Assembly (NCBI GenBank): GCA_009377575.1
Contig: WHTU01000001.1
Span: 124,001-188,000, forward strand
DNA from: Nitrososphaeraceae archaeon
GTDB lineage: Archaea > Thermoproteota > Nitrososphaeria > Nitrososphaerales > Nitrososphaeraceae
Direction of reading: 5' to 3'
Length of the DNA: 64,000 bases
The notes under the pieces are model-generated. The model was not told where the DNA came from and made no database searches. It was given only the letters and a program-made list of their open reading frames with translations. The translations under genes were made by a program, and so were the position numbers. Shown piece after piece: positions 1 through 64,000 of this stretch (within the stretch, counting starts at the first letter, position 1; every line of letters starts with the position of its first letter).

Positions 1-30
1 TATAATTTCACCGGTGTTTTTGTATAAATA

Positions 31-534
31 TTGTTTGGACGTGGGCGCATAAAACGTGGAGATTATGTATTTGCTGTACAGAACGAAAATGATTATCACA
101 TTCTAGTCATAGGTAGAGTCCATGAAATTAACGGGAAAAAGCTATCGGTCCTTGGCTCATTTATCCGTCCGGTTGGCTTGATGGAGAGAGTTAAATCGGG
201 GGTGCTGCAAGGTAGGCCTGCACAAGTACTTCAGGATCCAGACCCAGATAACTGTATTTTTATGCTCATAGATCGGGTAGAAAGTGGGGCGTTCAGCGAT
301 GAAATTGATTTAGACAATACAAAGACTACTTGGATAAACGAAAAAAGGTACTACGTACTCGACGGCTGGATACGCGAGAATCTTCCAGATCTATTCTCGC
401 ATATATTTAGAGCATCAACAGAAGAGGAAAGACAATATGCTAGGACTGTCCTCCTGGAGAAAATGAATTCTCTTTATGAAAGAGATTTAAAGGAACATGT
501 TTATGCAGTCGCGAGGAGTTCGCGGATCCTCTAA
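31..534 (+). CDS. Conserved hypothetical protein
   Basis: A 167-residue soluble protein I do not recognise. The N-terminal third (GDYVFAVQNENDYHILVIGRV) reads like a small beta-barrel; the C-terminal third is helical and charged (EEERQYARTVLLEKMNSL). There are no membrane segments and no cysteine motif. The start used is TTG at 31 because a stop lies in frame at 25-27; the next in-frame ATG is at 181 and would remove the beta-rich part. The TATA-like stretch at 22-29 is too close to serve this start, so the true promoter or start is uncertain. It lies 48 bp upstream of the L12 gene on the same strand. Confidence 0.6.
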   Translation: MFGRGRIKRGDYVFAVQNENDYHILVIGRVHEINGKKLSVLGSFIRPVGLMERVKSGVLQGRPAQVLQDPDPDNCIFMLIDRVESGAFSDEIDLDNTKTTWINEKRYYVLDGWIRENLPDLFSHIFRASTEEERQYARTVLLEKMNSLYERDLKEHVYAVARSSRIL

Positions 535-582
535 AGCTATTGAAAGTTTTATATTATGGTCAAGCATAGACCAAATTCTACA

Positions 583-888
583 ATGGAATATATGTATGCG
601 GCTTTATTGTTACACAAACTGAAACAGGATATAAACGAGGATAATGTAAGGAATGTCATAAAGGCTACTGGGGTTGCTCCAGATGATGTGCGAATCAAAT
701 CTCTCGTTACCGCCTTGAGCGAGGTAAATATTGACGAAGCCCTAAAGAGCAGTCCAGTTTCCGTACAAGGACCTGTAACATCGCCAGCTGCAACCTCTCC
801 TCAGCCTGCTGAATCAAAAGAGGAGGAAAAGAAGGAGGAAAAGAAGGAGGAAGAAGCATTGGAAGGATTGTCGGCGCTCTTTGGATAA
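583..888 (+). CDS. rpl12: 50S ribosomal protein P1/L12 (acidic stalk)
   Basis: Archaeal stalk protein of the large ribosomal subunit, which recruits translation GTPases and binds P0/L10 as dimers. The N-terminal dimerisation domain begins [13 protein letters not shown], typical of archaeal L12. It is followed by an Ala/Pro/Ser hinge, a Lys/Glu run and the factor-binding tail EGLSALFG. I chose ATG 583 over the upstream ATG 556 because family members begin directly at MEY; the nine extra residues are not expected. The gene is convergent with L10-L1 rather than joined to them, so stalk protein and stalk base are transcribed separately here. Confidence 0.95.
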
Positions 889-931
889 TTGGACACAATC
901 TTGAATTTCTAATATGCGTCGGAGTACTTTG

Positions 932-1065
932 AAATATTTTTTGAGGCTATCTTATAGCCCTTTTCTTTGATGATGTTGGGAATACTTTAAGGGATTCGTT
1001 AAAAATATTTATTCAGGCTATCTTATAGCCCTTTTCTTTGATGATGTTGGAAATACTTAAGGATT
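932..1065. repeat. Imperfect direct repeat of the L10 3' end, each copy with a hairpin
   Basis: Copy A (932-996) lies in the gap between the convergent L12 and L10 genes. Copy B (1003-1065) is the last coding part of L10 and its stop. A 36-bp core is identical (944-979 and 1015-1050), and the flanks differ by a few substitutions and two single-base indels. Each copy contains the inverted repeat GGCTAT-CTT-ATAGCC (945-959, 1016-1030). On the minus strand each hairpin is followed by an A/T-rich run, so the pair could act as tandem terminators for the L1-L10 operon. The duplication itself is read directly; the terminator role is inferred. Confidence 0.85.
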
Positions 1066-1888
1066 GAGCGTGAGCGTTCAATAGAATAGGTTTGATAGTG
1101 TCTTTGTTTATGTAACCTGTCGAAACTGACAAATTCAATGCTTCTTGTCCTGCTTGTAGTATCAACGGCCTAACTGTTTCGGGGGCAAGGTAACCGCATA
1201 AAATGGCCAAATTCTGGCCTTCGAATGCGCCCCTCGCCAGTTCCTTAGAATAGACGTCCAAATCAATTCTTAGATCATCTTCCGTAAAGAGTAGACCATC
1301 TGCAAGAGCACAAGTTACTGATATACCTGCTTCAATAGGCTTTACGTCTAATTTGCTTAAAAGGGAAGCTAATTTCTGAGATATTTCGTCGCCGGGCTTG
1401 GTGACAAGAGTGTCCTTTACCACCCAAATACTTCCCTGGTCAATTTTAGTTGGAACATTGGCTTCTTTGAACTCTGAAAGGACTGGCCCTGGAGTAATCC
1501 CGGTGTTTCCAGCGTGAACAATGATATCGGTAGGTGCAATATCTCCGCCCTTTGCAGGTAGAAATATCTTGCTTTTATCGAAAATTATATTAAGTCGAAA
1601 AGGATTGGCGTTGGTAAACAGAAGCAAACATTGTCCTTCCAGCATCTTGCTGAATTCGGGTAGCCGAGGAATATCGTCGATCTTTTCAAACGCTCTCTGT
1701 ACCACTTTGTTCTTCACGACCCTCAATTTCATATCAGTGCGAAATTTTTTTCTGAGCTGCATTAATTGATTTGCTCTAACTTTATTCAGATTAGAAATTG
1801 CTACGGCACTGTATTCCTTAGGAAATTTCATCATCTCCTGATACATAAGCCTCTTTTTCTTGGGGTAGTTCTTTCTGCTACCATCCAT
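1013..1888 (-). CDS. rplP0: 50S ribosomal protein L10/P0 (stalk base), short C-terminus
   Basis: Stalk-base protein that binds 23S rRNA and carries L12 dimers. The N-terminal rRNA-binding domain is clear (YPKKKRLMYQEMMKFPKEY, then LRKKFRTDMKLRVVKNKVV), followed by the archaeal/eukaryotic insertion domain and a helical region for L12 binding. The protein stops at IIKEKGYKIA and lacks the acidic hinge and the GLGALFG-type tail usual in archaeal P0, so it is roughly 40 residues short. ATG 1888 is preferred; TTG 1906 would add six residues. L1 lies just upstream, giving an L1-L10 operon. The last codons lie in a duplicated segment. Confidence 0.93.
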   Translation of the reverse strand: MDGSRKNYPKKKRLMYQEMMKFPKEYSAVAISNLNKVRANQLMQLRKKFRTDMKLRVVKNKVVQRAFEKIDDIPRLPEFSKMLEGQCLLLFTNANPFRLNIIFDKSKIFLPAKGGDIAPTDIIVHAGNTGITPGPVLSEFKEANVPTKIDQGSIWVVKDTLVTKPGDEISQKLASLLSKLDVKPIEAGISVTCALADGLLFTEDDLRIDLDVYSKELARGAFEGQNLAILCGYLAPETVRPLILQAGQEALNLSVSTGYINKDTIKPILLNAHAQSLSISNIIKEKGYKIA

Positions 1889-1911
1889 AATTTCAGATCC
1901 GACCAAAGTTA

Positions 1912-2592
1912 TTATCCCACCGATTCCCCTTTCAACGCACCTGACTTTGCTGGCCTACTCATTGAGAATTTGAAGACAGCGCTACGAATATTCTTCTCTC
2001 CTTGAGGAAGCTTCTTTTCAAGTGCTGAGACTACCGCGACGGCATTGTTAGCCAATGAGGAATCGTCCATCCCCTCATCTCCAACTTTAGCAGAAACACT
2101 CAATTGATTTTTAATTCTCAGTCTTATCGAGCCTTGAAATCGATTGACAATCGATTCAAGAGGAGCGCCGTAGGGTAATGGAGTGGGCATCTTCCCTTTG
2201 GGACCCAGAAACTGTCCGATAGACCGTCCTACTGACGACATTAAAGAAGTATCGGATAAGAAAAAATCATGCTTCCTAACCAATTTTCTTGCCTCCCTTT
2301 TATTAGTTCCCAATCTGTCGAGCTCTTGAGGTTCTAGTATAGTTTGAATGCCTACTTTCCTGGCTCTCATTGCCAAGTCTCCAGAGCCGATTAGGCAGAT
2401 CGCAGATTCATCATTTGATTTATGTGGTAAACTTATTACTTCGTTCAGACCAAATCCCTTTTTCACGTCAATATCCTTCAATATAAGCGTCAATTCAGCT
2501 GACTGCGTGAAGTGTCGCTTATCCAAGCGATCCCTAGCTTGTTTTATCAACTCTCGCAGATGCCTATCGGTTACCAAGTTGGTCAGCAACAT
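1912..2592 (-). CDS. rpl1: 50S ribosomal protein L1
   Basis: L1 binds 23S rRNA at the E-site stalk and in archaea often represses its own mRNA. The family signature GQFLGPKGKMPTPLP is present near residue 125, with the domain order typical of L1 and a normal archaeal length (226 aa). It is the first gene of an L1-L10 pair; the usual upstream L11 gene is not adjacent. The upstream region contains an A/T-rich TATA-like segment (about 2617-2630) and the intron-containing tRNA-Arg on the same strand. Confidence 0.95.
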   Translation of the reverse strand: MLLTNLVTDRHLRELIKQARDRLDKRHFTQSAELTLILKDIDVKKGFGLNEVISLPHKSNDESAICLIGSGDLAMRARKVGIQTILEPQELDRLGTNKREARKLVRKHDFFLSDTSLMSSVGRSIGQFLGPKGKMPTPLPYGAPLESIVNRFQGSIRLRIKNQLSVSAKVGDEGMDDSSLANNAVAVVSALEKKLPQGEKNIRSAVFKFSMSRPAKSGALKGESVG

Positions 2593-2667
2593 TTGAAGGA
2601 AGCCTACTTAAAATTGTTTATAATAAATGACGGATATTCTGGCCCCTTTTAGGATCACAAGGTCTAG

Positions 2668-2756
2668 CGGGCCCGGAGGGCTTCGATCCCTCGACTTCCG
2701 GCTTTCTTCACTAGGTTTAGAAGGCAGGCGCTCTATCCAAGCTGAGCTACGAGCCC
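2668..2756 (-). tRNA. tRNA-Arg (anticodon UCU) with a 14-nt intron
   Basis: The acceptor stem GGGCTCG/CGGGCCC, D-stem GCTC/GAGC and T-arm GAGGG-ATCGAAG-CCCTC all fold. The anticodon loop reads C-T-TCT-A-A after removal of 14 nt (plus-strand 2704-2717). The splice site has a bulge-helix-bulge motif: exon CUUC pairs with intron GAAG, each flanked by a 3-nt bulge, which places the intron at the canonical 37/38 position. The mature anticodon stem CCTGC/GCCGG has one U-C mismatch at 29/41. No CCA is encoded. Confidence 0.82.
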
Positions 2757-2920
2757 AACGTAAACGAATTCTTGAGTAAATACCCAGTGGTATTCTTCCG
2801 CTTCTTAATTTTCAAGCTCCACTCCTTATAAAATTCTTAGTTTTTGTTAAAGGGGGAGTTCTATTGAATACTCAATTTCAATAGCTACAAATTCGGGCTA
2901 AAACAGTAGTACTATTGAAT

Positions 2921-2953
2921 ATGGCGTCAGACGAACAGGTGGAGACGAAATGA
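2921..2953 (+). other. 10-codon upstream ORF overlapping the phaE start
   Basis: ATG 2921 opens a 10-codon reading frame (MASDEQVETK) whose TGA overlaps the ATG of phaE as ATGA. It may be a leader peptide with translational coupling, or the true N-terminus of PhaE separated by a frameshift, because its acidic, polar character resembles an N-terminal extension. A TATA-like TTATAAAA near 2825 would place transcription well upstream of it. Confidence 0.4.
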
Positions 2954-3507
2954 GGCGAGGTATTGGAGAAAATGATGAGCTCGGAAAAAGTATGCTGGGA
3001 ATTTGGGAGGAAATTTTTAAACTACCAACAATAGGCCCGTTATTTTCGTATTTTGGTAATATCAAGGATAAGAACGCTCAAGTTGCCAATTTGGCGGAAA
3101 CAATAATGAAATCTCAGATTACCCTTGGCCAGTATTGGAAGCAGGTTAACCAGGCATACGTTAATGCAGCTTTAAGAATTAATGAGAAGACCTCTTCTTC
3201 GTTACTAGATATCAAAACCAAAAAGGATCTAGATGATTACAGAAAAATAATGATTGATTCCTTTGAGGAAGAGTTTACTAGGTTATTTAACTCTAAGGAA
3301 TTTGCGCTTACTTATCGAGATTTGTTGGACAAACAGATGGACTTACTAAGTCAAATCCAAGCCTCGTCTCAAAGGACACTAGGAATACTAAATCTCCCTA
3401 CAAGGAAGGAATTGGATACGATATCCAAGGATCTACATGACTTGCGCAAATCAGTGATGGATTTGCATGAAAGGTTGGAATCAACTGTACGCAAGATGCC
3501 GAGTTAG
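2950..3507 (+). CDS. phaE: Class III PHA synthase PhaE-like subunit
   Basis: A 185-residue helical protein resembling the PhaE subunit of class III polyhydroxyalkanoate synthases, which activates the catalytic PhaC. N-terminal WEEIFKLPTIGPLF, a long amphipathic helical centre and the C-terminal LPTRKELDTISKDLHDLRKSVMDLHERLE match the PhaE pattern, in which LPT(R/K)xE-L-D is characteristic. PhaC itself is not in the window. The neighbours (an AbrB/phasin-like gene and an alpha/beta hydrolase) support a storage-granule context. The start overlaps a 10-codon upstream frame. Confidence 0.78.
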   Translation: MRRGIGENDELGKSMLGIWEEIFKLPTIGPLFSYFGNIKDKNAQVANLAETIMKSQITLGQYWKQVNQAYVNAALRINEKTSSSLLDIKTKKDLDDYRKIMIDSFEEEFTRLFNSKEFALTYRDLLDKQMDLLSQIQASSQRTLGILNLPTRKELDTISKDLHDLRKSVMDLHERLESTVRKMPS

Positions 3508-3657
3508 TTATGTCTTGCGATAAATTTAGGTTCTATGATGTTATTTGCTGAAAGTCATCTGGGAGACAGGCGATTTGTTTTCGAACAGGTCAATAGAGAT
3601 GATTGCATTTAAGGTGAGGAGAGGGAGAGTTACTAGGCACAATGGTATTTGACAAAC

Positions 3658-3954
3658 CTACTCAGTGCCTTTCTTCTTTCTCAGTATCGGTGTCACGATC
3701 ACTTGGACCAGATCACCTTCCTCTATGTTTAAGGCGATCCTCTCTGCCTCCGGAATTGAAATCCTACCTCCACTCTGAACAGTAGTTTTGAACATTGCAT
3801 TAAAATGCAAGGCATTTTGCATAGTTGAGATATAATTGTTCATTGCATCTTGTTGGACCGAGGTCAACTTTTTCATAAATTCCCGTTGAGCCTCATTTCC
3901 TTGTTCAACTGCTTTTCTTAAAGCATCGAAAGAGTTACTATCGCTTTCGGTCAT
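3658..3954 (-). CDS. AbrB/SpoVT-type protein with phasin-like N-terminus
   Basis: 98 residues in two parts. Residues 1-58 form an amphipathic, Gln-rich helical region (KLTSVQQDAMNNYISTMQNAL) like a phasin. Residues 59-92 form a swapped-hairpin AbrB domain (SGGRISIPEAERIALNIEEGD). Haloarchaeal PHA operons carry AbrB-type regulators next to phasins, and here both features sit in one chain. It is convergent with phaE. The likely role is granule coating and/or autoregulation of PHA genes; this is inferred from domains and neighbourhood. Confidence 0.7.
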   Translation of the reverse strand: MTESDSNSFDALRKAVEQGNEAQREFMKKLTSVQQDAMNNYISTMQNALHFNAMFKTTVQSGGRISIPEAERIALNIEEGDLVQVIVTPILRKKKGTE

Positions 3955-4012
3955 TGATATGAATCAGTTCGCTACATTTATTTAATATTATCACCGAAAG
4001 CCTCAAGTTAGA

Positions 4013-4846
4013 TTACTGCAAAAAATCTAGGACAATTTTTGTAAAATCCTCAGGGTTTTCAATGGGTGGAGTATGCCCACATCCCTTCATCACCTTAGTA
4101 GTACAGCTTGGGATATCTCCATAGGCAGCAGAATATTGGAAGGGAATCATTTGATCGTGTTCTCCCCATATACATAAGGTTGGAACCTTTATTTTTGATA
4201 ACCGACCAGCAAGATTAGGAGAATCTCTTATCCCCAATAAGGTCGACATGAATGCATACTTTGCGTTCGGAAGTCTCATTCGATTAATGAAATCGCGTAT
4301 CGTGGACTCCGGAACGATTTCTGAATTGTAAGTCATATGTGAAAAGGCTTTTGCAACGTTTTCATATGTGGGATAAAGCGCGGCCATTATATATTCATCG
4401 AGAGTTTGAGTCGACGTCCGCATAGTCCCTGCTGGAGAAACGAGAACTAGTTTGTTTACCTGACTAGGGAATTTCATCGTGAATTCTGTGGCCAGAAAAC
4501 CTCCGAATGACCATCCAATAAAACTAGCCTGCTTGATGTAAAGGGCTTTCATGAATCTATCTAGGAACTCTACAAAGAAATCCATCGTATATTCTACTGT
4601 CGGTTTATCACTATATCCGAAACCAATTATATCAGGAATTATTACCTCAAATTTCTCAGATAACCTAGGAAATACAGGTGCCCATCTCTCGGCAGAGGCG
4701 CCTATTCCATGCAATAGGACCAGTATTCTAGCACTATCTGGATTGAAATCATTACCCGATAGATATCGTATAGTGTATTCATCCATATGAACCAGATTCG
4801 TAGAAATGTCCTGCCTCACAATCGATATTACATGCTCTTGATTCAC
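4013..4846 (-). CDS. Alpha/beta hydrolase
   Basis: A 277-aa alpha/beta-fold hydrolase. The oxyanion motif LLHGIGAS, nucleophile elbow GWSFGG (Ser near residue 114), acid residue in WGEHDQMIP and catalytic His in GCGHTPPIENP form a complete triad. The substrate cannot be read from sequence. Its place 58 bp upstream of the AbrB/phasin-like gene on the same strand suggests an ester substrate linked to PHA turnover, such as oligomer hydrolysis, but a general esterase is equally possible. There is no signal peptide. Confidence 0.85.
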   Translation of the reverse strand: MNQEHVISIVRQDISTNLVHMDEYTIRYLSGNDFNPDSARILVLLHGIGASAERWAPVFPRLSEKFEVIIPDIIGFGYSDKPTVEYTMDFFVEFLDRFMKALYIKQASFIGWSFGGFLATEFTMKFPSQVNKLVLVSPAGTMRTSTQTLDEYIMAALYPTYENVAKAFSHMTYNSEIVPESTIRDFINRMRLPNAKYAFMSTLLGIRDSPNLAGRLSKIKVPTLCIWGEHDQMIPFQYSAAYGDIPSCTTKVMKGCGHTPPIENPEDFTKIVLDFLQ

Positions 4847-4910
4847 GAGCCCTAATTTAATATCTTGTACTTCGGGCTTATGCTTAATGTCAGGGCTCTA
4901 TAGCTAGCAA

Positions 4911-4920
4911 GATAAATATT
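4911..4920 (+). promoter_or_regulatory. TATA-like box for the gene at 4945
   Basis: GATAAATATT lies 25-34 nt upstream of ATG 4945, the spacing expected for a leaderless archaeal transcript. Confidence 0.55.
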
Positions 4921-4944
4921 TCGAATTAAATCAATATCTAAAAA

Positions 4945-5313
4945 ATGAACTCCAAGAGCAATTCAATCTCTATCAAGCTGACAGAGGACCATGTGTCCTC
5001 AGGGCAGGATATCCATGGAATTATCAACCTGTCTTACGAATCCAGATATGATACCATTGTTATAAATTCACAGATAGAGGATTCTAGCGGTACTTTTGAA
5101 TTTGTAGAGCTCAATGGAAAAAAGATAGATTATCCTTACGCAAGGCTTTCTATATTTGAAAAAGACATTCCAGGTCAAAAAAAGATTGCATTCACAGCGA
5201 GGACCAATTACACCCCCCGTGATGCTTCCTCTAAGGTCAAGTTTAGGGTATCCATAATCCAAGAACATAAAGAGATAGCTAGTGATATTTCCTACATCAC
5301 TCTTAGCAGATGA
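4945..5313 (+). CDS. Hypothetical beta-sandwich protein
   Basis: 122 residues, predicted all-beta, with alternating hydrophobic strands (NSISIKLTEDHVSSGQDIHG; KVKFRVSIIQEHKEIASDIS). The layout resembles an Ig- or arrestin-like single domain, but I recognise no family. There is no signal peptide, membrane segment or cysteine. It is divergent from the alpha/beta hydrolase and has its own TATA-like box with leaderless spacing, which supports a real gene. Confidence 0.62.
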   Translation: MNSKSNSISIKLTEDHVSSGQDIHGIINLSYESRYDTIVINSQIEDSSGTFEFVELNGKKIDYPYARLSIFEKDIPGQKKIAFTARTNYTPRDASSKVKFRVSIIQEHKEIASDISYITLSR

Positions 5314-5381
5314 TACTTGAATCGAAGCTGTAATTCGTTTGTTTTGTGTTCTTCCTAAACACAGCTGGGATGCTATGATTA

Positions 5382-5843
5382 TCAGAATCTTCCTTCAGTT
5401 ACAGAAACCTTTCCGATCATCCATGGATGTGGCTCACAGTGATAAGGATACTCACCTACTTCGGTAAAGGTAAACTCATACTGTTCATTAGCGGGAATAA
5501 GGCCGATAGTATCCATACTATTGAATTCCCCGTTGACAGGATCTACATACGCGGTATCAGAGCTCACTGTGTGAGGTACTGAATCCTCATTAGTCCAAAT
5601 GAACTTGTTAGATAGACCCAGTGCCCCGTCTATTTCCTTCGGAACGTAGTTTTCTGTCTGCGAAGGCTGTGCAGACCCGACTGCTATGGAGATTTCCACA
5701 GACTCTGCCGGGTTGAGAACTTCTTCAGGTACCACGGGAGTTGCAGTTGCTTGTGGGATATAGACAAACTGATAGTAGCCTACGCTAATGGCAACAGAAA
5801 CAATAAAGGCCATGATGCTGATCCCTGCAACATTATTAGTCAT
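5382..5843 (-). CDS. Membrane-anchored plastocyanin-like blue copper protein
   Basis: 153 aa with an N-terminal membrane anchor (residues about 7-30) and a C-terminal cupredoxin domain. Type 1 copper ligands are visible: His in SVPHTVS, Cys and His in YHCEPHPWM, and the terminal Met. It would sit on the outer face of the membrane and carry electrons from the cytochrome b/Rieske complex towards the terminal oxidase, replacing cytochrome c. It lies immediately downstream of the cytochrome b gene on the same strand, consistent with one transcript. Confidence 0.92.
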   Translation of the reverse strand: MTNNVAGISIMAFIVSVAISVGYYQFVYIPQATATPVVPEEVLNPAESVEISIAVGSAQPSQTENYVPKEIDGALGLSNKFIWTNEDSVPHTVSSDTAYVDPVNGEFNSMDTIGLIPANEQYEFTFTEVGEYPYHCEPHPWMIGKVSVTEGRF

Positions 5844-5913
5844 CTACCAGTGCTTTCTATGGGGGGGAGACATTTCACATATAAAGTTTCTTTAGTGTTG
5901 AAGTTGATGATGA

Positions 5914-7578
5914 CTATCCTGCGCGTGCGTTCCCCTCTTTGTCCAGATCATCTACTTCTGCCGAAGAAACGATCTCTTGCGATGTTCCCGCTTTCTGTGA
6001 AGCGCCACTATCGGTTTGACCCCCGCTTCTTAGCGAGGAAGATTTAGTGTTTTGAGATGAACCTAATGAAGGCTTAACCTTTTGCTCTTGCTGAGGAGCT
6101 AAAGGTTTTTCAACCCTAGGTTCGACAGTGTAAGCCGCGTGAGACGTTTTAGGAAGTGGCGAAGGTGCTTTAGGCTGAATCGCAGGTTTAGGCGGCAAAG
6201 GTGGAGGAGCTTTTTCCATAGCGCGACCATGTCTGTAAATATGGAACATTCCTGCAAATACCAGCATCATCAAGCCTATAATGAACAACGAAAAGTTGTT
6301 CATTCCACTTAATACTGCAAAGTATGCTGAAATATTGAGGTATATCTGGAATACTAGCAAGCCGATGAAGATTATATATACCCATTTTGCAGGAAGGTTG
6401 ATCGGAGCTTTTCCTGTAGTTTTCTTTGGCTGCGCCTTTGCCTTTGACTCTGCATTTTTTGCGAGCTTTATCATCATGTAGGTGAATCCGAACGAAAGCG
6501 GAACCAATAAGACCATTACAATGTAAAAGAAAATTGGGTCAATTACAAGTCGCTCGAGAAGAGATTTCTGAATATCAGGATCTATATAGAAACCCCAATA
6601 AGTTGTAACGATAATCTGGGCTAGACTTGTAATACCAACTGCAGTAATGATCGGTCGGTCCTTCCACGAGAATTTCTTGTATCGATCAATGAAAGGTATT
6701 ATCAGTAAGGTAAAAATGAAGAGTCCAGGCCAGAGCACCCCTGTCACGAACTTGTCATACATTGTTCTCAAGAAGGCATAGATACCGGTAAGGTACCACT
6801 CTGGAACAGTGATCCCTGGTGGAACATTCGGATCAAATTTCAGCCCAAGATCCACAGGGAAGACTCCTCCTGTGATCATTATAGCTCCAGAAAAAGCCAT
6901 CACCATAGGAACATCAAAGACCAGGAACCTTGGAAAGTGAACGACCATGAGACCTAGCATAGCAATTGGCAGCCAAAATACATGGAATGCGTAGAACCTC
7001 AAAATAAAATCTGAAAAGCCTCCTCCAAAAAACGCTTCTCTTATATCCGGTCCCAAAACAGGTATAGAATTGGTTAGCGATGCCGCAATAGAGATCGCCA
7101 GTTCAGCACGCTCACTAAATATAATGTCATATCCTGTGAATGCCTCGAGTATTGTAAGAACTCCTAAGATAATTCCTGTTACCCAAAGGATCTCATTTCT
7201 AATCTTGTAACGACCACTAAAATATTGGTAGTACATATGAAGCAACGCTACCATTACCATTGCGTTGGAAGCATGATAATGAATATTACGCAAATGGAAT
7301 CCAAATGGAATAGTATCATTAATTCTTTCAACACTGTCCCAGGCCCTATCTAGAATAGGTTCGTACCATAGCATCAGGAGCGCTCCAGTTATACCCAAAA
7401 TTATGAACAAGACAAAGGTTAGCATCCCGAGAAAGCCGAGAGGACTGACGAACCTTGAGGGAATTGTGAATTTCATTCCCATAAATATAGTTCGGTCTAC
7501 TCCTTCATAGACCCATTTACAGAACTGAACTAGACTATTTTCACTCTTTAATGTAGCGCCCAAATCCCACCACTCCAT
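5914..7578 (-). CDS. Cytochrome b subunit of the bc1/b6f-type complex, with Pro-rich tail
   Basis: Quinol-oxidising membrane subunit. Counting from the alternative ATG 7623, the heme ligands are His115/His129 and His214/His229 (HYHASNAM... and FHVFWLPIAMLGLMVVH). The Qo motif PEWY is at 274-277. About nine to ten membrane helices cover both the b6-like and subunit-IV-like halves. Residues about 469-569 form a cytoplasm- or exterior-facing Pro/Ser/Lys-rich low-complexity tail (APPPLPPKP). ATG 7578 and ATG 7623 are both possible; either overlaps the Rieske gene (38 or 83 nt), implying translational coupling. Confidence 0.93.
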   Translation of the reverse strand: MEWWDLGATLKSENSLVQFCKWVYEGVDRTIFMGMKFTIPSRFVSPLGFLGMLTFVLFIILGITGALLMLWYEPILDRAWDSVERINDTIPFGFHLRNIHYHASNAMVMVALLHMYYQYFSGRYKIRNEILWVTGIILGVLTILEAFTGYDIIFSERAELAISIAASLTNSIPVLGPDIREAFFGGGFSDFILRFYAFHVFWLPIAMLGLMVVHFPRFLVFDVPMVMAFSGAIMITGGVFPVDLGLKFDPNVPPGITVPEWYLTGIYAFLRTMYDKFVTGVLWPGLFIFTLLIIPFIDRYKKFSWKDRPIITAVGITSLAQIIVTTYWGFYIDPDIQKSLLERLVIDPIFFYIVMVLLVPLSFGFTYMMIKLAKNAESKAKAQPKKTTGKAPINLPAKWVYIIFIGLLVFQIYLNISAYFAVLSGMNNFSLFIIGLMMLVFAGMFHIYRHGRAMEKAPPPLPPKPAIQPKAPSPLPKTSHAAYTVEPRVEKPLAPQQEQKVKPSLGSSQNTKSSSLRSGGQTDSGASQKAGTSQEIVSSAEVDDLDKEGNARAG

Positions 7579-8158
7579 TACCATTTGGACTCCAATTCGG
7601 AGGTTTAACCCAGATTGCTCCATTTTGATCTGCTTCTAAATCAAGCATTGGTAAGACATTTGAAGGAGGCGATTGAAGAGCGGCTGGTCCGGCAAACGCC
7701 ATCCCTGTTAATGGATCATATAGGGTTCCATGACAAGGACATTCTCCCCTTTTCCTTCCAGGCTCAGGCCAGTACTTCCATAAACACCACAAGTGCAAAC
7801 ACACCATGCTATACATTCTGAAAGATGAAATATCATTACTATTTCCTCCTAGTTCTTCAGGTAGCCGAATGAACTGCCATGTTCTAAATGCTTCCTTGTT
7901 TAATGCAGGATCATCTGTCTTGGGATAGATCACGGCCTCAGAATGGTTCACTGGAAATGAGCTCATGTTAGCTTGAGAACCATCAGGTAGTTCAACCTTA
8001 GCCCTTGCCGATACTTGCCCCGCAGGATTAGGTAAAAACTTTCCCCAATCTACGAACGGTATGAATGTTAAGACAGTACCAGCAGCAGCCATTAATTTCA
8101 AGAAATCACGCCTGGAAACCTTACCTCCCAGATTTGGAGGGCTCTGCTGGGACATCAT
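7541..8158 (-). CDS. Rieske iron-sulfur protein (bc complex)
   Basis: Rieske [2Fe-2S] subunit that takes electrons from quinol. A twin-arginine signal (SRRDFLKLMAAAG) and hydrophobic stretch form an uncleaved anchor. The cluster ligands appear as CLHLWC and CPCHG, with an unusually basic, Trp/Tyr-rich insert (LWKYWPEPGRKRGE) between them. The start at ATG 8158 leaves seven residues before the Tat region; ATG 8179 is possible. It is the first gene of the Rieske-cytochrome b-plastocyanin operon. Confidence 0.93.
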   Translation of the reverse strand: MMSQQSPPNLGGKVSRRDFLKLMAAAGTVLTFIPFVDWGKFLPNPAGQVSARAKVELPDGSQANMSSFPVNHSEAVIYPKTDDPALNKEAFRTWQFIRLPEELGGNSNDISSFRMYSMVCLHLWCLWKYWPEPGRKRGECPCHGTLYDPLTGMAFAGPAALQSPPSNVLPMLDLEADQNGAIWVKPPNWSPNGNGVVGFGRYIKE

Positions 8159-8267
8159 GACTGAACTCAAGAATCGCATCTATAAACTTTTGGCTAAAGA
8201 AATAGCATAATTTTTTGTCTTCAAATTCTCTGTCTGTATTAAAGACCTTTATGAGCCGGTTGTACGG

Positions 8268-9245
8268 TTAACTTAGTCTTACTCGAATGATGCCGTTGAG
8301 ATAATCAATGTCTCGCAATTGATACTTCGAAGCATCCTCTGGTAGCTTGGTCAGTACCTGCGAAATATTGGATTTGCGATCGGTTATCTTTACTAAATTG
8401 TTTTGAGGTTCGAAATCCACCCTAATATCTGCGAGTCCCGAAATACCTTTAACCTCAACTAATATTTCATAAAAGTCTGGTCCTTTGATTATATCTGGTT
8501 CTGTTCTAACAAACGGACTCTCTGGGGGGCTAAATGATATCTTCTTCATTGGAGGAGAACGGATATCTAGAATGCGGATGTCCCTCTTACGCGCCAATAG
8601 TTTCCAGACGTAAGCAGTGCCCAATCCTGCTACGAAGCCCCCTATGTGTGCAAAATATGCTACACCCCCAGATGGGGGGAATATAATACCGAAGACTATT
8701 TGCATAATAAACCATATTGGTAGGAATGCGATTGCTGGAATCCTAACAGTTGTGATAAAGAACGCAAATACTATTGTGAATATCTTGGCTCTTGGGAACA
8801 TCACTAGGTATGCTCCCAATACTCCTGAAATTGCACCTGATGCTCCGACAGCCGGGATCAAGGCGCTGCTGTCCTGATTCGCAACCAGGCTGTGAGAATA
8901 CGCTGCAAGAATTCCCCATAACAGGTATATCAGAAGGTATTTCAGATGTCCAAATTTATCTTCTATGTTATCTCCAAAAACGAACAGAAAAACCATATTG
9001 CCCACTATATGCGCAATTCCGCCATGCATAAACATTGAAGTAAAAATGGACACGATATCCCCAGCTATTACAAAACGGGGGATAGAACCGTATGTATAAA
9101 ATAATTCCTGTGTAGCATTAGGATCTATGAAGAAATTCGTAAACACCACTCCCCAAAAAAAAACCACGACGTTAATAAAAATTAGACCGTAATTGACATA
9201 GGGCCGTCCATGCAGTCTTTGAGTATCATCGTGGATTGGGAACAT
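8268..9245 (-). CDS. Rhomboid intramembrane protease fused to an Hsp20-like domain
   Basis: Residues 1-205 form a six-helix rhomboid: the typical start FPIHDDTQRLHGRPYVNYG, the catalytic serine motif GASGAISGVLG and the catalytic histidine in AHIGGFVAGLG. After a short linker, residues about 255-325 form a beta-rich domain (YEILVEVKGISGLADIRVDF, then LNGIIRVRLS) that matches the alpha-crystallin/Hsp20 pattern with its late NG-x-(L/I)-x-V motif. The protease is inferred active; the tail may bind substrates or aggregates. The fusion is unusual. Confidence 0.85.
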   Translation of the reverse strand: MFPIHDDTQRLHGRPYVNYGLIFINVVVFFWGVVFTNFFIDPNATQELFYTYGSIPRFVIAGDIVSIFTSMFMHGGIAHIVGNMVFLFVFGDNIEDKFGHLKYLLIYLLWGILAAYSHSLVANQDSSALIPAVGASGAISGVLGAYLVMFPRAKIFTIVFAFFITTVRIPAIAFLPIWFIMQIVFGIIFPPSGGVAYFAHIGGFVAGLGTAYVWKLLARKRDIRILDIRSPPMKKISFSPPESPFVRTEPDIIKGPDFYEILVEVKGISGLADIRVDFEPQNNLVKITDRKSNISQVLTKLPEDASKYQLRDIDYLNGIIRVRLS

Positions 9246-9300
9246 TTGGGGTTTAATACAATTTTGTTGCTACTAGGGAATCGGATAAATTCGAAATTAT

Positions 9301-9465
9301 CTAAAATCCGCCAAAGGGATTTGGATTAGGCGTAAAGTCCTCGCTCTCAGAATGGGCTTTTCGAGAATGCCTCTTTAACCGCTCTTTATCATCAAATTTC
9401 ATGTCACAATACTTGCATTTAAATTCATTCAATTCTTCTTCATTCTTCTTTTTGAAAAAGATCAT
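9301..9465 (-). CDS. Single C2H2 zinc-finger microprotein
   Basis: A 54-residue ORF with one classical finger: CKYCDMKFDDKERLKRHSRKAH (C-x2-C-x12-H-x4-H), preceded by a basic N-terminus (MIFFKKKN) and followed by a short NPNPFGGF tail. Archaeal one-finger proteins of this size are usually nucleic-acid binders. It lies downstream of the Lrp-type gene on the same strand. The finger makes a chance ORF very unlikely. The target is unknown. Confidence 0.85.
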   Translation of the reverse strand: MIFFKKKNEEELNEFKCKYCDMKFDDKERLKRHSRKAHSESEDFTPNPNPFGGF

Positions 9466-9480
9466 CTGATCAATCGATAT

Positions 9481-9600
9481 TTAACAACGTAATACAACTT
9501 CATTAACCTTGTGTAGCCTATTTTTTGTCTGGATGGAATACCGCTTCCAATGCTTGTGGGTCGAGAACTTGATACTTGAAAGAAATTCACGCAGACTCAT
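9481..9600 (-). CDS. Possible 39-aa basic peptide
   Basis: ATG 9600 to TAA 9481 encodes a basic peptide beginning MSLREFLSSIKFSTHKHWKR. It fills the space between the Lrp-type gene and the zinc-finger gene with gaps of 11 and 15 nt on the same strand, as in an operon. There is no recognised family; chance is a real alternative. Confidence 0.3.
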   Translation of the reverse strand: MSLREFLSSIKFSTHKHWKRYSIQTKNRLHKVNEVVLRC

Positions 9601-9611
9601 AGGCCGCTGCT

Positions 9612-9842
9612 CTATTCCATCACTATCATTGTTAATGTAGATTTGACGCCATTAAGCTTTCTTAGCTTCCATGTAATAGTTTCTTTAACCTTCTCCATTG
9701 TGTCAGCTTCGACCTGTGCCACAATATCGTACACTCCATAGACCTGGTACACTTCCCTTACGCCTTCAAGTTTATTGAGTTCGTTAACAATAGAATCTTC
9801 GCTTCCCAATTCTGCATTCATCAGTACAAAGGCCTGTGGCAT
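9612..9842 (-). CDS. Lrp/AsnC ligand-binding (RAM) domain protein
   Basis: 76 residues comprising only the regulator-of-amino-acid-metabolism domain of Lrp/AsnC proteins, without a helix-turn-helix. The sequence PQAFVLMNAELGSEDSIV-NEL, then VYQVYGVYDIVAQVEAD and the final VKSTLTMIVM follow the beta-alpha-beta-beta-alpha-beta pattern. Stand-alone versions oligomerise, bind amino acids and may modulate full-length Lrp regulators. The neighbours are small genes of unknown role. Confidence 0.88.
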   Translation of the reverse strand: MPQAFVLMNAELGSEDSIVNELNKLEGVREVYQVYGVYDIVAQVEADTMEKVKETITWKLRKLNGVKSTLTMIVME

Positions 9843-10114
9843 ACACCTAGATAGTCATGGCTGGTGTATAAAAACATGTAGATATGCTCATTTTGTGGAC
9901 CTTTTACCGTAGAATAATATGATTGAACCTGCAAATACACCTTTAGGAACTAGTGCTCACTGACATAAGTACATTGCTTAACAGAATCGTTAAAATAGAA
10001 AGGCCGTAACGTCGTGAATATCAGTATTGTCGGAATAACAAATCATGGAATGCTCGACCAATAGTTTTTTTCATTCACTCGCCTGACTTAGATTTCAGTT
10101 CCCATTCCCTACGT

Positions 10115-10924
10115 TCAGATCTCATGTGGCAGCTTACTTTCGTCGAAAACTCCAGCACGGTTCCATTGGTAAGTGAAATAATCTTCACACCATTCGTGAA
10201 ACGCATTACTATCACTATAATATACTATGTTCAAGTCAGGTCTTCCCTTTAAACTAGGGAATGCAACACAGGAATGTCTTTCGTTAAATATCATGACCAG
10301 CTTGACGCTATCCAGCATTCGTCTCTCAACCATCCCTTTGGAAATCAAACTGCGCCAACCTATTCTTTCCAAGATTTCACTCCTTCCCTTTGGGACTACA
10401 GGATCTCGAGGGAATATATAAGAAAATTTTACGCCACTTCGAATCCTTGAACTAAGTGTCTCAATAAGGTCAACGGGTACTTCCGAAATTATTTCTTTGA
10501 TGTATTTGTTTGAATTCAGGAATATATACTTCCACCTTTGAAGTATAGCCATAACACCGTTAACAACCTCACATTCAGCGAGAGAACCTATCCTAAGAAT
10601 AAATTTTAGTGGAAGATCGCCAAATGAATGATCATTGAAATATTCTCTATTTCGAAACATGAACGCGTAACTTGGAATTAGAGAAACAATTGATTCTCCG
10701 TACGGGGTAAGTATAAGCTCTCCCTCAAGCCCCTTTGTGACGAGATTTGAGGAGACGAGTCGCGATATGTTTCTATGTGTCTCTTGCATCGTTACATTTA
10801 GCGCTTCAGCAAGTTGTGAAAGACGGTATGATCTGTTTCTAAGTTTCATTAGGGTAGAGTACCTTAGATCTCCGGCTAACTCGAAAAACAAGGAGTTGAC
10901 TTCCTCTTCGCGTTCTCCATGCAT
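10115..10924 (-). CDS. Winged-helix transcriptional regulator (DUF1724/FilR1-like)
   Basis: 269 aa. The N-terminal winged helix (residues about 10-75, YRLSQLAEALNVTMQETHRNISRL with a GLEGELILTPYG wing) is followed by the DUF1724-type sensor domain common in methanogens and Thaumarchaeota (SSRIRSGVKFSYIFPRD; SVKLVMIFNERHSCVAFPSLKG). The ligand and target are unknown. It is monocistronic; the 270 nt upstream of the Lrp-type gene separates the two. Confidence 0.85.
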   Translation of the reverse strand: MHGEREEEVNSLFFELAGDLRYSTLMKLRNRSYRLSQLAEALNVTMQETHRNISRLVSSNLVTKGLEGELILTPYGESIVSLIPSYAFMFRNREYFNDHSFGDLPLKFILRIGSLAECEVVNGVMAILQRWKYIFLNSNKYIKEIISEVPVDLIETLSSRIRSGVKFSYIFPRDPVVPKGRSEILERIGWRSLISKGMVERRMLDSVKLVMIFNERHSCVAFPSLKGRPDLNIVYYSDSNAFHEWCEDYFTYQWNRAGVFDESKLPHEI

Positions 10925-11035
10925 CGATCAATGACCGTGCGCCTAAAATTTAAACTTGACAAGCGGTGCCAGGTTTAAAAATCTATAAATTGAATACAAT
11001 TCGTATTTTCAAAATCATTAATCTATTTGGGCTAG

Positions 11036-12355
11036 CTAAGGACTTATTCTGGACATGGTCCTAGGAAATAGTACACAGTCTTTAATATCCTCGATGCCAA
11101 TAAACCACCTCAGCAGCCTCTCGATTCCCATTCCAAATCCTCCATGTTCCACCGATCCATATTTCCTCAAATCAAGATACCATCCGTAATCAACAGAATT
11201 GAGACCTGCTTGTCTAATCCTATTGGACAGCGCTGGGAGATTATCTTCTCTCATCCCTCCACTACTTAACTCGCCATATCCTCTGGGTCCCAAGAGATCA
11301 AAGGTAAGACTTGTTTCCAACTGATCTGGGTTTTCCTTGACATAGAAAGGCTTCACCTTAGTAGGGTATCCAGTAATGAACAAAGGGGTCGTCATCTGTC
11401 TAGTTAATTCCCTTTCAGAATCAATATTCAAATCGTCCCCCCATCGAATAGTTCTAGCTTTTCCGTCGACTTCGGTTACCTGGAAATCGAGTGAGATTAG
11501 CCCTCCAATGGCTTGATCGTAGGTCATTTTGCGAAAAGGCTCCGCAAGTTCCTTAAACTGACTGGAGTCTATTTTGAGAACTTTCAATGATTCCTGTCGT
11601 TCATTAATAGTTTTATCAATCGTATACCTAACAAGATTCTCTTGGATTTGCAGAAGGTCTCGAAGGGACACCCATGGGGCCTCGCATTCCAGATGTGAAA
11701 ATTCTGCCAAATGCCTAACAGTCCTAGATCGTTCCGCCCGAAACGAGGAAGTCAGACTCCACACAGGACCCAATGAGAAAATCATTGCCTCTAGATAGAG
11801 CTGTGCACTCTGTGACAGGAATGCCACGTCGTCAAAATAGTTTAGCTTGAAGAGAGTTGAACCTCCTTCTACTGAACCCTTCACCACTAGTGGCGGGGTT
11901 ACTTCCATCCAATCATTCTCAGAAAACCATTGCCTAAGAAATTTAAACATCGATGCCCTAATCTTAGCAATTTCTATCATTTTCCGTGTACGTAATGCTA
12001 GGTGTCTATTATCAAGGAGCAACTCTGCGCTTTGATACTCACCGAGAGGATAGTCCTTTTCCGAAACTTGAAAGACCTGGAGATTTGTTCCAGCAATCTC
12101 GATCCCCCCTTCTGGAGCACGAGCATCCTGCTTTACTATACCAGAAATCTGCACAGATGACTCCCTTGTTATGTCGTCTATTTTGTAGGAAGGGAAAACA
12201 CATTGTATGATAGATCCGCGATCATCCCTGAGAAGTACGAATGTGTTTCCCTTTTGCTTTCTCAACCTATACACCCAACCACGTAAGGTCACCTCTCTTC
12301 CAATGTAATCTGCAGATGCTATATCACAAATCCTCAAAGCTTTGACCCCAACCAC
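11036..12355 (-). CDS. asnS: Asparaginyl-tRNA synthetase
   Basis: Class IIb synthetase (439 aa): N-terminal OB-fold anticodon-binding domain (VTLRGWVYRLRKQKGNTFVLLRDD), then the catalytic core. Motif 2 is visible as FRAERSRTVRHLAEFSHLE and motif 3 as HGGFGMGIERLLRWF. The C-terminal FPRTMSRISP is of the AsnRS type rather than the AspRS FPRDP type, so direct tRNA-Asn charging is inferred. The start is GTG 12355. A possible alternative is a non-discriminating AspRS. Confidence 0.9.
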   Translation of the reverse strand: MVGVKALRICDIASADYIGREVTLRGWVYRLRKQKGNTFVLLRDDRGSIIQCVFPSYKIDDITRESSVQISGIVKQDARAPEGGIEIAGTNLQVFQVSEKDYPLGEYQSAELLLDNRHLALRTRKMIEIAKIRASMFKFLRQWFSENDWMEVTPPLVVKGSVEGGSTLFKLNYFDDVAFLSQSAQLYLEAMIFSLGPVWSLTSSFRAERSRTVRHLAEFSHLECEAPWVSLRDLLQIQENLVRYTIDKTINERQESLKVLKIDSSQFKELAEPFRKMTYDQAIGGLISLDFQVTEVDGKARTIRWGDDLNIDSERELTRQMTTPLFITGYPTKVKPFYVKENPDQLETSLTFDLLGPRGYGELSSGGMREDNLPALSNRIRQAGLNSVDYGWYLDLRKYGSVEHGGFGMGIERLLRWFIGIEDIKDCVLFPRTMSRISP

Positions 12356-12527
12356 CTTATCGATTTCTGAACCAATCGCCTACAAAGATGCATAATGTTT
12401 GATGAGCAATAATGAAAAGATTTCGAAACCTACCGTTCTCAATGACCCATGTTTGTGCCAGGGGCATTCCAATCATTGTACAGATGAGATCTAATTTAAT
12501 ATATCTGGTCGAGAACACTTAGTACTT

Positions 12528-12674
12528 ATGACAAAATTTGATGGTATAAAAGGTCAAGAATTACTAGATGTTGAACAGTCAGACTCTGAAGTAACGTTGA
12601 TTTTCAAAGATAACCGATATCTATTTGTCAGACTAGAAAATGGGCGTATAGTCTGCGAATCGGTGCCTGAATAG
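12528..12674 (+). CDS. 48-aa hypothetical protein
   Basis: A small acidic ORF, MTKFDGIKGQELLDVEQSDS..., with alternating strands (EVTLIFKDNRYLFVRLENGR) suggesting one small beta-sheet. No family is recognised. It is divergent from asnS. The upstream CTAATTTAATATAT (about 12491-12504) lies 25-37 nt before the ATG, suiting a leaderless promoter. Confidence 0.5.
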   Translation: MTKFDGIKGQELLDVEQSDSEVTLIFKDNRYLFVRLENGRIVCESVPE

Positions 12675-12781
12675 AAAAAAACCAGTTCATCACATATCAC
12701 TTGCTCAACTACTTGACAGGGTAGGCAGAATCCAGTTAATTACTACAAACGCTGATTTTGACAGTTCACCACAACATGAAA

Positions 12782-13303
12782 TCAATCTAATCTTATTGAA
12801 TTGGATCTTGCAGATAACTCAACTGGCTCAGTAAAATCATGCCTTCCCCATGAAACTCGAATCTCAGCATGAATATCCTCAGTTCCTGACGTTCCGCGTT
12901 GATCTCTGCTGGCCTCTATTGTCTTATCGACGTCAAACATCAGTGACTGTGCCTCTTGAACTGAAAGCGGATATAGTGGAACATCTTCTTGTACTATAAA
13001 TATCCAGATCCTAAATGGGATCTTGGGATTTCTGGTCCAAAACAGAACTGCTTTCCTAACATACTCTCCAGTAAAGATCGTCCGGTTATTGATCTTCAAG
13101 GCGATGCCTATTTTGAGACGAAATGAATTGTCATGCTTGTTGTACGCTTTCTCCCAACTTAATTGATTGAAAGCACTTCTGATGGTCCCGGTTATGCTAA
13201 AGGTAAGTTTTAGCAGTCCTCTAGTGTTAAATTCTTCCCTTTCATGGACAGCCTCTAACTTTGTCTCCGAAATGAAATTTCCTTGGCTGCTCAGTATCGG
13301 CAA
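12782..13303 (-). CDS. Hypothetical beta-rich protein
   Basis: 173 residues with no family I recognise. The centre is beta-rich (RLKIGIALKINNRTIFTGEY, PFRIWIFIVQEDVPLYPLS) and the C-terminus is charged (EIRVSWGRHDFTEPVELS). There is no signal or membrane segment. It is divergent from the Rpo11 gene with only 46 nt between starts, so the promoters overlap. Confidence 0.6.
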   Translation of the reverse strand: MPILSSQGNFISETKLEAVHEREEFNTRGLLKLTFSITGTIRSAFNQLSWEKAYNKHDNSFRLKIGIALKINNRTIFTGEYVRKAVLFWTRNPKIPFRIWIFIVQEDVPLYPLSVQEAQSLMFDVDKTIEASRDQRGTSGTEDIHAEIRVSWGRHDFTEPVELSARSNSIRLD

Positions 13304-13314
13304 TATCAGGAGAT

Positions 13315-13325
13315 CATTTATATCT
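13315..13325 (+). promoter_or_regulatory. TATA-like box for rpoL-tfs
   Basis: CATTTATATCT lies 25-35 nt upstream of ATG 13350, supporting that ATG over the longer upstream frame, which overlaps the divergent gene. Confidence 0.6.
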
Positions 13326-13349
13326 TCAATAAGTAGTTGTCTCTATCGT

Positions 13350-13628
13350 ATGCTCACAGAAGTAATTGAGAGTAATGACAATACCTTGGAGCTAAAACTT
13401 AGAGACGAAGATATTTCCGTGATGCTGATCATCCAGCATGAACTACTTAGCAAAAAGGATATTGACTTTGCTGGAGTTATTCTTAAACACCCACTTATTA
13501 GAGATTATATTATGAGGATTGTCACAAAAAAAGAAGATCCTGCGGTGGCATTGAAGGAAGCATCTGCCAACGCAAGCAAATATTTGGAAGAATTAGGCGC
13601 AAGTATTAAGACTCAACTAAGAAGTTGA
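13350..13628 (+). CDS. rpoL: RNA polymerase subunit Rpo11/L
   Basis: 92-aa subunit L (Rpb11 homologue), which pairs with Rpo3 in the polymerase assembly platform. The sequence begins MLTEVIESNDNTLELKLRDE, contains the conserved helix-entry HELLSKKDIDFAGVILKHPL and ends in a long helix. The open frame extends upstream to 13167, but that part is antisense to the divergent gene; the family length and the TATA spacing fix ATG 13350. Its TGA overlaps the TTG start of the TFS gene. Confidence 0.95.
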   Translation: MLTEVIESNDNTLELKLRDEDISVMLIIQHELLSKKDIDFAGVILKHPLIRDYIMRIVTKKEDPAVALKEASANASKYLEELGASIKTQLRS

Positions 13629-13984
13629 AGGTGATAGCCAACCTGAAGTTCTGTCCGAGCTGCGAATCACGTATGAAACCAATGTCTGAAGAGGGTACGG
13701 TAAAATGTCCAAAATGTGGATATGCGGAACAGGATAAATATTCTTTGCAGAATCAAGAAAAGCTGCAACCCAGACAAACAAGATCTGAAAATATCTCAAA
13801 AAGTTCGCTTAAGGTAATGGATTCCGATGCACCAAATGCCATGCCCACAACGAGCATTGAGTGTACAAAATGTGGAAATATGACTGCGTATTGGTGGATG
13901 TTGCAGACAAGGTCTGCAGATGAGGCGACTACACAGTTCTACAGGTGTACTGAATGTAGCTACACTTGGAGAAATTACTCATGA
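13625..13984 (+). CDS. tfs: Transcription factor S (TFS)
   Basis: 119-aa archaeal TFIIS/Rpb9 homologue that stimulates transcript cleavage in backtracked polymerase. Two zinc ribbons are visible: CPSC...CPKC near the N-terminus and CTKC...CTEC at the C-terminus. The acidic cleavage hairpin SADEATTQFYRC carries the catalytic Asp-Glu pair. The start TTG 13625 overlaps the rpoL stop (TTGA), so translation is probably coupled. GTG 13631 is an alternative. Confidence 0.93.
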   Translation: MKVIANLKFCPSCESRMKPMSEEGTVKCPKCGYAEQDKYSLQNQEKLQPRQTRSENISKSSLKVMDSDAPNAMPTTSIECTKCGNMTAYWWMLQTRSADEATTQFYRCTECSYTWRNYS

Positions 13985-14050
13985 TTAAAGGTATTCGGTT
14001 CGATGGCCCATTTCTAATTTGGATTGTCGACGTGATGGTCAGACAGCAAT

Positions 14051-14060
14051 GTTTAAAATT
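14051..14060 (+). promoter_or_regulatory. TATA-like box for the PCNA gene
   Basis: GTTTAAAATT is 28-37 nt upstream of TTG 14088, fitting a leaderless start at this TTG. Confidence 0.5.
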
Positions 14061-14087
14061 AATAGATGATGTCGGTAATCATAAATA

Positions 14088-14840
14088 TTGACATTCAGCG
14101 CTACTACAAACTCCCCAGACGAATGGAAAGTGGTAACATCGGCAATCTCAACCCTAGTAGATGAGGCAACCTTTGAAGCCAATGTCGAGGGACTTCTATT
14201 CAGAGGGATGGATCCTTCGCATGTCGCGCTTATTGATATTCACTGGCCCAACTCAGCATTCCAAAAATTCCAGTGCAATGATTCCATTAAATTTGGCGTA
14301 AGGATTGATGAATTCTCTAAACTAATAAGACGAGGTGATAAGAAGGATGCGGTTGAGGTTTCTATCGGAGAGAACTCTACATTACTAATCCGGATCAAGA
14401 ACGGCTACAATAGAGAATATAAAATGCGACTCATAGAAAGTTCCTCAGGTTCAACACCACTCCCAAAATTGAATTTTAACTCAAGAGTCGTTCTAAACTC
14501 TTCTACTTTGGATAGAGTGTTTTCCGACATCCAAGTCGTATCTGAATACATTACTTTAGGATCAGAGCAAACAAAAATTGTCTTTACCGGAAAAGGAGAC
14601 GCGGGCGAAGCAAATATCACCTTGGATCAATCCAGCGAGGGGCTAGAAGATATTACTGTCAAAGAAAGTAGTAATGCCACATACAGCCTTGATTACCTAT
14701 CAAGGATGATAAAAGCTGTAGGAAGCACTGGCGGATCTGTGATAGCTGAATATTCGACTAAAATGCCATTGCGACTAGAGTTCAGAGTCGCAAACATCGG
14801 AAGAATACATTTTTATCTTGCCCCAAGGGTTCAAGATTAA
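14088..14840 (+). CDS. pcn: DNA polymerase sliding clamp (PCNA)
   Basis: 250-aa ring-forming processivity factor. The N-terminal half contains FRGMDPSHVALIDIHWP, a close match to the PCNA DxSHVxLv motif. The interdomain and C-terminal strands (YSLDYLSRMIKAVGSTGGSV; STKMPLRLEF) are also typical. The start is TTG 14088. It follows rpoL-tfs on the same strand, forming a transcription/replication cluster, but has its own likely promoter. Confidence 0.95.
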   Translation: MTFSATTNSPDEWKVVTSAISTLVDEATFEANVEGLLFRGMDPSHVALIDIHWPNSAFQKFQCNDSIKFGVRIDEFSKLIRRGDKKDAVEVSIGENSTLLIRIKNGYNREYKMRLIESSSGSTPLPKLNFNSRVVLNSSTLDRVFSDIQVVSEYITLGSEQTKIVFTGKGDAGEANITLDQSSEGLEDITVKESSNATYSLDYLSRMIKAVGSTGGSVIAEYSTKMPLRLEFRVANIGRIHFYLAPRVQD

Positions 14841-14917
14841 AGTAGTGATAATAAAGTTGCCTATGAGTAAACACGTACAGATAACTTTCTGAGTATGTAC
14901 TCAAGGATTTCTTAGAC

Positions 14918-16324
14918 ATGCTTGTTGTGATGAAATTTGGAGGATCTGCAGTCGAATCTGGTGAACGAATTAGACACATATCTAACTTAGCGCTGAATTA
15001 TCAACAGAACATGGGTTTTGATGTTATTTTGGTAACATCCGCGGTGAAAGGGATGACGGATGAGATATTAGCGGTGGCAGAAAGCGTAAAAAAGGGAGAC
15101 AAAACAACTGTGAACCAGTTTGTCGACCGTCTGAAACGACTACATCTATCTATCATAGACTGTAGTATTTTTGATGAAGCTAAAAAGAAAGAGGCAAAGA
15201 ATACTGTGAGTGAGCTTGTTGACCTTATTCAAAATGTTCTTCACGGAATGTTGCCTATGCGAGAAGTCACTCCAAAGATGCTCGATTATTTGCTCTCATT
15301 TGGAGAGAGGCTCTCCACCTTTATTGTCTCAGTGGCGATTGAGGATATTGGGGGAAGCTCACAATATCTTGTGGGCAATGATGCGGGTATAGTGACCGAC
15401 TCCAATTTTGGAGAGGCACTCCCGTTAATGGATACTACGAAACTTAATGTTTCGCATAGGTTGAAACCTTTGTTAGCTAAGAAAGTTATCCCCGTGATCA
15501 CTGGTTTCATTGGGGCTGATCAATTTGGTAACATAACCACCATTGGTCGAGGAGGCTCCGACTATACAGCAACGATTATAGCGGCGGGCTCCAGAGCGGA
15601 TGAGGTGTGGCTGTGGAGCGATGTAGATGGATTAATGACAGCCGATCCGAAAATTGTCAGCGATGCAAGAGTTATACGAGAAGCGTCATTTGCCGAAGCC
15701 TTAGAAATGGCATTGTTTGGTGCTAAATATATGCATCCAAGAGCATTGGAACCGGCTATCGAGTCTAATATCCCAATGAGGATAAGAAATTTTATGAAGG
15801 TAAACGACGACGGCACTTTAGTGGTAAGTAATCCCAGTAAGGATTCGCATAAAATAGTGAAAGCAATAAGCTCTATCCGACACACAGCCTTAATAGACGT
15901 AAGCGGAGTTGGAATGGTTGGTGCTCCAGGGACAGCCGGAAGGATCTTTGACACTCTGGCTAAAAATAAAGTAAACATCATGATGATTTCTCAGAGCCCA
16001 TCCGAATCAAGCATTTCAATGGTTGTTAAGAAGGAAGCACTTCAAAAGGCAACTAGTACTCTGGAATTGTCGCTGCTTGGTAGAGTGATCAAGAAAATTG
16101 ATGTGAAAGAAGACGTTGCAGTTATAGCAGTCGTTGGTTCAGGAATGCGAGGGATTAAGGGGGTGGCCGCAAGAGTGTTTGGTGCTGTTGGCAACAAGAA
16201 TATCAATGTAATTATGATTGCTCAAGGATCTTCCGAACTAAACCTTGCTTTCGTAGTGAATGACATGGATTGTGTAGAAGTGGTAAGAACAATTCATGGT
16301 GAATTCGATCTCAACAATTCGTGA
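14918..16324 (+). CDS. lysC: Aspartate kinase
   Basis: First step of lysine/threonine/methionine synthesis, phosphorylating aspartate. The kinase domain starts VMKFGGSAVESGERI (KFGGS nucleotide motif) and contains GRGGSDYTATIIA. Two C-terminal ACT domains (about 325-395 and 400-465; VSGVGMVGAPGTAGRIF and VVGSGMRGIKGVAARVF) indicate feedback control by an amino acid end product. At 468 aa it has normal length. No other pathway gene is adjacent. Confidence 0.95.
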   Translation: MLVVMKFGGSAVESGERIRHISNLALNYQQNMGFDVILVTSAVKGMTDEILAVAESVKKGDKTTVNQFVDRLKRLHLSIIDCSIFDEAKKKEAKNTVSELVDLIQNVLHGMLPMREVTPKMLDYLLSFGERLSTFIVSVAIEDIGGSSQYLVGNDAGIVTDSNFGEALPLMDTTKLNVSHRLKPLLAKKVIPVITGFIGADQFGNITTIGRGGSDYTATIIAAGSRADEVWLWSDVDGLMTADPKIVSDARVIREASFAEALEMALFGAKYMHPRALEPAIESNIPMRIRNFMKVNDDGTLVVSNPSKDSHKIVKAISSIRHTALIDVSGVGMVGAPGTAGRIFDTLAKNKVNIMMISQSPSESSISMVVKKEALQKATSTLELSLLGRVIKKIDVKEDVAVIAVVGSGMRGIKGVAARVFGAVGNKNINVIMIAQGSSELNLAFVVNDMDCVEVVRTIHGEFDLNNS

Positions 16325-16400
16325 TGTTAGAAACGTATGGTATTATTTGAAGCCATTCTTCGAGCAAAGGATAAATTGTCATAATGATTAGCTGTTGAGC

Positions 16401-17198
16401 ATGGAAAGGGGCCAATTGTTTGTCGTGGGGATAGGGCCTGGAGATCATGACCAAATGACCTTTCGTGCGAAAGAAGTCATCGCTGAGAGTGAAGTTGTCA
16501 TCGGTTATGACACCTATATCACGTTGATTGAGGATCTAATTGTCGGAAAAGAGATTCATCGATATCCGATGACCCAAGAAGTTGATCGAGCCAATCAGGC
16601 AATCAGGACAGCAGAAGGAGGTAAAAAAGTGTCCCTTGTATCCTCCGGTGATCCTGGAATATATGGCATGATAGGACTGGTCTATGAAATTCTTGCTGAG
16701 CGAAACTGGGAACGAGATAATGGGATCTACGTGGAGTGCGTACCAGGAGTTTCGTCACTGAATTCTTGTGCGGCACTAGTTGGCTCTCCTCTAATGACCG
16801 ACTTTGCAGTAGTTAGTATGAGTGACTTACTCGTCCCTTGGGAGATCATAATAAAAAGAGTGGAAGCCGCAGCGATGGGAGACTTTGTGACCGTCATATA
16901 TAATCCAACTAGCAAGAGAAGGGTTCACCAGTTAAGAGACACTCGAGAAATATTCTTAAAATATCGAAGCCCGAAGACACCAGTCGCTATAATAAAAGGA
17001 GCCTACCGAGAGAGCCAAACGGTTGTAATTACTGATTTGCAAAGGCTGCTTGAACCGGAACATCAGCAAATTATGGGAATGATAACTACAATCATCATAG
17101 GGAATACATCGACCTTCACATATCGCCATCTTATGATAAACCCAAGAGGGTACAAATCAAAGTATGAATTAGTTCATGACACTCCCGCAGATGCATAG
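16401..17198 (+). CDS. cobJ: Precorrin-3B C17-methyltransferase
   Basis: SAM-dependent tetrapyrrole methylase of cobalamin (B12) synthesis that contracts the corrin ring. The family motifs are VVGIGPGDHDQMTFRAKE, VSLVSSGDPGIYGM and ECVPGVSSLNSCAALVGSP. The C-terminal half contains the usual VIYNPTSKRR and GNTSTF segments. ATG 16401 is used; TTG 16395 would add two residues. It stands alone; the rest of the cob genes are outside the window. Confidence 0.92.
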   Translation: MERGQLFVVGIGPGDHDQMTFRAKEVIAESEVVIGYDTYITLIEDLIVGKEIHRYPMTQEVDRANQAIRTAEGGKKVSLVSSGDPGIYGMIGLVYEILAERNWERDNGIYVECVPGVSSLNSCAALVGSPLMTDFAVVSMSDLLVPWEIIIKRVEAAAMGDFVTVIYNPTSKRRVHQLRDTREIFLKYRSPKTPVAIIKGAYRESQTVVITDLQRLLEPEHQQIMGMITTIIIGNTSTFTYRHLMINPRGYKSKYELVHDTPADA

Positions 17199-17488
17199 TG
17201 GCACATACTATTGCAGCGATGCTTTCAGAATTGCCTCTATAATTCGTACCAATCTTATAGTTTTGAAATGGAATGGATTTTTTGAAACTTAGTCGAGATG
17301 AGGCCAAATTCCTGTCGAGACATATTTTGAATCGTCATCGCGGTAGAGTAACAACGGTAAGTATATAGAAGAGAGTATTAAGAAAATGAAAAAAGTGGAA
17401 TGGTCTATATATTCAAGGGTAATCTCATCGCCGGCTTAAGATTATTTTCAAAATAGTTTCCGCCTTTTGAACATTATTGACGAAATGG

Positions 17489-18541
17489 CTAATTTTCCAA
17501 TATCGGCTCCCGTCCCTTGAAATGTTGCCTTACTGGCTCAATTATTTTATTTAAATAGTTAGAAACAGCTCGTTTAAGGTCAGCTGGATGAAGAAGTCGG
17601 TTCTCGAAATCAATTGCTAGTTGAGCGTAATTGTTGTAGGATATCGTTCCTCCATATTTGGATGCCCTTTCTACTTCGAATTCGGAAAACTCATGAAGAA
17701 TGATGTATCTAACCAACTCTACTATTGGGTTATTCTTGGAAACCCCAGCTGGACAGTAAGCCATTCCAATCTTGCGGTTGATGGTGTGCTCGTCGTCGTG
17801 AACAAGTATGCTACTCCCTGGGTTGCTCTTACTCATTTTGCTTCCCAACTTCCTGTTCCCAGGGGTTGAACTAGACATTTCCAACTGGCACGGTTCAGAC
17901 AATCCTGGAAGCAAATGATGGTGAACCGCAACGGGCATCTTCCAACCTAATTTTGGAAAGATTTCCCGTGTTAACATGTGTATTTTCCTTTGATCCATTC
18001 CTGCATGAACGATGTCTGATCCTAGTGATCTTATATCAATCGACTGCATAGAGGGATAAAGCAATTGGGAAAAATCTAGGCTGTCTCTTTTAGTCCTTCC
18101 CATGATTGTAAGTGATCTCATAGTCCTCGCAAGAGTCAGGTGTTTACCAAATAGGATTAGGTCGTTCCAATATTCATAGCCTCTTTCTCGATACATATTG
18201 CTCCCTAGTACAATGTTGACGCCAGGACAGACGAGCTGGAATGCTTCAGCATAATAGTCTGAGAGATGGCTTATCTTACTCCAGTCTCCTCCGAGCTTGT
18301 TATTGATATATGTATGCCAATCGGCTAGAAATAGAGTACAGTTGACGCCAGCTTTGATAAAGTCATTAATCTTAAATCCTGTGAGTATTAGACTGCCAAG
18401 ATGTAATAATCCTGAAATCTCTATGCCAATGTAATGCTTAGGAACAGAGACGTTAAGAAATAGGTTATATAGTTCATCCTTTGTAACGATCTCCTCTGTA
18501 GGCTCTCTGGTAACAAGACTAAGCCGTTCTTCGAGATCCAT
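17489..18541 (-). CDS. tyrS: Tyrosyl-tRNA synthetase (archaeal type)
   Basis: Class Ic synthetase of about 350 aa. The start MDLEERLSLVTREPTEEIVT is the standard archaeal TyrRS N-terminus; this supports ATG 18541 over the TTG at 18556. The HIGH-equivalent is HLGS in SGLLHLGSLILTG, and the KMSKS loop is intact (GSKMSKSNPGSS). The catalytic core has the Tyr-pocket region SDIVHAGMDQRKIHML. It is divergent from the methyltransferase gene at 18684. Confidence 0.93.
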   Translation of the reverse strand: MDLEERLSLVTREPTEEIVTKDELYNLFLNVSVPKHYIGIEISGLLHLGSLILTGFKINDFIKAGVNCTLFLADWHTYINNKLGGDWSKISHLSDYYAEAFQLVCPGVNIVLGSNMYRERGYEYWNDLILFGKHLTLARTMRSLTIMGRTKRDSLDFSQLLYPSMQSIDIRSLGSDIVHAGMDQRKIHMLTREIFPKLGWKMPVAVHHHLLPGLSEPCQLEMSSSTPGNRKLGSKMSKSNPGSSILVHDDEHTINRKIGMAYCPAGVSKNNPIVELVRYIILHEFSEFEVERASKYGGTISYNNYAQLAIDFENRLLHPADLKRAVSNYLNKIIEPVRQHFKGREPILEN

Positions 18542-18683
18542 GTAGATAGGTGGCAAATCTCGAATGCCTTATTAACATCTTGCGTTATACTTTGCAAATT
18601 ATCAGGCTCGCGAAGCCTCGATCGGCAGCCAGTATCTTAACCTTAATATTGAGATTTCCGTGGATATTTCTAATCTGTGAGAG

Positions 18684-19511
18684 GTGCTCATGGTGCCCTA
18701 CAATGAAGAACAGATTCGTGACGCGATGCAATCTTTAGCAAATTTCAGATCAAGGGCTATTTCCCCGTACCATGAGAGATTCAGCTTCCCATTCTTTAGC
18801 GGATCTTTTTTCGTCTATCGTAAGATTGATGTGAAACGGATTGTTACAATAGCCAAGACAGTTGCACAGAATCCTTTATACTTAGACGTCGGATGTGGCT
18901 ACGGTGAATTTCTTAGGAAGATAAGGTATTACATTCCGGACGCCCTAGGCATGGAATTAGACCCAAAGATTTTCTATTGCAAGGGAATGTCTGTTCCTTC
19001 ATACATCAAGATCTGGGATCCAAAGTGGGGGTTGGACCATGATTTTGATATTGTCTTTATAGGCTGGATGGAGCCAGGCACAGATTTCAGAGATGAAATT
19101 TCAAAACATACACGGGTGATAGTTACCACGTTGGACCAAGGTTTGAGTTTAGCAGCCGAGTACGAGGCCCACGGCTTCGAACGGGTAGCATGGTGGAGAT
19201 CTCCGTCGTGGGAAGATGTAAACACCGAGATAATGAATAGATACTATACACAGATTTCGAATAAGGGATTAGAAAGACTGATCAGCCTCAGGGGTGCTCA
19301 CAATCTTTGGTACATCTACAGCAGAGATAAAGTCATTTCCGAGAAGATAAAACGAAATCTAGCTATAGCAGCTAACGGGGAACGATCTGATTTGAATGAA
19401 ACATATGACTATGAGGGGGTACTAGATGAATGCGGTTTTGGTTACCTTCAAGAATTGTCCACATTGAGCAGTGGCTCGCGTGAAAAACTTTGGGAAATTA
19501 GATATAGCTAA
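18684..19511 (+). CDS. Putative SAM-dependent methyltransferase
   Basis: 275 aa. The Rossmann-like motif I LYLDVGCGYGEFLRKI (near residue 65) and the acidic end of strand 2 (GMELDP) mark a class I methyltransferase. The rest is diverged: the region after IVFIGWMEPGTDFRDEI has no catalytic signature I can name, and the C-terminal 90 residues look like a separate helical domain. The substrate is unknown. ATG 18684 or ATG 18690 could be used. Confidence 0.75.
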   Translation: MLMVPYNEEQIRDAMQSLANFRSRAISPYHERFSFPFFSGSFFVYRKIDVKRIVTIAKTVAQNPLYLDVGCGYGEFLRKIRYYIPDALGMELDPKIFYCKGMSVPSYIKIWDPKWGLDHDFDIVFIGWMEPGTDFRDEISKHTRVIVTTLDQGLSLAAEYEAHGFERVAWWRSPSWEDVNTEIMNRYYTQISNKGLERLISLRGAHNLWYIYSRDKVISEKIKRNLAIAANGERSDLNETYDYEGVLDECGFGYLQELSTLSSGSREKLWEIRYS

Positions 19512-19560
19512 GGCTCTACATGGGTCATTTTGGCCATAAATGCTTGAGCCAAAATGAAAG

Positions 19561-19570
19561 ACTTAAAAAT
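19561..19570 (+). promoter_or_regulatory. TATA-like box for the beta-CASP RNase gene
   Basis: ACTTAAAAAT is 24-33 nt upstream of TTG 19594, consistent with a leaderless mRNA starting at this TTG. Confidence 0.55.
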
Positions 19571-19593
19571 TCAACCTGCCGAAGCTAACCCAG

Positions 19594-20862
19594 TTGAAAG
19601 TAACAGTTCTGGGCGCAGCAAAAGAGGTAGGAAGATCAGGTTTCCTGGTTGACGCAGGACACAAGAAAATCCTGATGGATTATGGTGTGCTCCTTAAGAG
19701 AGATCGAGAACCAGCTTTTCCTCTCCATGTTAAGCCAAAAGAAATTGATGCAGTTATCCTTACTCATGCGCATTTGGACCATTCTGGTTTTGTGCCTTCC
19801 TTATTTCTATCGGATATCATAGGACTCCAGGCACTTGGCACTCCCCCGACCTTTGATTTGTCTTACCTCCTAATAGAAGATATGATAAAGATTTCAGGAT
19901 TCTACTTACCATTCGAATATTTGGATGTTATGAATATGAAAAACCATTCTAGAGAATTAGCCTATCGTGAACCATATCTGCTGGACGGTGTACAGATTAA
20001 CCTATTCGAATCAGGACATGTTTTAGGTGGAGCAACTATAACAGTATCGCATGAAAACAAGACAATTTTTTATACCGGTGACATAAACACGAGAGGCTCG
20101 AAATTGCTGAGACCGGCAGACCTTAACATCGGCGAAATCGATCTCATGATCATCGAAAGTACTTATTCCCAGTCTGAACAGACCCCCAGAGAGCAATCAG
20201 AACACGATTTATTGAGCTTCGCAAATCAGATAATAGAGGATAAGGGGACAGTTTTTATTCCTGCCTTCTCGGTCGAACGAGCTCAAGAAATAGCATGTGT
20301 CCTACAGGCGCACAAATTTCCTCACAGGGTGGTGATGGATGGGATGGCTTTAAAGGCCAATGAAATAATGCTGAGACACCCTTCCTTTTTGAGGGATCCA
20401 GATACCTTTAAAGAGGCTATAACCCAGGCTGAATGGATAAAAGGCTGGAATCGGAGGAAGAAAGTTGTGAATGAACCGTGCGTAATCATTTCACCTGCTG
20501 GAATGTTAGTTGGTGGATCGGCAGTGCACTATCTGCAGGAACTATCAAAGAGCGACAAGAATGGTATTGCTATTGTATCATATCAAGGGGAAGGGACTCC
20601 TGGGCGAATGTTACTAGAGAGAGGGGTTTCCAGTTTTCAAGGGAAATTGACTAAATGCCATGCAGCCGTTAGGCAGTTTGACTTTTCCGGCCATAACAGC
20701 AGAGCGGAATTGTTTGAAATTCTGAATACCGTTAAAGGATCTCCAGAGGTACTGACGGTACATGGAGATGGAAAGGCTTGTACTGATTTCGCGCGTGAAA
20801 TTCAAGAAAAATACGGTTTCAAAGCTCATGCGCCCGAAGCTGGAGAGACAGTACAGGTGTAA
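19594..20862 (+). CDS. Beta-CASP metallo-beta-lactamase RNase (CPSF-like, no KH domains)
   Basis: 422-aa RNA-processing nuclease. The metal-binding motif THAHLDHSG is complete, with later ligands in FESGHVLGGATI and FYTGDINTRG. The beta-CASP insertion follows (SFSVERAQEI-like FIPAFSVERAQEIACVL), and the motif C region has VHGDGKACTDFA. The N-terminal KH domains of aCPSF1 are absent, so this is the shorter aCPSF2-like type, implicated in 3'-end processing or decay. The start TTG is supported by its TATA spacing. Confidence 0.92.
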   Translation: MKVTVLGAAKEVGRSGFLVDAGHKKILMDYGVLLKRDREPAFPLHVKPKEIDAVILTHAHLDHSGFVPSLFLSDIIGLQALGTPPTFDLSYLLIEDMIKISGFYLPFEYLDVMNMKNHSRELAYREPYLLDGVQINLFESGHVLGGATITVSHENKTIFYTGDINTRGSKLLRPADLNIGEIDLMIIESTYSQSEQTPREQSEHDLLSFANQIIEDKGTVFIPAFSVERAQEIACVLQAHKFPHRVVMDGMALKANEIMLRHPSFLRDPDTFKEAITQAEWIKGWNRRKKVVNEPCVIISPAGMLVGGSAVHYLQELSKSDKNGIAIVSYQGEGTPGRMLLERGVSSFQGKLTKCHAAVRQFDFSGHNSRAELFEILNTVKGSPEVLTVHGDGKACTDFAREIQEKYGFKAHAPEAGETVQV

Positions 20863-20970
20863 AAACAGAAGGATCATCTTTACTACAAAGTTTGACAGAC
20901 CACAGGTGTCATATCCTTGAAATATTGAGTTCTTATAGGCACTTTGGTAGCGTGAAATCAAATGTCAAGA

Positions 20971-20993
20971 AGCAAAAAGCCTTTTTTTGTTGC
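20971..20993 (+). terminator. Possible terminator between convergent genes
   Basis: AAAAAGCCTTTTTTT forms an A-run/T-run dyad with a 7-T tract. It sits between the convergent RNase and aminotransferase genes. A T-tract is the main archaeal termination signal. Confidence 0.4.
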
Positions 20994-21041
20994 GATTTGC
21001 CCATATTGGCAACATTCTGATTCTCATCTGGCAAATACAAT

Positions 21042-22214
21042 TCAGTTAGTAGAGGCAACAAATCCTTCTAGTCTGTCCATAGCCTTGTCAAGTACTTCCT
21101 CGTCGGGAAGATATACTAGCCTGAAATGATTCGACCCATAGGCCTTACCAAATCCGGAACCATAGACGCTGATAACACCGGTTTTACTTAAGAAGTCCAA
21201 AACAAAACTCTTGTCATCCCTCCACCTAGGGACCAGATCAAGCTTGGGAAATACGTAAAATGCCCCTCTCGGAGCCGAACAGGAAATACCATCGATAGCG
21301 TTCAATCGCTTCACTATGAAATCGCGTCTTCTACGCAATTGTTCAACCATAACGCGAATGTGATCTTGAGGTCCGCGCAAAGCCTGTACAGCAGCTATCT
21401 GGACAGGCAGGTTGGAAGATATTCTTACTCTTGCTAACTTCGGAAGATTTTCTCGTAACTCGTTGAGCTTTTCTGTATTACTGTTCATGCAAACATAGCC
21501 ACACCTCCAACCGGTCATCAAGTATGCTTTTGAAAAGCCATTAAGCAGTACTACCGGAACGTCTGATGCAACTTTCCCTATGCCAGTGAAGGACTCTTCA
21601 AATACAATCTTGTCATAAATCTCGTCACATATAAAATAAAGATCATGTTCGGCTGCTACGTCAATAAGCTTTTTGAGGCTCTTCGCATCAAACAACTCTC
21701 CCGTGGGGTTGTTTGGACTTATTATACATAGGGCTATGCTTCTAGGCGTGATCTTCGAAACTAGATCTTCAATATCTGGAGTTCCATCAGGAAAGATTCT
21801 AAATTCAACTGGTATTCCGCCATAAAACCTAGTATATGAAGAATATGGAGGATAATATGGTCCAGGCATCAGTACTTCAGAGTTTGAGTCAACGATTGAA
21901 GCAAGCACCATGTCAAGGCCCTCTGAAACTCCATTAGTAACTAATACATCGTCTTCGGTAGTGCAAAAGCCCTTCGAACGTTCCTTCTCGACGATTGCTT
22001 GCCTTAGCTCGAGTAAGCCTTCAGATTCAGCATAGTAGTTATTGTCATACTTCACGGCTTCTATTAGTGCGTTTTTGATATGGTCTGGTGTCCTAAATCC
22101 AAACTTCACTGGGTCTCCTATGTTGAGGTAGATCAGTTCTTTACCTCGTTTCTCGTATTCCCTAGCCTGCAGCATGATATCCCTGATAGCATATTCTACG
22201 CCGCTGGTCCTCAT
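21042..22214 (-). CDS. Pyridoxal-phosphate aminotransferase, class I/II (AlaT/AspC-like)
   Basis: About 390 aa. Motifs include the N-terminal YLNIGDPVKFGFRTPDHI, the PLP-contact region IISPNNPTGELFD, the aspartate in FICDEIYDKIVF, and the Schiff-base lysine in LLNGFSKAYLMTGWRCGY. This sequence style is closest to archaeal alanine aminotransferases. The open frame reaches 22277, but MRTSGVEYAIRD at 22214 is the usual family start; the extra 21 residues are hydrophobic and probably untranslated. Confidence 0.88.
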   Translation of the reverse strand: MRTSGVEYAIRDIMLQAREYEKRGKELIYLNIGDPVKFGFRTPDHIKNALIEAVKYDNNYYAESEGLLELRQAIVEKERSKGFCTTEDDVLVTNGVSEGLDMVLASIVDSNSEVLMPGPYYPPYSSYTRFYGGIPVEFRIFPDGTPDIEDLVSKITPRSIALCIISPNNPTGELFDAKSLKKLIDVAAEHDLYFICDEIYDKIVFEESFTGIGKVASDVPVVLLNGFSKAYLMTGWRCGYVCMNSNTEKLNELRENLPKLARVRISSNLPVQIAAVQALRGPQDHIRVMVEQLRRRRDFIVKRLNAIDGISCSAPRGAFYVFPKLDLVPRWRDDKSFVLDFLSKTGVISVYGSGFGKAYGSNHFRLVYLPDEEVLDKAMDRLEGFVASTN

Positions 22215-22380
22215 CGAAATCTTCAAGCTACCAATGTACCTGTAAATTGACCAAAATAAAATGTTATTTATTAACAATTAGCGGTCTTTTTCAGTAGACA
22301 GCTGGTTCTTTATCAACGGGATCGGAATATCAGACGCGTCTATACTTTTTATGTAACCCTCTGATCATTAAGCATTACTA

Positions 22381-22455
22381 GGGTCCGTAGCGTAGTCAGG
22401 ATATCGCAGCGGTCTTCGGAACCGCAGATCGAGGGATCGAAGCCCTCCGGATCCG
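22381..22455 (+). tRNA. tRNA-Arg (anticodon UCG)
   Basis: 75 nt without intron. Acceptor GGGTCCG/CGGATCC, anticodon stem GCGGT/ACCGC around loop C-T-TCG-G-A, and T-arm GAGGG-ATCGAAG-CCCTC. No CCA is encoded. The T-arm is identical to that of the tRNA-Arg at 2668. Confidence 0.95.
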
Positions 22456-22862
22456 TTGTGTCTCAACAAAAACCTTTTGATAATGAAGCTCGACTTTAAA
22501 GAAGTATAAAAATATTTATTACTTCTGCAAGTATCCATCGAGGTTCAAATGATTCCTTCCACGGACTAATAATCAACTAATATTCCATTTATTCCCAAGG
22601 AGGTTCCAATTGCAAGTTGGCATAATTGCCTATTTTCCCATAACTAAATATTCGAAACGCCGGCTAAGGCTTCGATTTGCAAAAAAATGATTTTCCCATT
22701 ATTTCTTCCTGGCGTTAATGTTCTAGATGTCCTTTGAAGAATACCCTGTCAGGTTGAATTCCACTCCTGAATTTACCAAGGCTGTGATGTGTGAGATACG
22801 AGAATGCGATCAATAGATAAATATCAAACCTGGATAGTTCATATTAACCGTGTTTTAAGGGA
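22456..22862. other. 407-nt intergenic stretch between two tRNA genes
   Basis: AT-rich with no ORF I can support and no clear RNA fold. It holds a TATA-like AGTATAAAAATATTTATT near 22503-22520. Confidence 0.5.
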
Positions 22863-22936
22863 GGGGTCGTTGTCTAGCATGGTATGATGCCAGCCTCGGG
22901 CGCTGGAGTTCGCCGGTTCGAATCCGGCCGACCCCA
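22863..22936 (+). tRNA. tRNA-Pro (anticodon CGG)
   Basis: 74 nt without intron. Acceptor GGGGTCG/CGACCCC with discriminator A, anticodon stem CCAGC/GCTGG around C-T-CGG-G-C, and T-arm CCGG-TTCGAAT-CCGG. No CCA is encoded. Confidence 0.95.
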
Positions 22937-23057
22937 TCGAGCAAAGTAAACTGTCTAGGGATTAAAAACGCTAAAGTTCTTTCCACTCATTGGAGCTCCA
23001 ACAATGGTTAACAAATTAGACTCAACCGTAAACATGAATTACTTAGCAACTTCTAGA

Positions 23058-23065
23058 TTTAAATA
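23058..23065 (+). promoter_or_regulatory. TATA box for the Alba gene
   Basis: TTTAAATA is 24-31 nt upstream of ATG 23089, the ideal archaeal box and spacing for a leaderless mRNA. It supports this ATG. Confidence 0.7.
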
Positions 23066-23088
23066 TCCTCTTATGTGTATCACATTTG

Positions 23089-23409
23089 ATGTCTGACACA
23101 CAACCACAACCGAATCAACAAGTGTATAGAGAAGGACCTCGGGACGCGATATACATTGGGAAGAAGCCGTTAATGGCATATGTAACCTCAACTCTCATAC
23201 AATTGGCTAATCAGCCAAAAGTAACCATTAAGGCTAGAGGATTAAGTATAGGAAGAGCAGTTGATGTATCGCAAATCATTCTAAAAAGAATGGAAAACGC
23301 AGGATATACAATAGGCGAGGTAAGAATTGGATCAGAGACCGTGCAGTCGGAGGACGGGAGAACTAGAAACGTGTCAACAATAGAGATTGAAGTAAATAGA
23401 GCCTCTTAA
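23089..23409 (+). CDS. albA: Chromatin protein Alba
   Basis: 106-aa nucleic-acid-binding protein that compacts DNA and binds RNA. After a Gln/Pro-rich N-terminus, the Alba fold runs from AIYIGKKPLMAYVTSTLIQ (with the conserved GKKP-type lysine loop) through TIKARGLSIGRAVDVSQII to EIEVNRAS. ATG 23089 is chosen over TTG 23086 by TATA spacing. The nucleotidyltransferase follows 14 nt downstream. Confidence 0.96.
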   Translation: MSDTQPQPNQQVYREGPRDAIYIGKKPLMAYVTSTLIQLANQPKVTIKARGLSIGRAVDVSQIILKRMENAGYTIGEVRIGSETVQSEDGRTRNVSTIEIEVNRAS

Positions 23410-23423
23410 TCTCTCCGTTATTT

Positions 23424-24086
23424 TTGTTGCTTTTTCCACTATCCTTAAAGGCTTTGTCTAAGAATGCTGCGATTTTTCTTGCGCATCTTAACCCAGTAAC
23501 AAAATCACATTCTAACATAATTTCCCGCTTAAGTAAGGACTATCAAGTGTATCTATATCCAGTCAGATTTGTTAACAAAAGGCGAGAATTAAACACTAGG
23601 AGTTTCCCTTTCAGTTTTGAGACTAGGAAGTCCATGGTAGAGGAATTATTTGGAGACTCGGTGAAGATAGTTTCTGCATATACGTTTCGTGCTCCATTTT
23701 TGAGGTATCTACCTCCACTAATCTCTCCCTACTCATGGACCATGAGAAAGGAGATTTTGGGAAGCATTGTAGAGAATGATTTCTTCTCGTACACTGGCGA
23801 TAGAGCCGAATCTTGGATGCTTAAGATACATGGATTAAAACCCATGCTAAGTAAGAGGTTAGAAATTTCTGGTACGTTTGTGCGAGACCTTCTATACAGG
23901 GATGCAAGAAACCATCTTGAAATGAAAAATAATGGAGAAGGGCCTTGGCATCATTATGTGCCTCCTCAGGTCGTTGAGATTATTTATAAAAATTGGGCTG
24001 TAATTGAAGAGTTTGCTGATGCTGACGACAGGACAGTAAAACTTTTCGGGATGAAATTCCCCCAGGAAGGACTTCTATCCTCATAG
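23424..24086 (+). CDS. Nucleotidyltransferase of the NMN/cytidylyltransferase-like superfamily
   Basis: 220 aa. The N-terminal FLAHLNPVTKSHSNII corresponds to the (H/T)xGH motif region, here HLNPVTKSH. The C-terminal LEISGTFVRDLLYRD matches the ISxTxxR signature of this superfamily. The overall length resembles nicotinamide-nucleotide adenylyltransferase, but the first motif is diverged, so the substrate is uncertain. It probably shares a transcript with alba. The true start may lie a little downstream of 23424. Confidence 0.72.
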   Translation: MLLFPLSLKALSKNAAIFLAHLNPVTKSHSNIISRLSKDYQVYLYPVRFVNKRRELNTRSFPFSFETRKSMVEELFGDSVKIVSAYTFRAPFLRYLPPLISPYSWTMRKEILGSIVENDFFSYTGDRAESWMLKIHGLKPMLSKRLEISGTFVRDLLYRDARNHLEMKNNGEGPWHHYVPPQVVEIIYKNWAVIEEFADADDRTVKLFGMKFPQEGLLSS

Positions 24087-24122
24087 AACATATTTATATT
24101 AGACAGTAAGACGTTGCGTTGA

Positions 24123-25043
24123 ATGAAAACGAAAGGCGCAGAATTCATTTGGCTGGACGGAAAATTTGTAAAGTGGGAAGATGCAAAAGTACCCATTTTT
24201 ACACATGCGCTACATTATGGCACTGCAATCTTTGAGGGAATTCGTGCGTATTCGTCGAGGGACAACAAGCTGCATGTATTCAGACTTGCTGAGCACATGG
24301 AGAGACTTCACCGGTCCGCCCAAGTATATTGCATTAACGTAAATTACTCAGCCAAGGAACTTTGTGATGCTACGGTCGAATTATTGAGGAAGAACGATAT
24401 TAAGGAATCGTGTTACATTAGACCTCTTAATTTCGTAGGCTTACATGGAATAGATTTGAATGTGACGTTGGATTCTCCAACATATTGTGCAATAATTGTA
24501 TTTCCATTTGCGAGATATTTTAGTGAGCAAGGAATTAGGGTAGGTGTTTCGTCGTGGCGAAGAATAAATGATACTTCTATTCCTCCAATGGCGAAGGCAG
24601 CTGGTAACTATCTTAATTCTGTCCTTGCTACCCAAGAAAGTAAAAGACATGGATTTGAAGAATCTATTATGCTCGACCAGGAGGGTAACATTAGTGAGGC
24701 CCCTGGAGAAAATGTCTTTCTTGTGCGGGATCACTCGATCTACACACCTTACATAGGAAACTCGGCCCTTGAAGGAATTACACGAAATACTACATTTGAA
24801 ATTGCTGCCAATCTAGGGTATACTATTGTTGAAAGGCCAATCTCAAGAACGGAGCTCTACATGGCCGATGAACTTTTTTTGACGGGAACTGCGGCTGAAA
24901 TAGTTGGAATTCTAAGTGTGGATGGGCATCCTGTTGGCGATGGCAGGGAAGGACAAATTACTAGGCGCATTCGACAAGCGTACTCCAGGATTGTGACGGC
25001 AGAAGAACCTAGATTTTCAAGTTGGCTAACTAGTGTATGGTAG
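24123..25043 (+). CDS. ilvE: Branched-chain amino acid aminotransferase
   Basis: Class IV PLP aminotransferase (306 aa), the last step of Leu/Ile/Val synthesis. The sequence starts EFIWLDGKFVKWEDAKVPIF, has ALHYGTAIFEGIRAY, the catalytic lysine in PPMAKAAGNYLNSVLA, and the signature EAPGENVFLVRD followed by LEGITRNT. It overlaps the downstream oxidoreductase gene by 7 nt, indicating one operon. Confidence 0.95.
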   Translation: MKTKGAEFIWLDGKFVKWEDAKVPIFTHALHYGTAIFEGIRAYSSRDNKLHVFRLAEHMERLHRSAQVYCINVNYSAKELCDATVELLRKNDIKESCYIRPLNFVGLHGIDLNVTLDSPTYCAIIVFPFARYFSEQGIRVGVSSWRRINDTSIPPMAKAAGNYLNSVLATQESKRHGFEESIMLDQEGNISEAPGENVFLVRDHSIYTPYIGNSALEGITRNTTFEIAANLGYTIVERPISRTELYMADELFLTGTAAEIVGILSVDGHPVGDGREGQITRRIRQAYSRIVTAEEPRFSSWLTSVW

Positions 25044-26014
25044 CCTCAGAATATGCAAATCTACATGTAGCCGTTATAGGTGTAGGAGGATGGGGAAAGA
25101 ACCATGCAAGAGTCTTGAGCAATCTCGGAGCTTTAAGAGCCGTTTGTGATATGGACGTTAAACGTGGCACAGAAATATCGGAAAAGTACAACGTGAATTG
25201 CTACACGTCCCTAGATCAAATGCTAGAGGAGGAGCAGAATCTGGATGCTTGTTTCATATGCACTCCTACTAAGAGTCATTATAAGCTTGCAACTAGAATA
25301 ATCGATAAGGGAATCCATCTCTTCGTTGAGAAGCCATTATCGTTCTCTTCGAAGGAATGTGATAATCTTGTTGAATTGGCGCAGAATAAGAAAATAATCT
25401 TGACTGCAGGGTACATAGAAAGGTATAATCCTGTCGTTCAGGATGTCAAAAGGATAATCCAGAGCAAGAAATATGGAGATCCATTGATGATGGAATTTCA
25501 CAGAGAAAATAGAATGCCTGTACATATTACTGACGTTGGAATAATTTATGATACTTCGGTTCATGATATCGATACTGCAATGTATCTCTTTGACAGTAAA
25601 CCTATCGTTGTCTTTGCTCGGACAGGAAAAAAATTTCATTCCTTTGAGGATTTTGCTACTATAATGTTAGGTTTCGAGGATCAAAGAGTAGCTATTATCG
25701 CATCGAACTGGATCACACCTAAAAGAGTCCGAAGGTTTAGTGCCGTTTGCACTGATGGAATTATAACAGGGGATTTTATTAGTCAGGAAATCAGGATAGA
25801 TGATATGGACGCGACTACGATACCAAGAAGGGAATTTAAAGAACCTTTATCAGTTGAGATTACATCCTTCCTTGATGGAGTAGCGGGAACCCAAAATAGC
25901 GGTTGTCCACTAGTATCATCAATTGAGGCAACTCGTGTAACTAAAGTAGCTGAATCTGCAATTTTGTCTAGCAATACTGGTTCCCCTATATATTTGGACT
26001 TTAAAGGGAAGTAG
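25037..26014 (+). CDS. Gfo/Idh/MocA-family NAD(P)-dependent oxidoreductase
   Basis: 325 aa. The Rossmann motif VIGVGGWGKNHARVL is at the N-terminus and the family hallmark VEKPLS at about residue 97. The catalytic region TSVHDIDTAMYLF carries the HD pair typical of sugar or inositol dehydrogenases. The substrate is probably a sugar or sugar nucleotide. Its start overlaps the ilvE stop by 7 nt, and the Trm112-like gene follows 6 nt on. Confidence 0.88.
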   Translation: MVASEYANLHVAVIGVGGWGKNHARVLSNLGALRAVCDMDVKRGTEISEKYNVNCYTSLDQMLEEEQNLDACFICTPTKSHYKLATRIIDKGIHLFVEKPLSFSSKECDNLVELAQNKKIILTAGYIERYNPVVQDVKRIIQSKKYGDPLMMEFHRENRMPVHITDVGIIYDTSVHDIDTAMYLFDSKPIVVFARTGKKFHSFEDFATIMLGFEDQRVAIIASNWITPKRVRRFSAVCTDGIITGDFISQEIRIDDMDATTIPRREFKEPLSVEITSFLDGVAGTQNSGCPLVSSIEATRVTKVAESAILSSNTGSPIYLDFKGK

Positions 26015-26020
26015 GTTTTT

Positions 26021-26389
26021 ATGAGAAAATCATTACTAGAGATTTTGGCTTGTCCAATTGACAAGCACACCCCCCTTGAGCTTTTTGAAATCAATGTACA
26101 TTCGACTAATAAATTCTCCATAGATAAACAAGGCGAGAAAGAAATAACGCAGGATGAACCGACTTACAATCATACCTCTTATGACAATGTCATAGTCAAA
26201 GATGGTGTTCTGTTCTGCAGTCGGTGCTCAAGGTTCTTTCCGATAATAGATGAGATTCCTATCATGCTGCCCGATGAGCTTCGAGAGAGGGAAAAAGATC
26301 TGCAATTCCTACTAGAGTGGGAAACCAAGTTACCTAGCAAGATACTTGATCACGGTGTACCTTGGCATATTGATCGGAAAAATAGATGA
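26021..26389 (+). CDS. Trm112-like zinc-ribbon protein
   Basis: 122 aa. It starts KSLLEILACPIDKHTPLEL and has a second half with GVLFCSRCSRFFPIIDEIPIMLP, the classic Trm112/YcaR pattern. The first zinc knuckle has CPID, so one cysteine of the usual CPxC pair is replaced by Asp. In archaea such proteins activate tRNA and release-factor methyltransferases. A central insertion of about 40 residues (HSTNKFSIDKQGEKE...) is longer than in bacterial versions. Confidence 0.82.
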   Translation: MRKSLLEILACPIDKHTPLELFEINVHSTNKFSIDKQGEKEITQDEPTYNHTSYDNVIVKDGVLFCSRCSRFFPIIDEIPIMLPDELREREKDLQFLLEWETKLPSKILDHGVPWHIDRKNR

Positions 26390-26557
26390 AATAGAAAGTC
26401 AGAAGTAAAGATGTTCCGTTAATATGTCGGATGTTCAATGCTTGAGTGGGTCGCGCTCCGGATATTGGTCTTTCTCTTCCTGGGGCTCAATTGACTAGAA
26501 TGCATCCAAATCACAAAGTTTGGCTCGAGAGTTTGAAATCTAATTATTATTGGAAAT

Positions 26558-26585
26558 ATTCATGTTCCGCAAGTGGAACATGAAT
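26558..26585. terminator. Perfect 11-bp inverted repeat between convergent genes
   Basis: ATTCATGTTCC and GGAACATGAAT flank a 6-nt loop (GCAAGT). The hairpin lies between the stops of the convergent genes at 26389 and 26634. It could be a bidirectional terminator or mRNA-protecting hairpin; a protein-binding palindrome is the alternative. Confidence 0.6.
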
Positions 26586-26633
26586 TCTTTAGCGACTTTG
26601 GCCATGCATTTAGCAGGTGCGATCAGATTGTGC

Positions 26634-27833
26634 CTACTCACTGACCATAGCTTCACATACAGGATTTGCCTTCATGATTATCATATCTAGATTATGATTC
26701 TTCGTTTTCTCAATAGCACTAAAGTCGTCTCTCGAACAAGCTATGACGACTGTGTTCTTGTCCGTGGGATAGATATCTAGTGAAGAACCTGGCCGCCGTT
26801 CTACGTCGCCTATATAGTCCTTTAACCTTGACTCCATGGTGGAGAACAATTCGATCTTATCTCCCTTCATTTCATTCTGGTCTAGGTTCCAAGCGATTAT
26901 TACCCTTGTCCTACTTGCCTTTAGTTCAGCTTTCTTTAGGACTAATCGAAGTCTGTCAGTCAAATGCTTAACGTATCCCTCAATTCCTTTGATGGTCCCA
27001 TTCACTAAATACGCCAAAGGACCGGCTCCTGAAAGAGAGGAAGCAACGACACGAAGATCGTATAGTCCATTTGAAATCTCGTCTATATACAAATCGCCAT
27101 ATCTGTTCTGAAGTACTTGAGAGGGAAATCCTGAAGAACGTGTTTGTTTGCATACCTCTAAAGTACTAGCTAGGCCGGTATAGTGCTCCAATATTCTGAT
27201 GACGTGGGCGAGTTCAGCTGAATAGATATCAACGATATTCGAATCCTCTGTATCTGGTAGATCGTGCATAAGGCCTAACAAATAGAGATCCTTCTTGCTT
27301 GAGGATGATGATCCGACCAAAAGATCTGGTTGATCTAGTTCAGAATGAGATGTAATAGGCATGTAGTAATAATAAATGTCTCTTCCAATCACAAACCCTG
27401 TCAGATGTTCAATAAGTGCAATATTCTCGGTGTTACCTCCGATTCCAGTAGGAAGAGTAAACACAATTGAAGTCCCTGGACTTATCGACCTTACGAGATC
27501 CCTTAATTTTGAGGATATGTCCGCCCTTACATCTTGACCTGTCTTCCGAACCTTTGGAGAAAAGAATACGTATGATGCCATCTTAATGGCAACATCCACA
27601 GGCTCTAGCTCAAGCAATGGCTCGTCTTCCAAAAGGGAGCTCACACTAGGATACGTTTTAATGATTTCAGGCTTCAGCATTATTGCCATACGTGCGGATT
27701 CATCGATCAAGGACACCTTATGCCCTCTAACGGCAATTGCGGAGGCAATTCTGTAACCTTCAGTACTGAGTCCGTATACTACTACCGGCCCAGATGATTT
27801 TCCTAGACTCAAACTAGAATCGCCTACCCTCAA
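26634..27833 (-). CDS. Nucleotide-sugar dehydrogenase-like Rossmann protein
   Basis: 399 aa. The N-terminal VVVYGLSTEGYRIASAIAVR and HKVSLIDE resemble the NAD-binding domain of UDP-sugar 6-dehydrogenases; the middle has SSLSGAGPLAYLVNGT in place of the usual catalytic lysine/cysteine region, so typical dehydrogenase residues are not evident. A catalytically diverged member is likely. The neighbouring DUF354 gene is divergent (77 nt between starts), suggesting a shared surface-glycan context. Confidence 0.65.
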   Translation of the reverse strand: MRVGDSSLSLGKSSGPVVVYGLSTEGYRIASAIAVRGHKVSLIDESARMAIMLKPEIIKTYPSVSSLLEDEPLLELEPVDVAIKMASYVFFSPKVRKTGQDVRADISSKLRDLVRSISPGTSIVFTLPTGIGGNTENIALIEHLTGFVIGRDIYYYYMPITSHSELDQPDLLVGSSSSSKKDLYLLGLMHDLPDTEDSNIVDIYSAELAHVIRILEHYTGLASTLEVCKQTRSSGFPSQVLQNRYGDLYIDEISNGLYDLRVVASSLSGAGPLAYLVNGTIKGIEGYVKHLTDRLRLVLKKAELKASRTRVIIAWNLDQNEMKGDKIELFSTMESRLKDYIGDVERRPGSSLDIYPTDKNTVVIACSRDDFSAIEKTKNHNLDMIIMKANPVCEAMVSE

Positions 27834-27909
27834 ACATAGGATAACGGTGCTATGTAAGAGTTAAAGAAAAGTCTTTTCTATCCATGGTTAGTAGTCTACC
27901 ATATATTCC

Positions 27910-28977
27910 ATGAAAGTATGGCTTGATATTTTAACACCCAAACAAGTTATGTTTTTCAAACCTCTTGTTGACTCCCTTATAATTGATGGCCACGATGTGC
28001 TTTGTACTTCAAGAGATTACCGGGAAGCGACTGAGCTTGCGAGATTAAAAGACTTTGAAATAAAGGTGGTCGGGAAGCATGGAGGAGAAGGTAAATATGA
28101 CAAGTTAAGAGCAAGCGCTTCCCGTGTATTCGAATTAGCTGAATTAGTACAAGCATATGAGCCAGATTTAGCAATCACCTTTTCGTCACCCGAAGGAGCC
28201 CGGGTGTCTTTTGGACTAGGAATCAAACATTATTGTTTCAGCGATTCCCCACATGCCATAGCAGTGTCGAAGCTAACGGCTCCATTGACAGACATACTGT
28301 TTTGTCCATGGATAATCCCTTACTCTGCCTGGAATAAGTTTGGTATATCGAGGACGAACATTGTAAGATATAAGGCATTAGACCCCGCAGCGTGGCTTAA
28401 GCGGACTCCTGGCCAACCTCGCTCAAAAATCACAGATGTACTATATGAGAAGGGAAATAAGAAGAATATTCTAGTAAGATTGGAAGAATCAAAAGCTGCT
28501 TACCTGACTGAAAGTCCAGCCAAAAAGAATGGTTACTTGTTTCTTGATAGTCTAGTCAAATCAATCCACGATTTGGCAAATGTTGTTGTTATCTGCCGAT
28601 ATTCTGATCAGATAACAAAGGTCAATGAAAGATATCAAGAGAAGGTTTCCGTTGTCGGAAACATTATCGATGGTACATCCGCAATAGATTCTTGCGACCT
28701 CTTCATAGGCGCTGGAGGAACCATGACAGCAGAGGCTTGTCTTATGGGAAAGCCTGCTATCTCTATAGCTCCTATATCATTCTATGTAGAGAGGTACTTG
28801 TTAAAAAGCGGGCTACTTTTAAAGGCATCTAAGCCAGCTGACCTAGTGAAACTTGCTACAAGGACTCTCACAAATCCGCATGGACGTGCCAGTCAAAATC
28901 AGAACGCAAAATTCATCTTGGAGAAGATGGAAGACCCTATCCAGAAAGTAATGCGATATATATTAGCTCACCAGTAA
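27910..28977 (+). CDS. DUF354 family protein (glycosyltransferase-like)
   Basis: 355 aa. It begins MKVWLDILTPKQVMFFKPLV, the DUF354 opening, and has the GT-B-like nucleotide-sugar segment FIGAGGTMTAEACLMGKPAISI. DUF354 proteins resemble UDP-GlcNAc 2-epimerase/MurG folds and are found near archaeal glycan genes. The acceptor is unknown. It is divergent from the nucleotide-sugar dehydrogenase-like gene. Confidence 0.85.
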   Translation: MKVWLDILTPKQVMFFKPLVDSLIIDGHDVLCTSRDYREATELARLKDFEIKVVGKHGGEGKYDKLRASASRVFELAELVQAYEPDLAITFSSPEGARVSFGLGIKHYCFSDSPHAIAVSKLTAPLTDILFCPWIIPYSAWNKFGISRTNIVRYKALDPAAWLKRTPGQPRSKITDVLYEKGNKKNILVRLEESKAAYLTESPAKKNGYLFLDSLVKSIHDLANVVVICRYSDQITKVNERYQEKVSVVGNIIDGTSAIDSCDLFIGAGGTMTAEACLMGKPAISIAPISFYVERYLLKSGLLLKASKPADLVKLATRTLTNPHGRASQNQNAKFILEKMEDPIQKVMRYILAHQ

Positions 28978-29017
28978 CATTATTAAAGTTACAGTTCGTC
29001 AATAGAGGGAGCCCGGA

Positions 29018-29112
29018 AGCCCGGTAGAGTGGATTTTATTATCGCCGAATGTAGTGGCCAAGCATAGAGGCCTTTGGAGCCTTTGACCCCAGTTCGAATC
29101 TGGGCCGGGCTA
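29018..29112 (+). tRNA. tRNA-Gln (anticodon UUG) with a 22-nt intron in the D-arm
   Basis: Acceptor AGCCCGG/CCGGGCT, anticodon stem GAGGC/GCCTT around C-T-TTG-G-A, and T-arm CCCAG-TTCGAAT-CTGGG. Between the acceptor and D-stem lie 22 extra nt (29028-29049). Removing them restores a normal D-arm (GTGT...GCAT). The junction folds as a bulge-helix-bulge: exon CGGU (29022-29025) pairs with intron GCCG (29044-29047), with bulges AG|A and AA|U. This is a non-canonical position. A second AGCCCGG copy lies just upstream (29010-29016). Confidence 0.85.
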
Positions 29113-29184
29113 TGTATTTTTGATCCTTAAATATCAAATTAAGTCATTAAGTCACTGTAGCTTTAGGAATGATCGATGGATGTT

Positions 29185-30675
29185 CTATGAGCCTGAAGAG
29201 AATGAATATGATCTGACGATTTTGGATAAATCATCGTATGCGTTCTCAACTGCCTTCTTTCTTTTTTCCGTTCTTTCTCTAAAATTTTGTAGCCTCCTCT
29301 GATTGTGAAGAATCATTTCAACTTGCTCGGAGTGATTTGGTGAGCCCTTCGATTTCCTCAAGGTCAGAGATTTTTCGGTGCTGGATGCTGCAATTATTTC
29401 TCTTAATGTTTCCACTGATATCTGATATTCTGACGCTTGTAACAGCTGCTCAATCTGATTCCCTTCAAGATCTTTCAATGTACTTTTGCCACTGCTCAGG
29501 GCCAATTTAACAAGAGAGCCTACGAGTTTGTGCGCAGACCTAAAGTCTAGGGACTCTTTAGAAGTCAGAAGTTCTGCTACGTCAACTGCATTAGCGAAAC
29601 TCTTAGTGGCAACCTCTAACATTCTAGATTTGTGGACTATGCAGGAATCAATGACAAATCTAAGTATCCTTATTGAATTCTCAGTCGTTATTGTCGAAGC
29701 AAAGACAAGGCTTTTTATCTCTTGTAAATCCCTACTATATCCTGATGGTAAGCCTTTCAATATTGCCATTGATGCAGTAAGATTTCCAAGAATTACTCCC
29801 GATTTTGACCGCAATATCTCGAGAGGATCAGGATTTTTCTTTTGTGGCATAGCGCTCGAAGTCGAACTGGCAGAATCAGCTAGTTCAATATATTCGAATT
29901 CATTAGTAGTCCAAAGAATAAGGTCTTCAGCGATCCTACTCAAAGTAATCATAAGTATACTTAGGCAAGAAAGATATTCGAGGATCACGTCTCTAGAACT
30001 TGTTGCATCGATGCTATTGGTACTCAATTGGTCGAATCCCAATAGTGAGGCTGTCCGATTTCGATCCACAGAAAATATGGATCCCCCAATGGCCAACGAA
30101 CCGAGAGGCGATTGATTAATCCTGCTGTATGAATCCTCTAGCCTTTCCAAGTCACGAAAGAGGGACTCCGTATAGGAGAGGAGGTAATGAGAAAATGTTC
30201 CAATCTGGGCATGTTGTAGGTGAGTGTAAAGTACCATTATCGAGTCCTTATTGGAATCTGCTCTTTTAAGCAGGGACTCTATCATGTCTCCTAAAAGAAC
30301 ACAGACCTCATTGATGTCATCCCTGACTTTCATCTTAAGATCAGTCATAACCTGATCATTTCTAGACCTGGCAGTCTGCAACATCCCTCCCTTATCCATC
30401 CCTATTTTCTCAACTACAAAAGATTCTATAGATTCGTGAACATCTTCATTCTCATTTTTTTTCATGACCGGTTCAGGATGGAGTTTTGCTTCCTCCAAAG
30501 CTTTCAAGATCTCGGCTAATTCTTCTCTCGACAAATATCCAATTTCGTGCAGCATTATCATATGAGCCTCGCTTCCAATTATGTCATAGAATAAAACTGC
30601 AAAGTCATCCTTTAGGGAAGAAAGGTAATTCAAAATCTCACGATCGATTGAACCTCCGGGCCTAGATCTATACAT
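29185..30675 (-). CDS. argH: Argininosuccinate lyase
   Basis: Final step of arginine synthesis, cleaving argininosuccinate to arginine and fumarate. The superfamily signature SSAMPQKKNPDPLE is intact (catalytic Ser loop), with TARSRNDQVMTDLKM and YTHLQHAQIGTFSHYL as the other active-site regions. 496 aa, slightly long because of a charged C-terminal helix. It is monocistronic and divergent from the region holding the MIP18-like gene. Confidence 0.95.
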   Translation of the reverse strand: MYRSRPGGSIDREILNYLSSLKDDFAVLFYDIIGSEAHMIMLHEIGYLSREELAEILKALEEAKLHPEPVMKKNENEDVHESIESFVVEKIGMDKGGMLQTARSRNDQVMTDLKMKVRDDINEVCVLLGDMIESLLKRADSNKDSIMVLYTHLQHAQIGTFSHYLLSYTESLFRDLERLEDSYSRINQSPLGSLAIGGSIFSVDRNRTASLLGFDQLSTNSIDATSSRDVILEYLSCLSILMITLSRIAEDLILWTTNEFEYIELADSASSTSSAMPQKKNPDPLEILRSKSGVILGNLTASMAILKGLPSGYSRDLQEIKSLVFASTITTENSIRILRFVIDSCIVHKSRMLEVATKSFANAVDVAELLTSKESLDFRSAHKLVGSLVKLALSSGKSTLKDLEGNQIEQLLQASEYQISVETLREIIAASSTEKSLTLRKSKGSPNHSEQVEMILHNQRRLQNFRERTEKRKKAVENAYDDLSKIVRSYSFSSGS

Positions 30676-31105
30676 AGGATAAACGAAGAGTACCCTGATT
30701 TAATATTTTGCTGACACATCAAGGGACCTGATCTCTTAAATGGAGATTAAAAATATGACAAAAACTTCAATTACGAGTTGTCACGCGTGGCCTTGCAATC
30801 ATGGAAAATACCATTGACCGTAAAACATTCATTAGTGCAGTTCTTGTGCACGGTAACGTCATTCATAGAAGTGCTCCTAACTGAATCACCTACAAAATGT
30901 AAGACTATCGTGGATAAAAAAAATGCTTCTAAGGATGGCTTAATCGCCGATGTACGCACGATCGATACGGATCTAGCTCTCATCCCTGATTATGACTTGG
31001 GTAGAAATGGATTTAAGTACCCTACTAAAAAATAATTGGACCCCCACATTTCAGGTAAGCAGCTCGTTAATAGTTATATATCGATTGCTCCAAATCAAAG
31101 GAGAG
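30676..31105. other. 430-nt stretch with only a doubtful ORF
   Basis: An 85-codon TTG-started frame (30778-31035, +) ends in IPDYDLGRNGFKYPTKK but has no recognised family. A second short frame overlaps it (ATG 30801, beginning MENTIDRKTFISAVLVHGNV, 27 codons). I cannot decide whether these are remnants of a frameshifted small gene or chance. Confidence 0.35.
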
Positions 31106-31426
31106 ATGAATCAGGACATTCAGCAAGTGAAAAGACAAATATTCGACGAACTCACTAAAATTGTAGATCCAGAAATAGGAGTTTCAATTATGGAGTTGGA
31201 GTTGATAGACAAAGTCGATATCAAAGAAGGTAGTGTGGATATAGATTTGCATCTTACAAGCCCCTTCTGTCCAGCCGTTTTTGGTTTCAAGATAGCACAG
31301 GACGTCAGGGACAACGTTTACAAGCTGAATGGTATTGAAGGTGTTAAGGTGAATGTAAGCAACCACTTCATGGCAGAAGCGATCAACAAACAGGTAAATG
31401 AAAGCAACCCGCCTCCAAAATCGTGA
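31106..31426 (+). CDS. MIP18/DUF59-family iron-sulfur assembly protein
   Basis: 106 aa. It begins near QIFDELTKIVDPEIGVSIMEL, the DPE(I/L)G hallmark of MIP18/PaaD/SufT proteins, and has the conserved cysteine in LTSPFCPAVFGFK. These proteins help deliver Fe-S clusters to apoproteins. ATG 31106 is preceded by a GGAG-type site; the frame runs upstream to 30992 but that part does not match the family. It is close to the sdh operon, which needs Fe-S clusters. Confidence 0.9.
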   Translation: MNQDIQQVKRQIFDELTKIVDPEIGVSIMELELIDKVDIKEGSVDIDLHLTSPFCPAVFGFKIAQDVRDNVYKLNGIEGVKVNVSNHFMAEAINKQVNESNPPPKS

Positions 31427-31428
31427 TA

Positions 31429-31444
31429 GCATATTGGGATATGC
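31429..31444 (+). terminator. Small hairpin after the MIP18-like gene
   Basis: GCATAT-TGGG-ATATGC, a perfect 6-bp stem, begins 2 nt after the stop codon. Confidence 0.4.
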
Positions 31445-31544
31445 ACCCACTAGACCTCTTATGTAACTTGAACTGTCTGTGAAATTGCTTGCTTGTCTAA
31501 CCATTCTGCGGCAAAGTACTAATGCAATAGGTTAATTGGCGAAT

Positions 31545-32393
31545 TCATATTTTGCCCAAGCTTCTGGTTCGTGATTCAGCTAACTTTTTGTCATTTTTCG
31601 AAAAGCTCACAAGATGTCCTCTGAGCAATTGGATTCCAAGCGCAGGATCGACTCCTTTAGGACACACCACACTACAAGAACCTGCAAAATGACACCTCCA
31701 AATGCCGTGTTTGGTGTCTACAATGTCCAATCTGGACTGAGTGGCATCATCTCGGTTGTCGGCAAAATATCGGTAAGCTTGGGCCAAAGCCTGCGGGCCT
31801 GGAAACTTTGTATCAGTACCTACGGAAGGACATGCAGAGTAACACAAACCACACTTTATACAATATGAAGATTGCAAATACCTCTCGACGTCTTTAGGCG
31901 ATTGTATAAATTCTGTGAGGCTGTTTTTGTCTACAATATCTGCATTTGGATTGTGAATAAAAGGCTCCATTGCACGATGATGCTCAAAAAAATCTGAAAA
32001 GTCGGTGACCAGGTCTCTTATTATTGGAAAATTAGGAAGAGGCTCACAGGTAATGATATTCTCGTCAATTTCAGAGACCTTAGTATAACATGCTAGTCTT
32101 GGAATTCCATTTATCTTCATGCCGCAGGATCCGCATGATGCCATCCTACAAGAATACCGTATCGCTATGCTATTGTCTAAATAGCCCTTAGCATGCAACA
32201 AGGCATCCAACACAGTTGTCCAGCGCTGAACAGGTACTTCAAACTTGTCGAAATGTGAGGATTTACCTTGCTTGGGATTCTTCCTGTAAACTCTTAAGTG
32301 GATCACCTTCCGGTTGCTCGCAATTTCACTTTCCTTTTTCTGATCATGTTCTAAATTCGTTCGACTATTTTTAATGTTAACAAGCGCTATCAT
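31545..32393 (-). CDS. sdhB: Succinate dehydrogenase iron-sulfur subunit
   Basis: 282 aa. The N-terminal ferredoxin domain binds a [2Fe-2S] cluster (CRMASCGSCGMKINGIPRLAC region). The C-terminal domain has CIKCGLCYSACP and CHFAGSCSVVCPKGVDP for the [4Fe-4S] and third clusters. It passes electrons from SdhA to the membrane subunits. It has an N-terminal extension of about 27 residues. Last gene of sdhA-C-D-B. Confidence 0.95.
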   Translation of the reverse strand: MIALVNIKNSRTNLEHDQKKESEIASNRKVIHLRVYRKNPKQGKSSHFDKFEVPVQRWTTVLDALLHAKGYLDNSIAIRYSCRMASCGSCGMKINGIPRLACYTKVSEIDENIITCEPLPNFPIIRDLVTDFSDFFEHHRAMEPFIHNPNADIVDKNSLTEFIQSPKDVERYLQSSYCIKCGLCYSACPSVGTDTKFPGPQALAQAYRYFADNRDDATQSRLDIVDTKHGIWRCHFAGSCSVVCPKGVDPALGIQLLRGHLVSFSKNDKKLAESRTRSLGKI

Positions 32394-32401
32394 GATGACA
32401 A

Positions 32402-32764
32402 TTAACCCAAACCGTTAGCAATAAGTATTGTTCTTGTGCCATATGCAATAAGCGCAATCATTGCAACTAGCGTAAATACAGTCACCCCATTTTCCCAAAC
32501 TATATTCTGTCTAAATTCCAGCAAAATAATTCTCAGCCCATTGAATCCGTGAATGGCAATCAGCACAAGCATAGATTCCAAGAGCACTGCATATGCAATA
32601 TTCTGATAATTCGCAACAACATTCTCGTATTCTAAACTCATAGAAAAAGGCATACCTGTGACCACAGGTAGTCTAATAAGGATGTGCACTGCGACAACAA
32701 AGAGTGCAGCAACTCCTGAGATGTAATGAATCTTCATTATCTGACTTTCTTTTAACATCAACAT
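32402..32764 (-). CDS. sdhD: Succinate dehydrogenase membrane anchor subunit D
   Basis: 120 aa with three membrane helices. The histidine in VAVHILIRLP (first helix) and in IAIHGFNGLRIILLEF match the HGxxGxR heme/quinone region of SdhD-type anchors. It lies between sdhC and sdhB with short gaps, in the order A-C-D-B. Confidence 0.85.
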   Translation of the reverse strand: MLMLKESQIMKIHYISGVAALFVVAVHILIRLPVVTGMPFSMSLEYENVVANYQNIAYAVLLESMLVLIAIHGFNGLRIILLEFRQNIVWENGVTVFTLVAMIALIAYGTRTILIANGLG

Positions 32765-32805
32765 GTTTTTACAATAACCTCCTAATCTCCATAATACGAA
32801 TTAGT

Positions 32806-33276
32806 CTATTCTCCTGCAAACAAGATATTCGCTCCGTATAGCATCGCAGTCGCCGCCAGAATCAAGGCTATCCAGATTCCTGATTTCTGTCGATAATTCA
32901 GCGAAACGGGAGAGTATGGATAGTCAGGTCTGCCCGGTTTACCTAGTCCTCTACCTGTCTCAGTAAACAACAATCGAATCCCATTAGCAGAGTGGAAAGT
33001 ACTTGTTCCAATTACCAAAATCAGGAATAGATGCCCCCATGTAGTCTGAGTCAGTTCTAGCATGGCATTCCAAGCATCTTTGCCGTCTACAAGTGAGCTG
33101 GTTTCAATGACATGTCCAACAAAATATATCAGAAGGAATACGCCTGTGAGACGCTGGAGCCAATACGAGATTCTCTCCCAACCGTACCTTGAAGGATTGA
33201 GCCAGGCTTTGAGACCTTCGCGGTTTTCACGTCTATTGCTGTCCCAGTAAATCTTATCTTCCTTAAATGATTTCAT
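32806..33276 (-). CDS. sdhC: Succinate dehydrogenase cytochrome b556 subunit C
   Basis: 156 aa with three membrane helices. SYWLQRLTGVFLLIYFVGHV matches the SdhC RxTG motif, and FHSANGIRLLFTETGRG carries the His/Arg that bind heme and quinone. Its start overlaps the sdhA stop, so the two are translationally coupled. Confidence 0.88.
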   Translation of the reverse strand: MKSFKEDKIYWDSNRRENREGLKAWLNPSRYGWERISYWLQRLTGVFLLIYFVGHVIETSSLVDGKDAWNAMLELTQTTWGHLFLILVIGTSTFHSANGIRLLFTETGRGLGKPGRPDYPYSPVSLNYRQKSGIWIALILAATAMLYGANILFAGE

Positions 33277-34991
33277 TAATACTTCCTCTCAACTGGTGCA
33301 TACCTAGTAATCTTCACCGGATGCCAACGTAATTCTGGTCCTTCATGAGTGTAGTATGCAAGTGTATGCTTCAGATAATTCACGTCGTCTCTACTTGGAT
33401 AATCTATTCTTGCGTGAGCTCCTCTGGACTCTTGGCGGTTCAATGCTCCTACTAAGACAATTTCTGAGATTCTTGCTATTGAATCGAATTCCATGACATT
33501 AATGTAATTAGTGTTGTATTCGTTGGCCTTGTCGTCCACATGCCTCCAAGATGCCCGTTTCAACTCTCTTACTTCTCTTAATGCTTCGGTTAGCGTATTT
33601 CCGTCCCGAAATACATACGCCTTGGAATCCATTAAATCAGCAAGTCGTTTCTTGATTTCGTAAGGATTCAAATCGCCTCTGCCGTGGAATATTCCATCAT
33701 AGATCCTCTTCTCCTCTTCGATTACCTGTTGTTCAGACACTGTTATATTTCGATCCCTGGCCTTTTGGGCATACTTAGCAGCTTGTTTCCCTGTGATATT
33801 CCCCCATACGAGACATTCGGATGTAGAGTTTGCTCCCAACCTATTCGCACCGTGGGTACTATTACAAGCCGCTTCCCCAGCACACCAAAGGCCACTCATT
33901 TCTGTCTCACCTTCAATATTTGTGTGTATTCCTCCCATCATATAATGGCAAACAGGTCTAACCTCGATAGGTTCATCGATAACATCTATCCCTGAGAACT
34001 TGATCCCTATTTCCCTAATTCCTGCTAATTTTTCCTTTATGCGTTCACCTCCTAAATGAGAGAGATCGAGCTTAAGACAATCTATACCAGTCTCGTGTGT
34101 GAAGCCCTTCCCTTCCTGTATCTCACGAATCATAGCTCTCGAAACGACGTCTCGGGGTGCAAGTTCAAGTTTCTCCGGGGCGTATCGCTTCATGAATCGC
34201 TCTCCTTGATTATTGACAAGATATCCGCCTTCTCCTCTAGCTCCCTCAGTAATCAAGATTCCAGAGGGCAGAATTCCGCTCGGATGAAATTGCACAAATT
34301 CCATATCCTTTAGCGCTAATCCTTTTCTATATGCCATATCCAAGCCATCTGGTGTTGAGGAATAAGCATAGGTAGAAAAGCCATATATTCGGCCTGCACC
34401 GCCGGTACAAACAATTCCAGCCGAAGACTTGATGATTATAAATTGACCGGTCTTCATCTCGATGGCCGTGAATCCTCGAAAGTTAGATCCATCAGATAAA
34501 ATCGACGTGCAGAACCATTCGTTCAGAAAATGGATGTTTTCATGTTTCAGGCATGTATCGTATAAAGTCTGCATCTCATAAAATCCAACTTTATCTTGGG
34601 CATACGTTGCACGAGGGAACGAGTATCCTCCGAATTTCCGCTGATCGATCCGTCCATCTGATTTTCTTGACCATGGCATTCCCCAATGATCTAGCTGATA
34701 TATTTCGAATGGTACCTCTGAGACAAGTCGTTCCGCAACATCCTGGTCAGCAAGAAAATCACTACCTCTAATTGTATCGTAAATATGAGATTCCCTATTG
34801 TCTCCTTCCTCTTCAAATAGCACAGCAGCTGTTCCTCCCTCTGCAGAAACAGAGTGAGAACGCATTACCTGAACTTTGGAAATCACAGCTATACTCAAAT
34901 TCTTGTCCACTGATGCAGCTGAGATAGCAGCTCGAAGTCCTGCTAGACCAGATCCCATTATTAGAACATCGTAGGAGAGAACCTCAGTCAA
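33276..34991 (-). CDS. sdhA: Succinate dehydrogenase flavoprotein subunit
   Basis: 571 aa. The FAD-binding motif is GSGLAGLRAAISAA; the flavinylation histidine is in RSHSVSAEGG. The active-site segments are GARGEGGYLVNNQGERFM and MMGGIHTNIEG, with HGANRLGANSTSE near the C-terminal third. It oxidises succinate for both the TCA cycle and respiration. First gene of the operon; a TATA-like ATAAATAC on the complementary strand near 35038-35046 would give a leader of about 20 nt. Confidence 0.96.
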   Translation of the reverse strand: MTEVLSYDVLIMGSGLAGLRAAISAASVDKNLSIAVISKVQVMRSHSVSAEGGTAAVLFEEEGDNRESHIYDTIRGSDFLADQDVAERLVSEVPFEIYQLDHWGMPWSRKSDGRIDQRKFGGYSFPRATYAQDKVGFYEMQTLYDTCLKHENIHFLNEWFCTSILSDGSNFRGFTAIEMKTGQFIIIKSSAGIVCTGGAGRIYGFSTYAYSSTPDGLDMAYRKGLALKDMEFVQFHPSGILPSGILITEGARGEGGYLVNNQGERFMKRYAPEKLELAPRDVVSRAMIREIQEGKGFTHETGIDCLKLDLSHLGGERIKEKLAGIREIGIKFSGIDVIDEPIEVRPVCHYMMGGIHTNIEGETEMSGLWCAGEAACNSTHGANRLGANSTSECLVWGNITGKQAAKYAQKARDRNITVSEQQVIEEEKRIYDGIFHGRGDLNPYEIKKRLADLMDSKAYVFRDGNTLTEALREVRELKRASWRHVDDKANEYNTNYINVMEFDSIARISEIVLVGALNRQESRGAHARIDYPSRDDVNYLKHTLAYYTHEGPELRWHPVKITRYAPVERKY

Positions 34992-35150
34992 TCATGAAAA
35001 CACCTTCTAGTGATGATATCGTGAATTGCAAATCTCATAAATACCTTTGTCAATGTCAGAGTAAGTCGATATTAATTTTGCTTTTGAGATCGCTTAACCC
35101 AATTGCTAGAGCAGAGGTTTATTTACTTGTTGAATTTTAAGAACATCCTG

Positions 35151-35408
35151 ATGCACATTGCTTATTCAGGCAAGGTCTTCTTCGCACCAAATACTTCAGA
35201 TGAACAGATCATTGATCGTTCAAAGAAAAGATTAATGGAAAACGGGATCAGAGAAGAACATATACAGGTCAATTATAACATCCAAGAGCTGGAAGTTAAT
35301 GATTTGTATATCAGTTACGAGCCGCCCCATTTAGTGATACGGATCGTATATGAAAAAAAAGGTTCAGGAATGATTAAAATGAGAAATACCGGCATGATAG
35401 AGATATAG
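35151..35408 (+). CDS. Hypothetical protein
   Basis: 85 aa from the ATG at 35151 (open frame from 35103). Strand/helix pattern: IAYSGKVFFAPN, a helix TSDEQIIDRSKKRLMENG, then beta strands DLYISYEPPHLVIRIVYEKK. It looks like a small alpha/beta fold and I recognise no family. It is divergent from sdhA and convergent with hisS. Confidence 0.55.
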   Translation: MHIAYSGKVFFAPNTSDEQIIDRSKKRLMENGIREEHIQVNYNIQELEVNDLYISYEPPHLVIRIVYEKKGSGMIKMRNTGMIEI

Positions 35409-35415
35409 TCTCAAT

Positions 35416-36696
35416 TCAATTGCTAGATCGAAGGATATTCGAAACAAGATCTAGAACCTGGGTTACTTTTCCTTTCGTTTCCTGACCGGTAACCAGGTTC
35501 TTTACCGTTATACTGTTTTCAATATCTTTTTGCTCTACTTTCACTAAAACGGTCGCCCCTATAGAGAATCCGTAATCCAACTGCTTTCTTAAAGATCGAG
35601 TTCTACTATCGTATTCTGCAGGTATCCCTGCGCCTCTCAATTCTGAAATTAGTTTCAAAACCGATTCTTTATTATTTTCTGAGACGACAAAAACTAAGGG
35701 TTTGGTTTCGACTTTCAATAATCCATGATGGGATAATGCTGCCAAAATACGCTCGACTCCTCCGGCAACACCAATGGCTCCTATGTCACTTCGATCAAAC
35801 GCCGATGTCAATATATCATACCGACCACCACCTGCTAACGCGCCTACAGTAGACGTGGAATCAAATATCTCAAAAACAGTTCCTGAATAGTAGTCAAGCC
35901 CTCGGACTATTCCTAGGTTAATTCTTACGTTGGTCACTCCCCGCACCGACAGTGAGCCTACCAATTCTCTAAGTGTTTGCCATCTGGATAGTTTAGTTAA
36001 ATTTCTTTCTTGCTCTTCAATTTCGCTTATTGTCCCTACTTGACTAGACAGTTCTAACAGGGGCTTGAGTAAAGTAGGGCTGATTCTTTGCGCATATTCA
36101 TCATAAACGGCTTGTACTCCCTTTTTCTGAACTTTGTCTATTGCCCTAAATACCTCAAAGGTTAGGTGGTGGTCAGACACACCGAGTTCCTGCTTCATGT
36201 ACTGTTCCAGCAGTTCCCTATGACTAATATCAATCGTGACTTTTAGTCCTAAATCGTCAAAAAAGGAAGCGGTTAGCTGAATTATTTCAGCCTCATGTTC
36301 TAAGTTGTAGGTATCGTATATCTCGACATCCCACTGGTGAAAATATCTGTATCTTCCTGCCTGAGGTTCATCGTACCTCCATACTCCTCCAAACGCGGCT
36401 GCTTTAATAGGTAATTTCATTTCTCTTTTCTGAGATATATAACGGGTCAGTCCAACAGTGAGATCGAACCTCAACGCAACTTCTCTACCGCCTTTGTCTT
36501 TGAAATTATATATTTCATTAGAGATCGTAGGACCCCCTTTTGCTTCGAGGGTAGAAAGCATTTCCAATGGAGAAGGCTGAATTATTTTAAAATTAAACAG
36601 ATCAGCAGTTCGTATGAATCGATTTCGGACATAGTTGATATTAGATAATTCGGCAGCGTCCAAATCTCTCATTCCACGTGGAAGGTTCAATTTCAC
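35416..36696 (-). CDS. hisS: Histidyl-tRNA synthetase
   Basis: Class IIa synthetase of about 426 aa. Begins LNLPRGMRDLDAAELSNI, motif 2 region FGGVWRYDEPQAGRYRYFHQ, His signature GIVRGLDYYSGTVFEIF, and ALAGGGRYDIL. The C-terminal anticodon-binding domain is present (PLVFVVSENNKESVLK...). GTG 36696 is favoured (start at KLNLPRG); TTG 36708 is possible. It is divergent from the archease gene, 87 nt apart. Confidence 0.94.
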   Translation of the reverse strand: MKLNLPRGMRDLDAAELSNINYVRNRFIRTADLFNFKIIQPSPLEMLSTLEAKGGPTISNEIYNFKDKGGREVALRFDLTVGLTRYISQKREMKLPIKAAAFGGVWRYDEPQAGRYRYFHQWDVEIYDTYNLEHEAEIIQLTASFFDDLGLKVTIDISHRELLEQYMKQELGVSDHHLTFEVFRAIDKVQKKGVQAVYDEYAQRISPTLLKPLLELSSQVGTISEIEEQERNLTKLSRWQTLRELVGSLSVRGVTNVRINLGIVRGLDYYSGTVFEIFDSTSTVGALAGGGRYDILTSAFDRSDIGAIGVAGGVERILAALSHHGLLKVETKPLVFVVSENNKESVLKLISELRGAGIPAEYDSRTRSLRKQLDYGFSIGATVLVKVEQKDIENSITVKNLVTGQETKGKVTQVLDLVSNILRSSN

Positions 36697-36783
36697 AACA
36701 CAGACCAACCTTCGTGACCATTTAGATTTTACTCTTTGTTCGACACATTATTATTATTCGATCCTCCTTGACATCTAACCAAA

Positions 36784-37230
36784 TTGGACTCCGAAGGGTA
36801 CAAATATTTGGAGCACAGCACAGACGCTTTTGTTCAAGCCTACGGTAGCGGTTTGGAGGAATTATTCGAGAATTGTGCTAAGGGATTGGTTAACATTATG
36901 TTTGATATTAATAAGGTGGAGATTCGCGAATCTATGACGATCACGGCAGATGGCGATGATCTTGAAAATCTTCTGTACGACTGGTTGGAAAAGGTCTTGT
37001 TGAAGATCCTCATCGAACAGATTGTACTTTCTAGATTCTCCATTGAAATATCTGAAAATTACTCAAATGTTGATGAAAAAAAGTATCTACTTAGGGCACA
37101 CGTTGGAGGAGAAGCAGTCAGCTATGACAAGCATGGATATAAGATAGAGATCAAAGCAGTTACCTACCACGAGTTGAAAATACAACGCCTAAGCTCTCAA
37201 TATATTGCAACATTCTTGGTCGACTTGTAA
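36784..37230 (+). CDS. Archease
   Basis: 148-aa activator of the RNA ligase RtcB. It has YLEHSTDAFVQAYGSGLEEL (metal-binding His/Asp region), LLYDWLEKVLLKI in the middle, and the C-terminal IKAVTYHELKIQ motif. The start is TTG 36784. RtcB in archaea joins tRNA exons, which is relevant because three tRNAs in this window carry introns. Confidence 0.9.
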   Translation: MDSEGYKYLEHSTDAFVQAYGSGLEELFENCAKGLVNIMFDINKVEIRESMTITADGDDLENLLYDWLEKVLLKILIEQIVLSRFSIEISENYSNVDEKKYLLRAHVGGEAVSYDKHGYKIEIKAVTYHELKIQRLSSQYIATFLVDL

Positions 37231-37307
37231 ATGACTTCTCAATATTGTACAGTAAGATTTTCCTACTTGGGAATTTCCGAAATGCCGAACTAGATCAATC
37301 GGATAAG

Positions 37308-37317
37308 TCTTAAATAT
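37308..37317 (+). promoter_or_regulatory. TATA-like box for thioredoxin
   Basis: TCTTAAATAT is 30-39 nt upstream of ATG 37347. It favours that ATG; ATG 37320 lies only 3 nt past the box. Confidence 0.5.
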
Positions 37318-37346
37318 GTATGACAACTTTTATTGGATGTATCATC

Positions 37347-37682
37347 ATGAGTGAGGTAAATAAGCCAGCATTGGTGGAGCTGAACGATAAAAACTTCGAG
37401 GAGAATATATCTGGCAATAAACCAGTATTAGTCGACTTTTGGGCAACTTGGTGCGGGCCCTGTCAGTTTATGCTGCCTATCTTCGACAGGCTATCTAAGA
37501 AATACGGTCCGAAAGTCACATTCGGTAGGCTGAATGTGGACGATAATCAGGGAGTGGCCATGAGATATGACGTGTACGCCATACCGACCTTCATAATCTT
37601 TATGAACGGCAAAGCCATTGATAGAGCGGTAGGGGCGGTAGGAGAAAAGGGTCTAGAGGGTTTGCTTCAGAAGTATCAGTGA
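37347..37682 (+). CDS. trxA: Thioredoxin
   Basis: 111 aa with the active site WATWCGPCQFM and the cis-proline loop YAIPTFIIFMNG. The typical fold and length are complete. It reduces protein disulfides in the cytoplasm. ATG 37347 is chosen from TATA spacing and family length. Confidence 0.94.
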   Translation: MSEVNKPALVELNDKNFEENISGNKPVLVDFWATWCGPCQFMLPIFDRLSKKYGPKVTFGRLNVDDNQGVAMRYDVYAIPTFIIFMNGKAIDRAVGAVGEKGLEGLLQKYQ

Positions 37683-37760
37683 CATTTTGAAGAAAATCTT
37701 GCATAACTTTCATTTCTTGGTGGAGAGCTTTAATTTGGTCTTGAGTCAGTCCCAAGTACA

Positions 37761-39548
37761 TTAAATGTAACCAAACAGCTCGTCACCTTTTCTTTTCAAA
37801 GTCACTATGTAATTGAGAACTTCCTTCTCTTCATCAGTCAGCCTTTGCATGAACCGTTCATTCAGTAACTTTGCCTGCCTGCCATTCAAGTCAGTATAGA
37901 AAGTGTCTCCTTCACTAATTTGTCGTCCGATGGTTGGACCGCGCATGGAGAGAGCAACCTGCATCCCCTTAGTAGCTTCCTCAATGGTCTTCCCGCTTTG
38001 CTGTATTTGATGGATAACACCTATTTTTTTGCCTTCTTGATTGATCACAGGAATTTTTTGTCGTAATCTTCCTACTAGTATTTCAGCTCCGAATACTGCA
38101 GGATCGTTGCGTCTGAATACAAAGTTTTTCAAGAATTGCAATTTGCAAACTGGTGGTATTTCATTAAATATGATTACGTCTTGGTGATCTTTTTGGTAAG
38201 CTGTCCAATCAAAATAACTTCTGACAAGATTATAAATAATTTTTTCGTCAAAAATCATGACTTGGCGTTCCTGAGCCTCTCTAAGGGCATCATCTAGGAC
38301 CCTAACATTAAACGCTAAAATCACACCTAAATATCTGTCCTTCTCTCTTACTGCTGAAGCCTCAATCACGTCCCTCTTGGTGACATGACCTATGTCAGCA
38401 ATTCTTATGGGAACTTTCTGCTTTACAAGGAGGTCACTAATGGCTTCTATAGAACCAATTGTGTCACATTTCATAATTACCCCATTGATGTCTTTGCTTA
38501 CGAACGTGTTCTTAATCTCTGCCTCGACTATTGCCCGAAGCCTGGCCTCGTCTTCCTTCTGGTTTAGAACGAAAAGGGGACTTCCAGCCATGACGCCGGT
38601 TAGGTCTGGTGAAGTAATTTTTACTCCTGCAGCCGAAATTACCTCCGACACGTGTCTAAACTTGTCCCGGGGGTCTCTCATTTCATCAAGTGGCTTAGGG
38701 AGAAGAATGGCCTTCACGCGAGTTACTATTGCATTATTTCTTTTAGCGACAATAACGCTACAGCCCTGACGGAGTATTCCATCGAATAAAATAACGTTAG
38801 CCGCCGGTCCAAGGCCCACCTCTTCGTTTATCTCCAAGACGATCCCTCTTCCCTCCTCTGCGTGTCGCTCCAATTTTCTGCTCAAGTATTGCTGGGTTAA
38901 ACCTATAAGAACAGCGAGTAATTCTGGTATCCCCACTCCAGTTCTAGCACTAACAGGTACTATTGCTACTTCTTTCGTAAAGCTCTTAATTCGCCAGAAT
39001 GCTTCTGAATTGTATCCAGATACAGAAAGAGAGCCGACGACACTGTAGATCATTTCGTCTAACGCAGATTGAACCGATTTATCCTGCAAACTTACGGCCT
39101 TACCTATTGAATTGGCTCCTGGGTGGTTGCGCCATCCACTAACGGTATCTACCTTGTTAAGTGCAATAACAAATGGAACCTTTCTTCTTTTCAAGATGTC
39201 AATACTTTCCTCTGTTTGGGCTTCAAACCCTTTGTTAGCATCTACCACAATTATTGCAATATCTGCTGCTGAACCTCCTCGTACTCTCAGAGTAGCGAAG
39301 ACTTCATGACCAGGAGTATCTATCACCAATATGCCTGGAATTTGTGAATCAGTGGTTGAAATCTTGTCAAACAGGTCCCCTGTTACTCTTTTAATAGTCT
39401 CAATCGGAAAAAAACTTGCTCCAATATGTTGAGTTATCCCCCCTGCCTCTCGAGCTTGAACTGCGGTTCCTCTAACCTTGTCCAATAGAGAGGTTTTTCC
39501 GGAGTCTACATGACCAAGTACAACCACAACTGGATGCCTGAGTGCCAC
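37761..39548 (-). CDS. infB: Translation initiation factor aIF5B/IF2
   Basis: 595-aa GTPase that joins subunits and positions initiator tRNA. G1 GHVDSGKTSLL, G3 DTPGHEVFATLR, G4 NKVD, followed by domains II-IV, with the KFVFRRNDPAVFGAEILVG segment typical of aIF5B. No long N-terminal extension, as in other archaea. The start abuts the ndk stop with no gap, making it the last gene of L7Ae-S28e-L24e-ndk-infB. Confidence 0.95.
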   Translation of the reverse strand: MALRHPVVVVLGHVDSGKTSLLDKVRGTAVQAREAGGITQHIGASFFPIETIKRVTGDLFDKISTTDSQIPGILVIDTPGHEVFATLRVRGGSAADIAIIVVDANKGFEAQTEESIDILKRRKVPFVIALNKVDTVSGWRNHPGANSIGKAVSLQDKSVQSALDEMIYSVVGSLSVSGYNSEAFWRIKSFTKEVAIVPVSARTGVGIPELLAVLIGLTQQYLSRKLERHAEEGRGIVLEINEEVGLGPAANVILFDGILRQGCSVIVAKRNNAIVTRVKAILLPKPLDEMRDPRDKFRHVSEVISAAGVKITSPDLTGVMAGSPLFVLNQKEDEARLRAIVEAEIKNTFVSKDINGVIMKCDTIGSIEAISDLLVKQKVPIRIADIGHVTKRDVIEASAVREKDRYLGVILAFNVRVLDDALREAQERQVMIFDEKIIYNLVRSYFDWTAYQKDHQDVIIFNEIPPVCKLQFLKNFVFRRNDPAVFGAEILVGRLRQKIPVINQEGKKIGVIHQIQQSGKTIEEATKGMQVALSMRGPTIGRQISEGDTFYTDLNGRQAKLLNERFMQRLTDEEKEVLNYIVTLKRKGDELFGYI

Positions 39549-39956
39549 TTAAATGCTATTAAAAATCACTCCAGCCTCTTTTATGAAGCTTTCATATGAA
39601 TCCGATGCGTGGACTATGTTATCTGTTATATTAAGGGCTAGGTCGCCTCGAATTGTACCAGGAGCGGCTTCATATGATTTTGTTGAGCCTATCATGATCC
39701 GGACTGCGCTTATTGCTCTGTTACCGTCCAGAATTAGCGCCATAGTAGGCCCAGAAGTAATAAAGGAAACTAACTCATTAAAAAATGGTTTATCGCTGTG
39801 AGCTGAATAAAACTCTTGGGCTTTTTCCTTGGTAAATGTGTAGGACTTCAAAATCTCGATAGCGAATCCCTTCTCTTCAAACCTGGAGATTATCTTTCCA
39901 GCTAGTTTTCTCTTCACAGCATCTGGTTTAATAACAACGAGAGTTCGCTCTCCCAA
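39549..39956 (-). CDS. ndk: Nucleoside diphosphate kinase
   Basis: 135 aa. Begins GERTLVVIKPDAVKRKLAGK and has the substrate loop SHSDKPFFNELV and the phospho-histidine in ALNITDNIVHASDSYES. It equilibrates NTP pools. Placed between L24e and infB with gaps of 0-4 nt. Confidence 0.96.
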   Translation of the reverse strand: MGERTLVVIKPDAVKRKLAGKIISRFEEKGFAIEILKSYTFTKEKAQEFYSAHSDKPFFNELVSFITSGPTMALILDGNRAISAVRIMIGSTKSYEAAPGTIRGDLALNITDNIVHASDSYESFIKEAGVIFNSI

Positions 39957-39960
39957 GAAT

Positions 39961-40176
39961 TTAACCTTTCCCTACTCTAATACCACCTTTCATGTACTTC
40001 TTCGTCCATTTCAGTTTCCTAGGATCCCGCTTTAGTTCTCTGAGATTTTTCTTGCATTTGGATGAACATGTCCATTGTATTGACCCGTCATTGCGGACCA
40101 GCATTATCCCCTGACTTGGAGGAATATGTTTTCCGCAAAAGGAACAATTACGCAATGAGGTTGCTGATTTACTCAT
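39961..40176 (-). CDS. rpl24e: 50S ribosomal protein L24e
   Basis: 71 aa with a zinc ribbon: [20 protein letters not shown] then [19 protein letters not shown]. The [12 protein letters not shown] ending is diagnostic. Part of the L7Ae-S28e-L24e operon. Confidence 0.95.
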
Positions 40177-40210
40177 TAACTACTCTAACACCTCTAGAAA
40201 ACATTAAGCC

Positions 40211-40426
40211 TTACTTTATTTTTCGAGCTTCTCGCTCTGTCTCTCGTAGCATCAATATATCGTTCATTCTTATTGATCCTTTGACATTCCTCGTTAGGAT
40301 TCGGCCTTTGTCCCTGCCCTCTAGGATTCTTACCCTAACCTGAATAACCTCACCGGCAATTCCTGTTCGACCCACTATCTGGATTACCTCCGCCGGATTT
40401 ATCTTCTCTTCCGATGACTTGCTCAT
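40211..40426 (-). CDS. rps28e: 30S ribosomal protein S28e
   Basis: 71 aa. The sequence contains [39 protein letters not shown] and the terminal [11 protein letters not shown], all diagnostic of S28e. It sits 8 nt after L7Ae. Confidence 0.96.
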
Positions 40427-40434
40427 GATCGTCT

Positions 40435-40818
40435 CTATTCCTTTCTCTTGTCTCTTAGAGGTTGTATAGAATTAAGAACTTGCTCAACAATAGTCTGAGC
40501 TTCGCCAGGATCTAAGATAGTTGCAGCCGCAGACCCGACGTCCATACCCAATGATGCTCCCAGCTGTTCCTTGCTTGGAACAAAAATATAAGGAGTATTC
40601 CTCTCTTCACACAAAATTGGCAGATGAGCGACAACTTCTGGTGGTTCAACATTCTCTGCAATGATTACTAATTTTGTATTCCCTCTTTCGATGGACTTTG
40701 TAGTCTCGTTGGTTCCTCTACGTACCTTTCCACTCTGCTTTGCCACTCTAACTGCTTCGTATATTACATTCACAAGGTCTTTAGGTGTCTCGAATTTGAC
40801 ATAATATGGTCTACTCAT
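40435..40818 (-). CDS. rpl7ae: Ribosomal protein L7Ae
   Basis: 127-aa kink-turn RNA-binding protein, part of ribosomes, box C/D and H/ACA RNPs and RNase P. It begins [20 protein letters not shown] and has [20 protein letters not shown] and AEDVxPPE-like [19 protein letters not shown]. First gene of the five-gene informational operon. A TATA-like TTAAATATG is seen upstream near 40876-40884. Confidence 0.96.
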
Positions 40819-40898
40819 TTTAAATAATCACCCTCTGGGATCATCTCAATTCCTCTATATGAGATCTGGGGAGTATTAAATATGTTATCCATGGCTAA

Positions 40899-42290
40899 CT
40901 ATTTGACTTCTTCATTGTCGAGTACATTTTTAATCACGTTAGAGTACTCACGCACCTTCGAGTCCAAAAGATCTTTATCAGTCGATTCTGCATACATCCT
41001 AATCAATGGTTCAGTCCCACTAGACCTTACCATTACCCAAGTCTCATCGTCAATCCAGATCTTGGCGCCGTCAAGATTCTCTACTCTAAGATTAGTGCCA
41101 TGGCTTGTACACGACTCAATGACATGCTCAGCGAGCTCCAGCGAGTTACAAGTGAACCTGGTTTTGTATTGAAAGATCCGAGGAAGCTCCATGATCTCCC
41201 TGGAAAGTGGTTGCTTTCCAGAGCTGGATGATAACATCTCCAGAACTAACAACGTGGTTAGGGCTCCATCTCTGACACAATTTAACCTCGCGTTCATAAA
41301 ACCCCCGTTTTCCTCAAGACCTAACACCGCATTTCTTTTGATCATTTCACGCGAAACTTCGACACTGCCCACCTTAGTATGAATAACTTTGGATCCCTCG
41401 TTCTGAGCGACCATACTAACCAACATCGTTGTGTTCACTGGGCAAACAATATCCGTTCCTCCATATCCATTCTTCAACAGATACGCAACTAATAAGGCAC
41501 CTAATCTATCTCCCCAAATGATCTGTCCATTCTCGTCGCAAAATATACTTCGATCCCCGTCACCATCGTACGCCACCCCAAGGTCTGCATTAGTAGACTT
41601 TACGAGTGAGGTAAGAGTGCTAAGGTTACTGGGTGTGGGTTCAGAACCTCTTCCAGGAAAGTTACCGTCTATATTACCATTAAGGGTTAAAACTTTACAA
41701 CCGAGTTTCTGAGCTATACTGGGGGCTACTAATGCTTGTGTCCCATTTCCTAAATCCATTACAATCTTGAATCCCTTTGCAGAAATTTTTTTTGAGTCTA
41801 CGATGCTGATAGCTGAATCTACGTATGATGAAATTACCCTATCCTCTTTGCTCTCTCTTCCTATTTTCCTAACAGGCGGGATATCCCCTGATTTGAAACT
41901 GTGCTCTACTTTTGACTCATCATCTCTTGAAATTTCCACTCCATCACTTGCAATAGCCTTAATACCATTGTATTCTGGAGGATTGTGTGAAGCTGTAATC
42001 ATGACTCCACCTTTGTAACCTAAGTGTTTGGTCGCATATTGCAAGCATGGGGTAGGAAGGAGGCCTGCCACAAAGGTATCCATCCCGGAAGAATTAAGCG
42101 TTGCAGAAACGATTCTGGATATTACCGGACTAGAGATTCGTCCGTCAAATCCGACTAAGAGTGGCCCCCTAGCAAAAAACAAGGCCAATGAACGAGAAAC
42201 TTTCATAATAAATTCGAGATCGAGGTCTTGGCCGAAAATCCCTCTTACTCCATTAGTTCCAAATAGCTTAGAATTACTATCCCGTTTCAT
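40899..42290 (-). CDS. Phosphohexomutase (GlmM/ManB family)
   Basis: 463 aa. The phospho-serine loop is ITASHNPPEYNGIKAIASDG; metal loop DGDGDRSIFCDENGQI; sugar-binding loop GLEENGGF; phosphate-binding loop RSSGTEPLIRMYAES. It opens LFGTNGVRGIFG, as in archaeal phosphoglucosamine mutase. Phosphomannomutase activity is an equal alternative from sequence. Its product feeds sugar nucleotides for glycans. Confidence 0.93.
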   Translation of the reverse strand: MKRDSNSKLFGTNGVRGIFGQDLDLEFIMKVSRSLALFFARGPLLVGFDGRISSPVISRIVSATLNSSGMDTFVAGLLPTPCLQYATKHLGYKGGVMITASHNPPEYNGIKAIASDGVEISRDDESKVEHSFKSGDIPPVRKIGRESKEDRVISSYVDSAISIVDSKKISAKGFKIVMDLGNGTQALVAPSIAQKLGCKVLTLNGNIDGNFPGRGSEPTPSNLSTLTSLVKSTNADLGVAYDGDGDRSIFCDENGQIIWGDRLGALLVAYLLKNGYGGTDIVCPVNTTMLVSMVAQNEGSKVIHTKVGSVEVSREMIKRNAVLGLEENGGFMNARLNCVRDGALTTLLVLEMLSSSSGKQPLSREIMELPRIFQYKTRFTCNSLELAEHVIESCTSHGTNLRVENLDGAKIWIDDETWVMVRSSGTEPLIRMYAESTDKDLLDSKVREYSNVIKNVLDNEEVK

Positions 42291-42981
42291 CTTGCTTTAA
42301 AGTGCTGAGATGTAATTTAATGATAATGATTGCATTGTTGACAAACATTGCATTTAAAAGTCGCAAAGCTTGAGAAGGCAACATTAATGAATTTATTTAA
42401 CTAGTTGAGGGTTTCAGTTACCTGTCAAGAGTCAGAATTATTTCATCGCGAAGACTTAATGTTTGATTCCATTTCATAGACGAACCCATTAATTAAACAC
42501 GGCAGATTCATAATAATTCACAGGGTCCAGGACCAATTAGTAGATAATCCAATCTGTTAGTGGCGATTATGATTGACACATAGTCATTAGAATAAATGAA
42601 TGGTAATTTTCAGTCGGCTCGAGTCGGTTAGGGACATTGTAGCTTGGTACCGTAGAAGCGATCTTAATTGTGAACGCGGAATACAGCTCTTCCCAGAAAC
42701 TATGACCTATCTACTGCCGTCGAAATTGTCTATCAAATTGTATCATGTTGGACGTATAACCTAAGGAAGAACAATAACTTCAATATGGAATGGTTTCCCT
42801 AGCCAATTAGTATGCTAGGTAAGAACGTTTCTCAATTGTAATCTAGTGTTTGTTAAATACTTGCGTTATACAATGATAATAGTTACGGTTTTTTCCGTTC
42901 GGTGTAGAAGTCTTGTGACAGTTGCAGCACCCATACTCCATAAACGCTAATATATTGAAGCGCACAGTGAACAACTTACGA
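42291..42981. other. 691-nt gene-free stretch upstream of tRNA-Leu
   Basis: The longest stretch without a gene here. AT-rich, no ORF with family support. It contains ATTGCATT twice (about 42328 and 42347) with a TTTAAAAG TATA-like box, and ACGG-TTTTTT-CCGT near 42883-42896. A small RNA could be encoded but I cannot define one. Confidence 0.5.
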
Positions 42982-43125
42982 GCGGGGGTTGCCAAGCCTG
43001 GCCAACGGCGCAGGTCCTCATGTGTTACAAAAATACATGGTTGTGCGAGGCTTAGAATGGGTCAGGTCTTTTCTCCTAAAACCCTGTTCCTAAGGGATTC
43101 GTGGGTTCAAATCCCACCCCCCGCA
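42982..43125 (+). tRNA. tRNA-Leu (anticodon UAG) with two introns
   Basis: Acceptor GCGGGGG/CCCCCGC, long class II variable arm and T-arm GTGGG-TTCAAAT-CCCAC. The anticodon arm is split. Intron 1 is 43015-43049 (35 nt): exon CGCA pairs with intron UGCG, flanked by 3-nt bulges GG|U and AG|G, a textbook bulge-helix-bulge at position 30/31. Intron 2 is 43058-43081 (24 nt): UUAG pairs with CUAA, near canonical 37/38. Removal gives CAGGG-CTTAGAA-CCCTG, a perfect stem with anticodon TAG, and an 85-nt mature tRNA. Confidence 0.92.
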
Positions 43126-43140
43126 TGAATGTTTATTTCA

Positions 43141-43350
43141 TTATATTTGCTTGATGCATTGATCAAGTTGTTTATGATTATCGAAGTGTATAGCACAAAA
43201 ATGGTTGTCACACTCGCCGCAATGCCAACCTGAAATCGTATAACAAACTTTACATTTGTCTAGTGGTTTATTATAATCAAAATTTTTCTTGTGTCCTCGT
43301 GTCCTATTATGTTGTTGTTGTTGTTGGTGATGATTGATACCTCGTTTCAT
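43141..43350 (-). CDS. Small zinc-binding protein (AN1/B-box-like finger)
   Basis: 69 aa. After a Gln/His-rich N-terminus (INHHQQQQQHN), residues 33-65 show C-x2-C-x7-C-x2-C-x4-C-x2-H-x4-H-x5-C (CKVC...CGEC...FCAIH), the spacing of an AN1-type double zinc site. The function is probably protein or ubiquitin-like interaction, as in other AN1 proteins; inferred only. Confidence 0.68.
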   Translation of the reverse strand: MKRGINHHQQQQQHNRTRGHKKNFDYNKPLDKCKVCYTISGWHCGECDNHFCAIHFDNHKQLDQCIKQI

Positions 43351-43533
43351 AAAGAATCTGGCCTATTGCAAATATTCTCTCATGATATCACAATTCTTTG
43401 TGACAAAATGTGTCGGAAGTCTTTAATGTGTACAAACATTTGGGTCTTGCTTCTAGAATCGCATACCCGATCGAAGGATTTATACTTTTTCAAGGTGTAA
43501 GATTTATGTAAAGTATTCCTTATTCCTACGTCG

Positions 43534-44409
43534 TTGGCTAGTCGGAGCACAAGAGATAAGACATTGATCGAGATCACCGTGGTGGGCAAGGACCGAGAGG
43601 GGGTAGTAGCAGAAATAACTAACTCCATTTTTCGTAATGGCGGAAATATTGAACAGATTAACCAAAAGGTCGTCCACGGTTTATTTGGAATGCATCTACA
43701 AGCGTCGTTTCATAACTCTGTAAAACTCCATGAAATACATTCAGAATTGCGCGATCTTTCCACCAAACTGCAAATGGAGATCAAGGCTCACGTTGAAGAA
43801 CCTAGCAGGAAGAAGAACGTAGCAGTTCTCGTAAGCAAAGAACCTCATTGTTTGTCAACTATATTGACCGCTCTGCATACCAAGGAAATCGACTCGAATG
43901 TATCAGTAATTATTGGCAGTGAAAGTACCCTCAAGGGTATCGCAGATGAGCTTTCGATCCCTTTTCATTCCGTCTCGTATGAAAGTGGATCCACGAATGC
44001 AGAAAGAGAGATCTTGGAGGTTGTAGAAAATTATAACGTTGATCTCATAGTGCTTGCTCGTTATATGCGCATATTGACCCCCAATTTTGTCTGGCGTTAC
44101 CCTAACAGAATCATAAATATTCACCCTTCGTTATTGCCAGCATTTCCAGGAGCTTACGCATACGTGCAGGCATTCGAAAGAGGCGCAAAAATAGTGGGAT
44201 GTACAGCTCATTTTGTTACTGAGGAACTAGATCAAGGCCCTATTATTTGTCAGGAGGCATTTAAAGTGATGGAAGACGACACACTGGAGACGATAAGAAA
44301 GAAGGGTCAGCAGTTAGAGGCAGCTACCCTATTGGAGGCAGTTAAACTTTTTCTCGAAGACAGGTTGGACGTTTATTGGAGCAAAGTACATACAATATCC
44401 AAAAATTGA
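43534..44409 (+). CDS. purU: Formyltetrahydrofolate deformylase (PurU-like)
   Basis: 291 aa. N-terminal ACT domain (TLIEITVVGKDREGVVAEIT) joined to a formyltransferase-like hydrolase domain with the catalytic NIHPSLLPAF and HFVTEELDQGPI (His and Asp of the active site). It releases formate from 10-formyl-THF and so could balance C1 pools. TTG 43534 is used; other starts are possible downstream. Confidence 0.88.
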   Translation: MASRSTRDKTLIEITVVGKDREGVVAEITNSIFRNGGNIEQINQKVVHGLFGMHLQASFHNSVKLHEIHSELRDLSTKLQMEIKAHVEEPSRKKNVAVLVSKEPHCLSTILTALHTKEIDSNVSVIIGSESTLKGIADELSIPFHSVSYESGSTNAEREILEVVENYNVDLIVLARYMRILTPNFVWRYPNRIINIHPSLLPAFPGAYAYVQAFERGAKIVGCTAHFVTEELDQGPIICQEAFKVMEDDTLETIRKKGQQLEAATLLEAVKLFLEDRLDVYWSKVHTISKN

Positions 44410-44491
44410 AGATGACTTTCATAGTGTAGGTTCGAGATAGATCTCCGCCAACAATATAAGGCTGATATTCTAGTTAGTTCGTACAAGAGTA

Positions 44492-45199
44492 ATGACCCTC
44501 TCCATTTACGACCTAACTGACGGAGATTTTCGCGCTCGACTAGAACAAACTCAATGCGCAGTAATACCTGTAGGCTCACTCGAACAACATGGACAACACC
44601 TGCCAGTTTCAACAGACTGTGTGATTGCTGAACATATCTCTAAAGAGGCAGCTCGGAGACTGGAGTATTTTGTGCTCCCTGTTGTTCCTTATGGGGTATC
44701 ATTCGAACACGCCCCCATGTTTAATGTCTCAGTCCGAGATTCTACACTTTCCAATGTCTTGTGCGATATGTGCGTATCTATAGCCCATCTTGGTATCAAA
44801 AAGATAGTCATAATTAATGGTCATCATGGGAACATGGGAGTGTTACAATATGTCGCACAGAACACTTTTGAGAAAATACCACCTGATTCAGCAATACACG
44901 TAATCAATTACTGGTGTTTGATGAATGAAAAGTTCGACCATGCGGGGGAGGCGGAGACTTCAATATTGTTGGCCGTAAAACCAACATTGGTAAAGATGGA
45001 CAGGGCAGAGGCAACTGGCAAAACTCTCATGAAGTCGAGAGAGGTTTACAGAAGCATGACTTGTCGCCCGGGTTCTTTCCCCGAGTTAACAGGCAATGGT
45101 GTGTGGGGAGATCCAATGCTTGCTTCGGCCGATAAAGGAAAAGAATTGATGAGGGAAATAAATGATAATGTTAGCAAGACAATACTCGAGTTTGACTAG
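44492..45199 (+). CDS. arfB: Creatininase-family amidohydrolase (ArfB-like)
   Basis: 235 aa. Metal ligands appear in VGSLEQHGQHLPVSTD, NGHHGNMGVLQY and DHAGEAETSI. In archaea this family includes ArfB, the formamide hydrolase in riboflavin and F420 synthesis; that role fits an F420-using organism, and an F420/NADP reductase-like gene is in this window. Creatininase and other amidases are alternatives. It lies 82 nt after purU on the same strand. Confidence 0.8.
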   Translation: MTLSIYDLTDGDFRARLEQTQCAVIPVGSLEQHGQHLPVSTDCVIAEHISKEAARRLEYFVLPVVPYGVSFEHAPMFNVSVRDSTLSNVLCDMCVSIAHLGIKKIVIINGHHGNMGVLQYVAQNTFEKIPPDSAIHVINYWCLMNEKFDHAGEAETSILLAVKPTLVKMDRAEATGKTLMKSREVYRSMTCRPGSFPELTGNGVWGDPMLASADKGKELMREINDNVSKTILEFD

Positions 45200-45317
45200 T
45201 ACTTCACATAGATAATTGCTGTGCTCTGATTTCTTGGAATGATGTTAGGTGATCATATTACAAGCGATTAGATTTAAGTTCTAGAGCCTGATTAAGCTAA
45301 TCACTTCACAATCAGAA

Positions 45318-45329
45318 TTTTAATATATA
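45318..45329 (+). promoter_or_regulatory. TATA-like box for lsm-rpl37e
   Basis: TTTAATATATAC lies 31-42 nt upstream of ATG 45360, leaving a short leader with GAGG. Confidence 0.5.
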
Positions 45330-45359
45330 CGTAAGTATTGCTTAATAGAGGAATCAAGA

Positions 45360-45590
45360 ATGTCGGTAGACATGGCGGTAAAGGTTCTAGACGAGAGCCT
45401 AGGAAAAGTTGTTCTTATTAAGCTAAAGGGAGGTAAAGTAATCAGAGGGAGTCTTCACGGATTCGATCAACATATGAATCTGTTGCTTGAAGACTCTGTT
45501 GAAATACTAGACGAGAGTAAGTCGAACGATTTAGGAACCATCGTCGTACGAGGAGACAACGTTGTCATAATATCTCCGCCTCCTCAATAG
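45360..45590 (+). CDS. Sm-like archaeal protein (LSm)
   Basis: 76 aa. The Sm1 motif is [28 protein letters not shown]-like (with GFDxHMNLLL) and Sm2 [12 protein letters not shown], both complete. Heptameric ring that binds U-rich RNA. The start follows a GAGG-type site. Co-transcribed with L37e (13-nt gap), a common archaeal pair. Confidence 0.95.
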
Positions 45591-45603
45591 GGAAGAATGT
45601 AAG

Positions 45604-45774
45604 ATGACCAAAGGCACCACTTCAATGGGTAATTTCACTCGAAAGAAAACCCACATACGTTGTAGAAGATGCGGTCACAACTCCTTTCACAAGAGAGGAA
45701 AACAATGTGCGAAATGCGGATTCCCAGATCCTCATATGAGAAAATATAGCTGGATCAAACGTAGGGTCCTCTAA
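45604..45774 (+). CDS. rpl37e: 50S ribosomal protein L37e
   Basis: 56 aa. It begins [20 protein letters not shown] and has a zinc ribbon C-x2-C...C-x2-C ([14 protein letters not shown]), followed by the typical KYSWIKRR. Identity is clear. It directly follows the LSm gene. Confidence 0.95.
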
Positions 45775-45863
45775 ACAGCGGCCTCAATTTACTCGTAGAT
45801 TTGCGATACACTTTATGATTTACAATAGTCTATATGGTAGTTACATGCATAGACTGATATCGA

Positions 45864-46643
45864 TTGAATGAAGAGATCATATTTGTTGGCAGCGCCATCG
45901 CTGGTTCCTTCTTAACTATTGCGATCGACAGGTTAGTAAAGCCTGCCTTTTCGAAGGCGAACAAGAACACCCAAGCCTCATATGAATCTGTCAAAACAGA
46001 GTTGAATTCGCTTGAATTTGAAAGGGATTTGGTCGCTGAATCGGCGCTTAAAGTGGATGAAGCATTCACTGAAAAGAGAATCGACTCTTTTGAGCGAGAT
46101 AAGTTGCTCCGACGATATACTACCCAGATAGAGCAATACGACGAAAAGATAGAAAAATATCAAAACATGTTAGATTTTGCTGATCTCCGAAACCAACGGG
46201 ATAATATTACGGATATGATGAACAGGAGAATGTCCTCGATTGACCAAAAATTAAAAGAAATTAACAACAGGTTCGCTATCACATATGAAGATAGAGTGAG
46301 TGACCGAATAGAAAAGGTAGTAGAGAAGGCGGTCCAGGATAATCTTCATGATTCCAAACATAATGCTGATGAATTAACACAATTCCAATCTTCTACCTCA
46401 TCGACACAGATTCTGTCTCAGCCATTAGTCGACGACCGGTCTGAAGTTAGGCAGCTCGAAGATCTACACCACCAAATAATGTTAGAACTTGACAGATTTG
46501 AGCAGGATGAAAAAAAGAATGATGAGAGCAATGTTTCAGATAGTGTGGATGATCTCAAAAGTTCAGCTACTTTGGTTCAAATTGAAGAAGAATCTGAACC
46601 GGTACCCCTGAAGGATGAAGAAACGGTGAAGGAACAAAAATGA
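45864..46643 (+). CDS. Membrane-anchored coiled-coil protein
   Basis: 259 aa. One hydrophobic segment at residues 6-23 (IFVGSAIAGSFLTIAIDRL) anchors a long, highly charged coiled coil (about 35-170). The acidic C-terminus (residues 190-259) is disordered in character. The TTG start at 45864 is chosen since ATG 45868 is out of frame. No family recognised; an envelope or cytoskeletal-type role is possible. Confidence 0.65.
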   Translation: MNEEIIFVGSAIAGSFLTIAIDRLVKPAFSKANKNTQASYESVKTELNSLEFERDLVAESALKVDEAFTEKRIDSFERDKLLRRYTTQIEQYDEKIEKYQNMLDFADLRNQRDNITDMMNRRMSSIDQKLKEINNRFAITYEDRVSDRIEKVVEKAVQDNLHDSKHNADELTQFQSSTSSTQILSQPLVDDRSEVRQLEDLHHQIMLELDRFEQDEKKNDESNVSDSVDDLKSSATLVQIEEESEPVPLKDEETVKEQK

Positions 46644-46721
46644 ACAACAGCCTCCGTATAGGGAGCCCAAACCGACGAAAGTTGATCTCGATTTTCGGCC
46701 CTATTGAATTTTTGAATCATA

Positions 46722-47444
46722 TTGCCAGCTTCGCAAGTCAATAGAAAACCAGATTTCACTTCGGTAATAAAGCATGCAATAACACAGCATGTGAAGGATA
46801 ATCAGTTCATAGGATTGGGAAGTGGAAGAGCCATGACCTGTCTTGTAAGAGAATTAGGTAAAAAAACCTTTAAAAAAAATCTAAAATTTGTAGTTACCTC
46901 TTTGCAAATTGGGATTGAGGCGGAAAAAGCTGGATTGTTTGTTTTGGATGCACCGCAAACGGAACAGATTGATATCGTATTTGATGGTGCTGATCAAATC
47001 GATGCAAATCTATTTATGATTAAAGGGGGAGGTGGTGCTTTACTACGCGAAAAAATACTTATGTATTCGGCAAGAAAAGTCATAATATTAGCTGATTCAT
47101 CGAAATTTGTCGACCAATTCACTCGAAGCGTACCAATCGAGGTTAGTCCCTTTGCAAGGACAACGGTTTATCGAAACCTGATCGGGATCGGCGCCCAAAT
47201 TGAGCTGCGACAATCAGCAACAGGTTATCCCTACTTTACCGACAATGGAAACATCATCTTTGATGCATCGTTTACTTTCATCCTTAATCCTGAAGCATTG
47301 GAAAAGGAATTGACATGTATACCAGGTATTGTTGAAGTTGGAATCTTTACTAGACGGGCCGATAGATATTACAAGGCCTCCTCTGAAGGCCTTTTTAGTA
47401 TTATTGCGTTCCGTAAAGATGGGCCATATGTGATATCCCCATAA
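46722..47444 (+). CDS. rpiA: Ribose-5-phosphate isomerase A
   Basis: 240 aa. Motifs: IGLGSGRAMTCLV, VFDGADQIDANLFMIKGGGG (catalytic Asp), LREKILMYSARKVIILAD and VPIEVSPFA. It interconverts ribose-5-P and ribulose-5-P for nucleotide synthesis. TTG 46722 is used. The gap to the previous gene is 78 nt. Confidence 0.93.
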   Translation: MPASQVNRKPDFTSVIKHAITQHVKDNQFIGLGSGRAMTCLVRELGKKTFKKNLKFVVTSLQIGIEAEKAGLFVLDAPQTEQIDIVFDGADQIDANLFMIKGGGGALLREKILMYSARKVIILADSSKFVDQFTRSVPIEVSPFARTTVYRNLIGIGAQIELRQSATGYPYFTDNGNIIFDASFTFILNPEALEKELTCIPGIVEVGIFTRRADRYYKASSEGLFSIIAFRKDGPYVISP

Positions 47445-47842
47445 TCGATTTGAAACTTTAATGTGTGGTTTACTCACTACCAGTATCAGGTTGATTCAAT
47501 AGATCCATTTCCCTCTATCTGATTTTCGTACCTAGATACCTAGTCCACTCTAAAATTTATCGGTTGTTGCGGTGGTAACGTTTACACCTGATCCTATTTG
47601 TACTAAAAAAAAGACTTCTTTTAATACAAATGGTATTTGGGAAACATACTAAGAATAAGATTAAATCATGACTTGGATTAGTAGAGTGCGTTATCGCTCT
47701 AACCTTCGCAAAATTTAACGTGATGAATTGCTGCGCTACAAATATCGAGCTTAACTTGCAGAAAAAGCCGAATATTAGAGACGTGCTACGCGCCATAACC
47801 CGCATACCGTTTTTGAGTTCATTCTTGCAAATATCAGGGTGT
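47445..47842. other. 398-nt stretch between convergent rpiA and amidohydrolase genes
   Basis: No supported gene. The 82-codon minus-strand frame at 47557-47805 is basic and Ile/Phe-rich with no family match; I take it as chance. Confidence 0.5.
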
Positions 47843-49291
47843 CTATTTCTCGCTTTTGATCCTACCAGAATAGGTTCTAGGGATTAATTTACCATGGCCT
47901 AAAGTTTTTTCATCTACAAGGCCGTCATTCACAACAATCGTGCCTCTTACAATTGTCGTAACTGGCCAACCAGTTAGTTTCCATCCATCATATATAGTGT
48001 AGTCTGAACTTGACAATAATAAATCTGGGGTTACGGTTTTTTGCATTTCAAGATCGATAACTGTAAGATCAGCGTCAGAACCATTCATAATGGTTCCTTT
48101 CGATGGATACATATCAAATGCTCTGGCAGTATTATAGGAAGTGATCTCTACCAGCCTTTCAAGAGTTATTCTATCTTTGTTAACACCCTCGCTTAATAGA
48201 ACTGGAAGCATAGTTCCCATACCCGGAAATCCCGAGAGCGCAGTCCACAAGTCTCTCTCGCCTAGCTTCAATGAAAGAGTGTTTGCAACGTGATCGGTTC
48301 CCACAGTATCAATTATTCCGTTTCTCAATCCGTACCACATGCTTTGCAGGTCTAATTTTGAGCGAAGTGGAGGCACAACTTTCCCTTTTACGCTACTAAA
48401 TTCAGTAGTATGTGTTAGATAATGTGGGCATGTTTCCACATAGGTGACTAAATTACCTCTCTCTTTCTCTCTGATAATTGCATCAAGTGCAATTGTAGAA
48501 CCTATATGTGCGAAATATAACCTAGAATTATATTTTCTTCCAAGGTTTGCAATTTTAGAAATACTTGCGGATTCTGATATGGGTGGTCTGCTGTCCGACC
48601 ATTTCTGGAGGTTTGATTCTTTAGGATTTGACAGATCGCATTGCTTTTGCTTTGACGTATTATCTGCGCAGATAGTTGGGTCTTCAGCGTGTACAACTAC
48701 TGTAGAGTTTCCCACCGAACAACTCCTCAAAATATTTTCAATTAAATTGTCATTCATGTTTACCTCACACTCATTCAATTCTAAATTTCCCGGGTCTAGA
48801 TCCATAAGAATGCGATTGTATCCATTTCCTAGATTCATGTATACTTTAAACGAGCGTATGTTCATATTGTTGATTAAAAATGGAATATCTTTTACCTGTT
48901 CATCGGTAAGGATTGAAGCATGAATCGAATAGTCGATATAATGATTTCCAGCACTCATCTGAAATTGGTCAGTCAATTTCCGGTAGCTACCATCCAGTCT
49001 GAGCATTCGAATAACAGAAGTAATACCACCAATTGCTGCTGACTTTGATTCAGTTCTTGCTGCTTGTTCGATAGGGGTAAATACGCCATAATGGGAATGT
49101 GGATCAATTACCCCCGGTATTACATATCTTCCAGAAGCATCAATCCTATTAGAGGCGATTACATTAGTAGAATCCTTTCTTAAATCTTTAATCTTCCCAT
49201 CTTCGACAAGGATATCCAATTGGAGTACCCCTACCTTTGGTATTACGACTCCTAAAGCACCAGAAATTAAGAGATCACAGTCGTTCTCCAA
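47843..49291 (-). CDS. Cyclic amidohydrolase (dihydropyrimidinase/dihydroorotase family)
   Basis: 482 aa. Metal ligands: HSHYG (DPHSHYG), the carboxylated lysine in RSFKVYMNLG, HAEDP, YFAHIGSTIAL and GTDHVAN. The length and the late EITSYNTARAFDMYPSKGTI segment are dihydropyrimidinase-like; dihydroorotase or allantoinase remain possible. No pyrimidine genes adjoin it. Upstream (49292-49421) there is no gene. Confidence 0.88.
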   Translation of the reverse strand: MENDCDLLISGALGVVIPKVGVLQLDILVEDGKIKDLRKDSTNVIASNRIDASGRYVIPGVIDPHSHYGVFTPIEQAARTESKSAAIGGITSVIRMLRLDGSYRKLTDQFQMSAGNHYIDYSIHASILTDEQVKDIPFLINNMNIRSFKVYMNLGNGYNRILMDLDPGNLELNECEVNMNDNLIENILRSCSVGNSTVVVHAEDPTICADNTSKQKQCDLSNPKESNLQKWSDSRPPISESASISKIANLGRKYNSRLYFAHIGSTIALDAIIREKERGNLVTYVETCPHYLTHTTEFSSVKGKVVPPLRSKLDLQSMWYGLRNGIIDTVGTDHVANTLSLKLGERDLWTALSGFPGMGTMLPVLLSEGVNKDRITLERLVEITSYNTARAFDMYPSKGTIMNGSDADLTVIDLEMQKTVTPDLLLSSSDYTIYDGWKLTGWPVTTIVRGTIVVNDGLVDEKTLGHGKLIPRTYSGRIKSEK

Positions 49292-49421
49292 ATATCCTGA
49301 TTGATAAAAAATCTCCTAAAAAACGTTCCCATTGTAGGCGGGAGCTAACGAGTTTAACTGGACTTGATAAAAGCGTTTCTATAGCATAAAGTTCCTCATC
49401 TTAGAAGACAATCACAGATCT

Positions 49422-49661
49422 GTGGATGGTTATCATAATTACGCTATTTTAGGACATACATCCAATGTTGAAAGAACATTACAAATTAATTTCCAGCTTT
49501 TGCCGCCAGAGGCATGTATCTGGGTAATGCCATTTGAAATAACAGCACAGGGTCAACGGATAGATAGAGTGATTCTCTATACCCACACTAGTCATAATGG
49601 CTTTCTGAGTGTTGCTTCCAATAGGTTCATGCTTCCATTTGTAATTGGGGAAGGATGCTAA
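49422..49661 (+). CDS. Possible 79-aa hypothetical protein
   Basis: GTG 49422 opens a frame with strands (NYAILGHTSNVERTLQINFQ; IDRVILYTHTSHNGF). No recognised family and no good start signal. Its neighbourhood between two better-supported genes leaves room for it, but chance is possible. Confidence 0.35.
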   Translation: MDGYHNYAILGHTSNVERTLQINFQLLPPEACIWVMPFEITAQGQRIDRVILYTHTSHNGFLSVASNRFMLPFVIGEGC

Positions 49662-49696
49662 TGTTTATGAGCTTGTTTATATGATACAGGTGATGT

Positions 49697-49945
49697 TTGG
49701 ATTCGACTCGTCACAAGCAGACCAAAAAGAAGGAAAGCGAAGGGCTCGATTATGACATGTGTGTTTGCGGTCATGTGCGATTCTGGCATTATGGCAAATG
49801 TCTAATGGTGACACTGGATTACGAAGATCACATTTCTACTGAGTATGGGTTCTGTGGATGTCCTGAATTTAGGCAGGTCAAGAAGGACATTAATGCAGCC
49901 AAGAAAAAGAAATCAAAAAAAGTTCCCATTGGTGAAATTACTTAG
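49697..49945 (+). CDS. Small Cys/His-rich hypothetical protein
   Basis: 82 aa. The centre has MCVCGHVRFWHYGKCLMV and later FCGCPEF: CxC-GH...H...C...CxC, suggesting a zinc site. N- and C-termini are Lys-rich (KQTKKKES; AAKKKKSKKVP), as in nucleic-acid binding proteins. TTG 49697 is the start. No named family recognised. Confidence 0.6.
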   Translation: MDSTRHKQTKKKESEGLDYDMCVCGHVRFWHYGKCLMVTLDYEDHISTEYGFCGCPEFRQVKKDINAAKKKKSKKVPIGEIT

Positions 49946-50382
49946 GCTTGTTGAGCAATTCACATCAGTGGACCTCTAGGATTCAATACTCTCCAAGTTA
50001 ATAGGCAAGTCGTTAGAGTCTTTCCAAGAGTCTTATCTTTAGCTCTAAGGTAGCCGAAGTGCCATGAATAGTTGTGCATTGTGACTCGAAAGTGCACTAA
50101 ATAACGGATCTATTTTTGCTATTGGAAGTTGTTTCTGACTACGTTTTCGATTTTGGAAATTACTCGGAATCCCATCTTGAATTCTCAGGCAGTTGCATAC
50201 TTCCGAATTACGCTATTTGCCTTAATCTAGCTAGGTTTTGCCAGTTGAATCCTTCAGTTGGGCTATCAGCCCCCCCCGATTTTAAGTCAGGTTCATCGTG
50301 AGAATCAATGATATCTACAATGCGATGATTAGTTCGGTTGCTCTCTGTTTATATATTGACATGATTTATTGGACAAGTTGTA
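49946..50382. other. 437-nt stretch before the agmatinase gene
   Basis: No supported ORF (a 61-codon frame at 50116 has no family support). It holds an 8-C run at 50271-50278 and, near 50350, TTATATATTG, which lies about 25-34 nt upstream of the agmatinase TTG and is a plausible TATA box. Confidence 0.5.
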
Positions 50383-51252
50383 TTGAATGTTGATAGATTT
50401 CCGCTAGCAAATGTTAACTCTATTAGTGAAGCAGAGATCGCACTGGTACTAGTTGCTGATGAGAGTAAATCATTGGCCACTAGAAAAGGGACCGATCAAG
50501 GTCCTAAAGCAATGAGATATGCATTCGAAAACTCTGAAGTATTCAAAAGGGAAGGTAAAACTATCTTAATATGCCCAATGCGAAACAACTACCTTAATAA
50601 GAAAATTTTAGATTTAGGATTCACTAGTAGAAATGATTTATACTCATTAATCTGCGAACTTGTAACGAACAAAATCATTCCGGTAGTTATTGGAGGAGAT
50701 CATTCCGTTACTTCAATAGCTATAGATGCGATTTCTACAACATTGGGTAAGATAGGTTTGGTATATTTTGATGCTCATCCTGATTTTGTATCCTCTAAGA
50801 CAGACTATTATGGATCGGTGATAACTGACTCACTTGACAGACTTGAGGAGGATAATGTTACTTTTGTAGGTACTAGAGCTGCCGAATTAGAAGAGGTCGA
50901 GAATATTAACCGAAGTGGGTTTCAAGTTGTTACTCCTCTGGATATATTAGAGGAAGGTATTAACAAAATAATTGACAAAATTTGTAAAAGAAATACAACC
51001 AGAAAATATGTGTCGATTGACCTCGACTGTCTTGATCCTGCATATGCTCCTGGGGTATCGGTCCCTACACCATGCGGACTTACAAGTGTAGAGCTAACCT
51101 GTCTAGTCAAGCATGCTGTGAGTACAGGGATAGTAGGTATGGATATAGTCGAACTTTGCCCCAAGTATGATGTGAACGATATTACAGCCTCCCTAGCAGC
51201 AAGATTGCTTTCAGAATCTGTGGCCTCCATCAGATCAGGTTATTTGAGCTGA
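50383..51252 (+). CDS. speB: Ureohydrolase (agmatinase/arginase family)
   Basis: 289 aa. Manganese-binding motifs are VIGGDHSVTSIA, VYFDAHPDFV and SIDLDCLDPAYAPGVS. Archaeal members are usually agmatinases making putrescine and urea; urea could be used by nitrifiers. Arginase or guanidine hydrolase activity cannot be excluded. TTG 50383 is the start. The metalloprotease follows 32 nt on. Confidence 0.88.
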   Translation: MNVDRFPLANVNSISEAEIALVLVADESKSLATRKGTDQGPKAMRYAFENSEVFKREGKTILICPMRNNYLNKKILDLGFTSRNDLYSLICELVTNKIIPVVIGGDHSVTSIAIDAISTTLGKIGLVYFDAHPDFVSSKTDYYGSVITDSLDRLEEDNVTFVGTRAAELEEVENINRSGFQVVTPLDILEEGINKIIDKICKRNTTRKYVSIDLDCLDPAYAPGVSVPTPCGLTSVELTCLVKHAVSTGIVGMDIVELCPKYDVNDITASLAARLLSESVASIRSGYLS

Positions 51253-51284
51253 ATTTGGTGCATATTTCTTTGTAGAAATTAAAA

Positions 51285-52007
51285 ATGAACATAAATCAAT
51301 TTGCTTCAGTGGCACTTACAAATGGAATTAATGCTAATATCGAGATAATCAGAAGTGAGAGGGCAAAACGCATCTCGCTTAGGGCAAATCGACATGGGAT
51401 TTATGCTATTGTTCCAACTTTAACGGCTCACACTGAAATTCTAACGTTTATTGAATCAAGAAAGGGATGGATTTCTAAATCGGTTACTTATTTTGAGAAG
51501 ATTACAAAGGGGTTAGATCCAAGTCTAATTCAACAAGATAAGGTCCTTTTTATGGGAACTTCATATGAACTTCAAACAGTAAAAGACAGGCTCGCTTACG
51601 TGATCGTATCTGAAAGCCTGGGACGAATTACAGTGCATAGCCCAAATGAGAAGCATAGAAGAAAGGCAATCCTTGACTTCTATCGTCAACACACGTCTCG
51701 AATTCTTGATGACCGTATAGGAGTCCTTAGCTCAAAACTAAACTTAGAAAACTTCAATCGCATATCAATAAAGTATCAGAGATCCAGATGGGGAAGTTGT
51801 TCCTTAAAAAAGAATTTAAATTTTAACGTGATGCTGTCCGCATTACCTAATGGTGTTATTGACTATGTGATTATCCACGAATTACTGCATCTGTGTGAGC
51901 TCAACCATTCCGAGAGATTTTGGGAATTGGTCAGCTTACACTGCCCCACATATTTGGAGGATCGAAAATGGTTACGGATGTATGGCCCATTTATTAATCT
52001 ACCCTAA
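51285..52007 (+). CDS. YgjP-type (DUF45) zinc metalloprotease-like protein
   Basis: 240 aa. The gluzincin motif HELLHLCELNHSERFW (HExxH plus downstream His) and the preceding RWGSCSLKKNLNFNVML are the YgjP/DUF45 hallmarks. N-terminal part is beta-rich (EIIRSERAKRISLRANRHGI). Proteolysis is inferred from the motif; substrates unknown. Confidence 0.88.
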   Translation: MNINQFASVALTNGINANIEIIRSERAKRISLRANRHGIYAIVPTLTAHTEILTFIESRKGWISKSVTYFEKITKGLDPSLIQQDKVLFMGTSYELQTVKDRLAYVIVSESLGRITVHSPNEKHRRKAILDFYRQHTSRILDDRIGVLSSKLNLENFNRISIKYQRSRWGSCSLKKNLNFNVMLSALPNGVIDYVIIHELLHLCELNHSERFWELVSLHCPTYLEDRKWLRMYGPFINLP

Positions 52008-52122
52008 ATGTTAGAAAAAAATACTCTCGAGTTGGTTGAAAATTACTGCGCCCTATTACGATAACTTAATTTGACACAAATAACTATAATAATCAACCAA
52101 AAAAGATACTTCTTGTGTTTAT

Positions 52123-52389
52123 TTGTATAGGATAATTCAGCACATGATAAAGGTCTACGAGATTCATCGATATCTAAACGATCAATTCCAATATGTTGTG
52201 GCTCAGACCCACAAATATACCGAGGAGAAAGTGCACCGGGACGTCAAGAGGATGAATGAAATGTTGAGTGCGGATCTAAGGGAAAGTGGAGTTAGGTACG
52301 TTTTCGCAATCGAAGACATGGCAACATCAAACAAGAAAACCCCTACCAAGTATTTACACCAACAAAATAAGAATCCCTGGGCTAGGTAA
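52123..52389 (+). CDS. Hypothetical protein
   Basis: 88 aa (ATG at 52144 gives 81). Largely helical, His/Lys-rich (VVAQTHKYTEEKVHRDVKRM). No family or motif recognised; no cysteines. Confidence 0.45.
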   Translation: MYRIIQHMIKVYEIHRYLNDQFQYVVAQTHKYTEEKVHRDVKRMNEMLSADLRESGVRYVFAIEDMATSNKKTPTKYLHQQNKNPWAR

Positions 52390-52464
52390 CATATTTTTCT
52401 GTAGTTCAATTCAGCTACGACAAACCGTAGGCATAAGTAAGGCGATGCATAATGACGACCAGTA

Positions 52465-53286
52465 ATGAATTTGATGCTTTCTGCTAAAGAGTTAGATTCA
52501 ATGGTGCATGATTCAGAACTCTCGAGAGAAACTATCATAGTTGATACGAGACCCATAGGCGAGTATCTTGATGGGCACATTCCTGGTGCTATTAACTTAG
52601 ATTTAATGCAATTTCATTGGATCGATACATCTAGGACCGGAATAAGGCATTTCAAAAGACAGATGAATATTTTGTTTTCAAACCTTGGCCTGGCGGACAA
52701 AAAATTTGCAATATTCTATGACAATATTTCAGGCCCTTCTGCATCTAGAGGAGTTTGGCTCTCCTATTACCTATCGCAGTTAAATGCTTCCATACTAGAC
52801 GGGGGATTTGGGACGTGGAAAGCGGAAAGTCTTGAAATTGAGAAAGAAACTAATGCCTTTCCCCATTCAAAGCTAGCAACAACAACAACTGCAAATTCAG
52901 AGGTGATAGCAGATTTGAAAATGGTAAAGTCTTTGATAACCGAAAAGCCAGGCAAGAAATATGTCTTATTAGATTGCAGATCGGAGGAAGAATTTGATGG
53001 AAGGGTGGCACGTGCTCTAAAAAGAGGTCACATACCTCGCGCCATTAATATCGACTGGTCACTTAATATCGACAGAAAGAGTGATGGCAGATTCAAGCCC
53101 ATGTCCATTTTGGCCGAAATATACTCTTTGATATCAAAAACTGATGAAATAATCACTTACTGTCAGGGCGGTTACAGGGCCGCCAACACATTCATTGTGC
53201 TGAAGATGTTGGGATACGAAAAAGTGAGAATGTATCTAGGATCGTGGGGAGAGTGGGGTAACAGGCCTGATCTCACCGTAGAATAA
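52465..53286 (+). CDS. Sulfurtransferase with two rhodanese domains
   Basis: 273 aa of thiosulfate/3-mercaptopyruvate sulfurtransferase type. The first domain (IIVDTRPIGEYLDGHIPGAI) lacks the active cysteine, as is usual; the second has YCQGGYRAANTFIVLKMLG with the catalytic Cys. It may supply sulfur or detoxify cyanide. Confidence 0.92.
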   Translation: MNLMLSAKELDSMVHDSELSRETIIVDTRPIGEYLDGHIPGAINLDLMQFHWIDTSRTGIRHFKRQMNILFSNLGLADKKFAIFYDNISGPSASRGVWLSYYLSQLNASILDGGFGTWKAESLEIEKETNAFPHSKLATTTTANSEVIADLKMVKSLITEKPGKKYVLLDCRSEEEFDGRVARALKRGHIPRAINIDWSLNIDRKSDGRFKPMSILAEIYSLISKTDEIITYCQGGYRAANTFIVLKMLGYEKVRMYLGSWGEWGNRPDLTVE

Positions 53287-53332
53287 GGCAATTTGGAAAA
53301 TCTGTTTTGTTTTAAATTATTTAGCAATGTTG

Positions 53333-53470
53333 TCAGGACTGGTGAGGCGAAATTTCAGAAGAAGTATTGCCATGGAGATCGGCTATTAGTAGCAGCGTAC
53401 CCTGGTCGAATATTGGCCAGAGTATGCCGGCTAAAGTCAAAAGTATAAAAATGATAGCCAGCATTCTCAT
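53333..53470 (-). CDS. Possible 45-aa single-span membrane peptide
   Basis: ATG 53470 to TGA 53333 reads MRMLAIIFILLTLAGILWPI, then FDQGTLLLIADLHGN: a convincing membrane helix with a short polar tail. It overlaps, in antisense, the TATA box of the gene at 53477, so it may be chance. No promoter of its own is clear. Confidence 0.35.
   Translation of the reverse strand: MRMLAIIFILLTLAGILWPIFDQGTLLLIADLHGNTSSEISPHQS
53444..53451 (+). promoter_or_regulatory. TATA box for the gene at 53477
   Basis: TATAAAAA, 26-33 nt upstream of ATG 53477, standard leaderless spacing. Confidence 0.65.
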
Positions 53471-53476
53471 AAATCG

Positions 53477-53893
53477 ATGATGGATAATAAATTGTTTAAG
53501 CACTTCTGTGATAAAGTAGTAACCCTTGACAAATCAATTAGATTTATCGGAATTGCTGATGGTCATGGGAGACTGCTAGCAACTGCTGAAAAGAAAGGTC
53601 TCATTCCCTTATTGAACATGCAAGAGACCGAACAATATGCTATAACCGCCGCGACAAGACAATATACTCGGGTTAGATGGCAAGAACTTTTAGGTAAAAT
53701 ATTCTATACCTGTTCGCACTACGACAAATTGCTTAGAGTCACCATCCCTATCACAGATGAGCATAATCATCTTCGATATGTGATCATCTTCACCTTTGAT
53801 GTCGATACAGAAAACTTCCACGAGATAACAATGAAAAAGATCATACCTCTAATTCGTAGAAATCGAAAGAAACTCCTCGAGAGTCCAAACTAG
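53477..53893 (+). CDS. Thaumarchaeal conserved protein (DUF6659-like)
   Basis: 138 aa, alpha/beta fold: helix (KLFKHFCDKVVTLDKSIRF), strand IGIADGHGRLLATAEKKGL, then strands and helices (RVTIPITDEHNHLRYVIIFT). This resembles the Thaumarchaeota-wide DUF6659 family, roadblock-like in shape; I base this on recollection of the pattern. Role unknown. Promoter is clear. Confidence 0.65.
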   Translation: MMDNKLFKHFCDKVVTLDKSIRFIGIADGHGRLLATAEKKGLIPLLNMQETEQYAITAATRQYTRVRWQELLGKIFYTCSHYDKLLRVTIPITDEHNHLRYVIIFTFDVDTENFHEITMKKIIPLIRRNRKKLLESPN

Positions 53894-53959
53894 TTCTACC
53901 CAAACCCAGATGCTTCGGCAATAGAGTTGACATAGCGCGGCTGCTCTTGAGATATCTTG

Positions 53960-54910
53960 TCAGGAGAGGGGATTCGTGTTTATAATTTCATCCAAGCACT
54001 GGATGATATCTTCCCTGTTTACAGGAATTGGATTGTTATCCAGATGTCCTCTATCTGGCATAATAACATCTGCAGCATCCTCAAATCCCTGCTTTAGTGT
54101 GAGAGGCTCAAAGTTTAACTTTTTGCAGATTTTCTTGAATCTTTCGTAATAGACTGACTTGTTGAATTTGTGGGCCACTGTTGTACAGGAAGACAATGAG
54201 TATCCGTGAGGAACACCTTCATTTGAGAATACATAAGATAATGCGTGTCCCAAAGTAGTTGACGAATTTCCAAAACCAATCCCGGATAGCATCGCACCAT
54301 ATGGTAATAATTGCGGTTTATCATTGACTATTGCGTCTTCCAACACATCGAACGCCTCCTTACAAAAGAGCTTGGTTAGCGGATTTGACAATTTGCTATC
54401 ATATCCTTCTGACGCCTGCGCTGCTGCATCGCATGCAGAGTTCCTCATAATATTGAATGGCGTACCAGGCAAGAAATATGGATCCACTACTGCGGCGTCT
54501 GCAAGAAAAGCCTCGTCTTGGAGCAGTTTCTTCTTATGTTCGAAACTTATAACAGCATAGGTTGTCATTTCAGCTCCTGTGCCGAATGTTGTTGGTATAA
54601 GTATCTTTGGAATACCCGTCAACTTTCCCAAATATTTACACACGTCCATGGAACTTCCCCCTCCCAGCCCAATGTAAGCCGAAATCTTCTTCCCCTCATA
54701 GCTCTTTCTTACAGCTTCAACGCTTTCTATTGATGGATCAGGTGTCACTTTATTGTAAACTTCATATTCTTCGATGCCCATATAGGTTAACCATTTGTCA
54801 TATATGTCTGGAGTAGTAGTAGTTATAACTAGAGAATTTTTTGGATAATTGAACTCCTTTGCAGCATTCTCCCCAAAAGCAATTTTTCTGGGCATCATTA
54901 CCCTCCACAT
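53960..54910 (-). CDS. Iron-type alcohol dehydrogenase family (candidate semialdehyde reductase)
   Basis: 316 aa group III ADH. NAD(P) site GLGGGSSMDV and PTTFGTGAEMT. The expected metal ligands would be D161, residue 165, H222 and H235; position 165 is Gln (CDAAAQAS), where FucO-type enzymes have His, so metal use may differ. In Thaumarchaeota an Fe-type ADH reduces malonic/succinic semialdehyde in the 3HP/4HB cycle, making that the leading guess. Convergent with the gene at 53477. Confidence 0.8.
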   Translation of the reverse strand: MWRVMMPRKIAFGENAAKEFNYPKNSLVITTTTPDIYDKWLTYMGIEEYEVYNKVTPDPSIESVEAVRKSYEGKKISAYIGLGGGSSMDVCKYLGKLTGIPKILIPTTFGTGAEMTTYAVISFEHKKKLLQDEAFLADAAVVDPYFLPGTPFNIMRNSACDAAAQASEGYDSKLSNPLTKLFCKEAFDVLEDAIVNDKPQLLPYGAMLSGIGFGNSSTTLGHALSYVFSNEGVPHGYSLSSCTTVAHKFNKSVYYERFKKICKKLNFEPLTLKQGFEDAADVIMPDRGHLDNNPIPVNREDIIQCLDEIINTNPLS

Positions 54911-55336
54911 AATTGATTGAGGTAATCGTTATCAGTATTATATTTTACTAAATCATAAACTCTCGTGTTGTAGTTCGGGATTGAAATTTTAACCTAATTC
55001 ATAGTGCCAGTATTATCACTTAATTTCTTATGGACAAGAAGCATTTAACGAGTTGAAAATCGAAAACAGATGGCGACCCTCTGAAGACACTATAGGATCT
55101 ATTTCACTATTTGCCTTGCCTTGCCTTACTCATCTTGAATTGCATGCATTTGAATATGAAACAGGATACTGGCCGTCTCATACTCACGCTAATGTTTGAT
55201 GAACATATACATTGATGGGATAGCAGAAAGTATACACAGGAATCACTTGCTTTACGTTGATTCTTAGTGGAATCATACCAAAACGGATCGAGAAATTATT
55301 CCAAGATAATGCCGATCTGTAGAGGGCCGTGATTCT
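54911..55336. other. 426-nt gene-free stretch
   Basis: Between the alcohol dehydrogenase and the oxidase locus. Only very short frames; no RNA or repeat seen. Confidence 0.5.
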
Positions 55337-55804
55337 TCAAGTTTTTTCAAGACTGTTGGGGATTTCTTTTCGTGCTGTTGGAGGAGGTAACTGAAATGCA
55401 TATACCGTCACCAAAATCAACATGGAAAACAACGTCATGCCTATAGCGAAGTGTATCGTAACTAAGAGAGCATGCAGCCTTTCGACAATCACCGCTCCAC
55501 CCAAGGCAATCTGGCCCAGCACTAGTCCAGCTGCGATTACAGCTGCAAGTTTCATACCTCTTCTAGAGGACTTTGACTTCAGTGCAAAAACCATTGTTAT
55601 TATTACAAGTAACCCAGTTGTGGCCGCCAATGTCCTGTGTATGTATTCAATCAAGAATTCATCCATAGGCACCAATCCAGCTGGACAGAGAGGCCAATCG
55701 GGACACGAAAGACCAACACCTGAGGCGCTTACATATCCGCCAAAGAAAATCAGAGTAAAGAGGCAAGCTAGAGTGCTAAAGGAAAGATACTGAAGAAAAT
55801 TCAT
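55337..55804 (-). CDS. ctaA: Half-size heme A synthase (CtaA/Cox15-like)
   Basis: 155 aa, four membrane helices. It has VSASGVGLSCPDWPLCP (extracytoplasmic loop with the Cys pair and CPDWPLC motif), EYIHRTLAATTG and LLVTIHFAIGM with heme-ligand histidines. Full-length CtaA has eight helices; this is the four-helix archaeal form, which must dimerise. It converts heme O to heme A for CoxI. The last gene of the oxidase locus. Confidence 0.9.
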   Translation of the reverse strand: MNFLQYLSFSTLACLFTLIFFGGYVSASGVGLSCPDWPLCPAGLVPMDEFLIEYIHRTLAATTGLLVIITMVFALKSKSSRRGMKLAAVIAAGLVLGQIALGGAVIVERLHALLVTIHFAIGMTLFSMLILVTVYAFQLPPPTARKEIPNSLEKT

Positions 55805-55808
55805 CTTT

Positions 55809-56717
55809 TCATGATACCTTTAGAGTACCTACCATGTATGGATGTACTGCACAGTAATATGGATAATCTCCAGCTGCAAGATTAGCGGTATCTACCTGTG
55901 CAGTTGCTCCTGCATCCATAATGCTTGTGTCAAACTGACTTCCAGATTCAGCATCTTCAGGTCCGGTACCACTTGTAACGGTATGAGGTACAGTATCTTG
56001 ATTTGATACCTCCACTGCGTCTCCTGCCGTGACTGTTAATGGATCCGGTTCATACGCAGGATTTCCTTGTACTGACGAACCTTCGAGGATGGCAAGCGAT
56101 GCACCTGCAGTTTCGGCTCCTCCACCTCCTTCTGTCGCCGGTGCAGATGCAGAGCCCTCAGCACTTGCCGCGGTGACTGTAAGGGCACTAGTCATGAACG
56201 GGTGAACCTGACAATAATATGCAATTTCATCGCCCTCGGCAGCACCAGCTAATTCCATGGGTGCTGAGCTTTCGCCATTATTTATGATACCTGTATCGAA
56301 AATTTGCCCAGAGTTGGCGTCCTCAGGTCCACTTCCAGAAGTTGCTGTATGTGGAACTGAATCGGCATTCTCCCAAACGACTTCGGTGTTTAAAGGTACC
56401 TGTGCAGCGTCCGGTTCGTAATCAGGATTTCCTTGTACTGCTGAACCTTCAAGTATCGATATTGTCATCGCACCGGCAGGGACTGCAGTCTCAGTCTCTT
56501 CAGCCGCCGGCAATCCTTCCCCTTCGCTGACACCTGCGGGAGACGGCTCAGTCTCTAGTGTAGTAACAGGAGGTGGATACTTTACCATTTCGGTCCAGTT
56601 TGGCACAGCAATTGCTGCTCCTACTGCCATAACTATGACCAGAATGGCAATTCCTTTTGCCAGTCTCCGAGGAGACGTCCTATTGATGGACTGGTGGTTC
56701 TCGTCTTCTGTAGTCAT
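55809..56717 (-). CDS. Membrane-anchored double plastocyanin-domain protein
   Basis: 302 aa. Anchor helix at about residues 20-40 (GIAILVIVMAVGAAIAVP), then two cupredoxin domains (about 83-185 and 210-302). Ligands: SVPHTATS ... YYCQVHPFM, and TVPHTVTS ... YYCAVHPYM. Linkers are Glu/Ala/Gly/Thr rich. The second domain is almost identical at DNA level to the C-terminal domain of CoxII. The start overlaps the coxA stop by 38 nt. Confidence 0.9.
   Translation of the reverse strand: MTTEDENHQSINRTSPRRLAKGIAILVIVMAVGAAIAVPNWTEMVKYPPPVTTLETEPSPAGVSEGEGLPAAEETETAVPAGAMTISILEGSAVQGNPDYEPDAAQVPLNTEVVWENADSVPHTATSGSGPEDANSGQIFDTGIINNGESSAPMELAGAAEGDEIAYYCQVHPFMTSALTVTAASAEGSASAPATEGGGGAETAGASLAILEGSSVQGNPAYEPDPLTVTAGDAVEVSNQDTVPHTVTSGTGPEDAESGSQFDTSIMDAGATAQVDTANLAAGDYPYYCAVHPYMVGTLKVS
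55824..56081 (-). repeat. 258-bp plastocyanin module, copy 1
   Basis: Matches 58562-58819 with 5 mismatches in 258 bp (98 %), no indels; encodes the C-terminal cupredoxin domain. Identity ends abruptly at both edges. Confidence 0.95.
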
Positions 56718-58212
56718 AATACTCCTCTCCCATCTTAAATGGATCTTCCATATCCGCCGGTTTTCCTTTTCCTGCGCTTCTTAACATATTGATGACCATG
56801 ATGACGTATGATATCCCGACTGTAAATGCTCCAATTGTCGCAATCTGGTTCATTATCACTAATTCTGGAGAGTCAATATAGTCATAGACTCTCCTAGGCA
56901 TACCGTATAACCCTAGCAGGTGTTGTGTAATAAATACGAATATCACTCCAACAAATGCTAATGCAAAGTGAATTTTGGCCCATTTCTCGTTATACATTCG
57001 TCCGGTCATCAGCGGGAAGAGATAGTACAGAAAGCCGGTTAGTCCTAGAGATACTGTACCCATCAGCATGAGGTGGAAATGACCAACCACCCAATAACTA
57101 TCATGTGTAATAAAATCGAGCGGCATCTGGGTGTTTACAACACCGCCAGCTCCCGACGCGAAAAACAGCATTATTGCCCCCACAGCAAACAGCATCGGTG
57201 CAGCAAACTTTATTCTCCCACCCCACATTGTGGCAAGCCAATTAAAGACATGCATAGCTGACGCTGGAACAGCAGCGAGTGTTCCCACCATGAAAACAGT
57301 TTTCTCCGTGAAGCTCATTCCTGTCGCAAACATATGGTGCGCCCACGAAGCAAATCCTATTATTCCAAGCAGCACGAATGCTGTTACCCCTGACTGATAA
57401 CTAAATATTGGCTTTCTGGAAAATTTAGGAATGGTTTCGTACAGCATTCCAACAGCAGGAATTAGGAAGATGTAGACTTCTGGATGGAATGTAAACCAAA
57501 ACAGATGCTGATACGCTATAGGGTCCCCTCCCATCTCAGGATTAAAGAAGCCGGAAATTCCAAGCCTATCCGTATACAGCATAATCAGGGCTGCAGCAAA
57601 TGTTGGAGTAGCGACTATTATCATAAGGGAAGTAATCAATATAGACCAAGAAAATAAAGGCATCTTCATTAGGGGCAGATCAGGATGTTTACATTTTAGA
57701 ATGGTAACGACGAAATTAACTGCTCCAAGAACTGAGGAAATACCCAATATTTTGGCGCCGAATATCCAAAGGTCGGCAGCCGGTCCTGGTGCTCTAAGAG
57801 TAGAATAAGGTGGGTAAGCGGTCCAGCCTGTATCAGAGAACCCAATCCATATCATGGCCGCGGCCACAGGTATCATCCAGAATGCTACGGCATTCAGTTT
57901 TGGCCATGCCATATCATGATATCTTACCATTATTGGTATCAGGTAGTTTCCAACGCCCGAACCGAAAGGCAAAATCCACAGAAATAGCATGTTCGTTCCG
58001 TGGACGGTAAATATTCTATGAAAATCTGTAGCGCTTGGGATTATTTGAGCCCCTGGCAACCACAATTCGGCCCTTAAAGCCATGGCCAAAGCACCACCCA
58101 TCATAAGGAAAGTAACAGAGGACACAATATACAACAACCCAATATCAGTGTGATGAGTTGAAAAGAGAATCTCCCAAATGGGACGCGGTTTCTTAACTTC
58201 TAGTACCAACAC
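56680..58212 (-). CDS. coxA: Heme-copper oxidase subunit I
   Basis: 510 aa, about 12 helices. Heme a ligand His71 (TVHGTNMLF), CuB/active-site H243-P-E245-V-Y247, H292-H293, heme ligands H378 and H380 (VVGHFHLML). HPEVY indicates an A-type oxidase. At the usual K-channel lysine (VPTGIKVF in Paracoccus) this protein has His321. It reduces O2 to water. Downstream overlaps the double-plastocyanin gene. Confidence 0.95.
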   Translation of the reverse strand: MLVLEVKKPRPIWEILFSTHHTDIGLLYIVSSVTFLMMGGALAMALRAELWLPGAQIIPSATDFHRIFTVHGTNMLFLWILPFGSGVGNYLIPIMVRYHDMAWPKLNAVAFWMIPVAAAMIWIGFSDTGWTAYPPYSTLRAPGPAADLWIFGAKILGISSVLGAVNFVVTILKCKHPDLPLMKMPLFSWSILITSLMIIVATPTFAAALIMLYTDRLGISGFFNPEMGGDPIAYQHLFWFTFHPEVYIFLIPAVGMLYETIPKFSRKPIFSYQSGVTAFVLLGIIGFASWAHHMFATGMSFTEKTVFMVGTLAAVPASAMHVFNWLATMWGGRIKFAAPMLFAVGAIMLFFASGAGGVVNTQMPLDFITHDSYWVVGHFHLMLMGTVSLGLTGFLYYLFPLMTGRMYNEKWAKIHFALAFVGVIFVFITQHLLGLYGMPRRVYDYIDSPELVIMNQIATIGAFTVGISYVIMVINMLRSAGKGKPADMEDPFKMGEEYYDYRRREPPVHQ

Positions 58213-58546
58213 ATGCCACCTACTGACAGGGTACCTTGGAATGGAATGTCAATAAAAGCATTTTGGTTTTGCCGATCCTCTGCGAAAGATCTGTTTTGGG
58301 AGAATTTACGTAAACTATTAAGTCATATTTACAACCTGGCTTCGTGCCTTACCTTGAACCTATTGGCATTTTATTCATGATATGCGGGAACTTTTTGAAT
58401 GGGCACGTTGCAATTCCCTCGGTATCCTAAGCGTGGCCTCTGCTGCAACGAGGACAGATGAGCCATGTCCATATCCAAGAGCCGACCATATAATTGGCTA
58501 CAACTCACAAACAACTTCTAATTGTCTGCAGTACAATTCCATTAAG
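58213..58546. other. 334-nt gap between coxB and coxA
   Basis: No supported gene; a plus-strand frame (58382-58570) overlaps the coxB end and looks spurious. An AT-rich TTTTATTG on the minus strand near 58250-58262 might be a coxA promoter. Confidence 0.5.
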
Positions 58547-59377
58547 CTACTGGACGGTCATAGTACCTAGCATGTACGGATGTACTGCACAGTAATATGG
58601 ATAATCTCCAGCTGCAAGATTAGCGGTATCAACCTGTGCAGTTGCTCCTGCGTCCATAATGCTTGTGTCAAACTGACTTCCAGATTCAGCATCTTCAGGT
58701 CCAGTACCACTTGTAACGGTATGAGGTACAGTATCTTGATTTGATACCTCCACTGCGTCTCCTGCCGTGACTGTTAATGGATCCGGTTCATACGCAGGAT
58801 TTCCTTGTACTGACGAACCCTCCAAGACAGTCAGAGTCACTGAAGGTCCCGCTCCAGTACTGGTTTGGTCGGTCTGATTACCCGAAGGGACTGAGGGTGA
58901 TTCGACTGGTGCAGCTGTTGTTGTCGGGGCAGATTCTGGTGATTCTGTTGACTCTGCAGAGGCAGGCTCAACAAATAGTTTAGCTCTCATGTTATAGTGT
59001 AGCAGTCCACAGTATTCCTTGCACTGGATTAAATATTCACCAGGAACGTCGAAAACATTCCAAAGTGTGTTAATGCGGCCTGGAACAGCGTCCATCAGTA
59101 TAACGAAATCAGGCACATTGAAACTGTGGATAACGTCTTGAGATGTTATTTCAAATCTATATGGAACATTCTGTTTAACATGTAATTCCCCAACCTCTTT
59201 AGTTCCATCCTCATGTTCAAAATTCCAAAACCACTGTTGTCCGGTGACTTTTATAGTCTCTGCGTCCGGGGGCGCGGCTTCGATTTGATGCTCTACGTTC
59301 CATGCAGAGGCACCTACCCATACGAGAATGGATATTACCGCCCCCACATAGATCCATTCCACGGTAGCATGACCCAT
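58547..59377 (-). CDS. coxB: Oxidase subunit II (CuA) fused to a plastocyanin domain
   Basis: 276 aa. One membrane helix (about 8-25), then the CuA domain: H84 (DVIHSFNVPD), C119-K-E-Y-C123, H127 and M130. After an Ala/Pro/Ser/Thr linker, residues about 184-276 form a second cupredoxin (TVPHTVTS ... YYCAVHPYM) that could deliver electrons to CuA. Only one of the usual two N-terminal helices is present; the other seems to be in the gene at 59383. Confidence 0.93.
   Translation of the reverse strand: MGHATVEWIYVGAVISILVWVGASAWNVEHQIEAAPPDAETIKVTGQQWFWNFEHEDGTKEVGELHVKQNVPYRFEITSQDVIHSFNVPDFVILMDAVPGRINTLWNVFDVPGEYLIQCKEYCGLLHYNMRAKLFVEPASAESTESPESAPTTTAAPVESPSVPSGNQTDQTSTGAGPSVTLTVLEGSSVQGNPAYEPDPLTVTAGDAVEVSNQDTVPHTVTSGTGPEDAESGSQFDTSIMDAGATAQVDTANLAAGDYPYYCAVHPYMLGTMTVQ
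58562..58819 (-). repeat. 258-bp plastocyanin module, copy 2
   Basis: Near-identical partner of 55824-56081, located at the 3' end of coxB. Confidence 0.95.
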
Positions 59378-59382
59378 GGGCG

Positions 59383-59658
59383 CTAAGCCTCCTTCTTTTC
59401 AGTTCGTGGTCTGTTTTTAGGATTGGATTCTCTAAATCTCCAGTAAATGTAAATTAATGTACCTTGTACCAGCGATCCCACAACAAAAGCCGCTACCATA
59501 CCTTGATAGAAGAGATCCCATATTGCCACTCTTCTTACAATAATGTCTTCAGCTTCCTGAGCAAAAACATCAATAAAATTACTTCCGAAAATAGATAAAT
59601 AACCTATAACCGATAGGCATCCTATCATGGTCCAAGATATTGCTAATCTAGATACCAT
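59383..59658 (-). CDS. Two-helix membrane protein, probable split N-terminal half of CoxII
   Basis: 91 aa. The first hydrophobic stretch (residues 5-27) may be a signal or helix; the second helix lies in AIWDLFYQGMVAAFVVGSLVQ, followed by TLIYIYWRFRESNPKNRP, which resembles the first CoxII helix and its RFR end. Its stop lies 5 nt before the coxB start. Likely a naturally split subunit II. Confidence 0.7.
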   Translation of the reverse strand: MVSRLAISWTMIGCLSVIGYLSIFGSNFIDVFAQEAEDIIVRRVAIWDLFYQGMVAAFVVGSLVQGTLIYIYWRFRESNPKNRPRTEKKEA

Positions 59659-59758
59659 TTTAGATTCACTCGTTAGCTGATTAGTCCTGTACTTCTAATT
59701 TAAGGTTTCCAATACGGCTCCAGGTTACAATACATTACTAAATCAATTCATGGTCTGG

Positions 59759-60901
59759 TCATACTTGACTTCTCGATTGCTGCTGATACCGGATAACTTC
59801 CGACCTAAACCTTCGACGTTCCCATATCATAAGGTAGACCATGCCTCCCACCAAGATTGCCTCGGTCGATTTAGCTAATACACCTGCCACTTCTACTTGC
59901 TCAGCAATATTATTCGGTGATAATGGAGGGGGTAAAATCACAGAATAGAGATATAACCCAAGCAATACAGAGCTGCCGATCAGACCAAACATGTTCAAAA
60001 CCGCAGTCTTCTTATAACGACTTCGAACAGCGCTCATGTCATTTGAGATCTTGGATTCATTTAATGAAATCAATACGTACACGATCCCATATGCGAATTG
60101 AGCCGCTCCCGCAGCGAAGAGGAAGATACTATATTCGATTCTTAAAGAAGCGTGTCCGGGGAAGACAGCAATATGTACAAAACCCGAGGCCATCGCCAAG
60201 AACAGTATACAATACTTCAACACTTGTTTATCTTTGATATTTGCAGACATGATCGTCTTTCTTCTCTTAAGAAACATAAAGGCGAGAACCATCCCTAGTA
60301 CGGCGATACCCATAAAAATTCCAGCGAATATTGAACCGTAATAGATCGTGCCAAAATTATTGGTTACGGAAATATTCATCAATCCTCGTTCACAGTCACA
60401 ATCAGAGCTATCTAGGAGTGTACTTCTCGCGGGACTCGCAAGGCCTATTCTATTCTCACTAGCAGGTGAGTCATCAACCACGCTGACGACCAGTATATAA
60501 TTACCAACCCGTGGAAAAGTGTAATAGAGCCTAAAATCGCCAACATCGTGCTTGGTCCAAGGAAATACTGCAATACGGTCACCGGATTTCTCGTCATAGA
60601 TTTCTACCATAGTTACAATATTTGTCATGTCGTTCCCTTTGTTGTCTTGAATACTGAAAACAATTCCTGCAGGCTCTCCAGGTCGTGGATAGTCAGGCTC
60701 CATGCCCTGAAATATATAATATTTACCAACACCAGAGAACCCTCCATTGTAATGAGGGAGGTGTTCTAGGTGAGAGAATGCGACGTTTGTCGAGGCGAAG
60801 CCAAGGATTATGAGCGGTAAACAAATGAGGACTAGTCTGAAGGGGTTAGAAACTCTCCGACCTGCGGATATGTGTGACTTAGCCCTAGTGAATACATCCA
60901 T
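59759..60901 (-). CDS. Membrane protein of the oxidase locus
   Basis: 380 aa. Signal peptide/anchor (residues 22-44, FRLVLICLPLIILGFASTNV), an extracytoplasmic Ig-like domain (about 60-170; PDYPRPGEPAGIVFSIQDN), then about five to six helices. Two adjacent Cys (SDCDCE) before the first internal helix might bind metal. Position and co-orientation with cox genes suggest an assembly or electron-transfer role. No named family. Confidence 0.7.
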   Translation of the reverse strand: MDVFTRAKSHISAGRRVSNPFRLVLICLPLIILGFASTNVAFSHLEHLPHYNGGFSGVGKYYIFQGMEPDYPRPGEPAGIVFSIQDNKGNDMTNIVTMVEIYDEKSGDRIAVFPWTKHDVGDFRLYYTFPRVGNYILVVSVVDDSPASENRIGLASPARSTLLDSSDCDCERGLMNISVTNNFGTIYYGSIFAGIFMGIAVLGMVLAFMFLKRRKTIMSANIKDKQVLKYCILFLAMASGFVHIAVFPGHASLRIEYSIFLFAAGAAQFAYGIVYVLISLNESKISNDMSAVRSRYKKTAVLNMFGLIGSSVLLGLYLYSVILPPPLSPNNIAEQVEVAGVLAKSTEAILVGGMVYLMIWERRRFRSEVIRYQQQSRSQV

Positions 60902-61054
60902 CTGTGATGTAAATTACTTAGGTCTTTAACTATTTAATTTATTATGAATTGATACTGAGTTGAGTTTCTGGCTTTCTAGAAGTTGTTGGAGTAGTGCCAA
61001 GATTGGTGATGATAAAGGTGATGAGGCAATCCCAATTACTTCATAATCATACTC

Positions 61055-61678
61055 CTATTCTTCAAAATATCGGTTGATACTCATCAAATTTACACCTGAA
61101 AGCGAATAGATCTGGCTTTCTTGCCTAAGTATAGTTAAAGATGCATTACGTATGTGCCATCTGTAAAGAGAATTTGGATTGAGATCTAGAAGGATAGAAA
61201 TCGCTGCCTTGATGGGATCTAGATGAGTTATTAGAAGGACATTCTCATCTTCGCATGTGTGTCCAAGTTCTTCGAGCAGATTGTTTATGCGATTTTTTAC
61301 AGATGTAAATGATTCTACGCCGTAACTAAGCAAAGTTGGATCATTTCCGGCATAAAATTTTAAGAAGAGATTGCCATGTTTCTGGACTATCTCTTCATAA
61401 TTCATCCCAACCAGTTTCCCTAACTCTATCTCATAGAGCCGTTCGTCTACCTCGTAGGTACTATCCAATATCTCACATACTATTTTCGCAGTTTCAATCG
61501 TTCTAATTACGGGGCTAACGAGTATTCTGGTTATCGGAATTTCTTTCAAGTACACAGCAGTGTCAGCAACCTGACGCTTTCCATACTCTGTAAGGTGTGC
61601 CTCAACGTGTCTACCTACCAAAATCTTATTTACATTATTCTCTGCCTGTCCATGTCGCATCATAATCGTCAACGGCAA
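61055..61678 (-). CDS. Histidine phosphatase superfamily protein
   Basis: 207 aa. It has the RHG motif at the start (IMMRHGQAENN), and LLITHLDPIKAA as the second catalytic region. The phosphoglycerate mutase-like fold is complete. The substrate (sugar phosphate or cofactor precursor) cannot be read. Divergent from the F420/NADP-like gene. Confidence 0.9.
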   Translation of the reverse strand: MPLTIMMRHGQAENNVNKILVGRHVEAHLTEYGKRQVADTAVYLKEIPITRILVSPVIRTIETAKIVCEILDSTYEVDERLYEIELGKLVGMNYEEIVQKHGNLFLKFYAGNDPTLLSYGVESFTSVKNRINNLLEELGHTCEDENVLLITHLDPIKAAISILLDLNPNSLYRWHIRNASLTILRQESQIYSLSGVNLMSINRYFEE

Positions 61679-61814
61679 CCTAAATCTTCATGAGTGTAGT
61701 CAATCCTTACATATAAAATGCATTGTTAAACAAGCCAACAAGTGCAGATGATGATTAGCTAAGAAAAAGATCTAGAAAATGTTTTCATACTCGAGCCTGT
61801 TGGATCTGAATAGG

Positions 61815-62489
61815 ATGAAGATCGGTATTGTCGGCGGAACAGGAGGAATGGGAGAGGGGTTTGCACTGCGATGGTGCTTGAAACACGATATTTTCATTGG
61901 GTCCCGTGATGTAACCAGAGCCAATGAAGCCGCAAAACAGTATATGGTTTCTGCTAGGGAGAATTACGGAAACAGTATGACTGGAAATATCAGTGGCGAA
62001 GAAAACGTTCGGCTATCTGAAATCTGCGATCTTGTAATATTATCTATTCCTTATGAGTCAACTGAAAGTACGTGCGTTGGGATCTCGGAGAGAATTAGCC
62101 CCAAGTGCATAGTAGTAACACCCATAGTGCCTATGCGTAGAGAGGATAAGGGGTTTACTTATTTGCCTTTAGAGGAAGGGGTGAAATCTGCCGCTGAGTT
62201 GGTTTCGGATTACATTCGACCCAGAGGTAGAATCGTCTCGGCTTTTCACACCATATCAGAGGTCAAATTGAAGGATATCAAACAAAGTCTGGCCGTTGAC
62301 ACATTCGTATGCGGTGACGACCAGGACAATGTATCAACTATCAATTCGTTAATAGGGGAGATTAAGGGCCTTCGACCAATCTATTTGGGGCCATTATCGA
62401 TGAGCTACCAAGCTGAAATATTAACCCCTATGTTGCTAAACGCCTCAAAACGGAATAAAATCAAGCACCCGGGATTAATGGTGACCTAA
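61815..62489 (+). CDS. F420-dependent NADP reductase-like protein
   Basis: 224 aa from ATG 61815 (the open frame begins at 61779). Starts MKIGIVGGTGGMGEGFALRW, the GxGxxG dinucleotide site of F420H2:NADP+ oxidoreductases, followed by IFIGSRDVTRANEAAKQY (R in GSRD contacts NADP phosphate) and VILSIPYESTE. It links F420 and NADP(H). Confidence 0.86.
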   Translation: MKIGIVGGTGGMGEGFALRWCLKHDIFIGSRDVTRANEAAKQYMVSARENYGNSMTGNISGEENVRLSEICDLVILSIPYESTESTCVGISERISPKCIVVTPIVPMRREDKGFTYLPLEEGVKSAAELVSDYIRPRGRIVSAFHTISEVKLKDIKQSLAVDTFVCGDDQDNVSTINSLIGEIKGLRPIYLGPLSMSYQAEILTPMLLNASKRNKIKHPGLMVT

Positions 62490-62501
62490 ACCTCATCAGA
62501 A

Positions 62502-62819
62502 ATGATCTTTACTAAGAGAGAAAATAACAATCGCGGCAGAAACTGGATGTCGGCGATGGGGGTACTTTTTATCGTTATGGCAACGATCATAGCTATTCGG
62601 AACATAGTCCTTGTTACTTACGCACCAGAATCAGTGAATCCACCATTTGAATCGGCATTTGCGAGATATTTTAGCCCGTACCTCAACAATGAAAAATTTG
62701 TAATTGCGATGCTGGTAGGAGGTGGCTTTCTATTGTGGTGGGGATACTTTAAAAAGAAAGACGATGAAGGTCCCCCCGATGAACATGAAAGAAGTAGATT
62801 CGGACACGATTACAGATGA
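62502..62819 (+). CDS. Small two-helix membrane protein
   Basis: 105 aa. Helices at about 19-40 (MGVLFIVMATIIAIRNIVLV) and 68-84 (VIAMLVGGGFLLWWGYF), with a charged C-terminus (DEHERSRFGHDYR). 12 nt after the F420 gene and 73 nt before pspA. Unknown; may partner PspA. Confidence 0.6.
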   Translation: MIFTKRENNNRGRNWMSAMGVLFIVMATIIAIRNIVLVTYAPESVNPPFESAFARYFSPYLNNEKFVIAMLVGGGFLLWWGYFKKKDDEGPPDEHERSRFGHDYR

Positions 62820-62892
62820 TGAAATCTTTTTCCTCTTGCACAATTAGGCACATTTAATAATTATTTTTGCTCAATTATCTGATAGAAAGTAA

Positions 62893-63630
62893 TTGGGATT
62901 ACTCAATAGAATTTCGACAGTTATCAAGCAAAAGGCAAACTACCTTGTTGACAAATATGAGGATCCGCGGCAGGCTCTTGATTATTCGTACGAGAAGCAA
63001 AGAGAGCTTGTCAATCGTCTCCGTCGGGACATGGCCGAAGTTGTCACGTCAAAGAAAAGACTAGAAATGCAGAAGGCGCGCTTATGGGACAATATTAGAA
63101 CACTGGATGAGCAAGCAAGGAGATCCCTTGATTCTGATAGAGAAGATCTTGCCAAGCTCGCTCTTCAGAGAAAGAATGCTAATCTCATTCAGATGCAGGG
63201 ACTGGACAGGCAGATCGCAGAGATGCAGGCTGAACAGGAGAAATTAGAACAAACGGAAAAGAGACTATCTGCCAAGGTAGAGGAATTTAAATCCAAAAAA
63301 GAGGTGATTAAAGCACAATATTCTTCAGCTGAGGCGCAGGTTAGAATTAAGGAGAATATCACAGGCATATCTGAGGAAATGACCGATGTTGGCATAGCAA
63401 TGAATAGAGTTGAAGAGAAGGCTGAAAGGATGAAATCAAAAGCTCAAGCATTGGATGAAATGATTAGTTCGGGAGTGCTGGTAGACTATACATCCAACAA
63501 GGACGAGATCGAAAATGAGCTTGAACAGATTACCGTTAATAAATCTGTAGAGGAAGAATTAGCAAAATTGAAGGCCGAAAAACTTAGAAAAAAGAAACGG
63601 GTCATTGAACAAGAGCAGGAAGTATCCTAA
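62893..63630 (+). CDS. pspA: PspA/IM30-family (ESCRT-III-like) membrane-stress protein
   Basis: 245 aa, nearly all helical. It begins GLLNRISTVIKQKANYLVDK, the PspA N-terminal amphipathic helix and DxPxxxLDY element (DPRQALDYSYEKQRE). Two long coiled coils follow. It protects or remodels the cytoplasmic membrane. TTG 62893 is the start. The next gene starts at its stop (TAATG overlap). Confidence 0.9.
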   Translation: MGLLNRISTVIKQKANYLVDKYEDPRQALDYSYEKQRELVNRLRRDMAEVVTSKKRLEMQKARLWDNIRTLDEQARRSLDSDREDLAKLALQRKNANLIQMQGLDRQIAEMQAEQEKLEQTEKRLSAKVEEFKSKKEVIKAQYSSAEAQVRIKENITGISEEMTDVGIAMNRVEEKAERMKSKAQALDEMISSGVLVDYTSNKDEIENELEQITVNKSVEEELAKLKAEKLRKKKRVIEQEQEVS

Positions 63631-64000
63631 TGAGGCATACTAGAAAAAAAGAAGGAGACTCTACATCAGCAAGGCTAGTTAAGAAAAAGGGAAAGAAATC
63701 AAAGTCTAGCATAAGCAAGTCACCATCAAAGAAACGTTCTCTTATCAAGAGTATTGATAGGGGGACAAAGAAAAAGACTTCACGCATTCAGACTAGAATG
63801 ACGAAACAGAAAGCACAGAAGACTAGGAAGCCAATAGTAACAAAACGTACTTCAAAATTACGCGTTTCTAGAAAAAGTGACTCTCAAAAGACAAAGAGCA
63901 GTTCGAGAGTTTTTCGAAGCCCTTCCAAAAAACAAACGGCTACAAGGGGAGTAAAAAAGAAAATCATTAGAGTTCTGGGCCAGGGGCAATTCTCGGTCGA
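63630..64000 (+). CDS. Basic-tailed PspAA-domain protein (partial, runs off the window)
   Basis: ATG 63630 overlaps the pspA stop. The visible 123 residues have about 38 % Lys+Arg over the first 110 (42 of 110), with SPSKK repeated at 31-35 and 97-101, like histone H1 tails. The last part KKKIIRVLGQGQFSVD matches the start of the PspAA domain that accompanies PspA in archaea and actinobacteria. The C-terminus is beyond 64000. Confidence 0.75.
   Translation, partial: MRHTRKKEGDSTSARLVKKKGKKSKSSISKSPSKKRSLIKSIDRGTKKKTSRIQTRMTKQKAQKTRKPIVTKRTSKLRVSRKSDSQKTKSSSRVFRSPSKKQTATRGVKKKIIRVLGQGQFSV

Follow-up and report, generated by a model that had tools for sequence, protein, structure and literature searches.

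A conserved tRNA-Leu(UAG) gene interrupted by two introns, both probably non-canonical, in an archaeon of the Nitrososphaeraceae

The canonical site of tRNA introns lies between nucleotides 37 and 38 (37/38), and a bulge-helix-bulge (BHB) intron is marked by a 4-bp helix with a 3-nt bulge on either side, each bulge being cut after its second nucleotide. Departures from a single intron at this site have been published for several archaeal groups. In the tRNAscan-SE 2.0 survey, multi-intron tRNAs are reported for the Thermoproteales and 107 non-canonical introns are counted in Thaumarchaeota (PMC8450103), and the work on Caldiarchaeum subterraneum (Aigarchaeota) gives three multi-intron tRNAs, including Leu(UAA) and Thr(GGU) (PMC3293823).

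Here we describe a 144-nt tRNA-Leu(UAG) gene at positions 42982-43125 on the forward strand of a 64,000-nt stretch of DNA (the window) from a member of the Nitrososphaeraceae, a lineage of soil ammonia-oxidisers. The gene is real and well supported, and belongs to a class, that of multi-intron and non-canonical-intron tRNAs, which was already known. An earlier note on this DNA regarded two introns in one tRNA as notable for a thaumarchaeote. This was overstated, as most of the family has the arrangement, other two-intron tRNAs occur in the same genome and there are published precedents. A literature search on tRNA introns in Nitrososphaeria found no paper describing this gene, which genome tRNA databases presumably list for complete Nitrososphaera genomes.

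A mature tRNA of 85 nt is obtained only when segments of 35 nt and 24 nt are excised, which restores a CAGGG/CCCTG anticodon stem carrying TAG, as had been proposed in the earlier note, whose sequence and coordinates for the gene proved correct. Exon 1 (nt 1-30; 42982-43014, forward strand as for all features of this gene) comprises the acceptor strand GCGGGGG, the D arm and bases 1-4 of the anticodon stem, and is identical in three distinct congeneric genes. Intron 1 (35 nt; 43015-43049) follows at site 30/31. Exon 2 (nt 31-38, GCTTAGAA; 43050-43057) holds the anticodon at 43053-43055, has its register from comparative analysis, and is separated by intron 2 (24 nt; 43058-43081, site 38/39) from exon 3 (nt 39-73; 43082-43125), which supplies CCCTG, the variable arm, the T arm, the acceptor strand and the discriminator A, CCA not being encoded. 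The acceptor stem is GCGGGGG/CCCCCGC and the T arm GTGGG-TTCAAAT-CCCAC, and the D arm is of leucine type. Upstream of the gene, a TATA-box-like element TAATATATTG (42948-42957, forward strand) lies within a block, CATAAACGCTAATATATTGAA, that the five genomes of the genus share without a single change; sequence farther upstream diverges. The element is a putative promoter.

When doubly spliced, the sequence is called by ARAGORN as an 85-nt tRNA-Leu(tag) with discriminator A, and it has the cloverleaf, long variable arm, leucine anticodon and A73 of a class II archaeal tRNA-Leu. Removal of intron 1 alone is enough for ARAGORN to call tRNA-Leu(tag) with its intron option. The form lacking only intron 2 gives a spurious Met(cat), and the unspliced form a spurious Phe(aaa). 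The intact gene is missed by ARAGORN and by Rfam at gathering score; Rfam detects the T arm alone, at 14.5 bits. Rfam matches to Plastid-ycf2 and Polynucleobacter-1 over the locus fall far below gathering scores and were set aside as chance. Failure of standard finders to call the intact gene would also fit a tRNA pseudogene in decay that has gained two insertions by chance. We rejected this reading as extremely unlikely, since this is the sole Leu(UAG) gene found, its exons are conserved, its BHB helices covary and the structure is family-wide.

The earlier note had named another intact Leu(UAG) gene in the genome as evidence that would count against this locus. No second copy was found with a leucine-specific 5' pattern, three mismatches allowed, in a genome of 3.89 Mb in 380 contigs, estimated to be 99% complete. 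The pattern finds the window gene together with Leu(CAG) on contig C314, Leu(UAA) and Leu(GAG) on C222 and Leu(CAA) on C55, and also returns non-leucine matches. CUA makes up 152 of the 972 leucine codons (15.6%) in the 29 open reading frames of at least 250 aa within the window, hence a Leu(UAG) gene should be needed, a statement to be read with the fragmented assembly in mind, and the gene is probably functional, single-copy and essential. As ordinary tRNA finders miss the sole CUA-reading tRNA found, and its second splice site is open to mis-annotation, genome surveys can wrongly report this tRNA as absent.

The placement of intron 1 is supported by pairing between exon and intron. Exon nt 25-28 (CGCA) are complementary to a UGCG close to the intron's 3' end, giving a 4-bp helix flanked by 3-nt bulges with predicted cuts at GG^U and AG^G. 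This helix is fully complementary in 83 of 85 distinct family genes for Leu(UAG) and Leu(CAG), and 338 of 340 positions pair, compared with 0-230 of 340 when the helix is slid by 1-4 nt. An inner stem of at least 2 bp is present in 69 of the 85 genes, where shuffling gives 13 on average and at most 22; in the window gene it is imperfect beside the bulge, and an 8-bp stem lies deeper in the intron. The helix also covaries. Leu(UAG) combines CGCA with UGCG, one outgroup combines CGCG with CGCG, and in Leu(CAG) an exon CGUG faces CACG or CAUG in the intron, hence exon and intron strands have changed in concert. The earlier proposal of a tRNA-Leu(UAG) with two BHB introns, one of them at 30/31, is borne out.

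Intron 2 requires a choice between two registers. In this genome A37 and A38 are both A, so the alternative coordinates 43057-43080 (site 37/38) yield the same product as those at 38/39, and the intron could be read as a canonical one, where standard software would also put it, leaving intron 1 alone non-canonical. The sister gene Leu(CAG) lends this reading some support, as its second intron fits 37/38 with 122 of 132 helix pairs and nt 38 is A in 33/33 genes. Comparison of 51 Leu(UAG) genes points the other way and led us to reject the 37/38 placement. Helix pairing reaches 170/204 in the 38/39 register vs 4/204 at 37/38, and an inner stem of at least 2 bp forms in 51/51 vs 8/51 genes. Furthermore, A37 is followed by A in all 51 genes, and the position preceding C39 is variable (A 36, T 14, C 1), as expected of an intronic base. 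We therefore consider a canonical intron 2 improbable. On these sequence comparisons neither intron occupies 37/38, and both are very probably non-canonical, at 30/31 and 38/39. The earlier note was right that intron 1 lies off the canonical site; its placement of intron 2 at 37/38 needs a shift of one base, and the helix it quoted, UUAG/CUAA, belongs to the 38/39 intron.

At 38/39 the window gene presents a BHB in which UUAG (nt 33-36) pairs with CUAA, with bulges AA^U and AA^C and an inner stem GGG/CUC. Among relatives the helix often has 3 bp. The outer helix of intron 2 is weak and U33 pairs in only 18/51 relatives, hence the intron-2 BHB is of a relaxed type.

The two-intron gene is present in the other 4/4 genomes of the genus. 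Three distinct congeneric sequences show 0/85 differences in their exons, and differ at 2-6 of 35 positions in intron 1 and 0-2 of 24 in intron 2. Comparison with the Leu(UAG) genes of Nitrososphaera relatives, which the earlier note had called for, recovers the same two-intron gene throughout the genus and nearly the whole family. We surveyed 300 sampled genomes of the order, of which 70 are family members. A 30/31 intron of 10-40 nt was matched by pattern in 52/70 of these, and longer 30/31 introns (42-57 nt) occur in six further members, hence the intron is kept in 58 of the 61 family genomes with a resolved gene (the 70 sampled minus nine without one). Among named records, Nitrososphaera sp. 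AFS, Nitrososphaera sp. CW1 and Candidatus Nitrosocosmicus sp. carry both introns. In the order sample, an intron at 30/31 also turned up in three genomes from two other families.

Intron 1 is exactly absent from three family genomes of the sample (G027, G032 and G113), which encode in DNA the predicted junction of CAGG with GCTTAG; its exact absence is seen in the genes of relatives L110, L111 and L175. Nitrososphaera sp. L.E.AR.1 has intron 2 only, and the marine Thaumarchaeota archaeon SAT137 (L219, PAWD01000008.1) has a 30/31 intron of 17 nt and no intron 2. Relatives with a single intron are thus of both kinds, each absence leaving the predicted junction, which indicates that the introns come and go independently. 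The family offers natural experiments, with intron 1 lost, intron 2 absent, or sister isoacceptors carrying different intron registers, that could be used to test the spread, retention and sequential splicing of tRNA introns.

To consider the order of splicing, the 51 genes were folded under constraints that fixed the acceptor and T stems and barred the D loop from pairing. Unconstrained minimum-energy folding gave no cloverleaf even for the mature tRNA, a failed positive control, and was set aside, hence the argument on order depends on the imposed constraints. Under these, the anticodon stem forms in 51/51 mature tRNAs (mean probability 0.94), in 0/51 full precursors (0.04), in 35/51 after removal of intron 1 (0.61) and in 0/51 after removal of intron 2. 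The helix of intron 2 has a mean probability of 0.09 with intron 1 present and 0.33 after its removal. The helix of intron 1 reaches a mean of only 0.22 in full precursors, and 0.62 in the window gene. The modelling suggests that intron 1 must leave before intron 2.

In the pathway we infer, the gene would be transcribed and exon nt 25-28 of the primary transcript would form base pairs at the 3' end of intron 1 to give a 3-4-3 BHB. The tRNA splicing endonuclease would cut at GG^U and AG^G, and an RtcB-type ligase would join the exons. The anticodon stem would form only once intron 1 is gone, because nt 27-28 are held in the intron-1 helix. The anticodon (34-36, with U33) would then pair with intron 2 to build the second BHB (AA^U, AA^C), and a second cleavage would release the 85-nt tRNA. 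On this model there would be no second splice site before intron 1 has been excised.

A competing view is that an endonuclease of relaxed specificity removes the introns in either order, or simultaneously. Heterotetrameric endonucleases do tolerate relaxed motifs (PMC6379350), and a flexible precursor could offer intron 2 in an alternative fold, whereas the folding results above, with anticodon stem and second helix both depleted while intron 1 is in place, speak for an order. Neighbouring introns of which one must go before the second BHB can form are also described by the tRNAscan-SE authors (PMC8450103). We regard removal without a fixed order as possible and somewhat unlikely. For the full combination, in which both introns lie off the canonical site, splicing order is obligatory through sequestration of nt 27-28, conservation is as old as the family and the exon-intron helix has co-evolved separately in two isoacceptors, we see the chances as even.

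The genome encodes components of the required machinery. One tRNA splicing endonuclease alpha subunit of 184 residues was identified, which in a PDB search comes closest to the Aeropyrum pernix enzyme (E = 1.3e-42) and other endonucleases of crenarchaeal type, and has the tRNA-splicing endonucleases 3p1z and 3ajv as best PDB relatives. Its Lys39 aligns with Lys44 of 3p1z, and it has the specific loop and conserved lysine of alpha subunits of (alpha-beta)2 enzymes. An RtcB ligase gene is also present. Searches of the genome with PF01974, PF02778 or the alpha subunit as query gave no second match that could be a beta subunit; beta subunits are divergent in sequence. The crenarchaea-specific loop and its lysine (K44) give the A. 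pernix enzyme its broad substrate range (PMC6379350). Thaumarchaeota are reported to have an alpha2-beta2 enzyme, and by analogy the endonuclease of this archaeon would be heterotetrameric (PMC4090602). Overall, we are highly confident in reading the locus as a functional, single-copy and probably essential gene for tRNA-Leu(UAG), whose two BHB introns, predicted to be protein-spliced, lie at 30/31 and 38/39.

Other tRNA genes of this genome are also interrupted. Leu(CAG) (L038, G000:C314:51515-51629, reverse strand) has introns at 30/31 and 37/38, an arrangement retained by many members of the family, and Leu(UAA) (L036, G000:C222:105912-106031, forward strand) has a D-arm intron and one at or near 37/38. 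Similar introns in the D arm are seen again in the Leu(UAA) genes of other families within the order (L057-L059). Within the window, a tRNA-Gln(UUG) at 29010-29111 (forward strand), of which Rfam matches the middle part only, has ~31 extra nt between the 5' acceptor strand and the D arm that look like an intron near position 7-9, and a second Gln gene (G000:C111:96314-96372, reverse strand) looks similarly interrupted. Inspection by eye also points to D-arm interruptions in L267 (G000:C314:53587-53842), L263, L264, L265 and L026, whose apparent identities are Ser(UGA), with two introns, Arg(CCU), Asp(GUC), Glu(UUC) and Asn(GUU). Non-canonical tRNA introns seem abundant in this genome. Farther afield, a tRNA-Leu(UAA) of Aenigmatarchaeota (DPANN; L213, JAGVVZ010000002.1) seemingly has introns at 30/31 and 37/38, which suggests an independent insertion at the same site.

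Among known systems, the Thermoproteales (Crenarchaeota) resemble this gene in having several BHB introns per tRNA gene, non-canonical sites included (PMC8450103, PMC4033280). They belong to another phylum, however, and here few isoacceptors are involved and the arrangement is conserved through one thaumarchaeal family. The thaumarchaeal training introns of tRNAscan-SE 2.0 come from the same phylum and are BHB introns of the same kind (PMC8450103). Split tRNA-Lys(CUU) of Nanoarchaeum and Staphylothermus shares the break point 30/31 (PMC4090602), but its halves are joined in trans, whereas in Leu(UAG) the break is a cis intron. The closest published neighbours with multiple introns are the two-intron tRNAs of Caldiarchaeum, a leucine tRNA among them; they differ in that the leucine tRNA is Leu(UAA) rather than Leu(UAG) and that the tRNA-Thr(GGU) sites are 24/25 and 45/46 (PMC3293823).
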